Shown here piece by piece: positions 1 to 64,000 of a stretch of 64,000 nucleotides of DNA (position 1 is its first letter; each line of letters begins with the position of its first letter). Source of the stretch: Leifsonia sp. AG29 (GTDB taxonomy: Bacteria; Actinomycetota; Actinomycetes; Actinomycetales; Microbacteriaceae); assembly GCF_009765225.1 (NCBI RefSeq), contig NZ_VMSF01000001.1, positions 2,418,001-2,482,000 on the forward strand. The letters run 5' to 3'. Under the pieces are notes generated by a model. That model had not been told where the DNA came from. It did no database searches and saw only the letters and a list, made by a program, of their open reading frames with translations. The position numbers were made by a program, and so were the translations under genes.

Positions 1-17
1 GCTAGGAGCTATCTTTG

Positions 18-33
18 CTTTCGGAACCGAAAG
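18..33 (+). promoter_or_regulatory. Putative operator upstream of galT
   Basis: A 16-bp inverted repeat, arms CTTTCGG and CCGAAAG around AA, sits just before the galT ribosome binding site (AAAGG, 5 nt from the ATG). The form CTTTCG-N4-CGAAAG resembles operators of DeoR-family sugar regulators, so repression of galTK by such a protein is a reasonable inference. The regulator gene would lie left of the window. It could also be a short hairpin in the leader. Confidence 0.4.
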
Positions 34-39
34 GATGCC

Positions 40-1245
40 ATGGCTTCGATCACCAAGCGACCGACCCGTCTCTCCGATGGTCGCGACCTCATCTACTACG
101 ACGACGCCGACTCGTCGCTGCCGGCCGAGCGGAAGCCCGACCTGCGCGAACCGGCTGCGCGGCCGGCCACGGCCACCATGCGGCTCGACCCGCTCACCGG
201 CGAGTGGGTGTCGATCGCGGCCGCCCGGCAGAACCGCGTCATGCTCCCGCCGGCCGAGCTCGACCCCCTTGCCCCCGCGACAGCGCAGAACCCGTCCGAG
301 ATCCCCGACCAGTACGACGTGGCGGTCTTCGAGAACAAGTCGCCGTCGTTCGGTCCGCTGCTCGAGGGCGACGATGCTCCTCGGGGTCTCGACGACCTGG
401 CGCAGCCCGGCATCGGCCGCACGCGCACCTCGGTCGGGCGCTGCGAGGTCGTCTGCTTCAGCCCGGCCACCACCGGCTCCTTCGGCAGCCTCACCCCCTC
501 GCGGGCCCGGACGGTCATCGAGGCCTGGGCCGACCGCACGACCGAGCTCGGAGCCCTCCCCGGCGTGCAGCAGGTCTTCCCGTTCGAGAACCGCGGGGAG
601 GCGATCGGCGTCACCCTCCACCACCCGCACGGGCAGATCTACGCCTACCCGTACATCACTCCGCGCACGAGCGCCCTCATCCGGCAGCTCGACGCCTACG
701 GCCCGACCCTCTTCGCCGACATCCTCGAGCGCGAGCGCGCCTCCGAGCGGGTCGTTCTCGCCGGCGAGCACTGGACCGCCTTCGTGCCGTTCGCAGCGCG
801 CTGGCCGATCGAGATCCACGTGCTGCCCCACCGCCACGTCGCCGACCTCGCCGAGACCTCCGACGCCGAACGCGACGAGCTGGCGACCTTCTACCTGCGC
901 GTCCTCCGCGGGGTGGACGCGCTGTACGACTCCCCGACGCCCTACATCGCGGCCTGGCACCAGGCCCCGGTCGAGGTGAAGCGCGACGAGATCCGGCTCA
1001 TGCTGCAGATCACGTCGCCGCGCCGGGGCGCCGATAAGCTGAAGTTCCTCGCCGGCTCCGAGGCCGCCATGGGCGCCTGGATCGGCGACATCCCTCCGGA
1101 GCAGGCCGCGGCCGCGCTGCGGGAGGCGATCGAGCGGGCCGACCGCGACCTCCCGGTCGGGCGCCTGCCGGAGCCCGTCTCGGGCCTCGTGACCGCCGCA
1201 CCGGGATCCCCCTCCACCGCATCCGACCGAGAGGCCGCCGAATGA
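40..1245 (+). CDS. galT: Galactose-1-phosphate uridylyltransferase
   Basis: Cytoplasmic Leloir-pathway enzyme that exchanges UMP between UDP-glucose and galactose-1-phosphate. The 401-residue product carries the family's active-site loop HPHGQ at residues 195-199, whose second histidine (His197) is the expected uridylylated nucleophile. A second histidine-rich stretch, EIHVLPHRH, lies near residue 265. The ATG at 40 has an AAAGG ribosome binding site 5 nt upstream. The stop overlaps the galK start by four bases (ATGA), so the two are translationally coupled. The N-terminal 40 residues before the conserved RLDPLTGEW are a little longer than in E. coli GalT, as is usual in actinobacteria. Identification is firm. 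Confidence 0.96.
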   Translation: MASITKRPTRLSDGRDLIYYDDADSSLPAERKPDLREPAARPATATMRLDPLTGEWVSIAAARQNRVMLPPAELDPLAPATAQNPSEIPDQYDVAVFENKSPSFGPLLEGDDAPRGLDDLAQPGIGRTRTSVGRCEVVCFSPATTGSFGSLTPSRARTVIEAWADRTTELGALPGVQQVFPFENRGEAIGVTLHHPHGQIYAYPYITPRTSALIRQLDAYGPTLFADILERERASERVVLAGEHWTAFVPFAARWPIEIHVLPHRHVADLAETSDAERDELATFYLRVLRGVDALYDSPTPYIAAWHQAPVEVKRDEIRLMLQITSPRRGADKLKFLAGSEAAMGAWIGDIPPEQAAAALREAIERADRDLPVGRLPEPVSGLVTAAPGSPSTASDREAAE

Positions 1246-2402
1246 CCGACCTGCGAACCGGGGTCCGCGAGGACTTCGCCGAGATCTTCGGCCGCGAGCC
1301 CGACGGCGTCTGGTCCGCCCCCGGCCGGGTCAATCTCATCGGCGAGCACACCGACTACAACCTGGGCTTCGTGCTCCCGTTCGCCATCAACCGGCGCACG
1401 GTCGCGGCGGTCGGCGTGCGCGACGACCGCATCCTGCGCGTCGGGAGCACCTTCTCCGACGAGCTCGTGGAGGTGCCGCTCGAGGAGCTCGGGCCCGGCA
1501 CGCTCAGCGGCTGGTCTGCGTACCCGCTGGGCGTGGCCTGGGCGCTCGGCGAGTTCGGCGCCGACCTGGAGGCGGTGCCCGGGGTCGACATCCTGATCGA
1601 CTCGAACGTCCCCGTCGGCGCCGGCCTCTCGTCGTCGGCGGCGATCGAGAGCGCGGTCGCCCTCGCGCTCGACGAGATCTGGCGCCTCGGCTTCGACCGC
1701 CGGACGCTCGCCCGCGTCGGCCAGCGCGCCGAGAACGTCGCCGTGGGCGCGCCGACCGGGATCATGGACCAGTCCGCCTCCCTCCTCGGCGAGCCCGACG
1801 CCGCGGTCTTCCTCGACTGCCGGTCGCTCGACTCCGAGATCGTCCCGCTGGGCCTCGAGGAGGCGGGCCTCCAGATCGTCATCATCGATACCGGAGTGAC
1901 GCATGCGCACTCGACCGGCGGTTACGCCTCCCGGCGGGCATCGTGCGAGGAGGGCGCCCGGGTCCTCGGCGTGGAGGCGCTTCGCGACGTCTCCGTCGCC
2001 GACCTCGACCGCGCGCGCGAACTGCTCGACGACGTCACCTTCCGACGCGTCCGTCACGTCGTCACCGAGGACCAGCGCGTGCTCGACACGGTAAGGACGC
2101 TCCGTGAGCACGGACCGACGGCGATCGGCGAGCTGCTCGACGCCTCCCACGTGTCGATGCGCGACGACTTCGAGATCTCCGTCCCCGAGCTCGACCTCGC
2201 CGTCGAGACCGCACAGGCCAACGGAGCGCTCGGCGCCCGGATGACCGGCGGCGGTTTCGGCGGGGCCGCCATCGCGCTCGCCCCGGCCGACGCGGTGAGC
2301 CGCATCATGGTCGCGATCGACGGCGCCTTCGCCGAGCACGGCTTCGGTCAGCCGGACGTGTTCACGGTCACGGCGTCGCAAGGGGCGGTCCGCGAGAGCT
2401 GA
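1242..2402 (+). CDS. galK: Galactokinase
   Basis: Phosphorylates galactose with ATP to galactose-1-phosphate, the substrate of the upstream galT. The GHMP-kinase galactose signature PGRVNLIGEHTDYN is at residues 27-40. The glycine-serine-rich ATP loop PVGAGLSSSAAIES follows near residue 125, and the C-terminal GHMP motif GARMTGGGFGG near residue 330. Length (386 aa) is normal. Its ATG overlaps the galT stop by four bases. An epimerase (galE) is not in the window, so the pathway must be completed elsewhere. Confidence 0.96.
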   Translation: MTDLRTGVREDFAEIFGREPDGVWSAPGRVNLIGEHTDYNLGFVLPFAINRRTVAAVGVRDDRILRVGSTFSDELVEVPLEELGPGTLSGWSAYPLGVAWALGEFGADLEAVPGVDILIDSNVPVGAGLSSSAAIESAVALALDEIWRLGFDRRTLARVGQRAENVAVGAPTGIMDQSASLLGEPDAAVFLDCRSLDSEIVPLGLEEAGLQIVIIDTGVTHAHSTGGYASRRASCEEGARVLGVEALRDVSVADLDRARELLDDVTFRRVRHVVTEDQRVLDTVRTLREHGPTAIGELLDASHVSMRDDFEISVPELDLAVETAQANGALGARMTGGGFGGAAIALAPADAVSRIMVAIDGAFAEHGFGQPDVFTVTASQGAVRES

Positions 2403-2470
2403 ACCCTGCGGCCGCGGCCCCGCGCCTGGTGTTCACCTCCCCTTTACCGGACGGTCGCACACTGGAGGGG

Positions 2471-3262
2471 ATGACCGACCCCCAGATCACCTGGCTCGAC
2501 CCGGACACGGTGCAGCTGCGGCAGCCCAAGTCGTCGCACTGGGAGGCGCCCTTCCTGTTCCTCCTGTTCGGCCGGGAGCGCTCCCTCCTGCTCGACTCGG
2601 GAGCGACCTCGGACGAGAAGGTCTTCCCGCTGCGCGCCGCGGTCGAGGCGCTGACCGCCGAGTGGCTGCGACGCAACCCGGCCGTCTACACGCGGCCTTA
2701 CCCCCTCGTGGTCGCCCACACCCACGCGCACGGCGACCACATCGCGGGCGATGCGCTGTTCGCCGGGAGGCGCGCCACGACGATCGTGGGGACGAGCCCC
2801 GCCGAGGTGATCGGGTTCTTCGGGTTCCGCCGGTGGCCCGACGAGACGGTCCCGTTCCTCCTCGGGCGCCGCGTCGTCGATGTGATCGGCGGGCCCGGGC
2901 ACGAGCCGTCCGCCGTCGCGTTCTTCGACCGGCAGACCGGGATCATGTTCACCGGCGACACCGTCCTCCCGGCCCGGCTGTACGTCCGCGACCTGGGGCA
3001 GTACCGGGCGACGATCGACCGGCTGATCCGCTTCCGCGATGGCGCCCCGACGCCGGTCCGCGAGCTCCGCGGTGCCCACATCGAGATGTCGACGGTCCCG
3101 GGACACGACTACCCGGCCGGCACGGTGGACCAGCCGGACGAGGCGCCCCTCCCCCTCCCCCCGCGGATCCTCGAGAAGGTGCGCGACGCTCTCGCCGGCC
3201 TGCGGGGCGAACCCGGCGAGCGCGTCGCCCGCAAACGCTTCATCGTGGTGGTCGATCGTTAG
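2471..3262 (+). CDS. MBL-fold metallo-hydrolase
   Basis: A 263-residue metallo-beta-lactamase-fold hydrolase. The metal-binding motif HTHAHGDH is at residues 83-90, and GPGHEPS and FTGDTVLP supply the later metal ligands. The substrate cannot be named; glyoxalase II-like or quorum-lactonase-like activities are family possibilities. I chose the ATG at 2471 because homologous sequence begins with the ITWLDPDT region. GGAGGGG directly abuts this ATG, which is unusually close, and an in-frame GTG at 2429 has no ribosome binding site. It lies 68 bp after galK on the same strand, so co-transcription is possible, but nothing ties it to galactose. Confidence 0.8.
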   Translation: MTDPQITWLDPDTVQLRQPKSSHWEAPFLFLLFGRERSLLLDSGATSDEKVFPLRAAVEALTAEWLRRNPAVYTRPYPLVVAHTHAHGDHIAGDALFAGRRATTIVGTSPAEVIGFFGFRRWPDETVPFLLGRRVVDVIGGPGHEPSAVAFFDRQTGIMFTGDTVLPARLYVRDLGQYRATIDRLIRFRDGAPTPVRELRGAHIEMSTVPGHDYPAGTVDQPDEAPLPLPPRILEKVRDALAGLRGEPGERVARKRFIVVVDR

Positions 3263-3272
3263 GCTGGGCGGC

Positions 3273-3791
3273 ATGACCTCCCCCGCCTTCATCGCCCTCG
3301 CCGACGGATCGGCGCCGGTCGTCGCCCACGGCGCCTTCGTCGCGGCCGGAGCCGTGCTCGCCGGCCGGGTCCGGCTGGCCGCCACGTCGAGCGTCTGGTA
3401 CAACGCCGTGCTCCGCGCCGAGGCGGAAGACATCGTCGTCGGCGAGCGCAGCAACCTCCAGGACAACGTCTCGTGCCACGTCGACCACGGTTTCCCGCTG
3501 ACTATCGGCGCCGACGTGTCCGTCGGTCACAACGCCGTGCTCCACGGGTGCACCATCGAGGACGGCACCCTCATCGGCATGAACGCGACCGTGCTCAACG
3601 GGGCGGTCGTCGGCGCGGGCTCGCTGCTCGCCGCCGGGACGGTCGTCCTCGAGGGCGCGGTCATCCCTCCCGGGTCGCTCGTCGCCGGGGTGCCCGGCAA
3701 GGTGAGGCGCGACCTGACCGAGGAGGAGCGCGCCGGCATCCTCCGGAACGCGCAGGCGTACCTCGCTCACGTGGAGGAGCACCGGGGCTGA
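3273..3791 (+). CDS. Gamma-carbonic-anhydrase-like hexapeptide protein
   Basis: A 172-residue left-handed beta-helix protein of the gamma carbonic anhydrase/YrdA family. Hexapeptide repeats run through most of the chain (for example NLQDNVSCHVD, TIGADVSVGHNAVLHG, LIGMNATVLNGAVVG). The histidines in CHVDH and GHNAVLHG match the trimer-interface zinc ligands of the family. Many such proteins lack proven carbonic anhydrase activity, so the reaction is inferred. The ATG is 10 bp past the stop of the upstream hydrolase; the pair is probably one transcript. Confidence 0.85.
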   Translation: MTSPAFIALADGSAPVVAHGAFVAAGAVLAGRVRLAATSSVWYNAVLRAEAEDIVVGERSNLQDNVSCHVDHGFPLTIGADVSVGHNAVLHGCTIEDGTLIGMNATVLNGAVVGAGSLLAAGTVVLEGAVIPPGSLVAGVPGKVRRDLTEEERAGILRNAQAYLAHVEEHRG

Positions 3792-3978
3792 GGGGCTGGG
3801 CGCGGGCGCGGGGCTGGGCCGCGGCGCTGGGGGTGAGGCCGCGCTGGGCCGGGGTCCCCTGCCTCGCCGGGCTCGCTGTGCCTCGCCGTGCCTCGCCGTG
3901 CCTCCCCTGGCCTCGTCGCGCCTTCCGCGCCTCGCGTCGCCCTGCGTCCCCGCGCCTCTCCTCGCGCCGGCCCGGCTA
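3792..3978. other. GC-rich non-coding stretch before the palindrome array
   Basis: No gene is supported here. The first part is G-rich (repeated GGGCGCGGG/GGGCTGGG), the second C-rich with near-tandem copies of GTGCCTCGCC around 3885-3903. It lies between two convergent genes and leads into the palindrome array. Open frames across it have no ribosome binding site and no family resemblance. Confidence 0.6.
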
Positions 3979-4411
3979 GATTCGTGCCGAATGCTGCTCT
4001 CCGTGCACGCGGCGCCAACATTCGTGCCGAATGCCGCGGGGGTGCGCCTCCCTGCCCCTCCCGCGTGCCGTCACATTCGTGCCGAATGTCGATAATGGCG
4101 CGCACCTGGGCAACATTCGTGCTGAATGCTGCTGAGGGGGCGCGCCGGGGCGGCCTCCCGCCGGGCCGCATTCGTGACGAATGTGGTCCCGGGAGGGTTC
4201 GTAAGCGACATTCGTGCCGAATGTGGCGTGCGTTGCGCCAAGGCGGCCGGGGCCCCGCCACGTTCGTGACGAATGTGGACGTGGACGGGCACGTCTGCAA
4301 CATTCGTGCCGAATGCGGGCGCGCGCGTGTTTGCTGAGGCCGCCCGGCATAGAGCACATTCGTGACGAATCGGGATTTGGGATGGTGCTTCGGCGACATT
4401 CGGCACGAATG
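3979..4411. repeat. Array of ten paired 15-bp palindromes
   Basis: Ten copies of CATTCG-TGM-CGAATG (6-bp arms, 3-bp centre) start at 3979, 4019, 4074, 4114, 4169, 4209, 4261, 4301, 4357 and 4397. Start-to-start distances alternate 40, 55, 40, 55, 40, 52, 40, 56, 40, so the array is five pairs. Within a pair the gap is always exactly 25 bp; between pairs it is 40, 40, 37 and 41 bp. The gap sequences differ, but the second member of each pair is preceded by CAA or CGA. The centre is TGC or TGA in nine copies and GCA (inverted) in the last. Single arm mismatches occur at 3979, 4114, 4261 and 4371. It could be a protein-binding array, a REPIN-like element or a hairpin RNA. Confidence 0.85.
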
Positions 4412-4420
4412 TCGACGGGC

Positions 4421-4553
4421 GGCGCGGCAGCGGCGCGCAGCGGCGGCGCGGCAGCGGCGCGCGGCAGCGGCGCGCAGCAGCGGCGCGCGGCAGCGGCGCG
4501 CAGCAGCGGCGCGGCAGCGACGCGGCAGCGACGGCGCGCGCAGCGACGCAAGC
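4421..4553. repeat. Low-complexity GCAGCGGCGC tract
   Basis: About 130 bases made almost only of G and C, built from imperfect tandem copies of GCAGCGGCGCGC with GCGGCAGC variants. It begins about ten bases after the last palindrome of the array and ends at the stop codon of the minus-strand ybaK-like gene. Frames that run through it encode only Ala/Arg/Gly-rich strings. It looks like slippage-driven expansion. Confidence 0.75.
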
Positions 4554-4556
4554 GCC

Positions 4557-5069
4557 TCAGCGCGCGGCGCCGGGCTCCACCGGGGCGACCTCGCCGCCGG
4601 TGATCCGCACCAGCTCGGCGAACGTCGTCGGGAAGACGGTGTGGGCGTGGCCCGCGGCCGCCCACACCTCCGGGTAGCCCGCGAGCTGTTCGTCGACGAC
4701 GGTGCGCAGGGGCGCCGGGTGCCCGACGGGCGCCACGCCGCCGATGGTCTGTCCGGTCGCCGCCTTGACCGTGTCGGGGTCGGCCCGGCGGATGAGTCCG
4801 CCGAGCCTCTCGCCGAGGTAGGCGGTGTCGACGCGATGCGCGCCGGACGTCATGACGAGGAGGGGCTCCCCGTCGATCGTGAACACCAGCGAGTTCGCGA
4901 TGGCGCCCACCTCGACGCCGAGCTCCGCCGCGGCGGACGCGGCCGTCGGCGTCGCGGTGTCGAACCACCGCACCCGCGGTTCCACGCCCGCCGCGATCAG
5001 CGCCGCCTCCACCCGCGCGACGGCGGGGTGACCGCGCTCGGCACGCTCGGCGCGCTCGGTGCCGCTCAC
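4557..5069 (-). CDS. YbaK/EbsC-family aminoacyl-tRNA deacylase
   Basis: A 170-residue single-domain protein of the YbaK/ProX/EbsC family, which hydrolyses mischarged tRNAs such as Cys-tRNA-Pro. Family features include [24 protein letters not shown] in the middle (here given only as a landmark between residues 58 and 81) and the GGVAPVGH turn near residue 112. The conserved lysine is in [11 protein letters not shown]. Its start overlaps the folD stop by four bases (ATGA), so it is the last gene of glyA-folD-ybaK. The N-terminus [10 protein letters not shown] comes from a short DNA repeat. Exact tRNA specificity cannot be read from the sequence. Confidence 0.85.
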
Positions 5070-5947
5070 CGCAGGGAACGCTCCGCGGTCTCCACCACGT
5101 TCTGCAGCAGGAGCGCGCGCGTCATCGGCCCGACCCCTCCCGGGTTCGGCGAGATCCAGGAGGCGACCTCCGCGACATCGGCCGCGACGTCGCCGGCGAT
5201 GACGCTCTTGCCCGTCTCGGGGTCCTCGACGCGGCTGACCCCGACGTCGAGCACGATCGCCCCCGGCTTGACGTTCTCAGCGGTGACGAGCCCCGCGACA
5301 CCGGCGGCCGCGACGATCACGTCGGCGCGCTTCAGGTGCGCGTCGAGGTCGCGCGTGCCCGTGTGGGTGAGGGTCACCGTGGCGTTGTACTCCCGGCGGG
5401 TCAGCAGCGAGCCGATCGGCCGGCCGACCGTGACGCCGCGGCCGACCACCACGACGTGCTTGCCGCGGATGTCGATCCCGTGCCGCAGCATGAGCTCGAT
5501 GACGCCGCGGGGCGTGCACGGGAGGGGCGTGTCGATCGGGCGGTTCACGTTGAGCACCAGCCGGCCGAGATTGGTCGGGTGGAGGCCGTCGGCGTCCTTC
5601 GCGGGGTCGACCAGCTCGAGGATGGCATCGGTGTCGAGGTGGCCCGGGAGGGGCAGCTGGACGATGAAGCCGGTGCAGTCCGGGTCCGCGTTCAGCTCCT
5701 CGATCACCGCCTCCAGCTCGGCCTGCGAGATGTCAGCGGGGAGGTCGCGGCGGATGGAGGCGATGCCCACCTCCGCGCAGTCGCGGTGCTTCCCCGCGAC
5801 GTACCACTGCGAGCCGGGATCGTCCCCGACCAGCACGGTCCCGAGGCCGGGGACGACGCCGCGCTCGCGCAGCGCCGTCACCCGCTCGGTCAGTTCGGCC
5901 TTGATCGCGGCAGCGGTCCGCTTGCCGTCGAGGATCTGAGCGGTCAC
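5066..5947 (-). CDS. folD: Methylenetetrahydrofolate dehydrogenase/cyclohydrolase
   Basis: Bifunctional cytoplasmic enzyme that converts 5,10-methylene-THF to 10-formyl-THF, the formyl donor for purine synthesis. The catalytic YVAGK motif is at residues 49-53 (Lys53), [11 protein letters not shown] is the substrate loop and [14 protein letters not shown] is the NADP-binding region. Length (293 aa) is typical. The GTG start is separated from the glyA stop by one base, so it is coupled to glyA. Supplying one-carbon units from serine through glyA explains the pairing and the shared ZTP riboswitch upstream. Confidence 0.95.
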
Positions 5948-5948
5948 G

Positions 5949-7274
5949 TCAGATCGAGGAGGGGAGCTCGACCGGGAAACCCTCCTGGCCCGACGGCGTG
6001 AGCCCCGGGTAGAGCGGGAATGCCGCCGTCAGCGCGTCGACGCGGGCCCGGAGCGCCTTCGTGTCCGCACCCGGCTTGAGGGCGGAGGCGATGATGTCCG
6101 CCACCTCGGTGAACTCCGCGTCGCCGAAGCCGCGGGTCGCGAGCGCCGGCGTGCCGATGCGCAGACCCGAGGTGACCATCGGCGGCCGCGGGTCGAAGGG
6201 GACCGCGTTGCGGTTGACGGTGATGCCGACCTCGTGCAGCACGTCCTCCGCCTGCTGGCCGTCGAGCTCCGAAGTGCGCAGGTCGGCGAGCACCAGGTGC
6301 ACGTCCGTGCCGCCCGTGAGCACGTCGACGCCGGCGGCGCGCGAGTCCTCGGCGGTCAGGCGCTCGGCGAGCAGCCGGGCGCCGCGGATGGTGCGCTCCT
6401 GGCGGTCCTTGAACTCGTCCGTCGCCGCGAGCTTGAAGGCGGTCGCCTTGGCCGCGATGACGTGCATCAGCGGGCCGCCCTGCTGACCCGGGAAGACGTT
6501 GGAGTTCAGCTTCTTGGCGAGCTCGGTGTCGCGGCTGAGGATGAAGCCGGAGCGGGGGCCGCCGATGGTCTTGTGCACGGTCGAGCTGACGACGTCGGCG
6601 TGCGGGACCGGGTTCGGGTGGAGGCCCGCCGCGACGAGCCCCGCGAAGTGGGCCATGTCGACCCACAGCTTCGCGCCGACCTCGTCGGCGATCTCGCGGA
6701 ACGCCGCGAAGTCGAGCTGGCGCGGGTAGGCCGACCAGCCGGCGATGATGACCTGCGGCTTGTGCTCGAGCGCCTTCTCGCGGACGACGTTCATGTCGAC
6801 CAGGAAGCTCTCCGGGTCGACGCCGTAGGAGACGGCGTTGTAGAGCTTGCCGGAGAAGTTCAGCTTCATCCCGTGGGTCAGGTGGCCGCCGTGGGCGAGC
6901 TCCAGGCCGAGGATGGTGTCGCCGGGGGTCGCGATCGCCGAGAGGACGGCCGCGTTGGCGGACGCGCCCGAGTGCGGCTGGACGTTGGCGTACTCGGCGC
7001 CGAAGAGGCTCTTGGCCCGGTCGATCGCGAGCTGCTCGGCCACGTCGACGTACTCGCAGCCGCCGTAGTAGCGGCGGCCCGGGTAGCCCTCGGCGTACTT
7101 GTTCGTGAGGACCGAGCCGACGGCCTCCAGCACCGCTCTCGGCACGAAGTTCTCGGAGGCGATCATCTCGAGGTAGTCGCGCTGGCGGCCGAGCTCGAGC
7201 TGCAGCACCTCCGCGATCTCGGGATCGACCTCCGCCAGGGGGGCGGTGAAGGTGGAGGGGAGGGTATCGGTCAT
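5949..7274 (-). CDS. glyA: Serine hydroxymethyltransferase
   Basis: PLP enzyme that converts serine and THF to glycine and 5,10-methylene-THF. The PLP lysine is Lys235 in [10 protein letters not shown] (231-240). Other conserved blocks are MIASENF (38-44), [10 protein letters not shown] (63-72) and VDMAHFAGL (205-213). I chose the ATG at 7274 (441 aa): it has GAAGGAG six bases upstream and begins where homologues begin. A longer in-frame extension to 7337 would read through the riboswitch. First gene of glyA-folD-ybaK. Confidence 0.96.
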
Positions 7275-7311
7275 TGCCGGCTCCTTCGTACAGGGATGGA
7301 CCACAGCGAAG

Positions 7312-7402
7312 CGACCCAGGCGCGCGGCCGCATCCATCCGTGTTCGTTCGAGGTTCCGTGTCGCTCCCCGATGGTGACCATCTGAGCGCCAGTCGCGACG
7401 CT
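7312..7402 (-). ncRNA. ZTP riboswitch (pfl motif) upstream of glyA
   Basis: Read on the minus strand, the glyA leader holds the hallmarks of the ZTP/pfl aptamer in order: GUCGCGACUGGCG (about 7399-7387), a short hairpin AUGGUCACCAU (7381-7371), the invariant CGGGGAGCGAC directly after it (7370-7360), and the 3' element CCGCGCGCCUGGG ending near 7315. ZTP/ZMP signals shortage of 10-formyl-THF, and this class controls glyA, folD and purine genes, which matches the operon behind it. About 40 nt separate the aptamer from the glyA start. I see no clear terminator hairpin with a U tract, so translational control is likelier. Recognition is by motif, not by a covariance search. Confidence 0.87.
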
Positions 7403-7406
7403 CGCA

Positions 7407-7434
7407 AGCATAGCAAAGGCCGGTGACGGCGAAA
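7407..7434 (-). promoter_or_regulatory. Candidate promoter for glyA-folD
   Basis: On the minus strand a TATGCT box (7412-7407) is preceded, with a 16-bp gap, by TTTCGC (7434-7429). A start about seven bases downstream would place the 5' end of the RNA at the first bases of the ZTP aptamer. The -35 match is weak. Transcript mapping is needed to confirm. Confidence 0.45.
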
Positions 7435-7543
7435 CCCTTGCCCGCCCGTTCGGGCCCCTGCCATACTCGCAGGTGGCCGTCACGCGGGTGGGCGGAGCCG
7501 GCCGATCCCGAGCACTCCCCCGACTGCGCGCAAGGAGTCCCCT

Positions 7544-9058
7544 GTGGTCGTGCCCCGCCCCGTGTCTTCCGTGGCCGCCTCCGGCGCGCCCTTCGTCCTG
7601 ACCGCGGGTGCGCGGATCAGCATCGCGGGGGCGGGGGCCGACGCGGTCGCCCGGCTGCTCCGCGACGGCCTCTCGGCCGATGGTGCACCGGAGCTCGAGA
7701 TCGTGCGCGAGCCCCCCGCGTTCGGCGATGTCGCCGTCGTCGTCGCGGACCACGAGGGGCCGGAGGACCACCGGGCCGAGGGCTACGTCCTCGAGGTGAC
7801 CGCCGAGGGGGTCCGGATCGGCGCCGCGACGGAGGCGGGCGCCTTCTGGGGCGTGCAGACCCTTCGGCAACTCGCCCGCCCGGGCGCCGGCGAGAGCGCA
7901 GGCGCCCCCGGCATCGCCCCCGTCCGCATCGTCGACCACCCGCGCTTCGGCTACCGCGGCGCCCTGCTCGATGTCGCGCGCCACTTCTTCACGCCGGCGG
8001 AGGTCCGGCGGTTCATCGACGGCATCGCGCTGCTCAAGGTGAACCACCTCCACCTGCACCTCACCGACGATCAGGGCTGGAGGCTCGAGATCCTGAGCCG
8101 GCCGCGCCTCACGGAGATCGGCGGTTCGACCGGCTGCGACGGCAGCCGAGGGGGCTTCTTCTCGCAGCAGGAGTTCCGTGACCTCGTCGCCTACGCGGCC
8201 GAGCGGCACATCACGATCGTCCCGGAGATCGACCTGCCGGGGCACACCACGGCGGCCCTCGCCTCCTACCCGGAGCTCAACCCGGACGGCGTGCCGCCGG
8301 CGGTCTACACCGGTCGCGAGGTCGGGTTCAGCACCCTGCTGACCGGGCATGCGCCGACCGAGCGCTTCCTCCACGACGTCATCACCGAGGTGGCCGCCCT
8401 CACGCCCGGCCCGTTCCTTCACATCGGCGGCGACGAGTGCCTGAGCACGTCACCCGAGGACTTCGACGCGTTCGTGGCGGACACGACGCGCATCGTCGCG
8501 GCGACCGGCAAGATTCCCGTCGGCTGGCACGAGATCGGCAGGGCGCCCGGGCTCGCACCGGGGACGGTCGGGCAGTACTGGGATTTCCGCGTGCCGCGCG
8601 GCCACGCGGCCGACCGCGCCCAGGCCTTCGTCCGCGGCGGCGGGCGCGTCATCATGTCCCCCGCCGACGCGGCCTACCTCGACATCGTCTACGAGGAGGG
8701 CGACACGATCGGCCAGGACTGGACCGGCGGCCCGACCGACCTGGGCACGGCCTACCGCTGGGACCCGGCGCGCATCGTGCCGGGCCTCGACGACGCGCAC
8801 ATCCTGGGCGTCGAGGCCGCGCTGTGGACGGAGACGGTCCCGACCATCGAGGACGCGGAGGAGATGACCTACCCGCGTCTCGCCGCGGTCGCCGAGATCG
8901 GCTGGTCCGCCGTGCCTCCCGCATCGCGGCCCATCGAGGAGGCGCGTGATCTGAACGAGTTCGCCGCCCGCCTGGCCGCTCTCGCGGAGCACTGGGACGT
9001 GCTCGGAACCCGCTACCGTCGCGTCGAGGGCGTGCCGTGGCCGGAGCCCGCGGCCTGA
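7544..9058 (+). CDS. GH20 beta-N-acetylhexosaminidase
   Basis: Removes terminal N-acetylglucosamine or N-acetylgalactosamine from glycans by substrate-assisted catalysis. The 504-residue protein has an N-terminal GH20b-like alpha/beta domain (about 1-125) and a catalytic barrel. The catalytic Asp-Glu pair is D297-E298 in [17 protein letters not shown] near 170 and EIDLPGH near 225 are further family landmarks. The GTG start at 7544 has AAGGAG about eight bases upstream. No signal peptide is visible, so it probably acts on imported sugars. Function links it to the GlcNAc genes 8-17 kb downstream, though it is not in that operon. Confidence 0.93.
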
Positions 9059-9074
9059 GCCCTGAGCGCCGGCG

Positions 9075-10316
9075 TCACGGGTAGCCGATGAGCCAGAGCA
9101 GGACGAGCGTCACCGGTTGCAGGGCGATGCCGCAGAACAGCACGATCGTGCGGGCGCGCCGATGGCGGGTGAGCCCGCGAGCCCCGAGGAGGGGCGACAG
9201 CGGCAGCAGGAGGCGGAAGGTGCTCTGCTGGGGCAGGAACACCGCGAACAGGTAGAGGCCGTAGCTCGCGGCGTACGAGATGACCTCCGTGCCGAGCGCC
9301 CGCACGGACGGACGGCCCAGCGTCCACGCGTACGCCGCGATGATGGCCAGCACGATCAGCGCGCCCAGCAGGCTGAGGTACCTCCAGCTGAGGAGGAACC
9401 ACGGGGTCAGGGGGACGAACGCCACCCGGCCGAGAAACCCGGTCCACCACGACAGCTCGGTGCTCACGTACGCGTTCGGCGTGCCGGTGACGAGCGCGGC
9501 GATCACCGGCCACGCCATTCCGGCGACGCCCATGACGACCCCGCTGACGATGATGGCCGTGCGCTCGCGCCGTGACAGCTCGTCCTCTCCGCGCCGGGTG
9601 CGGATCAGCCGCACGAGGAAGACGATCGCGAGGGCGAGCGGCAGCGCTAGGGCGCCCGGCCTGGTGAAGGCCGCGAGCACTCCCCAGGGCAGCATCAGCC
9701 AGTACCGCCTCCGGAGCATGGCGAACAGCGCGCCGAACATCAGGAAGAAGAACATGCTCTCGGCGTACGCGATCTGCAGCACGAACGAGAGCGGCCCGAA
9801 GCAGAAGAACGCGGTCGCCCAGAGTCCGCTCGAGACACCGGCCCGCGCCGCCACCACGCGGAACAGCATCAGGCTCGCGGCGGCACCGAACAACGTCGCG
9901 ACCACGAAGCCCGCCGGGTAGAAGTCGAGGCCGGTGATGAACATCGCCGCGCGCACCACGACCGGGTACAGCGGGAGGAACGCCCACGGGTTCTGCTGGA
10001 TGCTGCCGTTGTCGTCGAGCGGCAGGGCGGTGGGGTACCCCTGCTCGACGATCTGGCTGTAGTACGAGCCGTCCCAGCCTCCCGAGAACGTGAAGAAGGT
10101 CGGGTTGTAGCGCGGGCCGGCGATGTCCCAGTGGGCGACCTGCGCGGTGATGAAGATCGCCAGCATCAGGGTCGTCGTGAGGAGGCGCGACACGGCGTAG
10201 ACGACGAGCACGACCGCCCACCAGGGGACCTCGCGCCCGGCGAACCGGAGCCGCCGCGGCAGCGGGATCGCGGCGGACGCGGCCCGGCCTGTGATTCGCG
10301 TGGTGCCTGCCGTCAT
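9075..10316 (-). CDS. GT-C membrane glycosyltransferase (PIG-V-like)
   Basis: A 413-residue integral membrane protein with about ten hydrophobic segments. After the first membrane helix comes the loop WDGSYYSQIVEQGYP (near residue 80), the acidic-motif loop of PIG-V/GT-C mannosyltransferases, which use polyprenyl-phosphate sugar donors. The aromatic-rich FLPLYPVVVRAAMF follows. The sugar and acceptor are unknown; a cell-wall glycolipid or glycoprotein role is inferred. I chose the ATG at 10316; an in-frame ATG 36 bases upstream lacks a ribosome binding site. It is convergent with the GH20 gene and divergent from the aldolase-like gene. Confidence 0.75.
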   Translation of the reverse strand: MTAGTTRITGRAASAAIPLPRRLRFAGREVPWWAVVLVVYAVSRLLTTTLMLAIFITAQVAHWDIAGPRYNPTFFTFSGGWDGSYYSQIVEQGYPTALPLDDNGSIQQNPWAFLPLYPVVVRAAMFITGLDFYPAGFVVATLFGAAASLMLFRVVAARAGVSSGLWATAFFCFGPLSFVLQIAYAESMFFFLMFGALFAMLRRRYWLMLPWGVLAAFTRPGALALPLALAIVFLVRLIRTRRGEDELSRRERTAIIVSGVVMGVAGMAWPVIAALVTGTPNAYVSTELSWWTGFLGRVAFVPLTPWFLLSWRYLSLLGALIVLAIIAAYAWTLGRPSVRALGTEVISYAASYGLYLFAVFLPQQSTFRLLLPLSPLLGARGLTRHRRARTIVLFCGIALQPVTLVLLWLIGYP

Positions 10317-10498
10317 CGTCCCGTCTCGCTCGTCGATCCTCTCATCCCGCATCGGATCGTACCCGGTGCGGCCGACGCCCGGGACCACCCCCGTTCGCCA
10401 CGCGCCCGGACCCGGATGTCGCCGGGCCCGTCGATCCACGATGATGGGACGAGCGTCCCGGCGCCTCGTCCGGTCCGCCCCGCACCGCCGGAGGTCCC

Positions 10499-11365
10499 AT
10501 GCCCCTCGTCTCCACCGCCGATCTTCTCCACTCCGCAGCGTCGCGGCGCACCGGGATCGGCGCTTTCGACGTCGTCCAGCTCGAGATCGGCGAGGCGCTC
10601 GTCGCCGCGGCCGAGGAGACGCGACTGCCCGTCGTGCTGCAGATCTCGCAGGAGGGCGTGCGCTCCCACGGCGGCCTCGATGCGATCGGCCAGGCCCTCC
10701 TGGCCCTCGCGGCGACCTCGTCCGCGCACGTCGCCGTCCATCTCGACCGCGCCCAGGACGAGGAACTCGTGCGCCGCGCCGTCCACCTCGGCTTCGGCTC
10801 GGTGATGTTCGACAGCTCGGCGCGCTCCTCGGACGAGCGGATGGAGGCGACCATGCGCGTCGTCGAGTTCGCGCACGCCGACGACGTGGCCGTGGAGGCC
10901 GAACTCGGCGGCCTCCTCGGCGGAGCAACCCCCGGCGCCGGAGTCGACCCTCAGGAGGCTCGGCGCGTCGTGACCGACACCGGCCTGGACTGCCTGGCCG
11001 TCGCCGGCGGCACGGTGCTCACTGGCCGTGACCCCGGGGCCACCGCGGAATTCGACCTGGAACTGATCCGTCACCTCCGGGGGGCCGTCGCGGTGCCTCT
11101 CTCGCTCGACGGCGTCGCGGGCGCGTCCGACGAGGCCGTCGTCGCCGCGATCGACGCCGGCGTGACCAAGGTGAACCTCTCGGCCGGCCTGAACCGCTCC
11201 TTCACCGCGGCGGTGCGGGCGCGCCTGCTCGGCGACCCGGCTCTGGTCGACCCCGAGGCGTACCTGCGGGACGGCCGGGACGCGGTCGCAGCGGAGGCCG
11301 CGACGCTCCTGCGCCTTCTGGACGTGTCCGGTGCCGACGCCGATCGGGCCGCGGTGCGACGCTGA
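10499..11365 (+). CDS. Class II aldolase-like protein lacking zinc ligands
   Basis: A 288-residue protein that aligns along its length with class II fructose/tagatose-bisphosphate aldolases: NxFNV-like GAFDVVQLE at 21-29, VAVHLDR at 78-84, VEAELG at 132-137, GVTKVNLSAGLN near 221-232. The three zinc ligands are gone. HLDH is HLDR (Arg84), GTxHG is GTVLT (Leu174), and HGxSG is DGVAG (Asp204). The phosphate-binding KVN segment is partly kept. It is therefore unlikely to be a normal zinc aldolase; it may bind a sugar phosphate, use another chemistry or be regulatory. ATG at 10499 with GGAGG just upstream. It stands alone, divergent from the glycosyltransferase. Confidence 0.8.
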   Translation: MPLVSTADLLHSAASRRTGIGAFDVVQLEIGEALVAAAEETRLPVVLQISQEGVRSHGGLDAIGQALLALAATSSAHVAVHLDRAQDEELVRRAVHLGFGSVMFDSSARSSDERMEATMRVVEFAHADDVAVEAELGGLLGGATPGAGVDPQEARRVVTDTGLDCLAVAGGTVLTGRDPGATAEFDLELIRHLRGAVAVPLSLDGVAGASDEAVVAAIDAGVTKVNLSAGLNRSFTAAVRARLLGDPALVDPEAYLRDGRDAVAAEAATLLRLLDVSGADADRAAVRR

Positions 11366-11545
11366 CGGGCGGTCGCGTCATCCGCTCCGCCGACTCGTCC
11401 CGTCAGGGTGCACCGCCGACTCGGCGGCTCTCCCCCGGTCCGGGGCGAGTTATCCACAGTCCAGCCGCCCAACCCGGCGATGAGACGTCACTAATGGCCC
11501 GCATCGGACGGCGACACGCCGTCGGGAGGGGCCACTAGCGACCGT

Positions 11546-12868
11546 TCAATCCCGCGGCGGGGCGGCGGAGGCGGCGGAGGCGGCGGAGGCGGCGGAGGCG
11601 GAGGCGGCGGCTGGGGCGGGGGCGGCGGAGGCGGCGGGGGCGGGCGGCGGGGCCAGGCGGCGCAGGATGAGGACGAGCACCAGCGACACCGCGAGCAGTG
11701 CGATGTAGCACCACGGGAGCAGGAGCAGGCCGCCGAGGCCGAACACGAGGGAGCCGAGAAGCGCGCCTCCACCGATGCCCACGTTGAACGACGTCGTGTA
11801 GAGCGCGCTCGCGGTGTCGCGGAACGCGGCGGACGACTCGTGCAGCAGCCGGGTCTGCAGGAGGGGCGGAAGAGCTCCGAAGGCCAGCCCCCAGAGGATG
11901 AAGGCGGCGAGCCCCGCCACCGGCACCGCGGCGAGGACGGCGAGCGCCGCCACCGCAGCGCCCGTCACGACGAGCGCGAGCACGAGGCCGAGCTGCGGCC
12001 GGGGTCCGAACACGGAGCCGGCCAGCACGAGCCCGACGGCGCCCGCGATGCCGTAGACGAAGAGCAGCGCACCGACCTCCCCCGCCGGGACGCCCATCGG
12101 CCCGGTCAGGAACGGCACCACGAACGTGTAGAACGCGTAATGCCCGATCATCGTCACCGCCGCGATGAGGCAGACCACGACGACGAGGGGGACGGTCCGG
12201 TCGCGGGCGCGCGGGGGCGCCGGCTCGTCGGCGGCCCGCTCCCGGCGGGGCCGCCGGGGCCCGTCGGCCTCGCGCTGGACGGCCGGGAGGAACCTCCACA
12301 CGACCAGCGCGCCGACCACCATGAGGACGGCGAGGATCCCGAACGACAGGCGCCAGCCGAAGAGGTGCCCGGCGAATGTGCCGAGCGGCACGCCGAAGAC
12401 GAAAGCGAGGGTGCCCCCGCCGAGGGTGATCGAGACGGCGCGGCCGATCTGCTCCTTCGGCACGAGGTGACCGGCGTATGCGCCGACGATCGACCAGAAC
12501 ATCCCGTGCGCCATGCCTCCGAGGACGCGGGAGCCGACGACGAAGGCGTAGTCCGGCGCGATGGCGGTGAGCGCGTTGGAGACACCGAGCACCACGAGGA
12601 TCCCCACGATCATGCCGTGGCGCGGCCAGCGCCGGGTGAGCGCCGTGAGCGGCGTGCTCGTGATGACGACGGTGAAGGCGAAGACGGTGACGAGGAGGCC
12701 GATCTGCGCCTCGCTGACGCCGAGCGACGCGCTCATGTCCGGGAGGAGGCCGGTCGGGATCATCTCGCTGGTGACCGAGAGGAACACCGCGGAGGCGAGG
12801 GCGATCAGCCCCACCCACGGGAACCGGGGGGCGGTCTTCAGCGACGACGACGATGAGGTGACGGTCAT
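11546..12868 (-). CDS. MFS transporter, drug/metabolite efflux type
   Basis: A 440-residue major facilitator protein with twelve predicted membrane helices, of the DHA1/arabinose-efflux (AraJ/YdhP-like) group. Landmarks are EMIPTGLLPDMSASLGVSE in helix 1-loop 1, TRRWPRHGMIVG for motif A, and RVLGGMAHGMFWS in helix 4. The cytoplasmic tail (last about 40 residues) is an Ala/Ser/Pro run encoded by a GGCGGA-type DNA repeat. I used the ATG at 12868 with GGACAG ten bases upstream; a TTG 15 bases further is the alternative. Substrate unknown. No linked regulator is visible. Confidence 0.85.
   Translation of the reverse strand: MTVTSSSSSLKTAPRFPWVGLIALASAVFLSVTSEMIPTGLLPDMSASLGVSEAQIGLLVTVFAFTVVITSTPLTALTRRWPRHGMIVGILVVLGVSNALTAIAPDYAFVVGSRVLGGMAHGMFWSIVGAYAGHLVPKEQIGRAVSITLGGGTLAFVFGVPLGTFAGHLFGWRLSFGILAVLMVVGALVVWRFLPAVQREADGPRRPRRERAADEPAPPRARDRTVPLVVVVCLIAAVTMIGHYAFYTFVVPFLTGPMGVPAGEVGALLFVYGIAGAVGLVLAGSVFGPRPQLGLVLALVVTGAAVAALAVLAAVPVAGLAAFILWGLAFGALPPLLQTRLLHESSAAFRDTASALYTTSFNVGIGGGALLGSLVFGLGGLLLLPWCYIALLAVSLVLVLILRRLAPPPAPAASAAPAPAAASASAASAASAASAAPPRD
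11559..11655. repeat. GGCGGAGGC tandem repeat inside MFS gene 3' end
   Basis: A run of GGCGGAGGC/GGCGGCGGAGG units at the 3' end of the MFS gene. On the coding strand it gives GCC/TCC/CCC codons and so an Ala-Ser-Pro tail. The repeat keeps the frame open to the stop. Tandem GC units of this kind are prone to slippage, so tail length may differ between strains. Confidence 0.7.
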
Positions 12869-12999
12869 GTCGGTGCTGTCCAAATGGATGGCGTTCCCCG
12901 CCCGTCCGCCGCATCTCGCGGCCGTCAGGGTCAGGCGGGTCGACTACGCGCCCGTGTGCGCGCCCAGGGCCGTGCGGGATCCGCCGACCGCTGACGATT

Positions 13000-13548
13000 C
13001 TACCCGAGGGCCGCCACAGCGGCAGCGCTGTCGGTGATCTGGATCAGTGGCGCGTAGAGCGCCATGGCGTCGAGGGCGCGCTGGTGGTCGGCGTCGGTCA
13101 GGCCCGCGCAGGCGTCGGCCGCGACCCGCACGCGGACGCCCGCGTCGGCCGCGGCGAGCGCCGTGGAGAGCACGCAGCAGTCCGTCGAGACTCCCGCCAG
13201 GACGATCTCGTCAGCGCCGCCGAGCGCCTCCTGCAGCTCCGGCCCCCACTTGCCGAAGCGCGGCTCGGTGACGACGGGATGCCCGGTGTCACGGAAGGCG
13301 AGGACGAGGTCGTAGATGGGGTCGTCGGCGGGCACGAGCGCGAAGGGCCACTGCTCGTAATACGGCACCCACGCGCCAACCGGGCGCTCCGGAGCGACGA
13401 AGCGGGTGAAGACCACTCGCTTGCCGAAGGCCGGCACCATGCTCGCGATGACCGCCTCCGCCTCCGAGAACCGCGGCGTGAACCACTCGCTCGCGGGATT
13501 GCCGAAGACCTGCTGCATGTCGATGACGACGAGGACGGGCTCGCTCAC
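13000..13548 (-). CDS. Isochorismatase-family cysteine hydrolase
   Basis: A 182-residue cysteine hydrolase of the isochorismatase/nicotinamidase/N-carbamoyl amidase superfamily. The catalytic triad is visible: Asp10 in VVIDMQ, Lys100 in PRFGKWG, and Cys124 or Cys125 in GVSTDCCV. The GTG start has AGGAGG five bases upstream and overlaps the stop of the NCS1 permease by four bases (GTGA). The pairing suggests hydrolysis of an amide or carbamoyl product from a base or related nitrogen compound imported by the permease, but the substrate is not determined. Confidence 0.88.
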   Translation of the reverse strand: MSEPVLVVIDMQQVFGNPASEWFTPRFSEAEAVIASMVPAFGKRVVFTRFVAPERPVGAWVPYYEQWPFALVPADDPIYDLVLAFRDTGHPVVTEPRFGKWGPELQEALGGADEIVLAGVSTDCCVLSTALAAADAGVRVRVAADACAGLTDADHQRALDAMALYAPLIQITDSAAAVAALG

Positions 13549-15011
13549 CGCTCCTCCTGGCCGCGCACGGCCGCGCGCGCGAAGAGCAGCGTGCCGAGGA
13601 ACCCGATGACCAGGGCCACGAGCACGCCGAGGTTCGCGAAGGCCCAGTCGCCCTGCTTGCCGCCGATCGGCCCGAGGAGGTAGCCCTGCCAGCTCAGCCA
13701 CGGCGCGCTCGCGTTGGTCACGAGGCCCCAGCCGATCACGGTCCCGATCACGATCAGGGCGATCGGGAGCCAGCGCACGGCGCCGTAGCGGCCCGCGCGG
13801 TCGTACAGCTCCGGCTCGGCGTAGTCGCGGCGGCGGAGGGCGATGTCGGCCACGAAGATGCCGCACCAGGCGGCGATCGGCACGCCGAGCGTGATGAGGA
13901 ACCCCTGGAACGGACCGACGAAGTCCGGGGCGAAGAACACGACGTAGATCGCTCCGGCCGTCATGATCACGCCGTCGACCAGGGCAGCGGCGTAGCGCGG
14001 CAGCCGGACCCCGACGCTCAGCAGGGCCAGCCCCGACGAGTAGATGTCGAGCACGGCTCCCCCGACGAGCCCGAGCACCGCGACGATGACGAAGGGCACG
14101 AGGAACCAGGTCGGGAGGAGGGAGGCGAGCGCGCCGATCGGATCGGCTCCGATCGCCTGGCTCAGCTTCTGCGACGACCCTGCGAGCAGGATGCCGAAGA
14201 CGAGGAGGATCACCGGCGCGAGCGACGAGCCGAACGTCGTCCAGCCGACGACCCCGGCGCTTCGGGTGGAGCGCGGGAGGTAGCGGGAGTAGTCGGCGGC
14301 GGCGTTGACCCAGCCGAGCCCGAAGCCGGTCAGCATGAAGACGAAGCCGCCGACGATATGCGGGACGTCGCCCGCCGGAAGCGCGGCGACGGCACCGAGA
14401 TCGATGTGGCCGAGCACGAGCAGGATGTAGACGACGGTCAGGATGCCCGTCACCCATGTGATCACGACCTGCATCCTCATGATCAGGTCGAAGCCGATGA
14501 CGCCTCCCGCGATGACCAGCGCGACGACGACGATGAGGGCGACGAGACGCGTGACGACGCCGCCCTGCCAGCCGAGCTCCTGGAACACGGTCGCCGTGGC
14601 GAGCGCGGCGAGCGAGACGAGCACCGTCTCCCAGCCGACGGTGAGCAGCCAGGACAGGGCCGAGGGAACGCGGTTGCCGTCGACGCCGAACGCGGCGCGG
14701 CTGAGGACCATCGTGGGCGCGGAGCCGCGCTTGCCGGCGAGCGCGATGATGCCGCAGAGGAGGAACGACGCCACGATCCCGATGATGCCGACGATCGTCG
14801 CCTGCCAGAACGAGATGCCGAACCCGAGGAGGAAGGAGCCGTAGCTCAGCCCGAACACGGACACGTTCGCGGCGAACCACGGCCAGAACAGGTCGCGGGC
14901 GCGCCCCTTGCGCTCGGACTCGTGGATCGTGTTCAGCCCGTTGAGCTCGACGTTGAAGGCGGACGCCGCGCCCGTGGGCCGATCGGGTGCGTCCTCGCCG
15001 GTGGAGGTCAT
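13545..15011 (-). CDS. NCS1-family nucleobase:cation symporter
   Basis: A 488-residue membrane permease of the nucleobase-cation symport-1 family (purines, cytosine, allantoin, hydantoins, thiamine-like compounds). Twelve membrane segments are apparent. The N-terminal FWPWFAANVSVFGLSYGSF, the GFGLGWVNAAADYSRYLPR loop (helix 6 region) and the IYSSGLALLSVGVRLPR segment match the family. I chose the ATG at 15011; the upstream in-frame extension has no ribosome binding site. It is co-transcribed with the cysteine hydrolase (four-base overlap) and divergent from purU, 68 bp away. Confidence 0.88.
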   Translation of the reverse strand: MTSTGEDAPDRPTGAASAFNVELNGLNTIHESERKGRARDLFWPWFAANVSVFGLSYGSFLLGFGISFWQATIVGIIGIVASFLLCGIIALAGKRGSAPTMVLSRAAFGVDGNRVPSALSWLLTVGWETVLVSLAALATATVFQELGWQGGVVTRLVALIVVVALVIAGGVIGFDLIMRMQVVITWVTGILTVVYILLVLGHIDLGAVAALPAGDVPHIVGGFVFMLTGFGLGWVNAAADYSRYLPRSTRSAGVVGWTTFGSSLAPVILLVFGILLAGSSQKLSQAIGADPIGALASLLPTWFLVPFVIVAVLGLVGGAVLDIYSSGLALLSVGVRLPRYAAALVDGVIMTAGAIYVVFFAPDFVGPFQGFLITLGVPIAAWCGIFVADIALRRRDYAEPELYDRAGRYGAVRWLPIALIVIGTVIGWGLVTNASAPWLSWQGYLLGPIGGKQGDWAFANLGVLVALVIGFLGTLLFARAAVRGQEER

Positions 15012-15079
15012 GGACCGATCCAAGTGCACCGTCCCTCCCCTCGTCAATCGCCACGCCCCGCAACGGCTACCCTGATCTG

Positions 15080-15937
15080 GTGACCGCCTCCGCCAACCAC
15101 TGGGTCCTGACGTTCAGCTGCGCCGACCGCCCGGGCATCGTGCACGCGGTGAGCGGCGCGATCGTGGCCGCGCGCGGCAACATCACCGAGAGCCAGCAGT
15201 TCGCCAGCACGGACACCGGCCGGTTCTTCATGCGGCTCCAGGTCGAGTCGGAGGCGGACCGCCACGAGTTCGAACGGGCGCTCGCCCCGGTCGTCGAGCG
15301 CTTCGGGATGACGCACCGGGTCGACAACGTCGGCCGCCCCCTGCGCACGCTGGTGCTCGTCTCCAAGGCGGCTCACTGCCTCAACGACCTGCTCTTCCGT
15401 CAGCGGGCCGGCCAGCTGCCGGTCGAGATCCCGCTCGTGCTGTCGAACCACGACTCGCTCGCCGACCTCGCGGGCTTCTACGGGGTGCCGTTCGAGTCGC
15501 GCGCGGTCACCGACGCCGAGTCGAAGGCCGCGTTCGAGGCTCGCATCCTGGAGGCGGTGGAGGAGCACGACATCGAGCTCGTCGTCCTCGCCCGCTACAT
15601 GCAGATCCTGTCCCCCGGCCTCTGCGAGCGGCTGGAGGGACGTGCCATCAACATCCACCACTCCTTCCTCCCCGGGTTCAAGGGCGCGAACCCGTACCGG
15701 CAGGCGCACGCCCGCGGCGTGAAACTGATCGGCGCGACCGCGCACTTCGTCACGAGCGACCTCGACGAGGGGCCGATCATCGAGCAGAACGTGGTCCGGG
15801 TCGACCACACGCGGTCGGTGCCGGAGCTCGTCGCCATCGGGCAGGACGAGGAGAGCCGCACCCTCACCCAGGCGGTCAAGTGGTTCGCCGAGGACCGCGT
15901 GCTGCTCGACGGCGCACGCACCATCATCTTCCGCTGA
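15080..15937 (+). CDS. purU: Formyltetrahydrofolate deformylase
   Basis: Hydrolyses 10-formyl-THF to THF and formate, balancing the one-carbon pool. The 285-residue protein has an N-terminal ACT domain (about 1-85; FSCADRPGIVHAVSGAI) and a C-terminal formyl-transferase fold. The catalytic Asn-His-Asp set is in INIHHSFLPGFKGANPY and TSDLDEGPIIEQ. The GTG at 15080 gives the normal N-terminus; the open frame continues upstream but with no start signal. It does not share the ZTP riboswitch of glyA but acts on the same pool in the opposite direction. Confidence 0.94.
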   Translation: MTASANHWVLTFSCADRPGIVHAVSGAIVAARGNITESQQFASTDTGRFFMRLQVESEADRHEFERALAPVVERFGMTHRVDNVGRPLRTLVLVSKAAHCLNDLLFRQRAGQLPVEIPLVLSNHDSLADLAGFYGVPFESRAVTDAESKAAFEARILEAVEEHDIELVVLARYMQILSPGLCERLEGRAINIHHSFLPGFKGANPYRQAHARGVKLIGATAHFVTSDLDEGPIIEQNVVRVDHTRSVPELVAIGQDEESRTLTQAVKWFAEDRVLLDGARTIIFR

Positions 15938-15958
15938 CCCCGCCGCTACACTGATCGG

Positions 15959-16321
15959 GTGACTCCCGCATCCGACCAGCGCGCACCGATCTCGGTGCGG
16001 CCGAACGACATCCTCCGGTTCGTACTCGAGCTGTTCGCGGTCGTCTCGCTGGCGATCTGGGGATTCGTCGCGTGGCCCCTGCCGTGGAACATCGTGGTCG
16101 GCCTCGTCGCCCCCTCGCTCGCGATCCTCCTCTGGGCGCTGTTCCGCTCGCCGCGGGCCGTGCTCCACGTCGACCCGTTCGTCAAGGCGATCGTCGAGGT
16201 CCTCGTCATGGGCGCCGCGGCGTTCGCCTGGTGGAGCCTCGGCCAGCCGATCGTCGCCGTGGTCTTCGCGGTCGTGGCGACCGTCAGCGGCGTCATCAAC
16301 GGGCGGCGCGAGTTCGCATGA
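15959..16321 (+). CDS. YrdB-family membrane protein (DUF2568)
   Basis: A 120-residue protein with four hydrophobic segments, matching the YrdB/DUF2568 family of small membrane proteins of unknown function. Helices are roughly at residues 19-40, 44-62, 74-92 and 96-113. The GTG start lies 21 bp after the purU stop. Its stop overlaps the nagA ATG by four bases (ATGA), so it may be translated with nagA, but no functional link is known. Confidence 0.75.
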   Translation: MTPASDQRAPISVRPNDILRFVLELFAVVSLAIWGFVAWPLPWNIVVGLVAPSLAILLWALFRSPRAVLHVDPFVKAIVEVLVMGAAAFAWWSLGQPIVAVVFAVVATVSGVINGRREFA

Positions 16322-17472
16322 GCCGGCTGGTCGTCCACGGCGCCCGCAAGATCGACGCGGCCGGGCTGGTCGATGAGTTCTGGTTCACCGCGGAGGGCGC
16401 GCACATCACCGCGACCGGCTCGGGCACGGGCTGGCACGCCGCCGCCCGTGAACCGGGCGCCGAGGTCGTCGACGCGGGCGGCCACTGGCTGACCCCCGGG
16501 TTCATCGACCTGCACTGCCACGGCGGAGGCGGCCACCCCTACGACGACGGCCGGGAGGAGATGCTGGCCGCCCTCGCCACGCACCGGGCGCACGGCACCA
16601 CCCGCTCCCTGATCTCGCACGTGGCGAACCCGCTCGCCTCCCTGCGGGAGAGCCTCCGCCTCGTCGCCGAGCTCACCGTCGCCGACCCGCTCGTGCTCGG
16701 CTCCCACCTCGAGGGGCCGTTCCTCAACCGCGAGCGCCGCGGAGCGCACGACGAGGCCTTCCTCCGCGACCCCGGGCCCGAGATGGTCGAGGAGCTCATC
16801 GGCGCGGCGCGCGGAACGCTCCGCACCGCCACGATCGCCCCGGAGCTGCCGAACGCGCTCGAGTCGATCGGCGTGCTCATCGAGGCCGGCGTCGTCGTCG
16901 GGGTGGGTCACACCACTGCCGACTACGCGCAGGCCGCTCGGGCGTTCGACGTGGGAGCGCGCCTCCTGACCCATGCCTTCAACGCGATGAACGGCATCCA
17001 CCACCGCGCACCCGGTCCGGTGGTCGCCGCCATCGACAACCCCGAGGTCACGCTCGAGCTGATCCTCGACGGCCTGCACGTCGACCCGTCGGTGGCGCGC
17101 CTTCTGTTCACCGCGGCGCCGGGGCGCGTCGCGCTCGTCACCGACGCGATGGCGGCGGCCGGGGCGAGCGATGGCGACTACCGTCTCGGAGGCCTGAACG
17201 TGACGGTGAAGGAGGGGCTCGCCGTCCTGTCGGGCACCTCCACCATCGCGGGCTCGACGCTCACGCAGGATGTCGCGCTGCGGAACGCCGTCACCCGGGT
17301 CGGTCTCGACCCGGTCGCCGCCGTCGCAGCCCTCACCCACGCCCCGGCGAAGGTGCTCGGCGAGGATCACCGCCTCGGCCGCCTCCACGAGGGGTATCTG
17401 GCGGACGCGGTCATCCTCGATCACGAGTGGCGGGTGCAGCGGGTGATCGCCGACGGCGCCTCCCTCGTCTGA
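16318..17472 (+). CDS. nagA: N-acetylglucosamine-6-phosphate deacetylase
   Basis: Amidohydrolase that removes acetate from GlcNAc-6-phosphate to give glucosamine-6-phosphate. The 384-residue protein shows the metal-binding TPGFIDLHCHGGGGH near residues 58-72, GSHLEGPFLN near 128, VGVGHTTA near 198, HAFNAMNG near 222, and the catalytic Asp in VTDAMAAAG near 272. It is convergent with the nagB operon, 56 bp from the nagB stop. Together the two sides give a complete route from imported GlcNAc to fructose-6-phosphate. Confidence 0.94.
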   Translation: MSRLVVHGARKIDAAGLVDEFWFTAEGAHITATGSGTGWHAAAREPGAEVVDAGGHWLTPGFIDLHCHGGGGHPYDDGREEMLAALATHRAHGTTRSLISHVANPLASLRESLRLVAELTVADPLVLGSHLEGPFLNRERRGAHDEAFLRDPGPEMVEELIGAARGTLRTATIAPELPNALESIGVLIEAGVVVGVGHTTADYAQAARAFDVGARLLTHAFNAMNGIHHRAPGPVVAAIDNPEVTLELILDGLHVDPSVARLLFTAAPGRVALVTDAMAAAGASDGDYRLGGLNVTVKEGLAVLSGTSTIAGSTLTQDVALRNAVTRVGLDPVAAVAALTHAPAKVLGEDHRLGRLHEGYLADAVILDHEWRVQRVIADGASLV

Positions 17473-17528
17473 CGGCGCCTCCGCGCCTCCCCGGCCCGAC
17501 CGGGTAGCGCGCCGACCGGCGTAGCGGG

Positions 17529-18314
17529 TTACAGCGTCTGCCAGGCGGGTTTGTGGGCGTAGGCGTAGCGGTAGTAGTCGATGTTGCGCAGCCCGGAGGC
17601 GGCGGCTTCGTCGACGAGGACGGTGACGTGCGGGTGCAGCTGGATCGCCGAGCCCGGGTTGGAGGCGCTGACCGGCCCCTCCACCGCGCCCGCGAGCGCC
17701 TCGGCCTTCCGCTCCCCGAACGCCAGCAGCATCAGATGCCGCGCCCGGAGGATGGTCGACAGGCCCTGCGTGATGCAGTGCATCGGCACCTCGTCCTCGG
17801 AGGCGAAGAAACGGGCGTTGTCCTTCCGGGTCTGCTCGGTGAGGGTCTTGACGCGGGTGACCGACGCGAACGAGGAACCGGGCTCGTTGAACCCGATGTG
17901 CCCGTCGGTGCCGATCCCCAGCAGCTGCACGTCCACGCCGCCGGACTCGGCGATGGCCTTCTCGTAGTCCGCGCCGGCGTGCTCGATGGTCTCCATCGCG
18001 CCGTTGGGGACGTGGATGAGGGCCGGGGTGAGCCCGAGCGGTTCGACGACCTCCCGGGTGATCACCGAGCGGTAGGACTCGGGGTGCCCCGCAGGCAGCC
18101 CCACGTACTCGTCCAGGGCGTAGCCGCGCACGTGCGAGACGTCGACGTTCTGCTCGGCGACCGCGCGCGCCAACGCCCGGTATACCGGCAACGGGGTCGA
18201 CCCGGTCGCCAGCCCGAGGACGGCGTCCGGCTTCGACCGGATCAGCGCCAGGATGCTCGCCGCGGCGAGTTCCCCCGCCGCGTCACGATCCGCCACCACG
18301 ACCACTTCGGCCAT
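17529..18314 (-). CDS. nagB: Glucosamine-6-phosphate deaminase
   Basis: Converts glucosamine-6-phosphate to fructose-6-phosphate and ammonia, the last step of GlcNAc breakdown. Length (261 aa) is normal. Family landmarks include LGLATGSTPLPVY near the N-terminus, YALDEYVGLP with the catalytic Asp, and GIGTDGHIGFNEPGSSF near residue 130. Its ATG overlaps the stop of the ROK kinase by one base (TGATG). It is the last gene of the minus-strand amino-sugar operon. Confidence 0.96.
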   Translation of the reverse strand: MAEVVVVADRDAAGELAAASILALIRSKPDAVLGLATGSTPLPVYRALARAVAEQNVDVSHVRGYALDEYVGLPAGHPESYRSVITREVVEPLGLTPALIHVPNGAMETIEHAGADYEKAIAESGGVDVQLLGIGTDGHIGFNEPGSSFASVTRVKTLTEQTRKDNARFFASEDEVPMHCITQGLSTILRARHLMLLAFGERKAEALAGAVEGPVSASNPGSAIQLHPHVTVLVDEAAASGLRNIDYYRYAYAHKPAWQTL

Positions 18315-19210
18315 CAGTTCTCTCCTACCAGGGCCGCCCCGAGGGCGGCGACCGGGGTCCCCTCGGGCACGAGCCGGACCCGCCGGGGAAGCTGCAGCGA
18401 TGCGAGGAACGGCGACGTCCGGCTCCAGCGCTCGAGCACCTCCCGCACCTGGGCGAGCAGGGGCTCACCCAGGTGGCTCAGACCGCCGCCGATGACCACC
18501 GCGTCGACGTCCACCGTCAGCACCAGGACGCGCACCGCCGAGGCGATGCCCTCCGCCAGCACGGCCGAGACGGCGAGCGCCTCCGGATCACCGGCGGCGG
18601 CAGCCGCGAACAGCGCGCGGACCGGCAGCGGGTCGTCGGTCGGCCAGTGGCGCGCTACCGCCGATCCGCTCGCCATCGTCTCGAGGCACCCGCGCTGGCC
18701 GCAGCGGCAGAGCTCTCCGGCCGGGTCGACGGGGAGGTGCCCGATCTCGCCCGCGATGCCGGTGGCGCCCCTCCACAGCGACCCGTTCACGACGATACCG
18801 GCCGCCATGCCGGTGCCGAGGTTGAGGTAGGCCATCGAGCCCCGGAGCCCGAGCACGTGGTAGGCGCCGAGGGCCGCAGCGTTGACGTCGTTCTCGAGGC
18901 GGACGCCGCGGCCGAGCCGGCCCGCGAGCAGATCGCCCAGCTCCACCCGGTCGAGCCCCAGGTTCACCGCGTGCGCGACACGGCCGGAGCTCCGGTCGAC
19001 CATGCCCGGGATGCCGATGCCGATCGTGTCGAACCCCGCGGCTGCGAGCCCCGTCAGCTCCCCGATCCGCGTCACCGCCGTCACGGCGGTCTCCACCACC
19101 TCGGCCTGCCCGAACCCGGTCGAGAGGCGGACCCGCTGGGCGACCGAGCCCTGACCGTCCACGGCGACGGCATCGGTCTTGGTGCCGCCGATGTCGATGC
19201 CCAGTCTCAC
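18314..19210 (-). CDS. ROK-family sugar kinase, probably GlcNAc kinase
   Basis: A 298-residue ROK-fold kinase. The ATP phosphate loop GIDIGGTKTDAVAV is at residues 4-17. GEIGHLPVD holds the catalytic-region Glu-His, and CRCGQRGCLE is the zinc-binding cysteine motif. There is no helix-turn-helix, so it is an enzyme, unlike the ROK repressor upstream. Position between a NagZ-like hydrolase and nagB suggests it makes GlcNAc-6-phosphate; glucokinase activity is the alternative. The GTG start overlaps the stop of the GH3 gene by four bases. Confidence 0.85.
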   Translation of the reverse strand: MRLGIDIGGTKTDAVAVDGQGSVAQRVRLSTGFGQAEVVETAVTAVTRIGELTGLAAAGFDTIGIGIPGMVDRSSGRVAHAVNLGLDRVELGDLLAGRLGRGVRLENDVNAAALGAYHVLGLRGSMAYLNLGTGMAAGIVVNGSLWRGATGIAGEIGHLPVDPAGELCRCGQRGCLETMASGSAVARHWPTDDPLPVRALFAAAAAGDPEALAVSAVLAEGIASAVRVLVLTVDVDAVVIGGGLSHLGEPLLAQVREVLERWSRTSPFLASLQLPRRVRLVPEGTPVAALGAALVGEN

Positions 19211-20679
19211 GCGTCCGACTCCGTTCGGTTCCGGGCCGGGTCGCCGCTCCCGTCCAGGAGCTCGAGGAGCGCTCGCCCGACCAGGCGCGAGGCGCCGAAG
19301 GTGGCCAGGTCGGCGTACGCGCGGCCGGCGTCCGGCCAGCCCATGTCTATCACGAGCACGCGGTCGTTCTGCGCGCGGAGCCGGTCGATCGTGTCGCGAG
19401 CGGACGGGTGCCGCTGGTTGTCCCTCCCGATGACGACGACGGGTGCAGAAGGGTCCGCCGCGACGGCGGCGAGCGGACACCACGGCGCCTCCCCCACGGC
19501 GATGTTCGCCTCCGTCTCGATCCGAACCACGGAGAACTGCTCACGAAGTCCGGTCAGCCACCGGCGCGCAGCCTCGGAGATCTCGAAGCTGCGGAGCACA
19601 CGCGAGACGTCGTCGGAGTCCAGCTCGCCGCTCGCCGAGGAGGCGTCACCGGTCGCCGGCAGCGCGTCCGCGGCAGCGAGCGCCTCCACCCGGGACGCCG
19701 CCCGCACGATCCGCTCCTCGGAGAGGCGACCCGCGGCGACCGCCTGCGCGATCGCGTCCTCGATCTCGGTCAGCTGCTCGTCGGTGTTCCCCGTCCCGAG
19801 ACAGAGGAGGTCGCAGCCCGCGGAGAGCGCCCGCACGGCCGCCTCCGGGATCCCGGTCTCGCCGCTGGCGCCGCGCATGTCGAGCGCGTCCGTCACCACG
19901 ACCCCGTCGAAGCCCAGGTCGCCGCGCAGCAGCCCCTCGACGATGACGGGGCTGAAGGTCGCCGGATGCACCGCGTCGAGCTGCGGGAGGAGGATGTGCG
20001 AGGTCATCACGGCGCGGACCCCGGCGTCGACGACGGCCCGGAACGGGACGAGTTCCCGTTCCCGCAACGCGTCCGCGCCGGCATCGACGACGGGCAGCGA
20101 CACGTGCGAGTCGGCCGATGTGTCACCGTGCCCGGGGAAGTGCTTCGCCGCCGCGGCGACGCCGGTGGACTGGAGGCCGCGCGTCCAGGCGACGCCGTGC
20201 GCGGCGACGAGCTGCGGGTCGGCGCCGAAGCTGCGCACGCCGATCACCGGGTTGCCGGGGTTCGAGTTGATGTCGACGTCCGGGGCGAAGTCGAGGGTGA
20301 CCCCCGCCTCGCTCAGCTCGTGCCCGACCCGGCGCGCGACGGCCTCGGTGTACGCCTCGTCGCCGATCCGTCCGAGCACGGCGTTACCCGGGTAGGGCGA
20401 CCCCGTCGCGTAGTGGAGCCGTGTGACGTCGCCGCCCTCCTCGTCGATGGCGATGACGGCCTGCGGGTTCGCATCGCGGATCGCCGCGGTGAGTTCGCGC
20501 ACCTGGCCCGGCGAGGCGATGTTCTGACCGAACAGGCACACGCCGCCGAGTCCTGCGCGCAGCCGCTCCTCGAGCCAATCCGGGAGGGACGTGCCGAGGA
20601 AGCCGGGGAGGAGCGTGCCGGCGATGCGGCGGCGGAGCGCCTCCGGATCGGTGGAGGCGATGACGGGAGCCTCGCTCAC
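19207..20679 (-). CDS. GH3 beta-N-acetylglucosaminidase (NagZ-like)
   Basis: A 490-residue glycoside hydrolase family 3 enzyme. The NagZ signature KHFPGHGDTSADSH is near residues 175-188 and supplies the His-Asp acid/base dyad; the nucleophile is Asp in VVTDALDM near 267. A C-terminal (alpha/beta) sandwich-like domain (about 340-490) is present, which short NagZ proteins lack. No signal peptide, so it is cytoplasmic and presumably splits imported N,N'-diacetylchitobiose or a muropeptide sugar. The GTG start at 20679 has AAGGG nearly abutting and overlaps the permease stop by four bases. Confidence 0.9.
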   Translation of the reverse strand: MSEAPVIASTDPEALRRRIAGTLLPGFLGTSLPDWLEERLRAGLGGVCLFGQNIASPGQVRELTAAIRDANPQAVIAIDEEGGDVTRLHYATGSPYPGNAVLGRIGDEAYTEAVARRVGHELSEAGVTLDFAPDVDINSNPGNPVIGVRSFGADPQLVAAHGVAWTRGLQSTGVAAAAKHFPGHGDTSADSHVSLPVVDAGADALRERELVPFRAVVDAGVRAVMTSHILLPQLDAVHPATFSPVIVEGLLRGDLGFDGVVVTDALDMRGASGETGIPEAAVRALSAGCDLLCLGTGNTDEQLTEIEDAIAQAVAAGRLSEERIVRAASRVEALAAADALPATGDASSASGELDSDDVSRVLRSFEISEAARRWLTGLREQFSVVRIETEANIAVGEAPWCPLAAVAADPSAPVVVIGRDNQRHPSARDTIDRLRAQNDRVLVIDMGWPDAGRAYADLATFGASRLVGRALLELLDGSGDPARNRTESDA

Positions 20680-21569
20680 CCCTTGACCGCCCCGCTGACG
20701 AGCCCGCTCGTCATCCGGCCTTGCACGATGAGGAAGAAGATGATCACGGGCACCGCGACGAGCGTGGAGGCGGCCATCACCTGGCCCCAGTCGGTCGCCC
20801 GGGACGCCGACTGGAGGATGAACCCGCGCAGCCAGAGCGGGAGCGTCTGGCTGCTGTTCTCCTGCAGGATGACGAGCGCCACCGTGAACTCGTTCCAGGC
20901 CTGGAGGAACGCGTAGACGCCCGAGGCCACCAGACCCGGGGCCAGGAGCGGGAAGGTGATCCGGAGGAACGCCTGGGTCCGGCTGAGCCCGTCGACCATG
21001 GCAGCCTCCTCGAGGTCGGCCGGGATGCCGGCGACGAACCCGCGGAGCATCCAGATCGTGAACGGCACGACCGCGGCGATGTAGAGGATGCTCACGCCGA
21101 TCACGGTGTTCAGCAGCCCGAGCGTGCCCATGAGCTTGTACTGCGCGATGAACAGGCCCTCCGCCGGCAGCATCTGGATGAGCAGGACGGCCAGGACGAA
21201 CCCCCTCCGGCCGCGGAACCGGAACCGGCTGATCGCGAGCGCCGCGAGAAAGGCGAACCCCAGGCAGAAGACGACCGTGACGAGGGCGACCACGACGCTC
21301 ATGCCGAGTGCCGGGAAGAAGGTGCCACCGCCGATGACGGCCGTGAAGTTGTCGAACGAGCCGCCGAAGGGCAGCCAGGTCGGGGTGGTGCCCTGGAGGA
21401 CGACGTTCGGCAGGAGGGACGAGTTCAGCATCCAGTAGACCGGGAAGACCCAGATCAGGCCGATCACGACGGCGAGGACACCGAGCAGCACCTTGGCCGG
21501 CCGGACCCGCGGACGAAGGCGGCGACCCCGCGCGGCGGAGACCTCGGCGGCGGTGGCGGCGGTCGTCAT
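20676..21569 (-). CDS. Carbohydrate ABC transporter permease, MalG type
   Basis: A 297-residue inner-membrane subunit of a CUT1-family sugar importer with six predicted helices. The EAA loop for ATPase docking is EEAAMVDGLSRTQAFLRITFP, seen near residues 193-213 (landmark only). Starts at ATG 21569, overlapping the stop of the MalF-type gene by four bases, and its stop overlaps the GH3 start. The binding partner ATPase is not encoded in the locus; in other actinobacteria a shared MsiK-type ATPase does this. Confidence 0.92.
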   Translation of the reverse strand: MTTAATAAEVSAARGRRLRPRVRPAKVLLGVLAVVIGLIWVFPVYWMLNSSLLPNVVLQGTTPTWLPFGGSFDNFTAVIGGGTFFPALGMSVVVALVTVVFCLGFAFLAALAISRFRFRGRRGFVLAVLLIQMLPAEGLFIAQYKLMGTLGLLNTVIGVSILYIAAVVPFTIWMLRGFVAGIPADLEEAAMVDGLSRTQAFLRITFPLLAPGLVASGVYAFLQAWNEFTVALVILQENSSQTLPLWLRGFILQSASRATDWGQVMAASTLVAVPVIIFFLIVQGRMTSGLVSGAVKG

Positions 21570-22522
21570 GATTCGTCCTCCTTGAGCAGCGACCGGACGT
21601 AGAACCAGCTGAGGGCGACCGTAAGGACGAGCACGAACACCGACACGGCACTCGCCATCGCGAAGTCGCTCGAGCCGACGCCGAGCTGATAGATGTACGT
21701 GCCGAGCAGGTTGGTCTCGCTCGCGATGGAGCCCTTGTCCTGGAGGAGCTTGATCTGGGTGAAGACGCGCAGATCCCAGATGATCTGCAGCAGCAGCACG
21801 ATCCCCAGCACCGGCCGGATGATCGGCAGGATGATGAACCGGAGGCGCTGGGCACCGCGTGCGCCGTCCATCTGCGCCGCCTCCAGGACCTCGGTCGACA
21901 CCTGGGTGAGCCCGGCGTAGACGGAGAACGCCACGAACGGCACGCTCATCCACACGACGATGATCGACGCCACGAGGAAGAACGACAGCGGGTTCTGCAG
22001 CCAGTTGTGGTTCCGGAAGTCCAGCCCGATCGATGTCAGCACCGAGTTGATCACTCCCCGCCGCCAGTCGAAGAGCCAGTTCCAGACCGTCATCGCGGCC
22101 ACGACCGGCATGGCCCACGCGAGCAGGAGCGTGATCTGGAGGAAGACCCGGGAGGCGCGGCCGATCACGGTCATCAGGAGGGCCAGGCCGACTCCGATCA
22201 CGACCGTGACGAACGCGGTGACCAGGCAGAAGACGATCGAGCGCGCGACCACGACCCACATGTACGGGTCCGAGAACAGCGTCACGTAGTTGTCGAACCA
22301 GACGAACGGCGCCGGCTGGCCGAACTGCTGGGCCAGGCCGAAGTGCTCCATCGAGGTGACGAGCTGCCACACCACGGGATAGCCGAGCGCGACGAGCAGG
22401 ATCAGCACGGCCGGGAGCAGCAGCGCGTACGGGGTGAGCCGGAGGCGGCGCCTGCGCGCGCCCGGCGGGGTGTCCGAGGGGGGCACCACCGCGGCGGTGA
22501 CGGGCTCGCGGGTCGCGGTCAC
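21566..22522 (-). CDS. Carbohydrate ABC transporter permease, MalF type
   Basis: A 318-residue permease with six predicted helices. The EAA loop reads LEAAQMDGARGAQRLRFI near residue 213. It pairs with the MalG-type permease directly downstream (four-base overlap). The 5' side is separated from the binding-protein gene by 135 bp that hold a strong hairpin, a common arrangement for keeping binding-protein levels above permease levels. Confidence 0.92.
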   Translation of the reverse strand: MTATREPVTAAVVPPSDTPPGARRRRLRLTPYALLLPAVLILLVALGYPVVWQLVTSMEHFGLAQQFGQPAPFVWFDNYVTLFSDPYMWVVVARSIVFCLVTAFVTVVIGVGLALLMTVIGRASRVFLQITLLLAWAMPVVAAMTVWNWLFDWRRGVINSVLTSIGLDFRNHNWLQNPLSFFLVASIIVVWMSVPFVAFSVYAGLTQVSTEVLEAAQMDGARGAQRLRFIILPIIRPVLGIVLLLQIIWDLRVFTQIKLLQDKGSIASETNLLGTYIYQLGVGSSDFAMASAVSVFVLVLTVALSWFYVRSLLKEDES

Positions 22523-22600
22523 GGCGCTCCTCCTTCTGTGCGGGCCCGGGCCGGGCGGCGGCGGGCGGGGATGGTCCAGGTGAAGTCTGACGGCACGGAC

Positions 22601-22631
22601 GAGGGCGCGGAAGGGGTGCCTCCGCGCCCTC
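22601..22631 (-). terminator. Hairpin between binding-protein and permease genes
   Basis: A perfect 11-bp stem (GAGGGCGCGGA with TCCGCGCCCTC, 9-nt loop) just after the binding-protein stop codon on the same transcript. No U tract follows. It most likely protects the 3' end of the binding-protein message or partly terminates transcription, as in other binding-protein/permease operons. Confidence 0.65.
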
Positions 22632-22657
22632 GCCCGACCGGTGTCAGGTGGTGCGGA

Positions 22658-24007
22658 TCAGCCGTTCTTCTCGTTGAGGAGAGCGTTGATCTTGGTGTCG
22701 TACTGCTGGGCGAGGCCCTTCAGGTCGGAGGCGTCGCGGATCTTGGAGAAGAACTCCTCCATGACGTTCGCCGCCTCCACCTTGGCCCAGCCGGGAGCGG
22801 CGGGCGTCAGCTTGGAGTTCGACGCCGACGCGATGAGGGCCTTCGCGAACTGGTCGTCGCCGAGCGAGGAGGTGTACTCCTTGTTCGCCGGGCCGAGGCC
22901 GTTCTTGCCGAGCATCTCCTGGTACTGCTTCGAGAAGATGATCTTGAGGAGGGTCTTGGCGAGGCCCGGGTTCTTCGACTTCGCCGAGATGCCGATGTTC
23001 GAGCCGCCCGCGAAGACGGGGGCGGGCTTGCCGTCGGTGCCCGGCAGCACGTAGGTGCCGAATGTGGCGTCGTTCCAGGTGCGGACCGGCTTGCCGTCCT
23101 TCGTGGAGAGGTCGCCGATCGACCAGTGCGCCCAGCCGGGGGCCATGATCGTCGCGGCGGCGAGCGACGTGTCGCCCGTCTTGGTGCCGTTCGCGTCCAC
23201 GGTCTGGTCGGTGTCGTTCAGGTAGATGTACTGGTTCGAGTCCTTGGCGTCGTTAGGTGCCTTGGAGGCGTTCTTGTACAGGTCCTGCAGCTGCTTCAGG
23301 CCCTTCAGCGAGTCGGCGGAGTCGAGCGTGGCCACCCACTTGCTCCCCTCCTTCTTCGCGATGTCCCCGCCGTTGGCGAAGATCCACGAGATGCCGTCGC
23401 GCCAGTCCTGGCCGCCGAGGAAGAAGCCGGAGAAGTCGGCGATGCTCTTCGGGTTCTTCGCGGTGATCTGCGCCACCGTCGAGTTGAACTCGTCGAGGGT
23501 GGTCGGCACCGAGACGCCGGCCGCCTGGTAGACGTCCTTCCGATAGAACATGTAGCGCGAGCCGAAGTAGTACGGCAGCGTGTAGTTCTTGCCGTCGACC
23601 TTGCCGGCCTCGACGAACGACGGCAGCAGGTTGTCGCCGCCCAGCTCCTTGTACATGTCGGAGATGTCGAGGAAGGCGCCGACGTTCGTGAACGTGGGCG
23701 ACTGCGTGTTGCCCATCTCGGTCACGTCCGGCGTGTTGTTGGCGTCCGGGAGGGAGGTGGTGAGCTTCGTGACGATGTCTCCCCAGTCCTGCTGCTCGAT
23801 CTTGAGCGTCGCTCCGGTCTCCTTGGCGAACTCCGTCTTCAGGTAGCTGCGGAGCGCGTCGGGCGTGTCGGAGCCGACGAGCCACAGCGTGACCGTCTTG
23901 CCCTTGCCGTCGGTGCTCGGAGCAGAGGCTCCGCCTGATGCGCATCCGGCGAGAACGAGAGCGGAAGCGGTGGCCACAGCGGCGAGGCCTACCAGCTTTC
24001 TCTTCAT
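22658..24007 (-). CDS. Sugar-binding lipoprotein of ABC importer
   Basis: A 449-residue extracellular solute-binding protein (family 1). The N-terminus is a lipoprotein signal peptide: MKRK, a hydrophobic stretch, and the lipobox LAGC with the lipidated cysteine at residue 22. It is rich in Lys and Asp in the mature part, as is typical. It should sit outside the membrane and deliver a GlcNAc oligosaccharide, judged from nagZ, kinase and nagB in the same operon; the ligand itself is not readable from sequence. GAAAGGA precedes the ATG. Confidence 0.92.
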   Translation of the reverse strand: MKRKLVGLAAVATASALVLAGCASGGASAPSTDGKGKTVTLWLVGSDTPDALRSYLKTEFAKETGATLKIEQQDWGDIVTKLTTSLPDANNTPDVTEMGNTQSPTFTNVGAFLDISDMYKELGGDNLLPSFVEAGKVDGKNYTLPYYFGSRYMFYRKDVYQAAGVSVPTTLDEFNSTVAQITAKNPKSIADFSGFFLGGQDWRDGISWIFANGGDIAKKEGSKWVATLDSADSLKGLKQLQDLYKNASKAPNDAKDSNQYIYLNDTDQTVDANGTKTGDTSLAAATIMAPGWAHWSIGDLSTKDGKPVRTWNDATFGTYVLPGTDGKPAPVFAGGSNIGISAKSKNPGLAKTLLKIIFSKQYQEMLGKNGLGPANKEYTSSLGDDQFAKALIASASNSKLTPAAPGWAKVEAANVMEEFFSKIRDASDLKGLAQQYDTKINALLNEKNG

Positions 24008-24065
24008 CGCGTTGTCCTTTCGTGATGTGGAGCTGTTCGTGGTGGTCGGTGGCCGCGGTCGCAGC

Positions 24066-24078
24066 GCACCGTCGGTGC
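24066..24078. other. Small palindrome between repressor and binding-protein genes
   Basis: GCACCG-T-CGGTGC, a perfect 6-bp inverted repeat around one base, in the 96-bp gap between the ROK repressor and the binding-protein gene. It could be a minor hairpin or a protein site. No second copy is seen in the locus. Confidence 0.3.
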
Positions 24079-24103
24079 AGGGGTCGGATTCGGCGATGCT
24101 GTG

Positions 24104-25384
24104 CTACGAGACCCCGAGTTGTCCGGACAGGACGAGTACGGCCGCGCCGCGCAGGACGATGTCCTGCCCCTGCGCGGTCATCCGGACGGCGAGGTCGGCG
24201 TGGTTCTCCGCCATCGTCCGGTTCCGGAGCGTGTGGACGGTCGCCTCGGCGAGCGGACCGTCGAGCAGATCGGTCGGGCCGCTGAGGACGATCTCCGACA
24301 GGTTGAGGGCGCCGACGACCGGCGCGAGCGCGATGCCGAGCCGCTGCCCGGCCTCGCGCAGGACGGGGGTGGGGTCGGCGCCGGCCTCCTCCGCCTCGGC
24401 GATCCCGCGCTGCAGCTGCGGCACGCTGAGCCAGTGCTCGAGCACCTGATCGCGGCTGTACGTCGCCTCGAGGCCGAGGTCGGTGCCGACCATGACCTGC
24501 CCGATCTCGCCCGCCGCGAAGTGGCTGCCGTAGACGAGGGCGCCGGCCACGATGAGCCCGGCGCCGATGCCGTGCCCGACGCGGATCAGCATCATGTCGC
24601 CGGTCGCTCCGCCGTAGCCGTACTCGGCGAGGACGGCCGCGTTGGCGTCGTTGGCCACGACGACCGGAAGGCCGGTCCGCTCGGCGAGGAACGACTGGAG
24701 GGGCAGCCCCACCCAGCCGAGGTTGGGAGCGGTGAGCACGGTCCCCGCCAGGTCGACGACACCCGGGGAGCCGACGCCGATGCCGAGCACCGGAGCGGTG
24801 GACGCGGCCACGAGGCCAGCGACCAGGCGCTCGACCTTCGCCAGTGCCTCCTCGCCGGTGGCGTCGTCGAGCATGACCTCGCTGGAGGTGAGGATCTCGC
24901 CATCGAGGTCCATGACCGCGCCGCGGAACCGGTCGTGGCCGCTCAGGTCGACGCCGACGATCCGGTACGCGCCGCGGTTGATGTCGAGCAGCACCGCGGG
25001 CTTGCCCGGGCGGGGCGCCTCCCGCTGGCCGAGCTCGACGACGAGGCCCTCGGCGAGGAGCTCGGCGACGAGGTCGGAGACGGTGACGCGGGTCAGGCCG
25101 GTCTCGCGGGCGAGGTCGGCCCGGCTGCGCTCCCCCGACCGGTAGAGCGTCTGCAGCACGAGCGACCGGTTGTGGCTGCGCGCGTGCTCGGGGAGGACCT
25201 TGGCGCTCGGACGGAGCGCGCGGCCGGGGGCGAACGCCGGGACGGCGTGGGCACCCGTGGCGGCACCGCGGGCCGCGGGAGCGCCGTTGCGCCCGGGGGC
25301 GACGACCCCCACCGCGGGGCCGGTGTCGGCAGCCTGTCGCTGAGCCGGCGTCGTCGCGCCTCCGGGCACCTCCGTGGTGGTCAT
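24104..25384 (-). CDS. ROK-family transcriptional repressor
   Basis: A 426-residue regulator. A disordered Ala/Gly/Pro-rich stretch (about 1-60) is followed by a winged helix-turn-helix (about 66-120, RADLARETGLTRVTVSDLVAE shown by its core ETGLTRVTVSDL) and a ROK sugar-binding domain (VGVDLSG, GIGVGSPGVVD, NDANAA, GEIGQ). The usual zinc motif CxCGxxGCxE after GEIG is absent: the sequence reads GEIGQVMVGTDLGLEATYS. It probably senses GlcNAc or its phosphate and controls its own operon. The ATG has no ribosome binding site and abuts the operator, so the mRNA may be leaderless. Confidence 0.88.
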   Translation of the reverse strand: MTTTEVPGGATTPAQRQAADTGPAVGVVAPGRNGAPAARGAATGAHAVPAFAPGRALRPSAKVLPEHARSHNRSLVLQTLYRSGERSRADLARETGLTRVTVSDLVAELLAEGLVVELGQREAPRPGKPAVLLDINRGAYRIVGVDLSGHDRFRGAVMDLDGEILTSSEVMLDDATGEEALAKVERLVAGLVAASTAPVLGIGVGSPGVVDLAGTVLTAPNLGWVGLPLQSFLAERTGLPVVVANDANAAVLAEYGYGGATGDMMLIRVGHGIGAGLIVAGALVYGSHFAAGEIGQVMVGTDLGLEATYSRDQVLEHWLSVPQLQRGIAEAEEAGADPTPVLREAGQRLGIALAPVVGALNLSEIVLSGPTDLLDGPLAEATVHTLRNRTMAENHADLAVRMTAQGQDIVLRGAAVLVLSGQLGVS

Positions 25385-25386
25385 GT

Positions 25387-25409
25387 TTGTTAGTAAAGCT
25401 TACGAACAA
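25387..25409. promoter_or_regulatory. ROK-type operator at the repressor start
   Basis: A 23-bp inverted repeat with half-sites TTGTTNGTAA and TTACNAACAA around three bases. This is the shape of operators bound by ROK repressors such as NagC and XylR. It ends two bases before the repressor ATG, in an AT-rich island inside GC-rich DNA, so binding should block the promoter of the whole amino-sugar operon. Confidence 0.75.
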
Positions 25410-25735
25410 TCAAAATGCAAGCATCATGTGGTCGTCGTTTCTGCGCCCGTGGCTAGGGGAGGAAGATCACGCCGGCACGCCGACAGCCGCAATCCCGGGA
25501 GGAGAACCCCGCGCGCGACCTGGCCCCGATCCTCCATTACCGCCTCCTACTGCCTCCCTCACCGCCTCGCATCACCCGGCGGAACCGGGCCCCGCAGCTC
25601 AACCGCACCCGCTGGGCCACCCGCTTGCAGCAACGGAGGGGGACACACGCGCCCGGCCGCGCCGATCCTCCGTTCGCCGCCGACACGCCAGTCGCAGCCC
25701 CAAACCCCCTCCCCTGATAACGCGACCCCGCAAAC
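25410..25735. other. Intergenic region between ROK repressor and icd
   Basis: No gene supported. The first 25 bases continue the AT-rich upstream region of the repressor and probably hold its promoter (a TTGCAT element on the minus strand near 25420). The rest is C-rich with scattered CCGCCTCC units around 25530-25570. Short open frames here lack ribosome binding sites. Confidence 0.5.
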
Positions 25736-25773
25736 ACGACGGGCCCGGCGGATCGCTCCGCCGGGCCCGTCGT
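25736..25773 (-). terminator. Terminator of icd
   Basis: A perfect 17-bp stem (ACGACGGGCCCGGCGGA and its complement) with a 4-nt loop, ten bases after the icd stop, followed on the minus strand by GTTTG. The U tract is short, as is common in GC-rich actinobacteria. Confidence 0.85.
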
Positions 25774-25782
25774 CGAGGCGTC

Positions 25783-26997
25783 TCAGCCGAGACGCGCCTT
25801 GAGGTTCTCGCTGATCGCGTCGAGGAACTCCTCGGTGGTCAGGAACTTCTGCTCCGGGCCGACGAGGAGGGCGAGGTCCTTCGTCATCTTGCCCTCCTCG
25901 ACCGTCTTCACCACGACGTCCTCGAGGGTGTGGGTGAAGTCGATGAGGTCCTGGTTGCCGTCGAGCTTGCCGCGGTGGGCGAGACCGCGGGTCCACGCGA
26001 AGATCGAGGCGATCGGGTTGGTGGAGGTGGGCTTCCCCTGCTGGTACTGACGGTAGTGCCGCGTGACGGTGCCGTGCGCGGCCTCCGCCTCGACGACCGA
26101 GCCGTCGGGCGTGGTGAGCACGGAGGTCATCAGACCGAGCGAGCCGAAGCCCTGCGCCACCGTGTCGGACTGCACGTCGCCGTCGTAGTTCTTGCAGGCC
26201 CAGACGTAGCCGCCCTCCCACTTGAGGCTGGAGGCGACCATGTCGTCGATGAGGCGGTGCTCGTAGGTGAGGCCGGCGGCGTCGAACTTCTCCTTGTACT
26301 CGGTGTCGAACACCTCCTGGAACAGGTCCTTGAAGCGACCGTCGTACGCCTTGAGGATCGTGTTCTTGGTGGAGAGGTACACCGGGTAGTTGCGGTCGAG
26401 ACCGTAGTTGAAGGAGGCTCGCGCGAAGTCGCGGATGGACGCATCCTGGTTGTACATGGCGAGCGCGACGCCGGCGCCCGGGGCCTGGTAGACCTCGAAG
26501 CTCTGCGCCTCCCCGCCGTCGTTCGGCTGGAAGCTGATGGTCAGCGTGCCCGGGCCGTCGAAGGTGAAGTCGGTCGCGCGGTACTGGTCGCCGAAGGCGT
26601 GACGGCCGATGACGATCGGCTTGTTCCAGCCGGGCACGAGCCGCGGGATGTTGGAGATGATGATCGGCTCGCGGAAGACGACACCGCCGAGGATGTTGCG
26701 GATCGTGCCGTTCGGGCTCTTCCACATCTTCTTGAGGCCGAACTCCTCGACGCGGGCCTCGTCCGGCGTGATCGTGGCGCACTTGACGCCGACACCGTGC
26801 TTCTGGATCGCGTGGGCCGCGTCGATGGTGATCTGGTCGTCGGTCTCGTCGCGCTTCTGGATGCCGAGGTCGTAGTACTCGAGGTTCACGTCGAGGTACG
26901 GGTGGATGAGGGAGTCTTTGATCGCCTTCCAGATGATGCGCGTCATCTCGTCGCCGTCGAGTTCGACGACCGTTCCGTCAACCTTGATCTTGTCCAC
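25783..26997 (-). CDS. icd: NADP-dependent isocitrate dehydrogenase
   Basis: TCA-cycle enzyme that oxidises isocitrate to 2-oxoglutarate with NADP. The 404-residue length and the start [15 protein letters not shown] mark the homodimeric, eukaryote-like type, not the 740-residue monomeric type found in many other actinobacteria. Conserved parts include [18 protein letters not shown] and [11 protein letters not shown]. It is a single gene with its own terminator; a palindrome 60 bp upstream may regulate it. Confidence 0.96.
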
Positions 26998-27057
26998 TGG
27001 TTCTCCTGGGGGGGTCTGCCTTTTTGAGCCGTCGACAGCTTACCGGAGAGGGACAAC

Positions 27058-27075
27058 TATCTTGACATCGAGACA
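27058..27075. promoter_or_regulatory. Imperfect palindrome between icd and GNAT gene
   Basis: TATCTTGACATCGAGACA is an 18-bp inverted repeat with one mismatch in the TCTTGA/TCGAGA core, placed in the divergent gap 60 bp from the icd start and 70 bp from the GNAT start. The symmetry fits a MarR- or TetR-type operator. TTGACA inside it also resembles a -35 box on the plus strand, but no matching -10 is seen. Confidence 0.35.
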
Positions 27076-27144
27076 GTTTCTCCCGGCGGATGCTCGGCTG
27101 GCCGCGACTATGCCGCGGTCACCCGCGCACGTTACCCTTTCGTC

Positions 27145-27597
27145 ATGGCTGAGTTGAGACTGGAAGAGCTGAGCGCGAAGACCGTGGTGGCGGCGAACGC
27201 GCTCACGTTGAAGCCCGGACAGGAGCAGTTCATCGCTCCCGTGTCCTACTCGGCCGCGGCCGCCGTCGCGGACCCGAACACGTCGTGGCAGCGCGTCGTC
27301 CTCGACGGCGATGAGGTCGTCGGGTTCATCATGGGCGACTTCGACCCCCACGCCCACCAGGAGGAGTTCAAGGCGATCCTCTGGCGCATCAACGTCGACG
27401 CCGACGACCAGGGCCGCGGCATCGGCACGTTCGCGGTCCGGGCCCTCGCCGACGAGGCGCGTGCTCGGGGGCACAAGCGACTGCACGTCATCTGGGAGTC
27501 CGGCGAGCTCGGCCCGGAGCAGTTCTTCCTCCGCACCGGCTTCAAGCCGATCGGCGAGACGCAGTACGGCGAGACGATTGGTGCCCTCGACCTCTGA
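27145..27597 (+). CDS. GNAT-family N-acetyltransferase
   Basis: A 150-residue acetyl-CoA-dependent transferase of the GNAT fold. The pyrophosphate-binding loop is DDQGRGIGTFAVRAL (residues 91-105), and VVGFIMGDF forms the beta4 strand. The overall form resembles spermidine/spermine acetyltransferases (BltD/PaiA-like), but the acceptor is not certain. The 3' end overlaps the next gene by 17 bases, so the two are translated from one message. Confidence 0.85.
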   Translation: MAELRLEELSAKTVVAANALTLKPGQEQFIAPVSYSAAAAVADPNTSWQRVVLDGDEVVGFIMGDFDPHAHQEEFKAILWRINVDADDQGRGIGTFAVRALADEARARGHKRLHVIWESGELGPEQFFLRTGFKPIGETQYGETIGALDL

Positions 27598-27922
27598 GGA
27601 GGCGCCGGGCCGCGATCCTGACACGTTCGTCGAGCGCGTGCTCGACGTCGTGGACTCGATCCCCTCGGGCCGGGTCATGACCTACGGGGACGTGGCCGCC
27701 GCCCTCGGTTCCCGCGCAGCGCGCATGGTGGGCCAGATCATGGCGTACTACGGGGGCGACGTGCCGTGGTGGCGAGTGGTCCGGGCCGACGGGCGCCCGG
27801 CCCAGAACCACGAGCACATCGCCCTCCAGCACTACCGGGCTGAGGGCACGGCGCTCCGGGGAGGCGAGGGCCGGCCGTATCGCGTCGACCTGGCGATCGC
27901 CCGGCACCGCCCCTCCCTCTGA
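27581..27922 (+). CDS. Alkyltransferase-like (ATL) DNA-damage protein
   Basis: A 113-residue protein of the MGMT C-terminal fold (VERVLDVVDSIPSGRVMTYGDVA, core IPSGRVMTYGDVA near 27-39). The methyl-acceptor cysteine of MGMT (PCHRV) is replaced: the site reads PWWRVV, with Trp63 in the Cys position. This is the mark of ATL proteins, which bind O6-alkylguanine, flip it and pass the lesion to nucleotide excision repair without removing the alkyl group. The GTG start lies within the end of the GNAT gene. Confidence 0.88.
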   Translation: MPSTSEEAPGRDPDTFVERVLDVVDSIPSGRVMTYGDVAAALGSRAARMVGQIMAYYGGDVPWWRVVRADGRPAQNHEHIALQHYRAEGTALRGGEGRPYRVDLAIARHRPSL

Positions 27923-28031
27923 GACACCCGCCGCGGGGCGTCGGCGCGACATCATCCCCTCGGACGATGAAGCCCTCAGGTCGATGGTGTTGAATGAAGG
28001 TCGTCCACATCACATATCACCGGGAGCCTCC

Positions 28032-28457
28032 GTGTCACGAATCCGAACCGCCGGACTGGTCGCCTCGGGCGCATCGATCGTTCTGGCCCTGTCCGGATGC
28101 TCGGTGGTCTCCGCCTTCACGCCGCACGTGCAGTCGGGCATCTACGACACGGCCAAGGAGTTCCGCGCCGCCGACCAGAAGGCGTTCGGCTCCCCCTCGT
28201 TCGTGCCCGACGACGCGACCATCGTCCGGGTCGACTGGGACACCCAGGCGGGCACCGCGATCCTCACCTACAGCTCGAAGACGCACTTCGTGACCGGAAC
28301 CTGCACCGCGCCCGCGCCCGTCCCGAAGGCGCCGCTCGCCGACAGCTGGTGGCCGGTCGACGGCTTCCCCGCCCAGGGCGTGCAGTGCCCGGGTGGGTGG
28401 ACGGCGTTCCTCATCGGCGACCAGGTCTACGCGGCGAAGGGCTCCGCCTCCAGCTGA
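28032..28457 (+). CDS. Putative lipoprotein of unknown function
   Basis: A 141-residue secreted lipoprotein. The GTG at 28032 has GGGAG about five bases upstream and starts a signal peptide (SRIRTAGLV, hydrophobic core) that ends in the lipobox LSGC with Cys23. The mature part has two further Cys (GTCTAPAP and VQCPGG) and no family I recognise. It is convergent with the histidine kinase gene, with six bases between stops. Confidence 0.75.
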   Translation: MSRIRTAGLVASGASIVLALSGCSVVSAFTPHVQSGIYDTAKEFRAADQKAFGSPSFVPDDATIVRVDWDTQAGTAILTYSSKTHFVTGTCTAPAPVPKAPLADSWWPVDGFPAQGVQCPGGWTAFLIGDQVYAAKGSASS

Positions 28458-28463
28458 CGGGCG

Positions 28464-30299
28464 TCACCCCGCCGCCGGCGCCTCGGTCGGCGAGCCCTCG
28501 ATGTCCGTCTCCTCGCGAGCGGAGGTCGCGACGGGGATCGTCAGCTCGACGATCGTGCCCAGCCCCTCCACGGAGCGGACCTCGGCGTGGCCGTCCACCG
28601 CCTCCACCCGGTCGCGGAGTCCCTCGAGTCCGCCGCCCGGCTCGATCGCCGCGCCTCCTCGCCCGTCATCCTTGACGGTCACGGTCACTGTCGACCCGTC
28701 GCGGGTCACCGTGACCGAGCAATTCCGCGCGCGGGCGTGCTTGGCGGCGTTGGCCAGGCACTCCGACACGCAGTAGTAGATCGTCTCCTCCACCACATCG
28801 GGGAGGCGTTCGGGCACCTCCACCGCTACCTGGACCGGCAGGCGGCTGCGCAGCGCCAGCTCGTCGATCGCGGACCGCAGGTCGCCGTCGGTCAGCACCG
28901 TGGGGTGGATGCCGCGTGCCAGCTCCCTGAGTTCGCGGAGCGCATCGGCGAGCTGGTCCGAGGCGCGCTGGAGGTCGAGGGCGAGGTCGCCGTCGCCGTG
29001 CGCCTCCGCCTTCGCCGTCGCGATGCGCAGGCTGATGGCGAGCGAGACGAGCTGCTGCTGTGACCCGTCGTGCAGGTCGCGTTCGAGCCTCCGACGTGCG
29101 AGGTAGCCCTCCTCGACGATCCGCAGCCGCGACTCGCGCAGCTCCTGGATCGTCCGCTCGAGGCGCTCCCGGAGCCGGTCGTTGTCGACGGAGAGGAGCA
29201 GCGCGGACGACACGGCGTCGAGCAGGCGGTCGTCCTGACTGAGCGCGACGTCGTGCTCGATCAGGGCGATCGGACCCTGATCCGAGTCGATCGCGAGCGT
29301 CGAGCGGCCCGGACGCAGCGCCGCGGGGTCCGGCTCCTGCTGGTGGGGTGCGCGGTCGCCCTCGCTCGTCCGGTACTCGCGCCGGTGCTCGTCCCACCAG
29401 TAGACCCGGAGGGAGGGATCGTGCAGCGTCCGCGCGAGGCTCGACTCCCAGAGTCCCCGATCCACCCGGTCGCGGGCCGCGATCACGAGGTCGGCGACCC
29501 GCGAGCGCAGGCCGCGCGCGTAGAGCACGCCCGCCACGAAGGCGGGAGGGACGAGCGCGATCGCCAGCGGAGGGATGAACTGGAGCTCGCCGCTGTTCCA
29601 GCCCACCGCGAAGCTCACCGATTCCTGCACGGTGCCGTAGCACCACAGGATGAGCGCGAGCGGCATCACGAAGGCGACGCGACGGGCGGGCAGAGAGCTC
29701 GTGACCCATCGCACCGCCAGCCGGCCGGCGACCACGAGCATCGAGCCGAGCCCCACGAGCCGCCACGCGATGCCCAGCCAGTAGTCCGCATCGGCGCTCG
29801 GCATGACCGCGTACGGATTGGCCGCGCACCCGCACTCGATCGGGGACGGCGACGCGAAGAGCAGGATGCCCGCGAGCCTCACGATGAAGGCAATGGTCAC
29901 CGTCAGCGCGATGACGCGGTCAAAGCGTGCGACCAGGCGGCCCGTCGGGTAGCAGAGCACCAGGATCCCGACGAGGACGGCCCACAGATCCGTGACGCCC
30001 TCGACCCACGGCCAGAGCCAGCCCCACTGCCGGACCAGGGGGTACCACGCGCCCGCCGACCAGAAGAAGGCGGCGCCCACCATGAGCCAGCCGGGAACCG
30101 GGCTGCGCACGATCCGCCACGCGACGATCGCCGAGACGCAGAAGTCGACGGCGACCGCGATGAATACGACGGCCCACGTGGCGCCGGAGGGACGGGGGCC
30201 GTAGTCGCCGGTGATCGCGCTCAGCGCCTGGGCGACGACGTTGGACGCGAGGGCGACGGTCACCGCCAGCGCGCGGACCCACACTCGCGCGGTCCGCAC
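28464..30299 (-). CDS. NarL-type sensor histidine kinase
   Basis: A 611-residue membrane kinase. The N-terminal half (about 10-265) has around eight hydrophobic helices with a short CGC cluster at 156-158. The dimerisation domain (HisKA_3) carries the phospho-accepting His410 in LERDLHDGSQQQ. The ATPase domain has N (SECLANAAKHA) and G (DDGRGG, GGGLEGLRDR) boxes. The GTG start lies one base from the stop of its response regulator. The signal is unknown; a many-helix sensor of this type often detects membrane or cell-envelope state. Confidence 0.9.
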   Translation of the reverse strand: MRTARVWVRALAVTVALASNVVAQALSAITGDYGPRPSGATWAVVFIAVAVDFCVSAIVAWRIVRSPVPGWLMVGAAFFWSAGAWYPLVRQWGWLWPWVEGVTDLWAVLVGILVLCYPTGRLVARFDRVIALTVTIAFIVRLAGILLFASPSPIECGCAANPYAVMPSADADYWLGIAWRLVGLGSMLVVAGRLAVRWVTSSLPARRVAFVMPLALILWCYGTVQESVSFAVGWNSGELQFIPPLAIALVPPAFVAGVLYARGLRSRVADLVIAARDRVDRGLWESSLARTLHDPSLRVYWWDEHRREYRTSEGDRAPHQQEPDPAALRPGRSTLAIDSDQGPIALIEHDVALSQDDRLLDAVSSALLLSVDNDRLRERLERTIQELRESRLRIVEEGYLARRRLERDLHDGSQQQLVSLAISLRIATAKAEAHGDGDLALDLQRASDQLADALRELRELARGIHPTVLTDGDLRSAIDELALRSRLPVQVAVEVPERLPDVVEETIYYCVSECLANAAKHARARNCSVTVTRDGSTVTVTVKDDGRGGAAIEPGGGLEGLRDRVEAVDGHAEVRSVEGLGTIVELTIPVATSAREETDIEGSPTEAPAAG

Positions 30300-30300
30300 C

Positions 30301-30984
30301 TCAGCCGTCCCGGCCGAGGAACCTCAGGACGGCGAGCACCCGGCGGTGACCCTCGGCGGAGTCCTCGACGCCGAGCTTCGCCATGATGTGGCCGATGTGC
30401 GACTCGACCGTGCGGAGGCTGAGGTGCAGTTCGCTCGCGATACCGACGTTGGAGCGGCCCTCCGCCATCAGGCGGAGCACGTCGCGCTCGCGCGAGGAGA
30501 GCGCCTCCACCGCCGCCTCGGACGATCGCGCCGACACCAGCAGATGGACCACTTCGGGGTCGACGACCGAGCCGCCCGCGGCCACCGTGCGGACCGCGTT
30601 GACCAGGGTGTCGGCGTCGGCGACGCGGTCCTTCAGGAGGTAGCCGGTGCCGCTGCCCGCGCTCATCGCGCGGATCGCGTATGCGGCCGTCGTGTACATC
30701 GAGAGCAGGAGGATGCCCGCCGTCGAGCCGTCGGCGCGCAGCCGCTCCAGGGCGCGCAGGCCCTCGTCGGTGTGCGTCGGCGGCATCTTGATGTCCAGAA
30801 CGATCGCGTCGACCGCCCCGTCGCCGCCCACGACGTCGAGCAGGTCCTCGGCCGAGCCGACCGCGGCCACGACCTCCAGGCCGCCGGCGCGCAGGATCTG
30901 GCCGATTCCCTCACGCAGCAGCACCGCGTCGTCGGCCACTGCGACGCGGAGCGGGCGGCCCTCCGCCTTCGAACCCCCGGGCAC
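30301..30984 (-). CDS. NarL/LuxR-type response regulator
   Basis: A 227-residue regulator: receiver domain (residues about 13-130, phospho-acceptor Asp64 in IVLDIKMPP, conserved Lys in YLLKDRV) followed by a LuxR helix-turn-helix (about 160-220; LSSRERDVLRLMAEGRS, core RERDVLRLMAEG). It is the partner of the kinase directly downstream. The GTG start at 30984 has only a weak purine tract upstream (GGTAAG). Confidence 0.93.
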   Translation of the reverse strand: MPGGSKAEGRPLRVAVADDAVLLREGIGQILRAGGLEVVAAVGSAEDLLDVVGGDGAVDAIVLDIKMPPTHTDEGLRALERLRADGSTAGILLLSMYTTAAYAIRAMSAGSGTGYLLKDRVADADTLVNAVRTVAAGGSVVDPEVVHLLVSARSSEAAVEALSSRERDVLRLMAEGRSNVGIASELHLSLRTVESHIGHIMAKLGVEDSAEGHRRVLAVLRFLGRDG

Positions 30985-31016
30985 GCGCTTACCCTAGCAG
31001 TCAGAGAGCCCCCTTT

Positions 31017-31034
31017 GAGCCTCCCGGGAGGCTC
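31017..31034 (-). terminator. Palindromic hairpin at the end of the receiver gene
   Basis: GAGCCTCCCGGGAGGCTC is a perfect 18-bp palindrome that overlaps the stop codon of the receiver gene. It lies 33 bp before the response-regulator start on the same strand and probably ends or weakens read-through from the receiver gene. Confidence 0.55.
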
Positions 31035-31380
31035 ATGCCAGCAGGCTGAGGATGGCCTCGCCCGTGAGCTCCTCCTTCGCGATGAACCCCTCCGCCCCGG
31101 ACTGCGCGACCCGCTGCCCGTAATCGCTCACGGACCGGCTCGAGGTCAGGACCACCGCGGCGCCGGTCTCGTGCATCGCCGGGACGAGATCGAAACCGCT
31201 GCCGTCCGGAAGGCCCACATCGAGCAGCACGAGGTCGGGCGACAGTCGGCGGCTGAGCTCGACCCCGTCGTGGCCGGAGCCGGCACCCCCGACGACGGAG
31301 AACCGCTCCAGCTCGAGCAGCAGGGTGGCCTGTTCGCGGAACCGCACGTGGTCGTCGACGATCACAACGCGGAGGCACAT
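31033..31380 (-). CDS. Stand-alone receiver (CheY-like) protein
   Basis: A 115-residue protein that consists of one receiver domain: acidic pair DD at 9-10, phospho-acceptor Asp54 in LVLLDVGLPDG, TSSR for the switch Ser/Thr, and Lys in FIAKEEL. There is no output domain after it. I chose the ATG at 31380, with GGGAGAAG about ten bases upstream. It sits just upstream of the NarL-type system on the same strand, so it may compete for phosphate with that regulator or bind another partner; this is inference. Confidence 0.85.
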   Translation of the reverse strand: MCLRVVIVDDHVRFREQATLLLELERFSVVGGAGSGHDGVELSRRLSPDLVLLDVGLPDGSGFDLVPAMHETGAAVVLTSSRSVSDYGQRVAQSGAEGFIAKEELTGEAILSLLA

Positions 31381-31569
31381 GCCGACATCTTCTCCCGGGC
31401 CCGCGGACGCAGCATCCGTGCCACCACGCATTCCGAATGCGGTGACCCCCCGGATGCGGGCCAGCACGCGCAGCGCGACGATATGAGGGAAGCTCACCGG
31501 ACCCGAATCGGTGGGCCGCGACCGGGAACCCGGCGGCTGATCCAACCCCTCGGTCGCCGGGCAGCCACC
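31381..31569. other. Intergenic region upstream of the receiver gene
   Basis: No gene supported. It includes GCATTC-C-GAATGC, a 13-bp palindrome at 31428-31440 about 50 bases upstream of the receiver start, which may be an operator. The half-site resembles the 3979-4411 repeats, but the centre is one base instead of three. Confidence 0.4.
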
Positions 31570-31608
31570 GGGGCCCTGCGGGAGAAAGGCTTCCTCCCGC
31601 AGGGCCCC
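31570..31608 (-). terminator. Terminator of the ABC exporter operon
   Basis: A perfect 15-bp stem (GGGGCCCTGCGGGAG and complement) with a 9-nt loop, about 50 bases after the stop of the downstream exporter gene. There is no U tract, but stability is very high. Confidence 0.75.
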
Positions 31609-31655
31609 TGGGGCCCCGCCGCGGCGGTGCGCCCCGGCGATCCGCCGATCCGCCG

Positions 31656-33470
31656 CTACACCAGCGAGTCGCGCCAGGCGGCATGCAGCTGGGCGAAGCG
31701 GCCCGTGCCGCCGATCAGCTCGCCGGGCGAGCCATCCTCCACGACGCGGCCGTGCTCCATGACGAGCACGCGATCCGCGATCGCCACGGTCGACAGGCGG
31801 TGCGCGATGATCACGGCGGTGCGGTCGGCGAGCAGCGTCTGCAGCGCCTCCTGGACGAGCCGCTCGCTCGGGATGTCGAGGGAGCTCGTCGCCTCGTCGA
31901 GGATCAGGACGGCCGGATCGGCGAGGAAGGCCCGAGCGAACGAGATCAGCTGCCGCTGACCCGCCGACACGCGGCCGCCGCGCTTGTTCACGTCGGTGTC
32001 GTACCCGTTCGGCAGACCCGCGATGAACTCGTGCGCGCCCACCGCGCGGGCGGCCGCCTCGACCTCCTCCCGGGTGGCGTCCGGCTTGCCGAGCGCGATG
32101 TTGTCGGCCACGGACCCGCTGAAGAGGTACGCCTCCTGGGTGACCATGACGATCGCTCGCCGGAGATCCTTCGGGTGGAGATCGCGAAGGTCCACGCCGT
32201 CGAGCGTCACGGCGCCCCGGCTCGGGTCGTAGAACCTCGAGATGAGCTTGGCCAGCGTCGACTTGCCGGCGCCGGTCGATCCGACCAGCGCGACCGTCTG
32301 ACCGGCCGGGATGTCGAGCGTGAACTCCGGCAGGATGACGCGGTCCTCCTTGTAGGCGAAGGCGACGCCGTCGAAACGGACGTGGCCCTGCGCCTCCCAG
32401 AGGTCGTGCGGCTGGACGGGGTCGGGAACGCTCGGCTCCTCCTCCAGGACTCCCGAGATCTTCTCGAGCGCGGCGGCGGCCGACTGGTAGGAGTTGTAGA
32501 ACATCGCCATCTCCTCCATCGGGTCGAAGAACCGGCGCGTGTACAGCAGCGCCGCCAGGAGCACGCCGATGGCGAGCTGCCCGTCGGCCACGCGGAACCC
32601 GCCGACGAGCAGCACGACGCCGACCGTGACGTTTCCGATCATCACGAGCCCGGGGTCGAAGATCCCGAACAGCTGGATGACGCGCGCGTTCACGTCGCGG
32701 TAGTCCTCGACGAGGCCGCCGAACTCCTTCTCGTTGCGCTTCTCCTTGCGGAACGCCTTCACCGCGCGGATGCCCGTCATCGTCTCGACGAAGTGGACGA
32801 TCAGCTTGGCCGACGCCACCCGCGAGATGCGGAACAGCACCTGCGAGCGCTTCTGGAACCACCGCGTCAGGAGGTACAGCGGCACCAGCGAGCAGACGAG
32901 GACCACGCCGCTCAGCCAGTCGATCGAGAACAGCGCGATCGCGATGAACAGCATGTACAGGAAGCCCTGCACGAGCTGGTTGATGCCCGAGTCGAGCAGC
33001 TCGCGGATCGAGTCGAGGTCGCTCGTCTGCCGCGAGATGATGCGGCCCGACGTGTACGACTCGTGGAACTCGAGCGACAGCTTCTGGGTGTGGAGGAACA
33101 CCCGCTTGCGCAGGTCGAGCAGGATCGCCTGGCTGATCCGCGCGCTGAGCACGGTGTACCACGCGATCAGCACAGCGCCGATGACGCCAGTCACCAGGTA
33201 GGCGACGCCGGCCGCGGCGAGCGGGAACCAGTTCTGCTTGAGCAGGGCCGGCAAGCCGTTGTCGATGCCGAACGCGATGATCGCCGGGCCGGCGACCTGC
33301 GCCGCCGTGCTGACGACGACGACCGCCGCCGTCAGCAGGAGCCGCAGGCGCAGCGGGCGCAGCAGCGACCCGAGGAGGCGCAGGGAGCGCCGGCGGATCT
33401 GCCGGCTCTCCTCCGCGCTCAGGTCGTTGCGCTCCTCCCCCTCGACGCCGAGGACGGATGTCGTGCTCAC
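31656..33470 (-). CDS. ABC exporter half-transporter, canonical Walker B subunit
   Basis: A 604-residue exporter subunit: six-helix membrane domain (about 40-325) and nucleotide-binding domain. Walker [10 protein letters not shown] is at 397-405 and Walker B LILDEA ends with the catalytic Glu526. The signature is degenerate: VSAGQ (501-505) in place of LSGGQ. With the upstream partner, which has the opposite defects, it forms a heterodimer with one active and one degenerate ATP site. The GTG start overlaps the partner's stop by four bases and has AGGAGG seven bases upstream. Multidrug or lipid export is likely; the substrate is unknown. Confidence 0.92.
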
Positions 33471-35311
33471 AGGTTCACCTCCTGAAGGAGTTCTTCGTTG
33501 TGCTCGTCCTCCAGGCTGGAGATGACGAACCGGTAGTGCTCGCTCGTCGCGAGCAGGTCGTGGTGGGTGCCCACCGCGGTGATCCGGCCGTCCTCGAGGA
33601 GGGCGACACGATCGGCCAGCATGACGGTGGAGGGGCGGTGCGCGACCACGAGGGCCGTGGTCGCTGCGAGCACGCGCCGGAGCGCGGCCTCGACGAGCGC
33701 CTCCGTGTCGACGTCGAGCGCCGACAGGGGGTCGTCGAGCACCAGGATGCTCGGCGCCGCGGCGACCGCTCGGGCCAGCGCCAGGCGCTGCCGCTGACCG
33801 CCGGAGAGGCTGAGCCCCTCCTCGCCGACCTTGGTCTCGACGCCCTCCGGCAGCTCGTACACGAAGCCGGCCTGCGCGATCTCGAGGGCCTCGGTGAGGA
33901 CGCGTTCCGCCTCGGCCGAGTCCGGGTCGAGGTCGTCCCGCCCGAGCAGCACGTTGTCGCGCACGGTCGCCGAGAACAGGGTGGCGTCCTCGAAGGCCAT
34001 CGCGATGGCCCGGCGGAGGTCGTACCTGGTCAGGTCGCGCACGTCGACGCCGTCGACGCGGACCGCGCCTCCCGTCACGTCGTACAGACGCGTCGTGAGG
34101 GCCGTCAGGGTCGACTTCCCGCTGCCCGTGAGGCCGACGAGCGCCATGGTCTCGCCGGGGCGGACCGTGAGCTCGATGCCGTCGAGCAGGTCCGGGAACC
34201 GCTCCGGGGAGTCCTGGTACCGGAAGTGCACGTCGTCGAAGACGAGCTCTCCCTTCGGCTCCCGGATCTTCTTCGGCTCGGCCGGGTCGGTGATCGTGTT
34301 GACCTCGTCCAGGACGTCGAAGAACCGGTCGGCGGCGGTCCGGGTGTCGAACGTCATCGAGAGGAGGAAGCCGATCGACTCGATCGGGAACCGCAGCACG
34401 GTCGCCGTCGCGAAGAACGCCACCAGCTCGCCCACCGTGAGCTGCCCCTGGGCCGCCAGCCAGACGCCGACGACCAGGCACAGGCCGAAGGCGATGTCCG
34501 GCACGAGGAGGAGCCAGAGCCAGATCCCCGCGATCGCCTTCGCCTTCTCGATCTCGGTCCCGCGCAGCTGCTCCGCCTGCGACTCGAACTTCTTGAGGGC
34601 GTGCTTGCCGCGGCCGAAGGCCTTCAGCACCCGGATGCCGTGCACCGACTCCTCGACGGCGGTCGCGAGGTCGCCGGCCTGGTCCTGGCTGCGCCGGGCG
34701 ACGATGGAGTACTTCTTCTCGAAGACGAAGCCGTAGATCCAGAGCGGGATCGACAGCACCAGGAAGATGAGGCCCAGGATCGGGTTCCAGCCGATCAGGA
34801 TGGCGAAGCCGACGACGATCGTCACCACGTTGACGACGAGGAGGACGATGCCGAACGACAGCCATCGCCGGATCAGGCTGAGGTCGCTCACGGCGCGGGA
34901 CAGCAGCTGGCCGCTCGGCCAGCGGTCGTGGAACGCCACGGGGAGGTCCTGGAGCTTCGCGTAGAGCGCGTTGCGCATCGTCGCCTCGACGCGGGTACCC
35001 GGCGTGAGCACGAACCACCGCCGCAGCGAGATGAAGACCGCCTCCGCGGCCCCCAGGCCCACGACGAGCAGGGCCGCCGGCCACACCGCGCTCGGGTCGC
35101 CCGTCGACAGCGGGCCGTCGACGAGCCAGCGCAGCACCTGCGGGATGGACAGCGCGACGAGGCTCGCCAGCAATGCGGCGACCATGCCGAGGACGATGCG
35201 CGGCGCCGCCGAGCGGGCGAACGGCAGGATGCGCAACAGCGTGCGCGCCGTGCCCGGGCGCTTCGGGGTCGTGGATTTCTGGGACTGCTGACCGAGTTCA
35301 GCCGAGGACAT
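33467..35311 (-). CDS. ABC exporter half-transporter, degenerate Walker B subunit
   Basis: A 614-residue exporter subunit with six membrane helices (about 37-325) and a nucleotide-binding domain: Walker [10 protein letters not shown] (393-401), intact LSGGQ (502-506), Walker B ILVLDD (522-527). Asp527 takes the place of the catalytic Glu, and the Q-loop Gln is Glu441. These are the changes seen in one half of heterodimeric exporters such as TM287/288 and BmrCD. I chose the ATG at 35311; a longer frame has no start signal. Upstream on the same strand lies a leader ORF at 35559-35470. Confidence 0.92.
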
Positions 35312-35469
35312 GAAGATTCCGATTTCTCGTGGAGAGCGTCGTGATGCGAGGCGACCCATCGGCGCGGAGACGCGCGCGGTCGCGGGGAGGGACGGCGGAC
35401 GGCACCCTGCCGGGCCGGCCCGAGGGAAACGTGGCTTCGGCGCCCGTCAGCGGGCGGCCGACCTGGGAC
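35312..35469 (-). promoter_or_regulatory. Leader RNA between leader ORF and ABC exporter
   Basis: 158 bp without a gene. On the minus strand it contains several GC hairpin candidates: GCCCG-CTGA-CGGGC near 35452-35439 and CGGGCCGGCCCGG near 35421-35409, and then a C-rich stretch. This is what an attenuator between a leader ORF and its target would hold, but no classic U-tract terminator is visible. Confidence 0.4.
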
Positions 35470-35559
35470 CTACCAGGCGGGAACGGGTTCGGCGGGCCGC
35501 ACGACGGCGGCGACGAGCCCGGACACGATCCACGTCCGTGTGTTCTCGATCGTCGTCAT
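35470..35559 (-). CDS. Candidate 29-residue leader peptide before ABC exporter
   Basis: A short ORF, not in any family I know, with an ideal ribosome binding site (GGGAGG, five bases before the ATG at 35559). The peptide begins MTTIENTRTW, has a hydrophobic middle (IVSGLVAAVV) and ends RPAEPVPAW. It lies 158 bp upstream of the heterodimeric ABC exporter on the same strand. In Bacillus the equivalent exporter bmrCD is controlled by ribosome stalling on a leader peptide (BmrB), so an attenuation role is a strong inference. The Pro-rich end and several GC hairpins downstream fit this. It could alternatively be a small membrane protein. Confidence 0.6.
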   Translation of the reverse strand: MTTIENTRTWIVSGLVAAVVRPAEPVPAW

Positions 35560-35616
35560 TGCGTCCTCCCAGCCCCGAAGCGATTCCTCTGCGTTGCTGC
35601 AACAAGGCAGCCCTAC

Positions 35617-35646
35617 AGGATATTGCCAGGTTCGCCTCGAGCGCAA
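35617..35646 (-). promoter_or_regulatory. Candidate promoter for leader ORF and ABC exporter
   Basis: On the minus strand TTGCGC (35646-35641) and TATCCT (35622-35617) are separated by 18 bp. A start near 35610 would give about 50 nt of RNA before the leader ORF, including TTGTTGCAAC. The region is AT-richer than its surroundings. Confidence 0.4.
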
Positions 35647-35758
35647 CCCCGGCGCGGGGTCCGCCACCCTGGGGCGAGCCATGAGCACGTCGAAGATCTC
35701 TCAGAATGGGGGTCCCGATTGCGGCCCCGTCCGAGTCCCGCGTTGCTACTGTGAGCGC

Positions 35759-37114
35759 GTGACCGCACCCGAGCCCGCGCCGCTCAGTCGCCGCCGTCGC
35801 CTCCACGAGGAGGCCGGAGGCGGACGCTCCGTGCGTCACGGGCGCCTTCGGCGGCGCTCACCGGCGGGCGCGATCGCGGGTCTCCTCGGGGCCGTCGTGT
35901 CCGTAGCTCTCGTCTCTGCGGTCGGTGTCGGGACCTTCGCCGTCTTCGACACCGTGCGCAGCATCCGCCCGGCCGTCCACCTTCAGCTCGCCGCCAAGTC
36001 GGGCGCCGCACAGCCGGTGCCCGACGTCGCGGCCGCGACCGGTGAGATCAACGTCCTGCTCACCGGGACGGACACCAGAACCGGCCAGGGCGGTTCGTTC
36101 GACACCCCCGACGAGCTCGCCGGGAGCTCGGGCGCCGGGAACAACGACGTCACGATGGTGCTCCACGTGGCCGCGGATCACCGGAGCGCCGCCGTGATCA
36201 GCATCCCGCGCGACCTCGTCGTGCCGATCCCCGAGTGCATCGCCCCGGGTGGAGGCACGCTGTCCGCCACCACGGACATGTTCAACACCACGCTCGCCCG
36301 CGGCGGCCTCTCCTGCGTCGTCGCCACCGCCCAGAAACTGACCGGGCTGAGCATCCCGTTCGCCGCCGAGATCTCGTTCGACGGGGTCATCGCCATGTCG
36401 AACGCCGTCGGCGGCGTTCCCGTCTGCCTGGCGACGCCCGTGACGGACCCGTACGTCGGGCTCGACCTGCCGGCGGGCCAGCAGACGCTGGTGGGAGCGG
36501 ATGCGCTCGCCTTCCTCCGCAGCCGCCACGGCGTCGGCGACGGCAGCGACCTCGGCCGCATCAGCGACCAGCAGCTCTTCCTCTCGGCGCTGATGCGGAA
36601 GACGACCAGCGCGGGCGTGCTCTCGAACCCTCTGACCCTCTACTCGCTCGCCCGGGCGGCCACGCAGAACGTCCAGTTCTCCGACACGCTCGCGTCGCCG
36701 ACCACGCTCGTGTCGCTCGCGCTCGCGCTGAAGAGCATCCCGCTCGACCAGTTCGTGTTCCTCCAGTACCCCGCGGTCACCGACCCATCGGACACCGCGC
36801 GCGTCATCCCCGACGACTCGGCCGTCAGGTCGCTCCAGGAGGCGCTGGCGAGCGGCCAGCCGCTCGCCCTGACGGGTCGGACGGGCGTCGCGACCCAGCT
36901 CGCTCCAGGAGCGCCCGCGGGCACGGACGCAGGCTCCACGGCGTCACCCGCAGCGCCCGCGACGGGCGCACCGAGCGCCACTCCCTCCCCCGCTCCGACG
37001 AGTTCGACGCCGACGCCGACGCCGACACCGACCCCGACGCCGGGTGCCGCAACACTGCCCAGCACCGTCACCGGTCAGACCGCCGCCGAGCAGACCTGCA
37101 CGAAGGGGAATTGA
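35759..37114 (+). CDS. LCP-family cell-wall glycopolymer ligase
   Basis: A 451-residue LytR-CpsA-Psr protein, which joins polymers from polyprenyl-pyrophosphate carriers to peptidoglycan outside the cell. It has a basic cytoplasmic N-terminus, one membrane helix (about 43-65), and the LCP domain: INVLLTGTDTRTGQGG, the arginine motif ISIPRDLVVPIP, and FLRSRHG...DLGRISDQQ. A Pro/Thr/Ala-rich tail with a TPTP repeat covers the last 70 residues. I chose the GTG at 35759, where the basic N-terminus begins. It is divergent from the ABC exporter. Confidence 0.9.
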   Translation: MTAPEPAPLSRRRRLHEEAGGGRSVRHGRLRRRSPAGAIAGLLGAVVSVALVSAVGVGTFAVFDTVRSIRPAVHLQLAAKSGAAQPVPDVAAATGEINVLLTGTDTRTGQGGSFDTPDELAGSSGAGNNDVTMVLHVAADHRSAAVISIPRDLVVPIPECIAPGGGTLSATTDMFNTTLARGGLSCVVATAQKLTGLSIPFAAEISFDGVIAMSNAVGGVPVCLATPVTDPYVGLDLPAGQQTLVGADALAFLRSRHGVGDGSDLGRISDQQLFLSALMRKTTSAGVLSNPLTLYSLARAATQNVQFSDTLASPTTLVSLALALKSIPLDQFVFLQYPAVTDPSDTARVIPDDSAVRSLQEALASGQPLALTGRTGVATQLAPGAPAGTDAGSTASPAAPATGAPSATPSPAPTSSTPTPTPTPTPTPGAATLPSTVTGQTAAEQTCTKGN

Positions 37115-37129
37115 CGCGACCGGTCCGCG

Positions 37130-38365
37130 TCAGCAGATGCGGATCGACAGGCAGGTGACGCAGCCCTCGAGCTTCTCGAACTCCGAGATGTCGACCTGGA
37201 TGACGGTGTAGCCGAGGTCCTCCACCAGGGCGACCGACCGAGGCGCCGACGACGACATCAGCACGGTGTCGTCCGAGAGGACGACGACGGCCGTGCCGTG
37301 CCTTTCCGGGACCGGCAGGAAGCGCTCGAACACCCGCGGGTCGTCGACGAGCGGCTCGTAGCCGATGACCGTGCCGTCGGGGAGGGCCGTCACCGCGGTC
37401 TTGAGGTGGAGCGCCTTCGTCATCGGGACGGCCACGACCGTGTAGCCGAGGTCGCCGGCGATGGCGCGCAGCTGGCGGATGCCCTCGGCATTCGTCCGAC
37501 CGCCGCGGCCGACGTAGACGGTCGACCCGACCTTCAGCACATCGCCGCCGTCCAGGGTGCCGGGCTCCTCGATGCGCTCGAGGCGCAGGCCCTGCGCCCG
37601 GAGGGCCGCCTCCGTCCCCGCGGTCTCGGGGCGGCGCGAGTCGGCGCCCGGACGGGTGATGACCGCGGTGTCGCCGAACACGACGGCGGTGTCCTCGACG
37701 AACACGGAATCGGCGAGGTCGTCCGCGCTGGCGACCTCGACCGTCTGCCAGCCGGCCTGGGAGAGCGCCGCCACGTAGGCGTCCCACTGCTGGTCGGCGA
37801 GGGAGGCGTCGATCGGCTCGCGCTCGATGTGGGTGACGAGCCCCTCGGAGAGGTTCTTCGCGGGGATGCGGACGAGGGCGATGCGGCGACCGGCGGCGGC
37901 GAACAGACTGCCGGACTCGATCGATGCGGCCAGCGCATACCCCACGGTGGGGAAGGCGACGGCGGCGATGAGCCAGAACGCGAGGTCGACGCCGATCAGG
38001 AAGAGGGCGGAGTTCTGCCAGGCCGAGTTCGTCAGCCCCGCACCCTGGGTGACGAAGAGGATCACCGTGCCGCCGATCACGCTGAGGACGGCGACCACGA
38101 CACCGGCGACGATGCTGACCCAGCGACGCTGGAAGGCGCCGATCGCGCCCGCCACGAAGGCGAGGACGAGCAGCAGCAGGGCCGGGTACTGCTGGTACAG
38201 CACGGCGTTCGCGAGGATCTGAGCCTGGGGCGATGCGCCCTGCAGCCAGATCAGCACCCCGACCACGAAGACGATCGCCGCCACCGACCCGAAGAAGGCG
38301 GTGGCGGCGACCGCGACGGCGGAGACCAGGGATGCGACGAGCCGGCGGCCCCACGAAGACGTCAT
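37130..38365 (-). CDS. Membrane-anchored dimethylargininase (DDAH)-like fusion
   Basis: A 411-residue protein in two parts. Residues about 13-143 form four membrane helices of no family I know. Residues about 160-411 match dimethylarginine dimethylaminohydrolase: SEGL and VFVEDTAVVFGDTAVITRPG (core FVEDTAVV), TLDGGDVL, ALHLKTAV with the catalytic His, and the C-terminal EFEKLEGCVTCLS with the catalytic Cys405. DDAH hydrolyses methylated arginines to citrulline; related enzymes act on arginine. The amidino-hydrolase part should face the cytoplasm or exterior depending on topology, which I cannot settle. ATG at 38365. It is convergent with the LCP gene. Confidence 0.82.
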   Translation of the reverse strand: MTSSWGRRLVASLVSAVAVAATAFFGSVAAIVFVVGVLIWLQGASPQAQILANAVLYQQYPALLLLVLAFVAGAIGAFQRRWVSIVAGVVVAVLSVIGGTVILFVTQGAGLTNSAWQNSALFLIGVDLAFWLIAAVAFPTVGYALAASIESGSLFAAAGRRIALVRIPAKNLSEGLVTHIEREPIDASLADQQWDAYVAALSQAGWQTVEVASADDLADSVFVEDTAVVFGDTAVITRPGADSRRPETAGTEAALRAQGLRLERIEEPGTLDGGDVLKVGSTVYVGRGGRTNAEGIRQLRAIAGDLGYTVVAVPMTKALHLKTAVTALPDGTVIGYEPLVDDPRVFERFLPVPERHGTAVVVLSDDTVLMSSSAPRSVALVEDLGYTVIQVDISEFEKLEGCVTCLSIRIC

Positions 38366-38390
38366 GGGTACCAACCCTAGCGGAGCCCGG

Positions 38391-39446
38391 CTATGCGTTT
38401 GCTGGCTCGCGGAGGCGCGCCAGGGCGAGCTCCTCGGCCGCCTCGAGGGCGGTGATCCCGCGCTCGTCGGCGGCCTCGAAGATCTCCGTCACGGTGTCCC
38501 CGATGCGCTCCACGCGCTCCCGCGTCGCCTCGGCGGACGGGTGCTCCTCGTTCATCATCGACAGGAAGATCACGCCTCCCGCGTTGACGACGAAGTCGGG
38601 CGCCCACAGGATGCCGCGGGCGGCGAGGCGCGCGGCGCCGTCCCGGGTGGCGAGCTGGTTGTTCGCGGGCCCCACGACGGCCTTCACCCGAAGCTCGTCG
38701 ATGACCTCGCCGGTGAGGACGCCGCCGACTCCGGCCGGCACGAACAGGTCGCCCTCGACGCGGTGAGCCTCGGCAGGCTCGACCCAGGCGGCGCCGAGCG
38801 TGTCGGCCAGCGCTCGCTTGGCGGGATTCACGTCGGTGACGGTAAGGACGGCGCCTTCCGCGGCGAGGCGCATGGCGATGAGCGAGCCCACGTGGCCGAG
38901 GCCGAGCACGGTCACGCGGCGGCCCGACACCGAGCGCATCCCCGTCGCGCGCTCGAGCGTGGACAGCAGACCGGCGTAGACGCCGTTCGCCGTCGCGTCG
39001 CTCGGCTCGCCGACGCCTCCCTCCGACGGCGGAAGGCCGCAGACGTGCGCCGTGCGCGTGGCGACGACGGACATGTCCTCGGCGCTCGTGCCGACGTCCT
39101 CGGCGGTCATGTAGGCGCCTCCGAGGCTCTCGACGGCGTCGCCGAGGTCGAGCATGATCTCGTAGCGCTCGGTCGCCGTCAGCTCGTGCCCGCGGGGCAC
39201 GTAGACGACCGTCTTGCCGCCGCCGCGGGCGACCCCCGCCGCAGCGTTCTTGAGGGTCATCCCCTCGGCGAGGCGCAGCGAGTCGGCGACCGCCTCCTGC
39301 CAGGAGTCGTACGTCCAGACCCGGCAGCCGCCGAGGGCGGGGCCGAGGACCGTGGAGTGGACCGCGATGCTGATCGTGAAGCCGCTCCGCCTCCCCTTCA
39401 CGACGTGCAGTGTTTCGTGCGGAAGTTCGCTGGGCAGGACGGACAT
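38391..39446 (-). CDS. Glu/Leu/Phe/Val dehydrogenase
   Basis: A 351-residue NAD-dependent amino-acid dehydrogenase that deaminates branched-chain or aromatic amino acids. The N-terminal domain has GPALGGCRVW and the catalytic-lysine regions MTLKNAAAGVARGGGK; the C-terminal Rossmann domain has VTVLGLGHVGSLIA. Length matches leucine and valine dehydrogenases more than glutamate dehydrogenases. Valine dehydrogenase is likely in actinobacteria, but specificity is not certain. It lies 25 bp downstream of the start of the DDAH-like gene's strand neighbour, on the same strand, and could be co-transcribed with it. Confidence 0.88.
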   Translation of the reverse strand: MSVLPSELPHETLHVVKGRRSGFTISIAVHSTVLGPALGGCRVWTYDSWQEAVADSLRLAEGMTLKNAAAGVARGGGKTVVYVPRGHELTATERYEIMLDLGDAVESLGGAYMTAEDVGTSAEDMSVVATRTAHVCGLPPSEGGVGEPSDATANGVYAGLLSTLERATGMRSVSGRRVTVLGLGHVGSLIAMRLAAEGAVLTVTDVNPAKRALADTLGAAWVEPAEAHRVEGDLFVPAGVGGVLTGEVIDELRVKAVVGPANNQLATRDGAARLAARGILWAPDFVVNAGGVIFLSMMNEEHPSAEATRERVERIGDTVTEIFEAADERGITALEAAEELALARLREPANA

Positions 39447-39543
39447 CGGTGTCTCCTCGTGGGATCGCGGGTGAATCGAAAGGGTCTTGTGGACCGCCGT
39501 CCATTCTCCCGCTCCCGGCGGGGAGCCGCAATCGGCGCGCGGC

Positions 39544-41124
39544 TCAGTGGAAGAAGTGCCGCTCCCCGGTGAAGTACATCGTCACGCCGGCGGCCTGCGC
39601 TGCGGCGATGACGTCCTCGTCGCGGATGGAGCCGCCCGGCTGCACGATGGCGCGAACACCCGCCCCGATGAGGATCTCCGGGCCGTCCGCGAACGGGAAG
39701 AACGCGTCAGAGGCGGCCACCGACCCCGCGGCGCGCTCGCCCGCGCGGGTCACCGCCAGGTTGCACGAGTCCACCCGATTGACCTGCCCCATGCCGACAC
39801 CGACCGAGGCGCCGTCGTTCGCGAGCAGGATCGCGTTCGACTTCACGGAGCGGCAGGCCTTCCAGGCGAACTCGAGATCGGCGCGGGTGGCGGCATCGGC
39901 CTCCTCGCCGGAGACGAGCCTCCACGTGGAGGAGTCGAAGTCGTCGAAGCGGTCCGAGTCCTGCACGAGCACGCCCCCGGACAGCTGCCGGAACTCGGAC
40001 GCGGACCGGGTGTAGCCCTCGGGCAGCTGCAGGATCCGGAGGTTCTTCTTGGTCTGGAGGAGCTCGAGCGCCTCCGGCTCGAAGCCCGGTGCGACGAGCA
40101 CCTCGGTGAAGATGCCCTTCACCGTCTCGGCCATCGCCCGGGTCACCGTCCGGTTCGCCGCGATCACCCCGCCGTACGCCGACACCGGGTCGCACTCGTG
40201 CGCCTTCCGGTGCGCGTCGGCGATGTCGTCGGAGACGGCGATCCCGCACGGGTTGGCGTGCTTGATGATCGCGACGGCGGGCTCGGCGAAGTCGTAGGCG
40301 GCGCGCAGCGCCGCGTCCGCGTCGACGTAGTTGTTGTAGGACATCTCCTTGCCGCCGAGGAGGGTCGCCTGTGCGATCCCGCGGCCGCGCGGGTCGGCGT
40401 ACAGCGCCGCCGCCTGATGCGAGTTCTCGCCGTAGCGCAGCGTGTGGGCGAGCTCCGCCTCCACCCGGAAGCGCTCGGGGAAGGCGTCCGTGGAGGGGGC
40501 TTCACCGGCGAACCACGCCGCGACGGCGCCGTCGTAGGCGGCCGTGTGCGCGAACGCCCGGGACGCGAGCTCGCGGCGCTGGTCGAAGGTGGTGCCTCCC
40601 GCGGCGATCGCCTCGGCGATGCGCGGGTAGTCCGACGGCGAGACGACGATGGCGACGTTCGCATGGTTCTTGGCGGAGGCGCGGACCATCGCCGGTCCGC
40701 CGATGTCGATCTGCTCGACGACGTCGTCGCCGACCGCGCCCGAGGCGACCGTCTCGACGAACGGGTACAGGTTCACGACGACGAGCTCGAACGGCTCGAT
40801 GCCGAGATCCTTCAGCTGCTGCTCGTGATCCGCCAGTCGCAGGTCGGCGAGGAGGCCCGAGTGGATCGCCGGGTGAAGCGTCTTGACGCGCCCGTCGAGC
40901 GACTCCGGGAAGCCCGTGACGCTCGCCACATCGGTCACGGCGTAGCCCGCGTCGCGGATGGTGGAGGCCGTCGAGCCGGTGGAGACGATCTCGACGCCCG
41001 CCTCGGCGAGCGCCTTCGCCAGGTCGAGCAGTCCGGTCTTGTCGCTGACCGAGATCAGCGCCCGGCGGATCGGGACGACGTCCCGCTCGCGGTACAGGCT
41101 GGGGTCGTGACGTGGTCCGCTCAT
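39544..41124 (-). CDS. purH: AICAR transformylase/IMP cyclohydrolase
   Basis: Bifunctional enzyme for the last two steps of IMP synthesis; it uses 10-formyl-THF. The 526-residue protein has an N-terminal MGS-like cyclohydrolase domain ([19 protein letters not shown]) and a C-terminal transformylase domain ([19 protein letters not shown] with the catalytic Lys-His, and FFPFADGPE). The ATG overlaps the purN stop by four bases. Its substrate AICAR is the precursor of the ZTP sensed by the glyA riboswitch at 7.3 kb. Confidence 0.96.
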
Positions 41125-41714
41125 GCTCGGGCAAGCTCCTCGAGGTCGATGTGTCCGTTGGCGATGTCGAGGACGGCCTGGATCAGCAGGCGCCGCTCGA
41201 CGGGCTTGATGCGCTCGTGCAGCGCTGTCTCGGTGTCGCCGGGCAGCACCGGGACGCGCTCCTGGCTGATGATCGGTCCGGCGTCGACGCCGTTGTCGAC
41301 CACGATGAGACTCGCCCCGGTCTGGGTGACGCCCGCCGCCAGTGCGTCGCGGACGGCGTGCGCGCCGGGGAACTCGGGCAGGTAGGCGGGGTGTGTGTTG
41401 ATGAGGGCCGGGGACAGCGTCTCGACGACCCGCGGCGGCACGAGGCGCATGAGGCCCGAGAGGATCACCAGGTCCGGTTCCCAGCGGAGGATCTCCTCCA
41501 GCAGGGCGTCGCCCCACTCCTCCCGGCTCGGATACGAGGTGAAGGGCACCGTGAAGGTCGGGACCCCGTACTCCTCGGCGTGCTCGAGGCCGTCGGCTTC
41601 GCGGTCCGCACCGACCGCCACCACGCGGGCGGGGAACTCCGCGTCCTCCGAGGCCTCCAGCAACGCGCGCAGGTTGGAACCGCCACCGGAGATCAGGACC
41701 ACGATCGAGAGCAC
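41121..41714 (-). CDS. purN: Phosphoribosylglycinamide formyltransferase
   Basis: Transfers formyl from 10-formyl-THF to GAR in purine synthesis. The 197-residue protein has the [12 protein letters not shown] phosphate loop at 8-19 and the Asn-His-Asp active site in [18 protein letters not shown] and [11 protein letters not shown]. The GTG start gives the standard N-terminus. It is coupled to purH (ATGA). Confidence 0.95.
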
Positions 41715-41755
41715 CCGTCAAGCCTAGCGGGGAGGGCGCGCGGCCGCCGCGCCGG

Positions 41756-43054
41756 TCAGCGGCGCACGCGCTCGCCCACCACGAGCCCGATGACGGCCGC
41801 GACGCCCACCTCGACGGCCGCGAGCCCGGCCACGAGCCACGGATTCGGGCCGACGTCGTGCAGCCTGCCCGGGCCGAGCGCGCCGGACGACCACCACGCG
41901 AGGAGGCCGAGCTCGACGCCCGCGACGACGCCGATGCCGAGGGCCGTGAGCAGGAGTGTCGGCAGGCCGAGGGCATCCAGGGGGCCGCGGCGGAACCGCA
42001 GCAGCGTCGCGGCCGCGAACCCCGCCAGGAGGGGCACCACCAGCCCGGCGAGACCGAACGAGTAGCCGTGCGCGGGCACGACGGCAAGCAGCGGGACGCC
42101 GGGCACGGGGCCGAGCGCCGTTCCGATCGGGCTGACCGAGGAGCCCGTGCCGATCGCGAAACCGGGCCCGACGAGCCACGAGGCGATCCACACCACGAGG
42201 TTCGGCAGGAAGGCCAGCTGCGCCACGGTCAGCGCGATGCCGCCGACGACGCCGGTCTGCAGCTGCTCGTACAGGCTGATGATGGAGCCGTAATTGCCGA
42301 AGATCAAGAGGGCGAGCACGAGCGCGGACGCTCCCACGACGATCGCGGTCGCAGCGGTTCCGGCTCGGAGAGCCGCCGCGACCCCGACGCGAACGGGCCC
42401 GGGTATGGAGCGGAGGCGCGCGAGCCCCTCCGCGCGGAGCCGGACGGGGGCCAGGAGGGTGCCCCCCGTGACCGGACGCCCTGTCTCCTCCCGCGATGGG
42501 ATCGACGATCCGGCCGGCCCCCCGTTCCGCTCCAGCGGGGCGGCCGCGCGCAGCGTCGCGCCGATCAGCCCGACCCCGATCCCCAGCGCGTAGACGAACG
42601 GCGGCAGCACCACCCCTTGCCACAACGACGGTTGGACCACGGCGCTTCCGGCGCTCAGGGTGACGACGAGCGAGAGGAGGGCGAAGACGACGACCGCGCT
42701 GACCGCGCCGGTCACCCGGAAGCCGGTCTCCGCCGCCCGGATGCCGGTGCGCGCTCCGAGCCCGGCGGTCAGCACGGCGAACCCGAGGAGGGCGATCGTG
42801 ACCTGGAACGGCACGGCGGCGGCCGGGAGTCCCAGTTCGGCGACCGTCTGCGGGTCGAGGCCCACGGTGAGGTTCACGCCGTGACCGACCAGCCAGATGT
42901 CGGCGGCGGACCGCCAGACGACGGTGAAATCGCCGGCCAGATGGTACTGCGCCGCCCACAGGATCGTCAGCGGGACGAGGCAGATGCCGAGTCCGATCGC
43001 GGCGACGATCAGCGCCTCGAGCGCTGCGAGGAGGGCGACGGTTCTGGGACTCAT
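41756..43054 (-). CDS. DUF6350 multi-pass membrane protein
   Basis: A 432-residue membrane protein with about ten helices, matching the actinobacterial DUF6350 family that is regularly found next to purN-purH. Function is unknown. The loop near residues 170-200 ([20 protein letters not shown]) is polar and probably cytoplasmic. ATG at 43054. It is 41 bp upstream of purN on the same strand, so the three may share a transcript. Confidence 0.8.
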
Positions 43055-43109
43055 GACCGAACGGAGCCTACCGGGAGGCGGGGTCGCCCGGCGGCCGACA
43101 CTTCGGCCC

Positions 43110-44513
43110 TCAGGAGACGGTCATCGCAGGGGTGTCCTCGTCGAGCTTCTGCGGCACGGCGACCGCGGGCCGTTGCACGAGCTCGAGCACGGCGATGACG
43201 AGCGCCGCGATCACCAGCGTCCAGATGATGAGTGCCGGCGTGAGCGGCCGGACGAACAGGATCACGGCCGAGGCGATGACCGCCACCGCCGCTCGGAGGA
43301 GCGCACGCTGCGCGTACAGCCACTCCCCCGTCCTGCCCGTGGTGATCCCGTGACTCTCGGCGGAGTTCCTCACCCAGGCCACCCCCGAGCCGAAGAAACC
43401 GCGCAGCCGTCTCGCGAACGCGAACGGACCGGCGTACCAGCCGACCAGCGCGACGGCGATGGCGAGCACGAGCACGGCGATCGCCGTATCGCGCATGGCG
43501 TCGCTCACCGTGCCATACAGCGTCTGAGCGACCGCCGAGGGCATGAGCGACGGGGTGACCGACGCCTGGAAGAGAAGACGGCCCGTGCCGACGAGCGCCA
43601 GCACGACGAGCATCGCGAGGGCCAAGCCGATCGAGGCCCAGACGAGGGCGAGGGCGCGACGCCGCGCGACCACCACCCCGAGCGCGAGGAACCCGATCGC
43701 GATCCAGGGGAGCCACGACCCGGCCGCGAGCGCGACACCGTAGAGGAGCTGCAGCGTGGGGACCGACGACTTCTGCGCGACGGTCACCGTCGGATTCACG
43801 GCGGGGATCTGGCTCGCGAAGGTCAGCCCCCGGTCGATGAGAGCCTGCTTGACCCGCTCGATGATCGGGCCGAGCTGGATGCCGATCGAGCCGTTCGCTC
43901 CGATCGTCACCGCCGATTGCGGGTTGTTCTGCATGGTGGCCACGAACTGCTTGTGCGTGGCCCGCAGCGCCTCCTGCCAGACCTGTTTGAAGGTGTCCGA
44001 CCGCACGAAGTTGGCGACCGTGTCGTGGAGGAGCGAGACGATCCCCTGGGCCATCGGCTCTTTGAGCGCGTTCAGCGCCTTGGTGGCGACGGGCCCGGTC
44101 CCGAGACCGGTGATGCCGTCGATGACCTGCGAGGTCAGCTTCGGGATGTCGACCTTCTGCTGGACGACCGTCACGACCTGATCGGTCACGTAACTCTGCA
44201 CGGCGGGGTCGTCGGCGAGCGGCGCGTACGTCGCCACGAATGTGTCCGTGTCGGTGAGCTGGACCTTCGCCCACGACGCGACCACCGCGACCGGCGCGAG
44301 CACGGAACCGATGACGATGAGGACGACAGAGAGCAGTGTCCACGCCCAGCTGCGCTTGTGGGGGGCGGCTGGAGCGGCCGGCGGTGCACTCGCTGCACCG
44401 GCGTCGAGAGCGGCCCCCGTGGAGGCTCGTTCCAGCTCGCCCCGCAATGCCGCGTTCTCCGCTTCCAGCGCCGCGAGCCGCTCGCGCACCTCGTCGTCCG
44501 TCATCCTCGCCAT
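43110..44513 (-). CDS. Membrane protein with N-terminal coiled coil, unknown function
   Basis: A 467-residue protein. The first 30 residues form a coiled coil (DEVRERLAALEAENAALRGE, core LAALEAENAALRGE). A helix at about 57-82 is followed by an extracytoplasmic domain (about 83-255) and then two or more pairs of membrane helices. I know this layout from unnamed actinobacterial membrane proteins but no function. The ATG at 44513 has GGAAGGGG six bases upstream. An upstream in-frame GTG would add 19 residues without a ribosome binding site. Confidence 0.75.
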   Translation of the reverse strand: MARMTDDEVRERLAALEAENAALRGELERASTGAALDAGAASAPPAAPAAPHKRSWAWTLLSVVLIVIGSVLAPVAVVASWAKVQLTDTDTFVATYAPLADDPAVQSYVTDQVVTVVQQKVDIPKLTSQVIDGITGLGTGPVATKALNALKEPMAQGIVSLLHDTVANFVRSDTFKQVWQEALRATHKQFVATMQNNPQSAVTIGANGSIGIQLGPIIERVKQALIDRGLTFASQIPAVNPTVTVAQKSSVPTLQLLYGVALAAGSWLPWIAIGFLALGVVVARRRALALVWASIGLALAMLVVLALVGTGRLLFQASVTPSLMPSAVAQTLYGTVSDAMRDTAIAVLVLAIAVALVGWYAGPFAFARRLRGFFGSGVAWVRNSAESHGITTGRTGEWLYAQRALLRAAVAVIASAVILFVRPLTPALIIWTLVIAALVIAVLELVQRPAVAVPQKLDEDTPAMTVS

Positions 44514-44598
44514 GACCGCCCCTTCCGCCGAGTGCGGCCACTGTAACGCCGCGGACCCCCGCTCGGGCATCCCGGTATCCGGAGGCGTGGAAGACGCG

Positions 44599-44633
44599 GG
44601 AAGGCCGGACCCCTGTGCGGGATCCGGCCTTCC
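44599..44633 (-). terminator. Terminator of sucCD
   Basis: An 11-bp stem (GGAAGGCCGGA and TCCGGCCTTCC) with a 13-nt loop, 16 bases after the sucD stop. No long U tract. Confidence 0.8.
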
Positions 44634-44648
44634 GGTCGGGGCGATCGG

Positions 44649-45536
44649 TCAGAGCGCCGCGTACACCTCGCGCAGGAGCGCCGCGGTCTCGGACGGCGTC
44701 TTGCCGACCTTGACGCCGGCGGCCTCGAGCGCCTCCTTCTTCGCCTGGGCGGTCCCCGCGGAGCCGGACACGATCGCGCCCGCGTGCCCCATGGTCTTCC
44801 CCTCGGGAGCCGTGAAGCCCGCGACGTAGCCGACGACCGGCTTCGTCACGTTGGCCTTGATGAAGTCGGCCGCGCGCTCCTCCGCGTCGCCGCCGATCTC
44901 GCCGATCATGACGATCGCCTTGGTCTCGGGGTCGGCCTCGAACGCGGCGAGCGCGTCGATGTGCGTGGTGCCGATGATCGGGTCGCCACCGATGCCGATG
45001 GCGGTCGAGAAGCCCAGGTCGCGCAGCTCGTACATCATCTGGTACGTCAGCGTGCCGGACTTGGAGACGAGGCCGATCGGGCCCTTGCCGGTGATCGTCG
45101 CCGGCGTGATGCCGACGAGGGACTCGCCGGGGGTGATGATGCCCGGGCAGTTCGGACCGATGATCCGGGTCTTGTTGCCCTTCTCCTTGGCGTAGGCCCA
45201 CGCCTCGGCCGAGTCCTGGACGGGGATGCCCTCCGTGATGACGACGAGGAGCGGGATCTCGGCGTCGATCGCCTCCACCATCGCGTCCTTCGCGAACGCG
45301 GGCGGCACGAAGATGATCGACACGTCGGCGCCGGTCTTCTCGATCGCCTCGACGACGGAGCCGAACACGGGGAGCTCGACGTCGCCGTGGGTGACGGTGG
45401 TGCCGGCCTTGCGGGCGTTCACGCCGCCGACGACCTGCGTGCCCGCCTTCAGCATCAGCGCGGTGTGCTTGGTGCCCTCGCCGCCGGTGATGCCCTGGAC
45501 GATGACCTTGGAGTCCTTGTTGAGGAAGATAGACAT
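44649..45536 (-). CDS. sucD: Succinyl-CoA synthetase alpha subunit
   Basis: With SucC makes succinate and ATP (or GTP) from succinyl-CoA in the TCA cycle. The 295-residue protein has the CoA-binding Rossmann motif [11 protein letters not shown] at 14-24, [12 protein letters not shown] near 123-134, and the phosphohistidine loop GHAGAIVSG near 245. The ATG is 17 bp after the sucC stop. Confidence 0.96.
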
Positions 45537-45553
45537 GGTTGTTCGTCCTTCGC

Positions 45554-46717
45554 TTACTTCGCTGCCAGCTCGGCGGCCTTGTCGGCGCCCTCGTCCATGG
45601 TGAGCGCGAGGGTGACCAGCGGGTGGTTCGCCTCGGTGAGGATGCGGCGCCCCTCCTCGACGTTGTTGCCGTCGAGACGCACGACGAGCGGCTTGTTGGC
45701 CTCGTCGCCGAGGATCTCGAGCGCCTTGACGATGCCGTTCGCGACCGCGTCGCACGCGGTGATGCCGCCGAACACGTTCACGAACACGCTCTTGACCTGC
45801 GGGTCGTTCAGGATGACATCGAGACCGGCGGCCATGACCTCGGCGGAGGCGCCGCCTCCGATGTCGAGGAAGTTCGCGGGCTTGACGCCCTTGTGGTTCT
45901 CGCCGGCGTAAGCGACCACGTCGAGGGTCGACATGACGAGGCCCGCGCCGTTGCCGATGATGCCGACCTGGCCGTCGAGCTTGACGTAGTTGAGGTCGGA
46001 GGCCTTGGCCTTCGCCTCCAGCGGATCGGCGTCGGCCTTGTCCTCCAGCGCCCCGTGGTAGAGGTGGCGGAAGCCGGCGTTGTCGTCGAGGGTGACCTTG
46101 CCGTCGAGGGCGATGATGTCGCCCTCCTCTGTGAGAACCAGCGGGTTGACCTCGACCAGGGTCGCGTCCTCGCCCTTGTAGACCTCGTAGAGCTTCACGA
46201 AGACGTCGGCGACCTTCTCGACGAGCTCGTCGGGGAAGCCCGCAGTGCGGGCGATCTCGGTCGCCTTCGCCGAGTCGATCCCCTGGATCGGGTCGACCTC
46301 GACGCGGGCGAGCGCCTCGGGCTTCTCGACGGCGAGCTGCTCGATCTCCATGCCGCCCTCGACGCTCGTGAGCGACAGGTACGACCGGTTGGCGCGGTCG
46401 AGGAGCACCGAGAAGTAGAACTCGCGCGCGATGCGCGCTCCGCCGGCCACCATCACGCGGCGGACGACGTGGCCCTTGATGTCGAGGCCCAGGATGGCCT
46501 TGGCGGCCTCCTCGGCGTCGTCGGCGGTCTTCGCGACCTTGACGCCGCCGGCCTTGCCGCGGCCTCCGGTCTTGACCTGCGCCTTGACGACGGTGACGCC
46601 GCCGAGCTTCTCGGCCGCGGCGCGCACCTCCTCGGGCGTGTCCGCGACGATGCCCGGCAGCACCGGGACCCCGTACTTCTCAAACAGGTCTCTGGCCTGG
46701 TACTCGTATAGATCCAC
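45554..46717 (-). CDS. sucC: Succinyl-CoA synthetase beta subunit
   Basis: ATP-grasp subunit of succinyl-CoA synthetase, 387 residues. It begins [12 protein letters not shown], the standard N-terminus, from a GTG at 46717; the open frame upstream has no start signal. [16 protein letters not shown] (core [12 protein letters not shown]) near 46 is the ATP-binding loop and LDIGGGAS near 290 is the CoA/phosphate region. Transcribed together with sucD. Confidence 0.96.
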
Positions 46718-46945
46718 GGTTATCCAATCCGCTGCTGGCCCGGTGCGCTCGTGGCTTCCGGCTGGTGTCTCATGGCGGCTCGGCAGAATAGCTCGACGCC
46801 GAGATAAATTCGCCAGTGAGAACTTTAGCGCCTCCGCCTGACCGGACCGTAACCCTCCTGCCCTCACACCGGGCCCTCGGCGGGTGCTCTCCACAGATCG
46901 TCGGCTCCCCCCTCGCCGGCCTCCCGCGCTCGCGAGGGTGGAGAC

Positions 46946-48454
46946 ATGACTCACCGGATCTCGAACCTCCTGCTCGCCGTCATCCTCGGCGGCCTCGCCG
47001 TGCTGATCGGCGCCGTGCACTCCGCGCTCAGTCTTGCTCCACCCGCTCGCGCTCTGGCGGGCGACGGGCACGGTCCTGGCTACCGCTCCGAGTCAGGCTG
47101 GTGGCTGGGCAGCTACCGGCTCGACGACGGCGTGCAGGGCTTCTGCCTCGATGCCGGCAAGAAGAGCCCGACGGGGTACGCCTACGACTACGTCGACGCC
47201 TCGGCGCTGGGGCGCTTCGACCCCGAGCAGACGGCGCGCCTCGCCTACATCTCGCGCACGTGGGCGGCCACCGGTGACCGGCTCACGGCGGCCGCCGGCC
47301 AGGTGGCGACGTGGATGGTCGCCGGCCTCGGCGGCAGCACCCCGGAGAGCATGGCGGCGCGTGCGGGTGCCGACGCCCCCGCGGTCCTCGCCCGAGCTCA
47401 CGAGATGCTCGCCGAAGCCGACCGCGCGGCGTCGCGTTCGGTGAATGCCTCCGTCGTCGTCGAACTCGCCGAGAGCGGACACGGGCGACTGCGCGTCGAG
47501 GTCACGGTCGACCGCCTCGGCGGCCCCGAAGTGCTGTCTCCTGGCGCGCACACCGCCCACGTCGTGCTCAGCGGAGCGACGACCGCCGATGGGCGGACCG
47601 AGGCGGACGTACCGAGCGGAACGGACATCGACGTGGTCCCGACAGACACCGGTGCGAGCGTCTCCGTGACGGCCGAGGCGACCCTGACCTCGCTACCGTA
47701 CGGCGACCGGATGCTCGTCGCCGTGCCGCACGCGACCGAGGCCCAGTCCGTTCTGGTCGCGCAACCGGCAGACGCATCGGCCGAAGGGTCCGCGAGCGCG
47801 GTCGGCCCCTCCCCACGACCGTTCCAACCGACGGTGCAGACCGTGGCGAGCCATGCCCTCGCCGAGCCGGGTACAGCACTCCACGATCGCCTGACCGTCT
47901 CCGTGAGGAACGAGGAGGACCTGCTCCCGACCTGGGGCGTACGGCGCACCGACGACGGATTCGCCCCCGTCCGCGCGATCGTCGAGAGCACCCTGCACGG
48001 GCCCTACACCGAGCCCATCGCCCTCGCCGACGCACCGCCGAGCGACGGCCCCGCCGTCTGCACCGTGGAAACGGTCATCGAAGGCCCTGGTGAGTACGTC
48101 ACACCGGAGTGCGTCGTCGCCGCCGAGGGCTACTACGTCTGGACGGAGCGGATCGATCCCGAGCGGCTTGCGCCCGGCGAGGGCGGTGAGCGCCTGCGCC
48201 CCTGGCAGTCGGCGTTCGGGCTCGAGTCCGAGACGACCATCGTGCAGAAGAATCCGGTGCTGGCACCTGCCGCACCTGCCGCACCTGCCGTACCGACCGA
48301 GCTGGCCGCGACCGGGAACCTGAGCGGGCCCGCCACGGCGGTACTGGCCACTGCCGCGATGCTCACTGTCGCCGCGGGTGGACTGCTGACGGTCGCCGCC
48401 CGCTTCACGGGCCCGGGGGGCCGCCGCCGAGCGCGCCCAATCCGGGCACGGTGA
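46946..48454 (+). CDS. Thioester-domain surface protein with LAATG sorting signal
   Basis: A 502-residue secreted protein. A signal peptide (1-39, cut near ARALA-GD) is followed by a domain (about 45-140) with FCLD (Cys67) and AAAGQVATW (Gln119). This Cys...QxAxW pair is the form of Gram-positive thioester (TQXA) domains, where the Cys and Gln side chains join and attack host or surface amines. Beta-rich repeats follow. An Ala-Pro stalk encoded by GCACCTGCC repeats precedes the sorting signal LAATG at 453-457, a hydrophobic helix, and a basic tail: a class E sortase substrate. No sortase is next to it. GGAG stands three bases from the ATG. Confidence 0.8.
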
Positions 48455-48535
48455 GCAGGACCATGCCGAGGAGCACCGTGAGAATGATCCCGTGGGCGCA
48501 TGGCCGTCCGCGCGATCCGTGGGCACCATGGAGGA

Positions 48536-49360
48536 GTGACCTCAGTACCCGGACATCCGACGGCCCTCGCCGAGATCGCGGGCGAGTCGCTGTCGCTGCT
48601 CGGAGGCGGTCGGGCGCTCCTCCTCCAGATCGCGCACCCCTCCGTGGGGCGCGGCGTGGCCGAGCACAGCGACTTCGCGGGGAGGATGCTCGATCGTCTG
48701 CACGGCACGATCACCTTCGTCTACGCCTCGGTGTTCGCGACGCCGGAGGAGTTCGCCGAGGTCAAGCGGGCGGTCGACCGGGCTCACGGGCCGGTGCGCG
48801 GTCCGGCGGATGGGCCCAGTCCCGCCTACTCGGCCTTCGACCCCGAGCTGCAGCTCTGGGTCGCTGCGACGCTGTACCAGACCATGATCGAGCTCCACGA
48901 GAGGTTCTTCGGTGCCCTGGAGCCCGCGACGGCCGACGCCGTCTACCGGGACTTCACCCGGCTCGGCCTGAACCTTCAAGTGCGCTCGTCGCAGTGGCCG
49001 GCCTCCCGGGCCGCGTTCGACGAGTACTGGCACTCGATGATCGGCCGCTTGACCGTGACCGAGGAGGCGCGCGCCATCGCCGCGGAGCTCCTCCGGCCGA
49101 CGAGGCTGCCGGTGTGGCTGCGGGCGGTGTTCCCTCAGGTACGGCTCGTCACGGCCGGTCTATTGCCCGACAGTGTGCGCGAGCAGTACGGAATCCCCTG
49201 GGACGACGACCGCCGTCGGCGGTTCGAACGCTGGATGCATTGGGCGGTTCTCGTGTACCGGCGGCTTCCGAAAGCCGCTCGAACCGCTCCCCGGGAGCTC
49301 TACCTGCGTCGGATGCGGAGAGCCCTGCGCGAGAAGGCCCTAAGCCGAACGACGGTTTGA
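48536..49360 (+). CDS. MpaB-family (DUF2236) oxygenase-like protein
   Basis: A 274-residue protein of the MpaB/latex-clearing-protein-like DUF2236 family. QIAHPSVGRGVAEHSDF near residues 31-47, with His34 and His44, carries the histidines expected to bind heme in the family. The activity is unknown; rubber-oxygenase relatives cleave double bonds, but most DUF2236 proteins are untested. The start is uncertain: the GTG at 48536 is placed directly after GGAGGA, while an ATG at 48500 has no ribosome binding site. The 3' end overlaps the convergent FUSC gene by 21 bases. Confidence 0.8.
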   Translation: MTSVPGHPTALAEIAGESLSLLGGGRALLLQIAHPSVGRGVAEHSDFAGRMLDRLHGTITFVYASVFATPEEFAEVKRAVDRAHGPVRGPADGPSPAYSAFDPELQLWVAATLYQTMIELHERFFGALEPATADAVYRDFTRLGLNLQVRSSQWPASRAAFDEYWHSMIGRLTVTEEARAIAAELLRPTRLPVWLRAVFPQVRLVTAGLLPDSVREQYGIPWDDDRRRRFERWMHWAVLVYRRLPKAARTAPRELYLRRMRRALREKALSRTTV

Positions 49361-50413
49361 CGCTCGAGAGCGCTCCACGAGTCGGGCCAGCAGGACGAGC
49401 GCGATGCCGATCCCCGCCCCCAGGACGGTCTCGAGCACGCGGTCGAGCAGCAGAACGCCCAGCGGTGCGGGGCTCGCCAGATGCGACACGGCGAGGGCCA
49501 TCGGCGTGATGAACACCAGCGCCCACCCGTAGGACCGCCCGACGAGCATCTCGGCGAAGAACTGGCAGACGACGATCACAGCGATCACCAGGAGCGCGGG
49601 CGGCGACCACGCCAGCACCGCCGCGGCGACCACCACGCCCGCGACTGTCCCGATGATGCGGTGCACCGAACGAGACACCGAGTGCGCGGCGCGGGCGGGC
49701 GGGATCACGGCGACGACGCTCACGACCGCCCAGTAAGCGTGACCCAGACCGAAGAACAGCGCGATCGCACCGGCGAGGAGGACGCCGACCACGTTCTGCG
49801 CCACGGTCAGCCAGACACGCCAGTCCTTCGCCGCACCCAGATCGACGCCGGGTCGGCGCCTCAGCTCCTTCAGCAGGCCGGACGAGCCGAGGAGTCCCTC
49901 CGTGCGCGAGCCTCCGTCCGGGCGGGAGGCGGTCCCGGACGCGCGCCCACCGACCGTCCGCCGGATCGCCCACCCCGACAGGGTGAGCAGCCACGAGAAC
50001 GCAGCGACCGCGGCCGCCAGCGCGATCCTCGGCAGGGCCTCGCGGGGAGGCGTCGGCACGGCGGCGCACACCAGCAGGGCGAAGACGAAGAACAAGGGTT
50101 GGGAGGGCAGCAGCTGGAAGGCGGTCGCGAGGATGGTCCCGGCCGCGACGACCACCACGAGGAGCAGCGCGAGCAGGGCGAGCGGCTCGCCGGCCAGCGC
50201 CACACCGACGCCGACGGCGATGCTGACGAGCATGGCGACGCCGGCGACCGTGACGCTCCGGATGCGCAGGCGATACGGCTCGTTCCGGCCGTACAGCGCG
50301 GTGAACGCACCGAACGTCGCGTAAGCCGCCAGATCGAGCCGACCGGCCGCATGAAGCAACAGGAGGGGCACCGCGACGGCGACGGCCGCACGGAGTCCCA
50401 CTTCGACGCTCAT
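49340..50413 (-). CDS. FUSC-family membrane protein
   Basis: A 357-residue protein with two sets of membrane helices (about 8-135 and 215-335) joined by a charged stretch, the form of fusaric-acid-resistance/aromatic-acid-exporter-like proteins. The repeat-like segments FGAFTALYGRNEPYRLR and YWAVVSVVAVIPP mark each half. Export of small aromatic acids is a family guess. ATG at 50413, 20 bp after the pcrA stop on the same strand. Confidence 0.78.
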   Translation of the reverse strand: MSVEVGLRAAVAVAVPLLLLHAAGRLDLAAYATFGAFTALYGRNEPYRLRIRSVTVAGVAMLVSIAVGVGVALAGEPLALLALLLVVVVAAGTILATAFQLLPSQPLFFVFALLVCAAVPTPPREALPRIALAAAVAAFSWLLTLSGWAIRRTVGGRASGTASRPDGGSRTEGLLGSSGLLKELRRRPGVDLGAAKDWRVWLTVAQNVVGVLLAGAIALFFGLGHAYWAVVSVVAVIPPARAAHSVSRSVHRIIGTVAGVVVAAAVLAWSPPALLVIAVIVVCQFFAEMLVGRSYGWALVFITPMALAVSHLASPAPLGVLLLDRVLETVLGAGIGIALVLLARLVERSRASNRRSA

Positions 50414-50433
50414 CGAAGCGAGCGCGTCGCGCC

Positions 50434-52965
50434 TCACAGCTTTTCGATCGGGGCGATCTTGATGAGGAGCTTCTTCGCGCCCACCTTCTCGAACTGGACG
50501 TGCGCGACGCGCTTGGCGCCCTCGCCGGTGACGGTGGTCACTCGGCCGTCTCCGAAATCGGCGTGACGGATCCGGTCTCCGGCCGCGAGCTCCAGATCTC
50601 CGTTGTCGCGCACCTGACCCGTGACCCGGTTGGGCCACTCGGCCTTCGGCCGTTCCGGTTTCGAGAACCCGCCGGCGCGGAAGCTGTCGTTCCAGCGTCC
50701 GGAGTCGCCCGCACCGAGGCCCGGGCGTCGCGCGTTGAGCGCCCGGGACTGGCTCCCGCCGCGGCCGTTGGCCGCGCCCGGCGACTGGCGCCAGTCGATG
50801 AGATCGGCCGGGATCTCCTGAAGGTACCGGCTGGGCATGGCCACCGCCGTCTCGCCGAACTGGGCCCTGGTCATGGCCAGCGAGAGGAACAGCCGCTTCT
50901 TCGCCCGGGTGATGCCGACGTAGAAGAGGCGCCGCTCCTCCGCCGGGCCACCGGGTTCGTTCGCCGACATGCGGTGCGGGAGGAGGTCCTCCTCGATGCC
51001 CGTGAGGAAGACGGCGTCGTACTCGAGCCCCTTCGCCGTGTGCAGGGTCATGAGCGACACCGCACCGCTCGAGTCGTCGATCTCGTCCGCTGCCGCGACG
51101 AGCGACACCTCGGTCAGGAAGTCGACGAGCGTGCCGTCGGGATTGTTGCGCGCGAACTCCCGGGTCACGGCCACGAGCTCGTCGACGTTCTCGGCACGGG
51201 CCTCGTCCTGCGGGTCGCGGCTGTTGCGCAGCACGTCTAGCAGCCCGCTGCCGTCGAGAAGGAAGGTCAGCACGTCGGCCACCGAGGACGCCCCCGCCGG
51301 ATTCGCGGGATCGGCCTTGGCGGCGGCCTCGTCGAGGAGGCCGGAGAGCTGGAGGATCGCCGCGGTCACCTTCGGCCCGAGACCGAGCGAACCGGCGTCG
51401 CGCATCGCGTCACGGAAGGTCATGCCGTTGTCTTCGGCGTAGCTGGCGAGCTGCGTCTCGGTGGCGGGGCCGATGCCCCGCTTCGGCGTGTTGAGGATCC
51501 GCCGGAGAGCCAGGAGATCGTCGGGGTTGGCCACCGAGATGAGATACGCCATGGCGTCTTTGATCTCGGCCCGTTCGTAGAACTTGGTGCCGCCCATGAC
51601 CTTGTACGGCAGGGCGGACCGGATGAAGATCTCCTCCAGCGCACGCGTCTGAGCGTTCGTCCGGTAGAAGACCGCGATGTCCTTGTAGTCCATGCCGGCC
51701 GAGTGGAGCTTCTCGATCTCGTCGGCCACGAACTGGGCCTCGTCGTGCCCGGAGTAGCCCGTGTAGCCGACGATCTTCTCCCCGTCGCCCACGGCGGTCC
51801 AGAGCTTCTTGTCCTTGCGATCGAAGTTGTTCGCGATGACGGCGTTTGCCGCGCTCAGGATGTTCTGCGTGGAGCGGTAGTTCTGCTCGAGCAGCACCAC
51901 CTTCGCCCCGGGGAAGTCGCGCTCGAACTCGACGATGTTGCGGATGTCGGCGCCGCGGAAGGCGTAGATCGACTGGTCCGAGTCGCCGACGACGGTGAGG
52001 GAGGCGCTCGGCACCAGGCCCGCAGCGTCGCGGAGCCCCCCGATGTTCCGCCCCCGCGACTCCAGCTCGTCGGCGACCGCGGGCGCGACCGGCATCGTGA
52101 GCTCACGGATGAGGGCGTACTGCGCATGGTTGGTGTCCTGGTACTCGTCGACCAGGATGTGCCGGAACCGCGTCTGGTACAGGGCGGCGACCCGCGGGAA
52201 GGCCCGGAAGAGATAGACCGTCTCGGCGATGAGGTCGTCGAAGTCGAAGGCGTTGGCCCGCCGCAGCTCGCGGGTGTACTGCCGGAAGATCTCGAGGAAC
52301 ATCACCTCTTGCGGGTCGCTGAGGTTCGCCGAGCGGGCGTAGGCCTCGATGTCGGTAAGCTCATTCTTGAGCTTCGAGATCCGGCCCGCCGCGCCTCCCA
52401 CCGTGAAACCGAGCGTGTCGGCGTCGAGCTCCTTGATGATCCGCTTGAGGAGGGCCCGCGTGTCGCCCGAGTCGTAGATGGTGAAGCTCGCCGTCTTGCC
52501 GATCGTCTCGGCCTCGCGCCGCAGGATGCGGACGCACGCCGAGTGGAAGGTGGAGATCCACATGCCCTGCGCCTTGCCTCCGAGCAGCTGCTCGACGCGC
52601 TCGCGCATCTCGTTGGCGGCCTTGTTGGTGAACGTGATCGCCAGGATCTCGCTCGGCCACGCCTCCCGGCTCTCGATCAGCCCGGCGATACGTCGCGTGA
52701 GCACGCTCGTCTTGCCGGAGCCCGCCCCCGCGACGATGAGGAGGGCCTGCCCGCGGTACTCGGCGGCCTCGCGCTGCTGCGGGTTGAGTCCGGCGAACAG
52801 GCGCTCGCTCGGCCCGCGGTACCCGCCGCGCCCGGAGGAGGAACCGCCCGGACCGCCCCCCGATCGCCCGGCTGCGGGCTCGTCGCCCTGCCACCCGTCG
52901 AGGATGATCGGAACGGAGGAGGGCGCCGTGGCAGCGCCGGTGGGGGCATCGGGGAGGCTCGTCAT
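50434..52965 (-). CDS. pcrA: ATP-dependent DNA helicase PcrA
   Basis: Superfamily 1A 3'-5' helicase in repair and replication restart. The 843-residue protein has a Gly/Ser-rich N-terminal extension (about 1-52), Walker A AGAGSGKT at 79-86, ITFTNKAANEM (motif Ia), LVDEYQDTN (motif II), GDSDQSIYAFRGAD (motif III), and LMTLHTAKGLEYDAVF (motif V region). The C-terminal 50 residues (GDRIRHADFGDGRV, then KKLLIKIAPIEKL) form the Tudor-like RNA-polymerase-binding domain of PcrA/UvrD. Confidence 0.95.
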   Translation of the reverse strand: MTSLPDAPTGAATAPSSVPIILDGWQGDEPAAGRSGGGPGGSSSGRGGYRGPSERLFAGLNPQQREAAEYRGQALLIVAGAGSGKTSVLTRRIAGLIESREAWPSEILAITFTNKAANEMRERVEQLLGGKAQGMWISTFHSACVRILRREAETIGKTASFTIYDSGDTRALLKRIIKELDADTLGFTVGGAAGRISKLKNELTDIEAYARSANLSDPQEVMFLEIFRQYTRELRRANAFDFDDLIAETVYLFRAFPRVAALYQTRFRHILVDEYQDTNHAQYALIRELTMPVAPAVADELESRGRNIGGLRDAAGLVPSASLTVVGDSDQSIYAFRGADIRNIVEFERDFPGAKVVLLEQNYRSTQNILSAANAVIANNFDRKDKKLWTAVGDGEKIVGYTGYSGHDEAQFVADEIEKLHSAGMDYKDIAVFYRTNAQTRALEEIFIRSALPYKVMGGTKFYERAEIKDAMAYLISVANPDDLLALRRILNTPKRGIGPATETQLASYAEDNGMTFRDAMRDAGSLGLGPKVTAAILQLSGLLDEAAAKADPANPAGASSVADVLTFLLDGSGLLDVLRNSRDPQDEARAENVDELVAVTREFARNNPDGTLVDFLTEVSLVAAADEIDDSSGAVSLMTLHTAKGLEYDAVFLTGIEEDLLPHRMSANEPGGPAEERRLFYVGITRAKKRLFLSLAMTRAQFGETAVAMPSRYLQEIPADLIDWRQSPGAANGRGGSQSRALNARRPGLGAGDSGRWNDSFRAGGFSKPERPKAEWPNRVTGQVRDNGDLELAAGDRIRHADFGDGRVTTVTGEGAKRVAHVQFEKVGAKKLLIKIAPIEKL

Positions 52966-53018
52966 GTCTGTCCCGATTCTACCGGCCGACCACTGTCATT
53001 CGCCCGGGACGGAGGCCG

Positions 53019-54083
53019 TCAGCGGCCGTCGCGCACTGCCGTCGCGAGGTCGGGATGGTCGGCGAAGACGCCGTCGACGCCGGAGTGCAGCAGGATGGCG
53101 AAGTACCGCCTCCACTGGCCCCACTCCGGCTCTCCGCCCGGTCCCCGGAACTCCGGGGGGAGCATGCCGTTCTCCGGGCGGAGGGTCCAGCAGTACACGG
53201 ACAGGCCGGCGGAGTGCGCCAGGTCTACCAGGTCGGAGGTGACCGCGCCGACGTCGCCGCCGCCCTCGTCGAACAGCGCGACCGAGACGGAGCCCGACGC
53301 GAGGATCAGGTGGGTGTCGACGCTGATGCCGTCGACGTGTTCGCGGGCGGTGCGAGCCGCCGGACCGAGCGCGTAGAGCCCGCGGAGGCTGAGATCGGAC
53401 GCGTAGGTGGCCGCGGAGGAGCCGTCCCGCGCAACGCGATCCGCCGGCGCTCCCTCCTGCTCGATGAGGTAGACGCGCTTCCCGCGGAAGTCGCGGTCGC
53501 TCAGCTGCCGGAGCACGGTGAGCTCGAAGCTCTCGGCGACGAGGCCGCGCCGGTCGGTCCAGCCCGCCTCGGCGAGCTCCGCGGTGAACAGCTCGTCGAG
53601 CGGGAGCCCGACCGACTCGTGATAGGTGGCGTGCTTGAGCTCCGCGACCATGCCGAGCTCCCGGCCGTGGTCCTCGGAGGCGCGATCGACTAGTTCGAAC
53701 AGGTCGCGGAGGCGCAGCAGCGGATAGCGGTCGTCGAACGTCGAGCTCGCCTGCCGGAGCTTCGGGAGCCGCTCGCGGGCGCGCAGGGTCGAGAGCTCGG
53801 CCCAGGTGAAGTCCTCCGTGAACCATCCGGTCAGCGCGACGCCGTCGACCTCCTTCGTGGTGCGCCGGCCGGCGAACTCGGGCCGGGTCGCGACGTCCGT
53901 GGTCCCGGAGATCTCGTTCTCGTGGCGCAGGACGAGCACGCCGTCCTTCGTCGCCACGATGTCGGGCTCGACGGCATCGGCCTCCAGGGCGAAGGCGAGC
54001 TCGTAGGAGGCGGCCGTGTGCTCCGGGCGGTACCCGGGCGCGCCCCGGTGGCCGATGACCAGCGGACGAGGGCGAGCGCGCAT
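53019..54083 (-). CDS. Glycerophosphodiester phosphodiesterase
   Basis: A 354-residue GDPD-family protein that splits glycerophosphodiesters to glycerol-3-phosphate and an alcohol. The catalytic HRG is at 12-14, the metal ligands Glu39 and Asp41 are in VEPDI, and His54 is the second catalytic His. There is no signal peptide, so it is cytoplasmic. Glycerol-3-phosphate made here could feed GlpD (60.5-62.3 kb). The chain is about 100 residues longer than minimal bacterial UgpQ enzymes. Confidence 0.9.
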   Translation of the reverse strand: MRARPRPLVIGHRGAPGYRPEHTAASYELAFALEADAVEPDIVATKDGVLVLRHENEISGTTDVATRPEFAGRRTTKEVDGVALTGWFTEDFTWAELSTLRARERLPKLRQASSTFDDRYPLLRLRDLFELVDRASEDHGRELGMVAELKHATYHESVGLPLDELFTAELAEAGWTDRRGLVAESFELTVLRQLSDRDFRGKRVYLIEQEGAPADRVARDGSSAATYASDLSLRGLYALGPAARTAREHVDGISVDTHLILASGSVSVALFDEGGGDVGAVTSDLVDLAHSAGLSVYCWTLRPENGMLPPEFRGPGGEPEWGQWRRYFAILLHSGVDGVFADHPDLATAVRDGR

Positions 54084-54145
54084 GCGCCGATCCTATCCGC
54101 GTGCTGCACCGCGCCCGCGGCTCCCCGGGTGCCAGAATCGACAGC

Positions 54146-54697
54146 GTGTCCGCACCCGCCGCCTGGCGCGAGCCCGCCTCCCTGCTGCCGCTGCACTGGG
54201 GGTCTTACCGGGCGCGCCTGCTCACCGGCCTCGCCATGCTCGTCGTCGGCACCGCGTGCGTGCTCGGCACGACCGCCTACAGTCTCCCGTTGCTCCTCAT
54301 CGGCTCGGTCCTGCAGCCCGCGGGCTGGGCCGTCCTCCCCTCCACGGTCGGCCGCCGCGTCGCGGTGCCCCTGCCCGTGCTCGGATTCACCTGGCTCATG
54401 CTCGGCGGCTCGGAGTTCTCGTGGTGCTACTGCATCACCCTCGCGGCGTGGCTGCTCGTCCGTCTCCGGCCGCTCCCGTCGTTCGCCGTGCTGGTGCTCC
54501 CGGTCGTCTCGAGCCTCGTTCTGGCGGGGACCGTGACGACGTACGAGCAGGGCTGGATCACGATCCTGGTGAGCACGCTGACCATCGTGGCGGCCGCTTG
54601 GCTGGCCCGGTTGATCGCGATCAGGTGGGATTCATGGCAATCTGTCAGAACCCTCAGAAAAGAACCATCTAGATTGGATCAAAGAGATCCACAGTGA
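54146..54697 (+). CDS. Small multi-pass membrane protein, unknown function
   Basis: A 183-residue protein with about five hydrophobic helices between residues 25 and 155 and a basic C-terminal tail (VRTLRKEPSRLDQRD). No family recognised. The GTG at 54146 is chosen because the sequence before it is not hydrophobic; no clear ribosome binding site. It is 21 bp upstream of the YccA-type gene on the same strand. Confidence 0.6.
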   Translation: MSAPAAWREPASLLPLHWGSYRARLLTGLAMLVVGTACVLGTTAYSLPLLLIGSVLQPAGWAVLPSTVGRRVAVPLPVLGFTWLMLGGSEFSWCYCITLAAWLLVRLRPLPSFAVLVLPVVSSLVLAGTVTTYEQGWITILVSTLTIVAAAWLARLIAIRWDSWQSVRTLRKEPSRLDQRDPQ

Positions 54698-54718
54698 TCC
54701 CGACAGAGCGAGGAACCC

Positions 54719-55510
54719 ATGGCACTCAACAATCCGGCCTTCTCGACCAACCCGGCGTTCAACGGCAACGGCCGGGCCGCCACCACGGTCAGCGCTGAGA
54801 ACCTGGAGCAGATGTACCAGGCGCCGTCGGCCACGGCCGTCGAAACGGACAGGATGACCGTCGAGGACACGATCGCGAAGACCGCGTTCTGCTTCGTCCT
54901 CCTGCTGATCGGCGCGGGCATCGGCTGGTTCGTGCCGGCCCTGGCGATTCCCGCGGCGCTCATCGGCTTCGTGCTGGCGCTCGTCAACATCTTCAAGAAG
55001 AAGCCCTCCCCGGCTCTCGTGCTCAGCTACGCGGGCGTCGAGGGCATCTTCGTCGGCGCGATCTCGATGGTCTTCGAGGCGCAGTGGCCCGGCGTCGTCG
55101 TCCAGGCGGTCATCGCGACCTTCGCGGTGGTCGGAGTCACGCTCGCGCTGTTCGCGTCCGGCAAGATCCGCGCGTCCGCCAAGGCGACCAAGGTCTTCCT
55201 CATCGCGATCACCGGGTACGTCGTGTACTCGCTGATCAACGTCGGCCTGATGCTGTTCGGCGTCACGAACAACCCGTTCGGGCTGAGCGGCAGCGTCGAG
55301 ATCTTCGGCATCAAGCTCGGCGTCATCCTCGGCATCCTCGTCGTGCTGATGGGCGCCTACTCCCTGGTGCTCGACTTCGACTTCATCCAGCGCGGCGTCC
55401 AGAACCGCGCACCGCGCGCCTTCGGCTGGTCCGGAGCCTTCGGCATCATGGTCACCGTGATCTGGCTCTACCTCGAGATCCTCCGTCTGCTCGCCATCTC
55501 GCGCGACTGA
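54719..55510 (+). CDS. Bax inhibitor-1/YccA-family membrane protein
   Basis: A 263-residue protein with seven predicted helices (about 58-263) after a polar N-terminus. The helical pattern and the segments GVEGIFVGAISMVFE and RGVQNRAPRAFGWSGAFG fit the YccA/BI-1 like family; the closest group is the actinobacterial Bax1-I proteins. Their role is not well defined (calcium leak or membrane stress in relatives). GCGAGGAACCC precedes the ATG, with GAGG seven bases away. Confidence 0.85.
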   Translation: MALNNPAFSTNPAFNGNGRAATTVSAENLEQMYQAPSATAVETDRMTVEDTIAKTAFCFVLLLIGAGIGWFVPALAIPAALIGFVLALVNIFKKKPSPALVLSYAGVEGIFVGAISMVFEAQWPGVVVQAVIATFAVVGVTLALFASGKIRASAKATKVFLIAITGYVVYSLINVGLMLFGVTNNPFGLSGSVEIFGIKLGVILGILVVLMGAYSLVLDFDFIQRGVQNRAPRAFGWSGAFGIMVTVIWLYLEILRLLAISRD

Positions 55511-55527
55511 GCCGTCGCTCCACGCCA

Positions 55528-55564
55528 GAAGGGCCGGGACGCTTCCGCAGCGTCCCGGCCCTTC
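55528..55564. terminator. Bidirectional terminator between yccA-like gene and guaA
   Basis: A perfect 16-bp stem (GAAGGGCCGGGACGCT and complement) with a 5-nt loop, between two convergent stops (55510 and 55582). It starts with GAA and ends with TTC, giving short A/U flanks in both directions. Confidence 0.9.
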
Positions 55565-55581
55565 TCACGTCTGCGGGAGGG

Positions 55582-57195
55582 TCACTCCCACTCGATCGTC
55601 CCCGGCGGCTTCGACGTGACGTCGAGCACGACCCGGTTGACCCCCTCCACCTCGTTGGTGATGCGGTTCGAGATCTTCGCGAGCAGATCGTACGGGAGGC
55701 GCGTCCAATCGGCCGTCATGGCGTCCTCACTGGAGACGGGGCGCAGCACGATCGGGTGACCGTAGGTGCGACCGTCGCCCTGCACACCGACCGAGCGGAC
55801 GTCGGCCAGCAGCACGACCGGGCACTGCCAGATCTCCGCATCGAGCCCGGCCGCGGTGAGCTCGGCGCGCACGATCGCGTCGGCGTCGCGCAGCAGGTCG
55901 AGCCGCTCCTGCGTGACCTCGCCGACGATCCGGATGCCGAGGCCGGGGCCCGGGAACGGCTGGCGGGAGACGATCGCCTCGGGCAGCCCGAGCTCGCGGC
56001 CGATCGCTCGGACCTCGTCCTTGAAGAGCGTCCGTAGCGGTTCGACGAGCTCGAACTGGAGGTCTTCGGGAAGGCCGCCCACGTTGTGGTGGCTCTTGAT
56101 GTTGGCGGTACCCGTTCCACCGCCCGATTCGACGACATCCGGGTACAGGGTGCCCTGCACGAGGAAGCGGATCGGGTCGCCCTCGCTCTCCGCCTCGGCG
56201 ATCAGGTCGGCCTGCGCCTTCTCGAACACGCGGATGAACTCGCGGCCGATGATCTTGCGCTTCGTCTCCGGGTCGCTGACGCCGGCCAGCGCCTCCAGGA
56301 ACTGCTCCTGAGCGTTGACGGTGACGAGCCGGACACCGGTGGCCTTGACGTAGTCCTCCTCGACCTGCCGGGCCTCGTCCTTCCGGAGGAGCCCGTGGTC
56401 GACGAACACGCAGACGAGCTGGTCGCCGACCGCCTTGTGCACGAGCGCGGCGGCGACAGCCGAGTCGACGCCTCCCGAGAGCGCGCAGATCACGCGACCG
56501 GAGCCGACCTGCGCCCGGATCGCGGCGACCTGGTCGTTGATCACGTTGCCGCTGTTCCAATCGGCCGGGATGCCCGCGGCGCGGTGGAGGAAGTTCTCGA
56601 GCACGGCCTGCCCGTACTGCGAGTGCTTCACCTCGGGGTGCCACTGCACCCCGTAGAGCCGCCGGTCGTCGTTGGCGAACGCGGCCACGGGGGCGCCCTC
56701 GGTGGAGGCGAGCACCTCGAAGCCCTCGGGCGCACGCGACACCGAGTCGCCGTGGCTCATCCACGCGGTCTGCTCCGCGGGCTGACCGTCGAGCAGGACG
56801 CCGCCATCGGAGATCCGCACCGCGGTCGAGCCGTACTCGCGCAGCCCGGTCTTCGCGACCTCGCCCCCGAGCGCCGACGCCATCACCTGGAAGCCGTAGC
56901 AGATGCCGAGGACGGGGACGCCGAGCTCGAAGATCGCCTCGTCGAGCTGGGGGGCGCCCTCTTCGTAAACGCTCGAGGGGCCGCCGGACAGCACGATCCC
57001 GGACGGCCGCTTGGCGGCCACCTCGGAGGCGGTCACCGTGTGCGGGACGATCTCGGAGTAGACGTTCGCCTCGCGGACCCGGCGGGCGATCAGCTGCGCG
57101 TACTGCGCGCCGAAGTCGACCACGAGGACCGGTCCGGAGGGGTTGGCCGAGTCGGCTCCCCCGAGGATCTCGCTGAACGCTGCGTCGGTGCTAAT
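55582..57195 (-). CDS. guaA: GMP synthase (glutamine-hydrolysing), likely AUU start
   Basis: Makes GMP from XMP. It has an N-terminal class I amidotransferase domain ([18 protein letters not shown] with the catalytic Cys, QWHPEVKHS) and an ATP-pyrophosphatase domain ([11 protein letters not shown]). The first ATG/GTG/TTG in frame is the GTG at 57123, which would cut into the first beta strand and lacks a ribosome binding site. The frame is open 24 codons further to ATT at 57195, which has GGAGG six bases upstream and overlaps the preceding stop codon. The extension ([13 protein letters not shown], then PVLVVDFG) reads like native protein. I annotate the ATT start (537 aa); 513 aa is the alternative. 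Confidence 0.9.
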
Positions 57196-57640
57196 TTGTC
57201 GCCTCCACGAGCTTGGCTGCCTCGGCCTCGCGGCCGGCCAGGTAGGTCTTGACCTGCTTGGTGATGCGCGCCTCCACGAAGAAGGACAGGAACGGCACGA
57301 CGCCGCCCAGCGCGATGGTGATGAACTTGGTGAACGGCCAGCGCATGAGACTCCACAGGCGGAAGTCGGAGAAGAGGTAGACGACGTACAGCCAGCCGTG
57401 GGCGATGAGGATGCCGGTGCTGAGGTCGAGGCCGGTCGGTGCGACGGCCGTCCTGACCGGGACGAAGGTGAGGGCGCCGTAGTTGCTGAACGCGAAGAGC
57501 TGGTAGCCGAGGCCGTACTTGACGATCATCTCGACGCAGAGGAGCAGGAGCATGATCCCGGTGACGTAAGCGAACACCTGGTAGAACCGCAGGGCGCCCC
57601 GGATCTTCGGGAAGTCTTCGGGTTTCGGAGCGAGGGGCAT
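57191..57640 (-). CDS. DUF3817 membrane protein
   Basis: A 149-residue protein with three predicted helices (about 22-42, 75-97 and 107-127), of the DUF3817 integral membrane family that is found next to guaA or SURF1 in actinobacteria. Function unknown. Its stop TAG overlaps the proposed ATT start of guaA by one base, and its GGAGGCG codons serve as the guaA ribosome binding site. Confidence 0.85.
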
Positions 57641-57644
57641 GGGC

Positions 57645-58430
57645 TTATTCTACTTTCCCCGCGTGCGCGGCCTCGCTCGCTGCGAGCTCCCTCAGCTCGT
57701 CCTCCTTCTCCTTCGCGTCCTTCACGAGGCGGTACCAGAAGAAGATGGCGAATCCGGCGAAGACGATCCACTCGGCGGCATAGAAGATGTTGAGCCAGTT
57801 CAGCTCGGTCTGGGCGATGGGAGGCGGCGAGTAGATCGCCGTCAGGCCGGCGGGCGCTCCGCGCTCGACGACGTAGGCGTTGTAGACGTCGACACCGTCG
57901 ACCGCGGTCCACAGGTTGTAGAGCGCGCCGACGCCGAGCGTCCGCATGAGCTGGGGGTGCTTCTTGTCGGTCGGCACCTCCGGCTGCTCGTCGGGCAGGA
58001 TGCGCCCCACCAGCTTCGCGTCCTCCGTCGGTCCGGCGTCGAGTCGTGCGACCGCGGCCTTCGCCGCGGCCTCGTCCGGAGCCCAGCCCCGGGCCACGGC
58101 GAGCGCCACCGGTCCATTCGTTCCCTGCACGGTCGCGTGACCGACCACCCACCAGCCGCTCCGGCCCTGGTTGAGGCGATCGTGGAGGAGCTGGTAGTCG
58201 CCCGGCACGAAGGAGGCCGTGAACGTGACCAGCTGGCCGACCGCCCGGTCCGTGATCGGGCCCCCCGGCTTAGCGACCGACTCGAGCGGCAGCACGGTCT
58301 CGCTCGGCGTCTCGACCGCCTTCCCCGACTCGATGGCGCGCTCCAGCTGCCACTGCCCGAGCGCCGCGAACCCCGCGGCGAGTGCGAGCGCGAGGAGGAG
58401 CGCCCCGATCCAGCGAGGACGGAGCATCAT
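57645..58430 (-). CDS. SURF1-family cytochrome oxidase biogenesis protein
   Basis: A 261-residue protein with the SURF1 layout: one helix near the N-terminus (RPRWIGALLLALALAAGF, residues 4-21), an external domain, and one helix near the C-terminus (EWIVFAGFAIFFWYRL). FAALGQWQLERA just after helix 1 is typical. SURF1 aids assembly of heme-copper oxidase. It starts with ATG ATG; the second could be used. Four bases separate its stop from the start of DUF3817. Confidence 0.9.
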   Translation of the reverse strand: MMLRPRWIGALLLALALAAGFAALGQWQLERAIESGKAVETPSETVLPLESVAKPGGPITDRAVGQLVTFTASFVPGDYQLLHDRLNQGRSGWWVVGHATVQGTNGPVALAVARGWAPDEAAAKAAVARLDAGPTEDAKLVGRILPDEQPEVPTDKKHPQLMRTLGVGALYNLWTAVDGVDVYNAYVVERGAPAGLTAIYSPPPIAQTELNWLNIFYAAEWIVFAGFAIFFWYRLVKDAKEKEDELRELAASEAAHAGKVE

Positions 58431-58512
58431 GCGGAAGAGGGTCGTCTCCTCCGCGGGGATGCTCTCCGGAGCGCCCGCGGAGGCGGCCGGGGAGCCGGGG
58501 GTCGTGCTGATG

Positions 58513-59880
58513 TCAGTCCTGCTTTCGCTCGGCGCTCATGTCCTGCTGCTGCATGGCCTGCTCGACGATCCGGTCGACGGCCTGCTGCGTCTGGTCCGCC
58601 CGCGTCGGGTCGCGCCGCGCTGCGGGGCCGAGGTCCGCTGTCGCCGCCTCGACGAGGGCGATCTCCTCGTCGAGCATGCGATCGCTTCTCGGTCTCCGCC
58701 CGCGGCGCTTCGACGGGTCGGACCGCAGAATCATCGCACCGATCCTCTCGGAGTTCGCTGCGAGGATCGGGCCGAGCACGGCCATGATGAGCACGTACAG
58801 GCCGGCGAACGGCTGGATGCGGGAGTCCAGGCCCGCCGCGAGGGACAAGGTGGCGAGGATCAGCGCGAACTCGCCGCGGTTCTGGAGGATCGCCGCGGTG
58901 TTGATCCCGGCCTGGACGCCCATCCCGTTGATCCAGGCGACGAACTGGCCCGCCGCGATGTTGAGCACGATCGTCATCAGCACGGCGAGCAGCACCGGGA
59001 CGAGCACCGACGGGAACTTCGCGGGGTCGAGTGCGAGCCCGAAGTTGAGGAAGAAGAAAGCCGCGAAGACATCGCGGAGCGGGATCGCGATGTGCTCGAT
59101 CTTGGTGCGGTGCTTGGTCGCCCCGAGGACGAGACCGATGAGGAAGGCGCCGATCGCATCGGTCACGCCGATCAGCTCGCCGAGACCGGCGAACAGGACG
59201 CCCAGTCCGAAGAACAGGATCGTGAACAGCTCGTCGTCCTTCGTGCGGACCAGTCGCGACACGAAGCGCCCGCCCCACCGGGCGACCGTGAACATGACCA
59301 CGAGGAAGGCGAACGCGATCGCGAGTTTCGCGACGACCGGCCAGAAGTCCGTCTCGCCGCTCAGCACCACCGAGACGATCGCCAGGTAGATCGCGATGAA
59401 GATGTCCTCCACCACGGTCACGCCGAGGATCATCGGGGTCTCGGTGTTGGGGAGCCTCCGCAGCTCGATCAGCAGCTTCGTGACGATGGCCGAGGAGGAG
59501 GTGGCCGTCATCCCGGCGATGATCAGCGCCTCCCGGGTCCCCCAGCCCACCCAGAAGCCGAACGCCAGCCCGACGCCCATGTTGATGACGATGTACGAGC
59601 CGCCCGAGACGATGAGCTTGCCGAAGTTGCCGAAGAACTCGTCCTGGTCGAACTCGAGCCCGAGGTTGAACAGCAGGAGGATGAGCCCGAAGATCGCGAT
59701 GAGCTCGATGTAGGTGCTGTCGAAGTTGAGCGGGAACCACCCGGTGTGCGGGCTCGCCAGCAGTCCGACCAGCATGTAGATGGGAATCGCGGGAAGACCC
59801 ACCAGCTTGCCGAGGCGCCCGAGCACGTAGGCCACGAGCAGCAGGATGCCGAGAACGATGAGGTCTTCGCCGAGATGCAC
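58513..59880 (-). CDS. Cation/proton antiporter, KhtU-like (CPA2)
   Basis: A 455-residue CPA2-family antiporter with about twelve helices. It has no RCK domain of its own; the cytoplasmic tail (about 390-455) is charged and short. Family landmarks are GLILLLFNLGLEFDQDEF and the GVTDAIGAFLIGLVLG helix. The 5' neighbour encodes a separate TrkA-C subunit, the arrangement of the Bacillus KhtTU K+/H+ antiporter. Five bases separate the two genes. Confidence 0.88.
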   Translation of the reverse strand: MHLGEDLIVLGILLLVAYVLGRLGKLVGLPAIPIYMLVGLLASPHTGWFPLNFDSTYIELIAIFGLILLLFNLGLEFDQDEFFGNFGKLIVSGGSYIVINMGVGLAFGFWVGWGTREALIIAGMTATSSSAIVTKLLIELRRLPNTETPMILGVTVVEDIFIAIYLAIVSVVLSGETDFWPVVAKLAIAFAFLVVMFTVARWGGRFVSRLVRTKDDELFTILFFGLGVLFAGLGELIGVTDAIGAFLIGLVLGATKHRTKIEHIAIPLRDVFAAFFFLNFGLALDPAKFPSVLVPVLLAVLMTIVLNIAAGQFVAWINGMGVQAGINTAAILQNRGEFALILATLSLAAGLDSRIQPFAGLYVLIMAVLGPILAANSERIGAMILRSDPSKRRGRRPRSDRMLDEEIALVEAATADLGPAARRDPTRADQTQQAVDRIVEQAMQQQDMSAERKQD

Positions 59881-59885
59881 GTCGG

Positions 59886-60419
59886 TCAGCCTCCGGGCGG
59901 AGCGTCGGCGGACACCCGGGACGAGACCTCGCCCGAGCGGAAGAACGAGAAGGCCTTGGCCACCTTCTCCGGGCTGCCGGCGACGACGAGCGTGTCACCG
60001 GGGAACACCTTGAAGTCCGGCGCGGGAGCCGGGTTGGCGGAATCGCCGCGCACGACCGCGACGACCGTCAGGCCGACGAAGCCGCGGTCCCCGGGGGCGC
60101 CGAGCTGCTGCCCGGCGATGTAGTCCTCGTAGTCGACGGTGAACCAGTCGATGCTGAGCCCCGGGATCTGATCGAGAGCGGTGAGCGACTCGGTGATCTG
60201 CGTTCCGCCGAGGAGCTCGGCGAGGGTGTGCGCCTCGTCCTCGTTGAGGCGGAGCGACACCTTGGTGACGTCGGCGCCGTCCTCGTGGTCGGAGAAGGTG
60301 ATGAGGTCGCTGTGCCCGGATCGGTGTGCGATGACCCCGACCTTGCCGCCGTCGTCGGTCACGAACGTGTGCAGCACGCCGACACCGGGCAGCTTGACCC
60401 GTCGAACGTCAACCATCAT
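59886..60419 (-). CDS. TrkA-C domain regulatory subunit, KhtT-like
   Basis: A 177-residue soluble protein. The C-terminal half (about 90-165: SIDWFTVDYEDYIAGQQ, LTVVAVVRG, FPGDTLVVAGSPEKV) is an RCK_C/TrkA-C domain, which in KhtT and CpaA binds c-di-AMP. It should gate the KhtU-like antiporter encoded directly downstream. It starts with ATG ATG (60419/60416). Confidence 0.88.
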   Translation of the reverse strand: MMVDVRRVKLPGVGVLHTFVTDDGGKVGVIAHRSGHSDLITFSDHEDGADVTKVSLRLNEDEAHTLAELLGGTQITESLTALDQIPGLSIDWFTVDYEDYIAGQQLGAPGDRGFVGLTVVAVVRGDSANPAPAPDFKVFPGDTLVVAGSPEKVAKAFSFFRSGEVSSRVSADAPPGG

Positions 60420-60466
60420 CCGTCTCCAGCCGTCAGGGGGTTGCCTCCAGCCTACCGGAGGCGCGC

Positions 60467-60503
60467 GAAGGCCCTCCGGGGTCGGTCGTCCCGGAGGGCC
60501 TTC
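60467..60503 (-). terminator. Terminator of glpD
   Basis: A perfect 14-bp stem (GAAGGCCCTCCGGG and complement) with a 9-nt loop, ten bases after the glpD stop, ending in CTTC on the minus strand. Confidence 0.85.
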
Positions 60504-60513
60504 CTGGCGTGCC

Positions 60514-62301
60514 TCAGGCGCCGGCGGCTGGCGCCTTCGACCCGGCAGCAGCCTTCGCGGCCTCCGCGTCGACGTCGACGATGTCGGGCGCCTGGAGCCG
60601 GATGCGGTCGGCGGACTCGTCGTCGGGCTGCAGCTGGCTGGCGCGCTCGGCCTCGACCCGGCGCAGGTAGGTGCGCACCTCGCGCTCCTCGCGGTCCTTG
60701 TCCCAGCCGAGCACGCGCGCCATGAGGGAGGCGGCGACCGGGGCCGCCGAGACGCCGCGGTCCCAGGCTTCGATGGAGATGCGCGTGCGCCGGGCGAGCA
60801 CGTCCTCCAGGTGCAGCGCGCCCTCGTTGGTGGCCGCGTACACCACCTCGGCGCCGACGTAGTCGTCGGCGCCCGGCAGCGGGTCGGCGAGCGAGCGGTC
60901 GTCGCGGATCAGCTGGAGGATGTCGTCGGTCAGCGTGCCGTACCGGTTGAGGAAGTGCTCGATGCGCGCGACGTGGAGGCCGTTCTCCTCGGCGATCCGG
61001 CGCCGTCGGTTCCACGCGGCCTGGTAGCCCTCCGCCCCGATCAGCGGGATCTCCATGGTCGTGCTCTGCGGGATCTTGCCGTCGAGGGCGTCGACCGCCG
61101 CGTCGATGGCATCCTTCGCCATCACGCGGTACGTCGTCCACTTGCCGCCCGCGATGACGACCAGCCCGGGGACGGAGTGCGCCACCAGGTGCTCGCGGGA
61201 CAGCTTGGAGGTCTGCTCCGACTCGCCGGCGAGAAGCGGGCGGAGCCCCGCGTAGACGCCCTCGACGTCCTCCCGGGTGAGCGGGACGTTCAACACCTCG
61301 TTGACATGGGCGAGGAGGTAGTCGATGTCGGCCGCCGTCGCCGCCGGATGGGCCTTGTCGAGGTGCCAGTCGGTGTCGGTGGTGCCGATCAGCCAGTGCC
61401 GGCCCCACGGGATGACGAAGAGCACGCTCTTCTCGGTGCGGAGGATGAGCCCCATCTTCGACTGGAACCGGTCGCGCGGCACCACGAGATGGATGCCCTT
61501 GGAGGCGCGGACCTTGAACTGACCGCGCTCGCCGACCATCGACTGCGTATCGTCGGTCCAGACCCCGGTGGCGTTGACGACCTGCTTCGCGCGGATCTCG
61601 AACCGCTCGTCGGTCTCGAGGTCGTGAGCCTTCACGCCCACGACGCGCTCCCCCACCTTGATGAACCCCTCGACGCGGACCCGGGAGGCCACGTGGGCTC
61701 CGTAGTGGGCGGCCGTGCGGGCGAGGTTCGCGACGTAGCGCGCGTCGTCGACCTGGGCGTCGTAGTAGGTGAGGCCGCCGATGAGGGCGTCCTTGTTCAT
61801 CGACGGGATGGCGTTGAGCACCTGGCGCTTGCTCAGGTGGCGGTGGTGCGGCACCCCCGGCGGCCGGAGGCCGCTGTACGAGAAGATGTCGTAGAGCATC
61901 ATTCCGGCGCCGATGTAGAAGCGCTCCCACACCCGCTTGTGCAGGGGGTACAGGAAGCGCACCGGCTTGACCAGGTGGGGCGCGATCCGCTGCAGGAGCA
62001 GCCCGCGCTCGATGAGCGCCTCCCGGACCAGCCGGAAGTCGAGCTGCTCGAGGTAGCGGATGCCGCCGTGGACGAGCTTGGAGGAACGGCTCGAGGTGCC
62101 CGACGCGAAGTCGCGGGCCTCCACGAGACCGGTCTTCAGGCCCCGGGTCACGGCATCGACCGCGCTCCCCGTCCCGACGATCCCTCCTCCGACCACGAGG
62201 ATGTCGAGCTCCGTCTCCTTGAGCGCCGCGATCGCGGCTGCCCGCTCGGCCGGGCCGAGCCGTGACGAGTACGCCACGGCGGGGTTCGACGATTGTGCCA
62301 T
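60514..62301 (-). CDS. glpD: Aerobic glycerol-3-phosphate dehydrogenase
   Basis: FAD-dependent membrane-associated enzyme that oxidises glycerol-3-phosphate to dihydroxyacetone phosphate. The 595-residue protein has the FAD dinucleotide fold VVGGGIVGTG (36-45), SSKLVHGGIRYLEQ, and PWGRHWLIGTTDTDW. A C-terminal Ala/Asp-rich tail is longer than in E. coli. The ATG at 62301 has GGGAGG five bases upstream. It is a single gene with its own terminator. Confidence 0.95.
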   Translation of the reverse strand: MAQSSNPAVAYSSRLGPAERAAAIAALKETELDILVVGGGIVGTGSAVDAVTRGLKTGLVEARDFASGTSSRSSKLVHGGIRYLEQLDFRLVREALIERGLLLQRIAPHLVKPVRFLYPLHKRVWERFYIGAGMMLYDIFSYSGLRPPGVPHHRHLSKRQVLNAIPSMNKDALIGGLTYYDAQVDDARYVANLARTAAHYGAHVASRVRVEGFIKVGERVVGVKAHDLETDERFEIRAKQVVNATGVWTDDTQSMVGERGQFKVRASKGIHLVVPRDRFQSKMGLILRTEKSVLFVIPWGRHWLIGTTDTDWHLDKAHPAATAADIDYLLAHVNEVLNVPLTREDVEGVYAGLRPLLAGESEQTSKLSREHLVAHSVPGLVVIAGGKWTTYRVMAKDAIDAAVDALDGKIPQSTTMEIPLIGAEGYQAAWNRRRRIAEENGLHVARIEHFLNRYGTLTDDILQLIRDDRSLADPLPGADDYVGAEVVYAATNEGALHLEDVLARRTRISIEAWDRGVSAAPVAASLMARVLGWDKDREEREVRTYLRRVEAERASQLQPDDESADRIRLQAPDIVDVDAEAAKAAAGSKAPAAGA

Positions 62302-62336
62302 CGTTGCCTCCCTCCTCGGCCGGTTCCGGCCGAAAG

Positions 62337-63461
62337 CTAGTGCCCCAGGTACGGCGCGACGACGACTTCGACGCGCTGGAACTCCTTCAGGTCCGAGTAT
62401 CCCGTGGTGGCCATCGAGCGGCGAAGTGCTCCCACCAGATTCGCAGAGCCCTCGGCGACCGGAGCCGGGCCGTACAGGATCTCCTCGAGCGGCGCGACCT
62501 GCCCCACCTGGACCCGGTTTCCGCGCGGGAGCTGGGGGTGGTGCGCCTCCGCACCCCAGTGCCAGCCGCCGCCCGGCGCGTCGGTCGCGCGGGCGAGCGT
62601 CGTACCCAGCATGACGGCGTCCGCGCCGCACGCGATCGCCTTGACGATGTCGCCCGAGCTGCCGAGACCGCCGTCGGCGATGACGTGGACGTACCGGCCG
62701 CCCGACTCGTCCATGTAGTCGCGCCGCGCCCCGGCGACATCGGCGACGGCCGTCGCCATCGGGGCGTGGATGCCCAGCGTGGAGCGCGTGGTGGAGGCGG
62801 CGCCCCCGCCGAACCCGACGAGCACGCCGGCCGCGCCCGTGCGCATGAGGTGCAGGGCCGCGGTGTAGGTGGCCGCGCCTCCCACGATCACGGGCACGTC
62901 GAGCTCGTAGATGAACTTTTTGAGGTTGAGCGGCTCGACATTCTTCGAGACGTGCTCGGCCGACACTGTGGTGCCGCGGATGACGAACAGGTCGACGCCG
63001 GCGTCGACCACCGTCTCGTAGAGCTCCTGAGTGCGCTGAGGCGAGAGCGCGCCCGCGACGGTGACGCCCCCCTCCCGGATCTCGGCGAGGCGGCGCGTCA
63101 CCAGCTCGGGCTTGATCGGCTCCGAGTAGATCTGCTGCATGCGGGCGGTCGCGCGCTCGGCGGGCAGCGACCGGATCTCGGCGAGGAGCGGCTCCGGATC
63201 CTCGTAGCGGGTCCACAGGCCCTCCAGGTCGAGCACGCCGAGGCCGCCGAGCTGCCCGATCATGATGGCGGTCGTCGGCGAGACCACGGAGTCCATCGGG
63301 GCCGCGATGAAGGGGATGGAGAACTGGTAGGCGTCGATCGCCCAGGACACGGAGACGTCCTCGGGGTCGCGCGTGCGGCGGCTCGGCACCACGGCGACGT
63401 CGTCGAAGGCGTACACACGGCGGGCGCGCTTGGCGCGTCCGATCTCGATCTCCATACTCAC
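62337..63461 (-). CDS. guaB3: GuaB3-type IMP dehydrogenase family protein
   Basis: A 374-residue IMPDH/GMPR-family barrel without CBS domains, matching the actinobacterial GuaB3 group. It has PFIAAPMDSVVSP near 50-62, ADGGLGSSGDIVKAI near 265, and the substrate loop GFGGGAASTTR at 217-226. In IMPDH the loop reads GxGSICTTR; here Ser223 takes the place of the catalytic Cys. Normal IMPDH chemistry is therefore doubtful, and its role is open. It is 36 bp upstream of glpD on the same strand and divergent from the aminotransferase. Confidence 0.88.
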   Translation of the reverse strand: MSMEIEIGRAKRARRVYAFDDVAVVPSRRTRDPEDVSVSWAIDAYQFSIPFIAAPMDSVVSPTTAIMIGQLGGLGVLDLEGLWTRYEDPEPLLAEIRSLPAERATARMQQIYSEPIKPELVTRRLAEIREGGVTVAGALSPQRTQELYETVVDAGVDLFVIRGTTVSAEHVSKNVEPLNLKKFIYELDVPVIVGGAATYTAALHLMRTGAAGVLVGFGGGAASTTRSTLGIHAPMATAVADVAGARRDYMDESGGRYVHVIADGGLGSSGDIVKAIACGADAVMLGTTLARATDAPGGGWHWGAEAHHPQLPRGNRVQVGQVAPLEEILYGPAPVAEGSANLVGALRRSMATTGYSDLKEFQRVEVVVAPYLGH

Positions 63462-63503
63462 CCGTTCAGTCTATGGCGGGACCCGATCTGTCAGAGTAGA
63501 CCC

Positions 63504-64000
63504 GTGACCGTCGAAGCAGACCCACTGAGCAGACTCCGCCAGCGGACCAGCGAGAAGTGGCGCGAGTATCCGGACGACGTGCTCCCCCTCTTCGTCGCCG
63601 AGATGGACTACCCGCTCGCCCCTCCCATCGCCTCCGCCCTCCACGCTGCGATCGACCGCAGCGACACCGGGTACATCGGCCCGGACCGCGCGACCCAGGA
63701 GGCGTTCGCCGCTTTCGCGTCGCGGCGGTGGAGCTGGGAGGTCGATCCGGCGCGCGCCCGGACGACCACCGATGTGGGCGTCGTGCTCGTCGAGTCCCTC
63801 CGGATGCTGATCGAACCGGGCGACCGGGTCATCGTGACGCCGCCCGTCTACCCGCCGTTCTACGACTTCATCCCCGAGGCCGGCGGCGTGGTCGAGGAGG
63901 TGCCGCTGCTGCAGGGCGGCGAGGACGGCGCCGGGTGGGCGCTCGACGTCGCCGGGCTGGAGCGGGCGTTCGCCGGTGGGGCCCGCGTGCTCCTCCTGTG
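63504..64000 (+). CDS. MalY/PatB-type PLP aminotransferase (partial)
   Basis: The first 165 codons of a fold-type I PLP enzyme; the window ends inside it. The N-terminus (LRQRTSEKWREYPDDVLPLFVAEMDYP, core PLFVAEMDYPLAPPI) with GYIGPD and TPPVYPPFY matches the MalY/PatB group of cystathionine beta-lyases. The PLP lysine lies beyond the edge. The GTG start at 63504 is 42 bp from the divergent guaB3 start; no strong ribosome binding site is visible. Confidence 0.85.
   Translation, partial: MTVEADPLSRLRQRTSEKWREYPDDVLPLFVAEMDYPLAPPIASALHAAIDRSDTGYIGPDRATQEAFAAFASRRWSWEVDPARARTTTDVGVVLVESLRMLIEPGDRVIVTPPVYPPFYDFIPEAGGVVEEVPLLQGGEDGAGWALDVAGLERAFAGGARVLLL

Follow-up and report, generated by a model that had tools for sequence, protein, structure and literature searches.

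A candidate REPIN-like hairpin element in Leifsonia and its association with a predicted Vsr-type nuclease gene

The ten short palindromes that occupy a convergent intergenic region of Leifsonia sp. AG29 are best read as a tandem array of five partly decayed copies of a REPIN-like, non-autonomous hairpin element of ~55 bp, belonging to a population of such elements that would be served by a nuclease outside the HUH family. We put the probability of this reading at about 0.7. The association between the element and the nuclease gene is well supported by observation, and the mobilisation of the hairpins by the nuclease is what we infer. Genomes and loci are cited below by G and L numbers.

The array in the window and the anatomy of the pair

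The window (the whole 64-kb stretch of DNA that was analysed, C1:2418001-2482000 of a genome of 3,680,396 bp) contains ten matches to CATTCGNNNCGAATG, at 3979, 4019, 4074, 4114, 4169, 4209, 4261, 4301, 4357 and 4397. Six are exact and four have one mismatch, and no further site with two or fewer mismatches was found anywhere in the 64 kb; at exactly three mismatches there are 10 more window sites, and a shuffled window gives 24.6 matches at three or fewer. The sequence-only reading of the window had reported ten palindromes with start distances of 40, 55, 40, 55, 40, 52, 40, 56 and 40, set between convergent genes, with CRA ahead of each second palindrome and a GCA centre in the last one, and each of these details was recovered. 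The features of the region are as follows.

3273..3791, + strand: left neighbour, hexapeptide-repeat (left-handed beta-helix) protein, Pfam Hexapep PF00132; context only; its stop codon lies 187 bp from the array
3792..3968: GC-rich low-complexity imperfect tandem repeats, periods 10-20, left of the array
3979..4033: pair 1, ~55-bp element; palindromes 3979-3993 (one mismatch) and 4019-4033; centres TGC/TGC; fold z -2.55
4074..4128: pair 2; palindromes 4074-4088 and 4114-4128 (one mismatch); centres TGC/TGC; fold z -0.85, degraded
4169..4223: pair 3; palindromes 4169-4183 and 4209-4223; centres TGA/TGC; fold z -3.52
4261..4315: pair 4; palindromes 4261-4275 (one mismatch) and 4301-4315; centres TGA/TGC; fold z -4.33
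4357..4411: pair 5; palindromes 4357-4371 (one mismatch) and 4397-4411; centres TGA/GCA; fold z -1.68
4419..4549: GC-rich low-complexity imperfect tandem repeat, periods 13, 24 and 63, right of the array
4557..5069, - strand: right neighbour, convergent, aminoacyl-tRNA editing domain (YbaK-type) protein, Pfam tRNA_edit PF04073; context only

Between 3300 and 5300 of the window, no known structured RNA was matched in Rfam 15 at E up to 1, and a profile search found no copy of the nuclease family gene within the 64 kb. At the orthologous ybaK locus, a counterpart of the array was absent from all 23 congeners examined.

That the unit of repetition is the pair, of ~55 bp, follows from the spacing in the organism's own genome, where 59 of 63 palindromes are partnered at exactly 40 bp (loci L001-L030, L204, L444 and L453, one mismatch allowed). 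Each pair is an element able to fold into a single hairpin. Forty pairs sampled from the genus gave a mean fold z of -6.1 against dinucleotide shuffles, a value that is partly so by construction because the sampled pairs were picked by their palindromes. In the 256 distinct genus pairs, whose arms were set by the search pattern, the gap departs from randomness. There, W (A/T) is dominant at positions 15, 20-22, 32-34 and 39 of the 53-mer in a mirror-symmetric pattern, and 10 of the 12 mirror positions in 95 non-redundant gaps are complementary more often than in shuffled sequence (z up to 3.6), the remaining two showing no excess pairing (z -0.3 and -1.8). The arms are symmetric, and the 3-nt centres of the 256 pairs are the same in 155, complementary in 85 and otherwise in 16. 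With fold z values from -0.85 to -4.33, the five pairs of the window look partly decayed.

The 25-bp gap inside each window pair had been described as fixed in length and free in sequence. Its length is indeed fixed, but calling its sequence not conserved was too strong: pairwise identities among the five gaps range from 0.32 to 0.60, and the gaps look like diverged relatives because 7 of the 10 comparisons exceed the 95% shuffle level of 0.40. Several other arrays in the same genome are tandem duplicates of an 85-97-bp unit consisting of a pair and its linker. A CRISPR array was considered and rejected, as the repeats are 15 bp, the window gaps are mutually related and the units of other arrays are tandem duplicates. 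An RNA made of hairpin pairs, which had also been suggested, survives as the folding potential of the pairs, and a dimeric protein that binds two sites may still be part of the mechanism. As a separate observation, the elements at G016:C15:29189 and G021:C1:1340775 share an identical 27-nt spacer (reverse-complemented), and differ in all four arms (ATTTG versus ATTCG), a change that amounts to C to T in CpG on both strands.

Distribution of the pairs and the gene at the fadD/epimerase junction

The AG29 genome holds 180 exact copies of ATTCGNNNCGAAT, with none for the backwards control. Pairs at 40 bp occur in 22 of 28 Leifsonia genomes including its own, which has 67 strict pairs, dispersed copies that were missed when the window array was viewed alone; 21 of 27 congeners have 3-335. 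None were found in 32 genomes outside Leifsonia (nine from other genera of the family, 23 from other families of the order), and among 80 stretches listed of at least 120 found in a scan of 84,980 species, 78 were from Leifsonia, one was from Microbacterium and one was from a Bacteroidia MAG. The paired-array view, which was to fail if relatives showed random spacing or scattered single palindromes, thus passed, since both the relatives and the organism's own genome show 40-bp pairs; the count of spacings over genus loci is biased, most of those loci having been chosen by a pair pattern. Two further sets of repeats were seen in passing: an array of ATTCGGNNCGAAT-like palindromes in the Bacteroidia MAG (L113, 1087-1345), and a second family of ATTTGCSGCAAAT-like pairs beside ATTCG pairs in the same genomes (G026 matches, L167 and L114).

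In most Leifsonia species examined, the convergent junction of fadD and an epimerase gene carries an insert of ~1 kb composed of one or more pairs, a gene and a further pair, the first palindrome of the 3' pair encoding the C-terminal end of the protein. The copy in AG29, with its flanking element, is at C1:1973705-1974601, elsewhere in the genome from the array, and went unseen in the sequence-only reading. The gene is present in all 22 Leifsonia genomes that have ATTCG pairs; 21 of these copies are without stops in the match, eight of them (G005, G008, G009, G010, G014, G020, G024 and G026) being unmatched over the first 19-33 residues of the query, and the copy in G011 is interrupted, yet that genome keeps 14 pairs. 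The six pair-less Leifsonia genomes have an empty junction (G004 and G007, 12 and 18 bp), a split copy (G006), a divergent copy (G012, 53% identical and with another flanking repeat) or no match at the locus (G017 and G022). This split of gene and pairs over 28 genomes has p = 2.7e-6 when relatedness is ignored. Because G004 and G007 lack pairs everywhere, they do not show the unit moving independently.

The encoded protein of ~300 aa is predicted to be a nuclease of the Vsr/PD-(D/E)XK type on the basis of weak Pfam matches. Four proteins matched MTES_1575 (PF18741) at E 3.5e-8 to 2.1e-7 with 31.4-33.8 bits against a cut-off of 38.2, and the same four scored 13.5-19.7 bits against DUF559 (PF04480), whose cut-off is 20.6; a PDB profile search gave nothing meaningful (best E 0.46). 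Residues E198, D231, E242, G245, D246 and H248 are invariant in all 21 aligned sequences (20 from the fadD locus and the G012 paralogue), and the acidic residues and histidine among them, E198, D231, E242, D246 and H248, are putative active-site-like residues; the alignment leaves out G010, and the pattern-picked gene set leaves out L245 (G008) and four paralogues. The N-terminal part is weakly AbiEi-like (PADLOC E 1e-4 to 4e-3).

Upstream of the nuclease genes, TCCACA/TGTGGA occurs in 39 of 50 and 21 of 22 loci, compared with 1 of 50 and 1 of 22 downstream (L235-L256, L258-L264, L393-L411, L414-L418 and L435-L456; in total 60 of 72 upstream and 2 of 72 downstream). The motif mostly lies 40-100 nt upstream of the family gene match, sometimes as two or three boxes, with an extended consensus of about GTTnTCCACAG. 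We take it to be the core of a DnaA box, whose actinobacterial form is TTGTCCACA, and our guess is that expression of the nuclease gene may be coupled to replication.

The subtype of the dispersed elements partly follows the flanks of the genome's own gene. All 18 G010 pairs and all 12 G024 pairs contain a middle palindrome, which is also present in the gene flanks of those genomes, and it is found in 0 of 15 G021, 0 of 11 G002 and 0 of 4 G016 pairs, where the gene flanks likewise lack it (the G021 and G002 counts include the pairs that flank their own genes). It is seen in 10 of 15 pairs of L. shinshuensis, 0 of 55 of CL147 and 0 of 3 of C5G2, in all three of which the gene loci are unassigned, and in 0 of 4 of G001, which has no strict pair at its gene. 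An early view in which ATTCG was the only arm was broadened when ATTTG-like gene ends were found in G003, G018, G013, G025 and G001 and a 20-bp pitch at the same gene in G009, G005, G020 and G014. ATTTG pairs number 37 in G018, 37 in G025 and 33 in G013, and the gene ends are ATTTG in all three, which also hold 25, 41 and 26 ATTCG pairs, respectively. The agreement is loose: besides the mixed L. shinshuensis set and the ATTCG pairs of G013, G018 and G025, G001 and G003 have ATTTG-like gene ends with only 2 and 1 ATTTG pairs and 17 and 12 ATTCG pairs, and ATTTG pairs occur despite ATTCG gene ends in G016 (17), G009 (11) and G026 (9).

Trees of the nuclease and the epimerase were built from 14 genomes, the epimerase pattern having been found in 14 of 21, and G003 is not among them. 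In the nuclease tree, the ATTTG genomes (G001, G025, G013 and G018) form a clade with support of 98/98 and those with the 20-bp pitch (G009, G005, G014 and G020) a clade with 100/99. Neither clade is seen in the epimerase tree, which is poorly resolved, and vertical descent of the gene therefore rests on its shared position rather than on matching trees.

Twin flanks and element copies beyond Leifsonia

In a twin-flank test, the sequence left of each of 58 family genes was aligned to the sequence on its right, a score of at least 19 counting as a pass. The first 36 comprise 26 from other genera of the family, six Leifsonia paralogues and four of the 22 Leifsonia fadD-locus genes; the other 22 are all the further listed matches of a phylum-wide search, in which 11 of 296 genomes matched, and include two paralogues from the AG29 genome. 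Matching flanks were found for 47 of the 58, compared with 7 of 784 ordinary genes of 150-600 aa from a single genome, G021, a control that is not matched genome by genome. Those seven include a gene with ATTCG pairs at its flanks and a paralogue from the family. Against mismatched flanks, 29 of the 36 lie above the 99% level of 1258 controls, a level used because the control maximum (80) reflects related genomes, and 18 of the 22 lie above the maximum of 428 controls.

On at least one side, 35 of the 47 passing genes have a hairpin with fold z below -2.5, a count made for family genes only. The other 12 fold poorly, including L239 (G021), and a few passing flanks look like simple repeats (L440 and L454, for example). 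The 11 genes below the cut include the G012 fadD-locus gene and the AG29 paralogue L444; L412 and L413 are cut by contig ends, so that their flanks are misplaced, and L398 scores 16.5, although its flanks look alike. By eye, the two flanks of a given gene are almost identical, and those of different genes mostly differ. The gene unit is absent in a relative in two further comparisons, the G003 paralogue with G022 (L263 vs L200) and G086 with G021 (L414 vs L301). A plasmid search matched only 3 of 72,556 records, weakly and all from Arthrobacter.

Copies apart from a gene also occur outside Leifsonia. The pattern GGTGCGAAA...TTTCGCACC was found in 4 of 199 genomes of the family (eight copies in G172, four in G156 and one each in G103 and G242; backwards control 0), all four belonging to the 36 with a close homologue. 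The G103 match is the gene's own flank, and the listed gene of G242 has another repeat. The pattern CGAGAGTGC...GCACTCTCG was found in 5 of 8 genomes tried (G112 6, G229 4, G223 3, G177 2 and G100 2; backwards control 0); these five were picked for having a close homologue, and the three without a match (G169, G122 and G127) have none. Gene-flanking copies account for 2 of 6 in G112, 1 of 3 in G223 and 1 of 2 in G100. When 16 copies were inspected with 1.5 kb on each side (3-kb loci), using a profile search that recovered 48 of 48 positives, 12 had no adjoining family gene, so solitary copies exist in other genera; the four beside a family gene are in G103, G100, G223 and, for one copy next to a split family gene, G177. 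For G229 and G177, the repeat code was not linked with any family gene that is intact. Across 17 copies, with related ones kept, the inner arms had a pairing of 0.729, compared with 0.538 for shuffled partners (0 of 2000).

In the species scan, the lone Microbacterium match adjoins a family gene, and the far side of that gene carries a matching repeat; a family gene was present in 3 of the 80 stretches listed of at least 120 found, namely the G021 and G002 fadD loci and the Microbacterium one. Taken at its widest, a proposal to which we give slightly better than even odds, these would be selfish elements that occur across the Actinomycetota independently of REP/RAYT and combine a Vsr-fold nuclease with a co-diversifying private hairpin of ~55 bp, each gene having its own code at both ends; in some lineages, Leifsonia among them, the nuclease would have multiplied the hairpin to hundreds of extragenic copies.

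Competing explanations, proposed mechanism and known systems

A role in transcription termination is a serious second function or rival. The elements would then be bidirectional terminators or 3'-end stabilisers multiplied by duplication and gene conversion, and the nuclease gene would use them as insulators, an account that is tentative, though with an appreciable chance of being right. It fits the hairpin folding and the placement: of 107 clusters classified with a simple gene caller, after 17 edge clusters were excluded, 60 sit in convergent gaps, often at 8-25 bp from each of the two stop codons, and 9 in divergent ones, while the background gaps of at least 60 bp near the clusters are 101 convergent, 211 tandem and 136 divergent; in 1.2 Mb of G021, convergent gaps hold 7 of 15 sites and make up 169 of 1022 gene pairs. 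However, 3 of the 15 G021 sites are divergent, no T-run adjoins the pairs of the window, and ATTCG pairs are missing from the six Leifsonia genomes that have no intact close orthologue of the nuclease. A terminator, moreover, needs no exact arms, whereas the arms here are almost the same throughout a genome and in part track the flanks of the nuclease gene.

The exact 40-bp spacing, the 20-bp spacing at the gene of some species and the W/S base pattern with its rhythm of about 10 bp would also suit operators of a chromosome-wide DNA-binding protein, either the N-terminal part of the nuclease or another protein, with two dimers about four helical turns apart and copies kept by selection for binding rather than by mobility. 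This is unlikely, as few elements lie in divergent (promoter) gaps, copy number runs from 0 to 335 between congeners, and many elements of other genera are, by eye, one long inverted repeat without two local palindromes, although two are retained in L416 and L399. A cassette for anti-phage defence or with a toxin-antitoxin function (AbiEi/Vsr-like), in which the hairpins serve as self-recognition marks and the dispersed copies as decoys or immunity sites, is a doubtful candidate at best: the weak PADLOC matches to AbiEi point that way, and the MTES_1575 REase domain is named in a conflict-system survey (PMC3710099), but the units viewed hold one gene and as many as 335 copies exceed what self-marking needs. 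A plain local tandem repeat (VNTR) with chance palindromes is hardly credible, for all that several arrays in the AG29 genome are clear tandem duplicates, since the 40-bp pair is repeated at numerous unlinked loci and in other species of the genus, and the backwards pattern gives no match.

Of the three suggestions made from the window alone, the REPIN-like mobile element is the one favoured; the proteobacterial REPIN enzyme, Y1/HUH (PF01797), is found in 0 of 28 Leifsonia genomes. Under this preferred reading, the nuclease would recognise the hairpin that belongs to it, either extruded as a cruciform or single-stranded during replication, and would cut at or near it, so that the hairpin is copied or moved and, more rarely, the whole hairpin-gene-hairpin unit. 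Copies would settle at sites that tolerate them, mostly gaps where the 3' ends of two genes meet; local arrays would arise afterwards through tandem duplication, and selection or repair may keep the arms paired as the spacer drifts. No event of excision, insertion or cleavage was seen, nor any clear target-site duplication. Movement must be rare now, because of 47 G016 sites 15 could be compared with G021, and every one of these holds an element in both genomes. In unselected sequence, 9 of 9 sites are shared between these genomes, one being reduced to one palindrome, and some shared sites have a quite different spacer; a tally over loci chosen for holding an element (shared in 141 cases, absent in 2, with 16 near-identical cases excluded) was discarded as biased by that choice.

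Two further observations concern the sites themselves. At L205 (G021:C1:12312-13464), ATTCG pairs lie on either side of a gene for a putative double GNAT acetyltransferase; in the twin-flank test this gene scored highest (48) of the 784 ordinary G021 genes, and it is possible cargo. Different repeat families occupy the same convergent junction in different species (L091 vs L277 and L416 vs L067), which implies either reuse of junctions or rewriting of elements where they stand.

Comparison with REP/REPIN-RAYT systems shows a shared architecture. In REPINs, short palindromes are paired across a hairpin-forming spacer that is conserved in length and variable in sequence, with compensatory changes (PMC3116915), and in REPtrons the enzyme gene is often flanked by its own repeat family (PMC6006769). 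The Leifsonia elements are likewise dispersed and extragenic, occurring as singles and clusters; their two palindromes stand at a fixed distance, exactly 40 bp, and can fold together, and an enzyme gene is flanked by its own dispersed repeats, although the enzyme is non-homologous and the arrangement is looser in other genera. There are also differences. A RAYT/Y1 transposase was ruled out as the enzyme by the search for PF01797, which detected it in none of the 28 Leifsonia genomes and in 5 of 14 control genomes; no GTAG/CTAC foot motif was present in 3931-4460, where one GGAG and five CTCC occur, none directly adjoining a palindrome; and the Leifsonia palindromes are nearly symmetric themselves, with centres pointing the same way in 155 of 256 pairs, whereas 93% of REPINs are reported to be inverted (PMC3116915). 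The Leifsonia system therefore works like a REPtron, similar in geometry and logic, and is not a member of that family, the HUH/Y1 enzyme not having been found.

Other systems resemble parts of this one. In TIRtrons, too, a gene (TIRYT) lies between repeats of its own, some of which recur elsewhere in the genome (PMC3733652); they differ in their HUH/Y1 enzyme and long terminal inverted repeats, whereas Leifsonia-type ends are often a complete hairpin of ~55 bp. The CGTC REPs of the same source are dispersed palindromic repeats apparently without a dedicated transposase, but have another sequence signature, and its accessible text describes no link to an MTES_1575/DUF559 gene (PMC3733652). The conflict-system survey classes the MTES_1575 REase as a novel Vsr-REase (PMC3710099). 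The Leifsonia protein shares conserved acidic and histidine residues and weak Pfam matches with the Vsr/DUF559/MTES_1575 nucleases, for which the literature seen, in part, describes no dispersed cognate hairpins. A search of the open-access literature, with subscription papers and preprints outside its scope, gave no link between DUF559/MTES_1575 and hairpins and no description of the Leifsonia repeat, which is weak evidence of novelty. Nuclease genes are otherwise familiar as selfish or repeated elements, in the mycobacterial REP13E12 repeats (DUF222-HNH) and the Vsr-like (EDxHD) homing endonucleases, which have a different nuclease domain or a different target logic.

Bacteria often carry REP-type repeats, whose spread, as far as it is known, involves a single enzyme family, HUH/Y1. 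If the preferred reading is true, a second, unrelated nuclease family would have come to serve such repeats, and the combination of a hairpin with a private nuclease would be evolvable more than once. The twin-flank test could also be applied to repeats for which no transposase is known, the CGTC REPs for instance. The naturally occurring enzyme-hairpin pairs would provide material for reading how a protein recognises a hairpin, and a set of DUF559/MTES_1575-like genes in actinobacteria, so far without an assigned function, would gain a suggested role.
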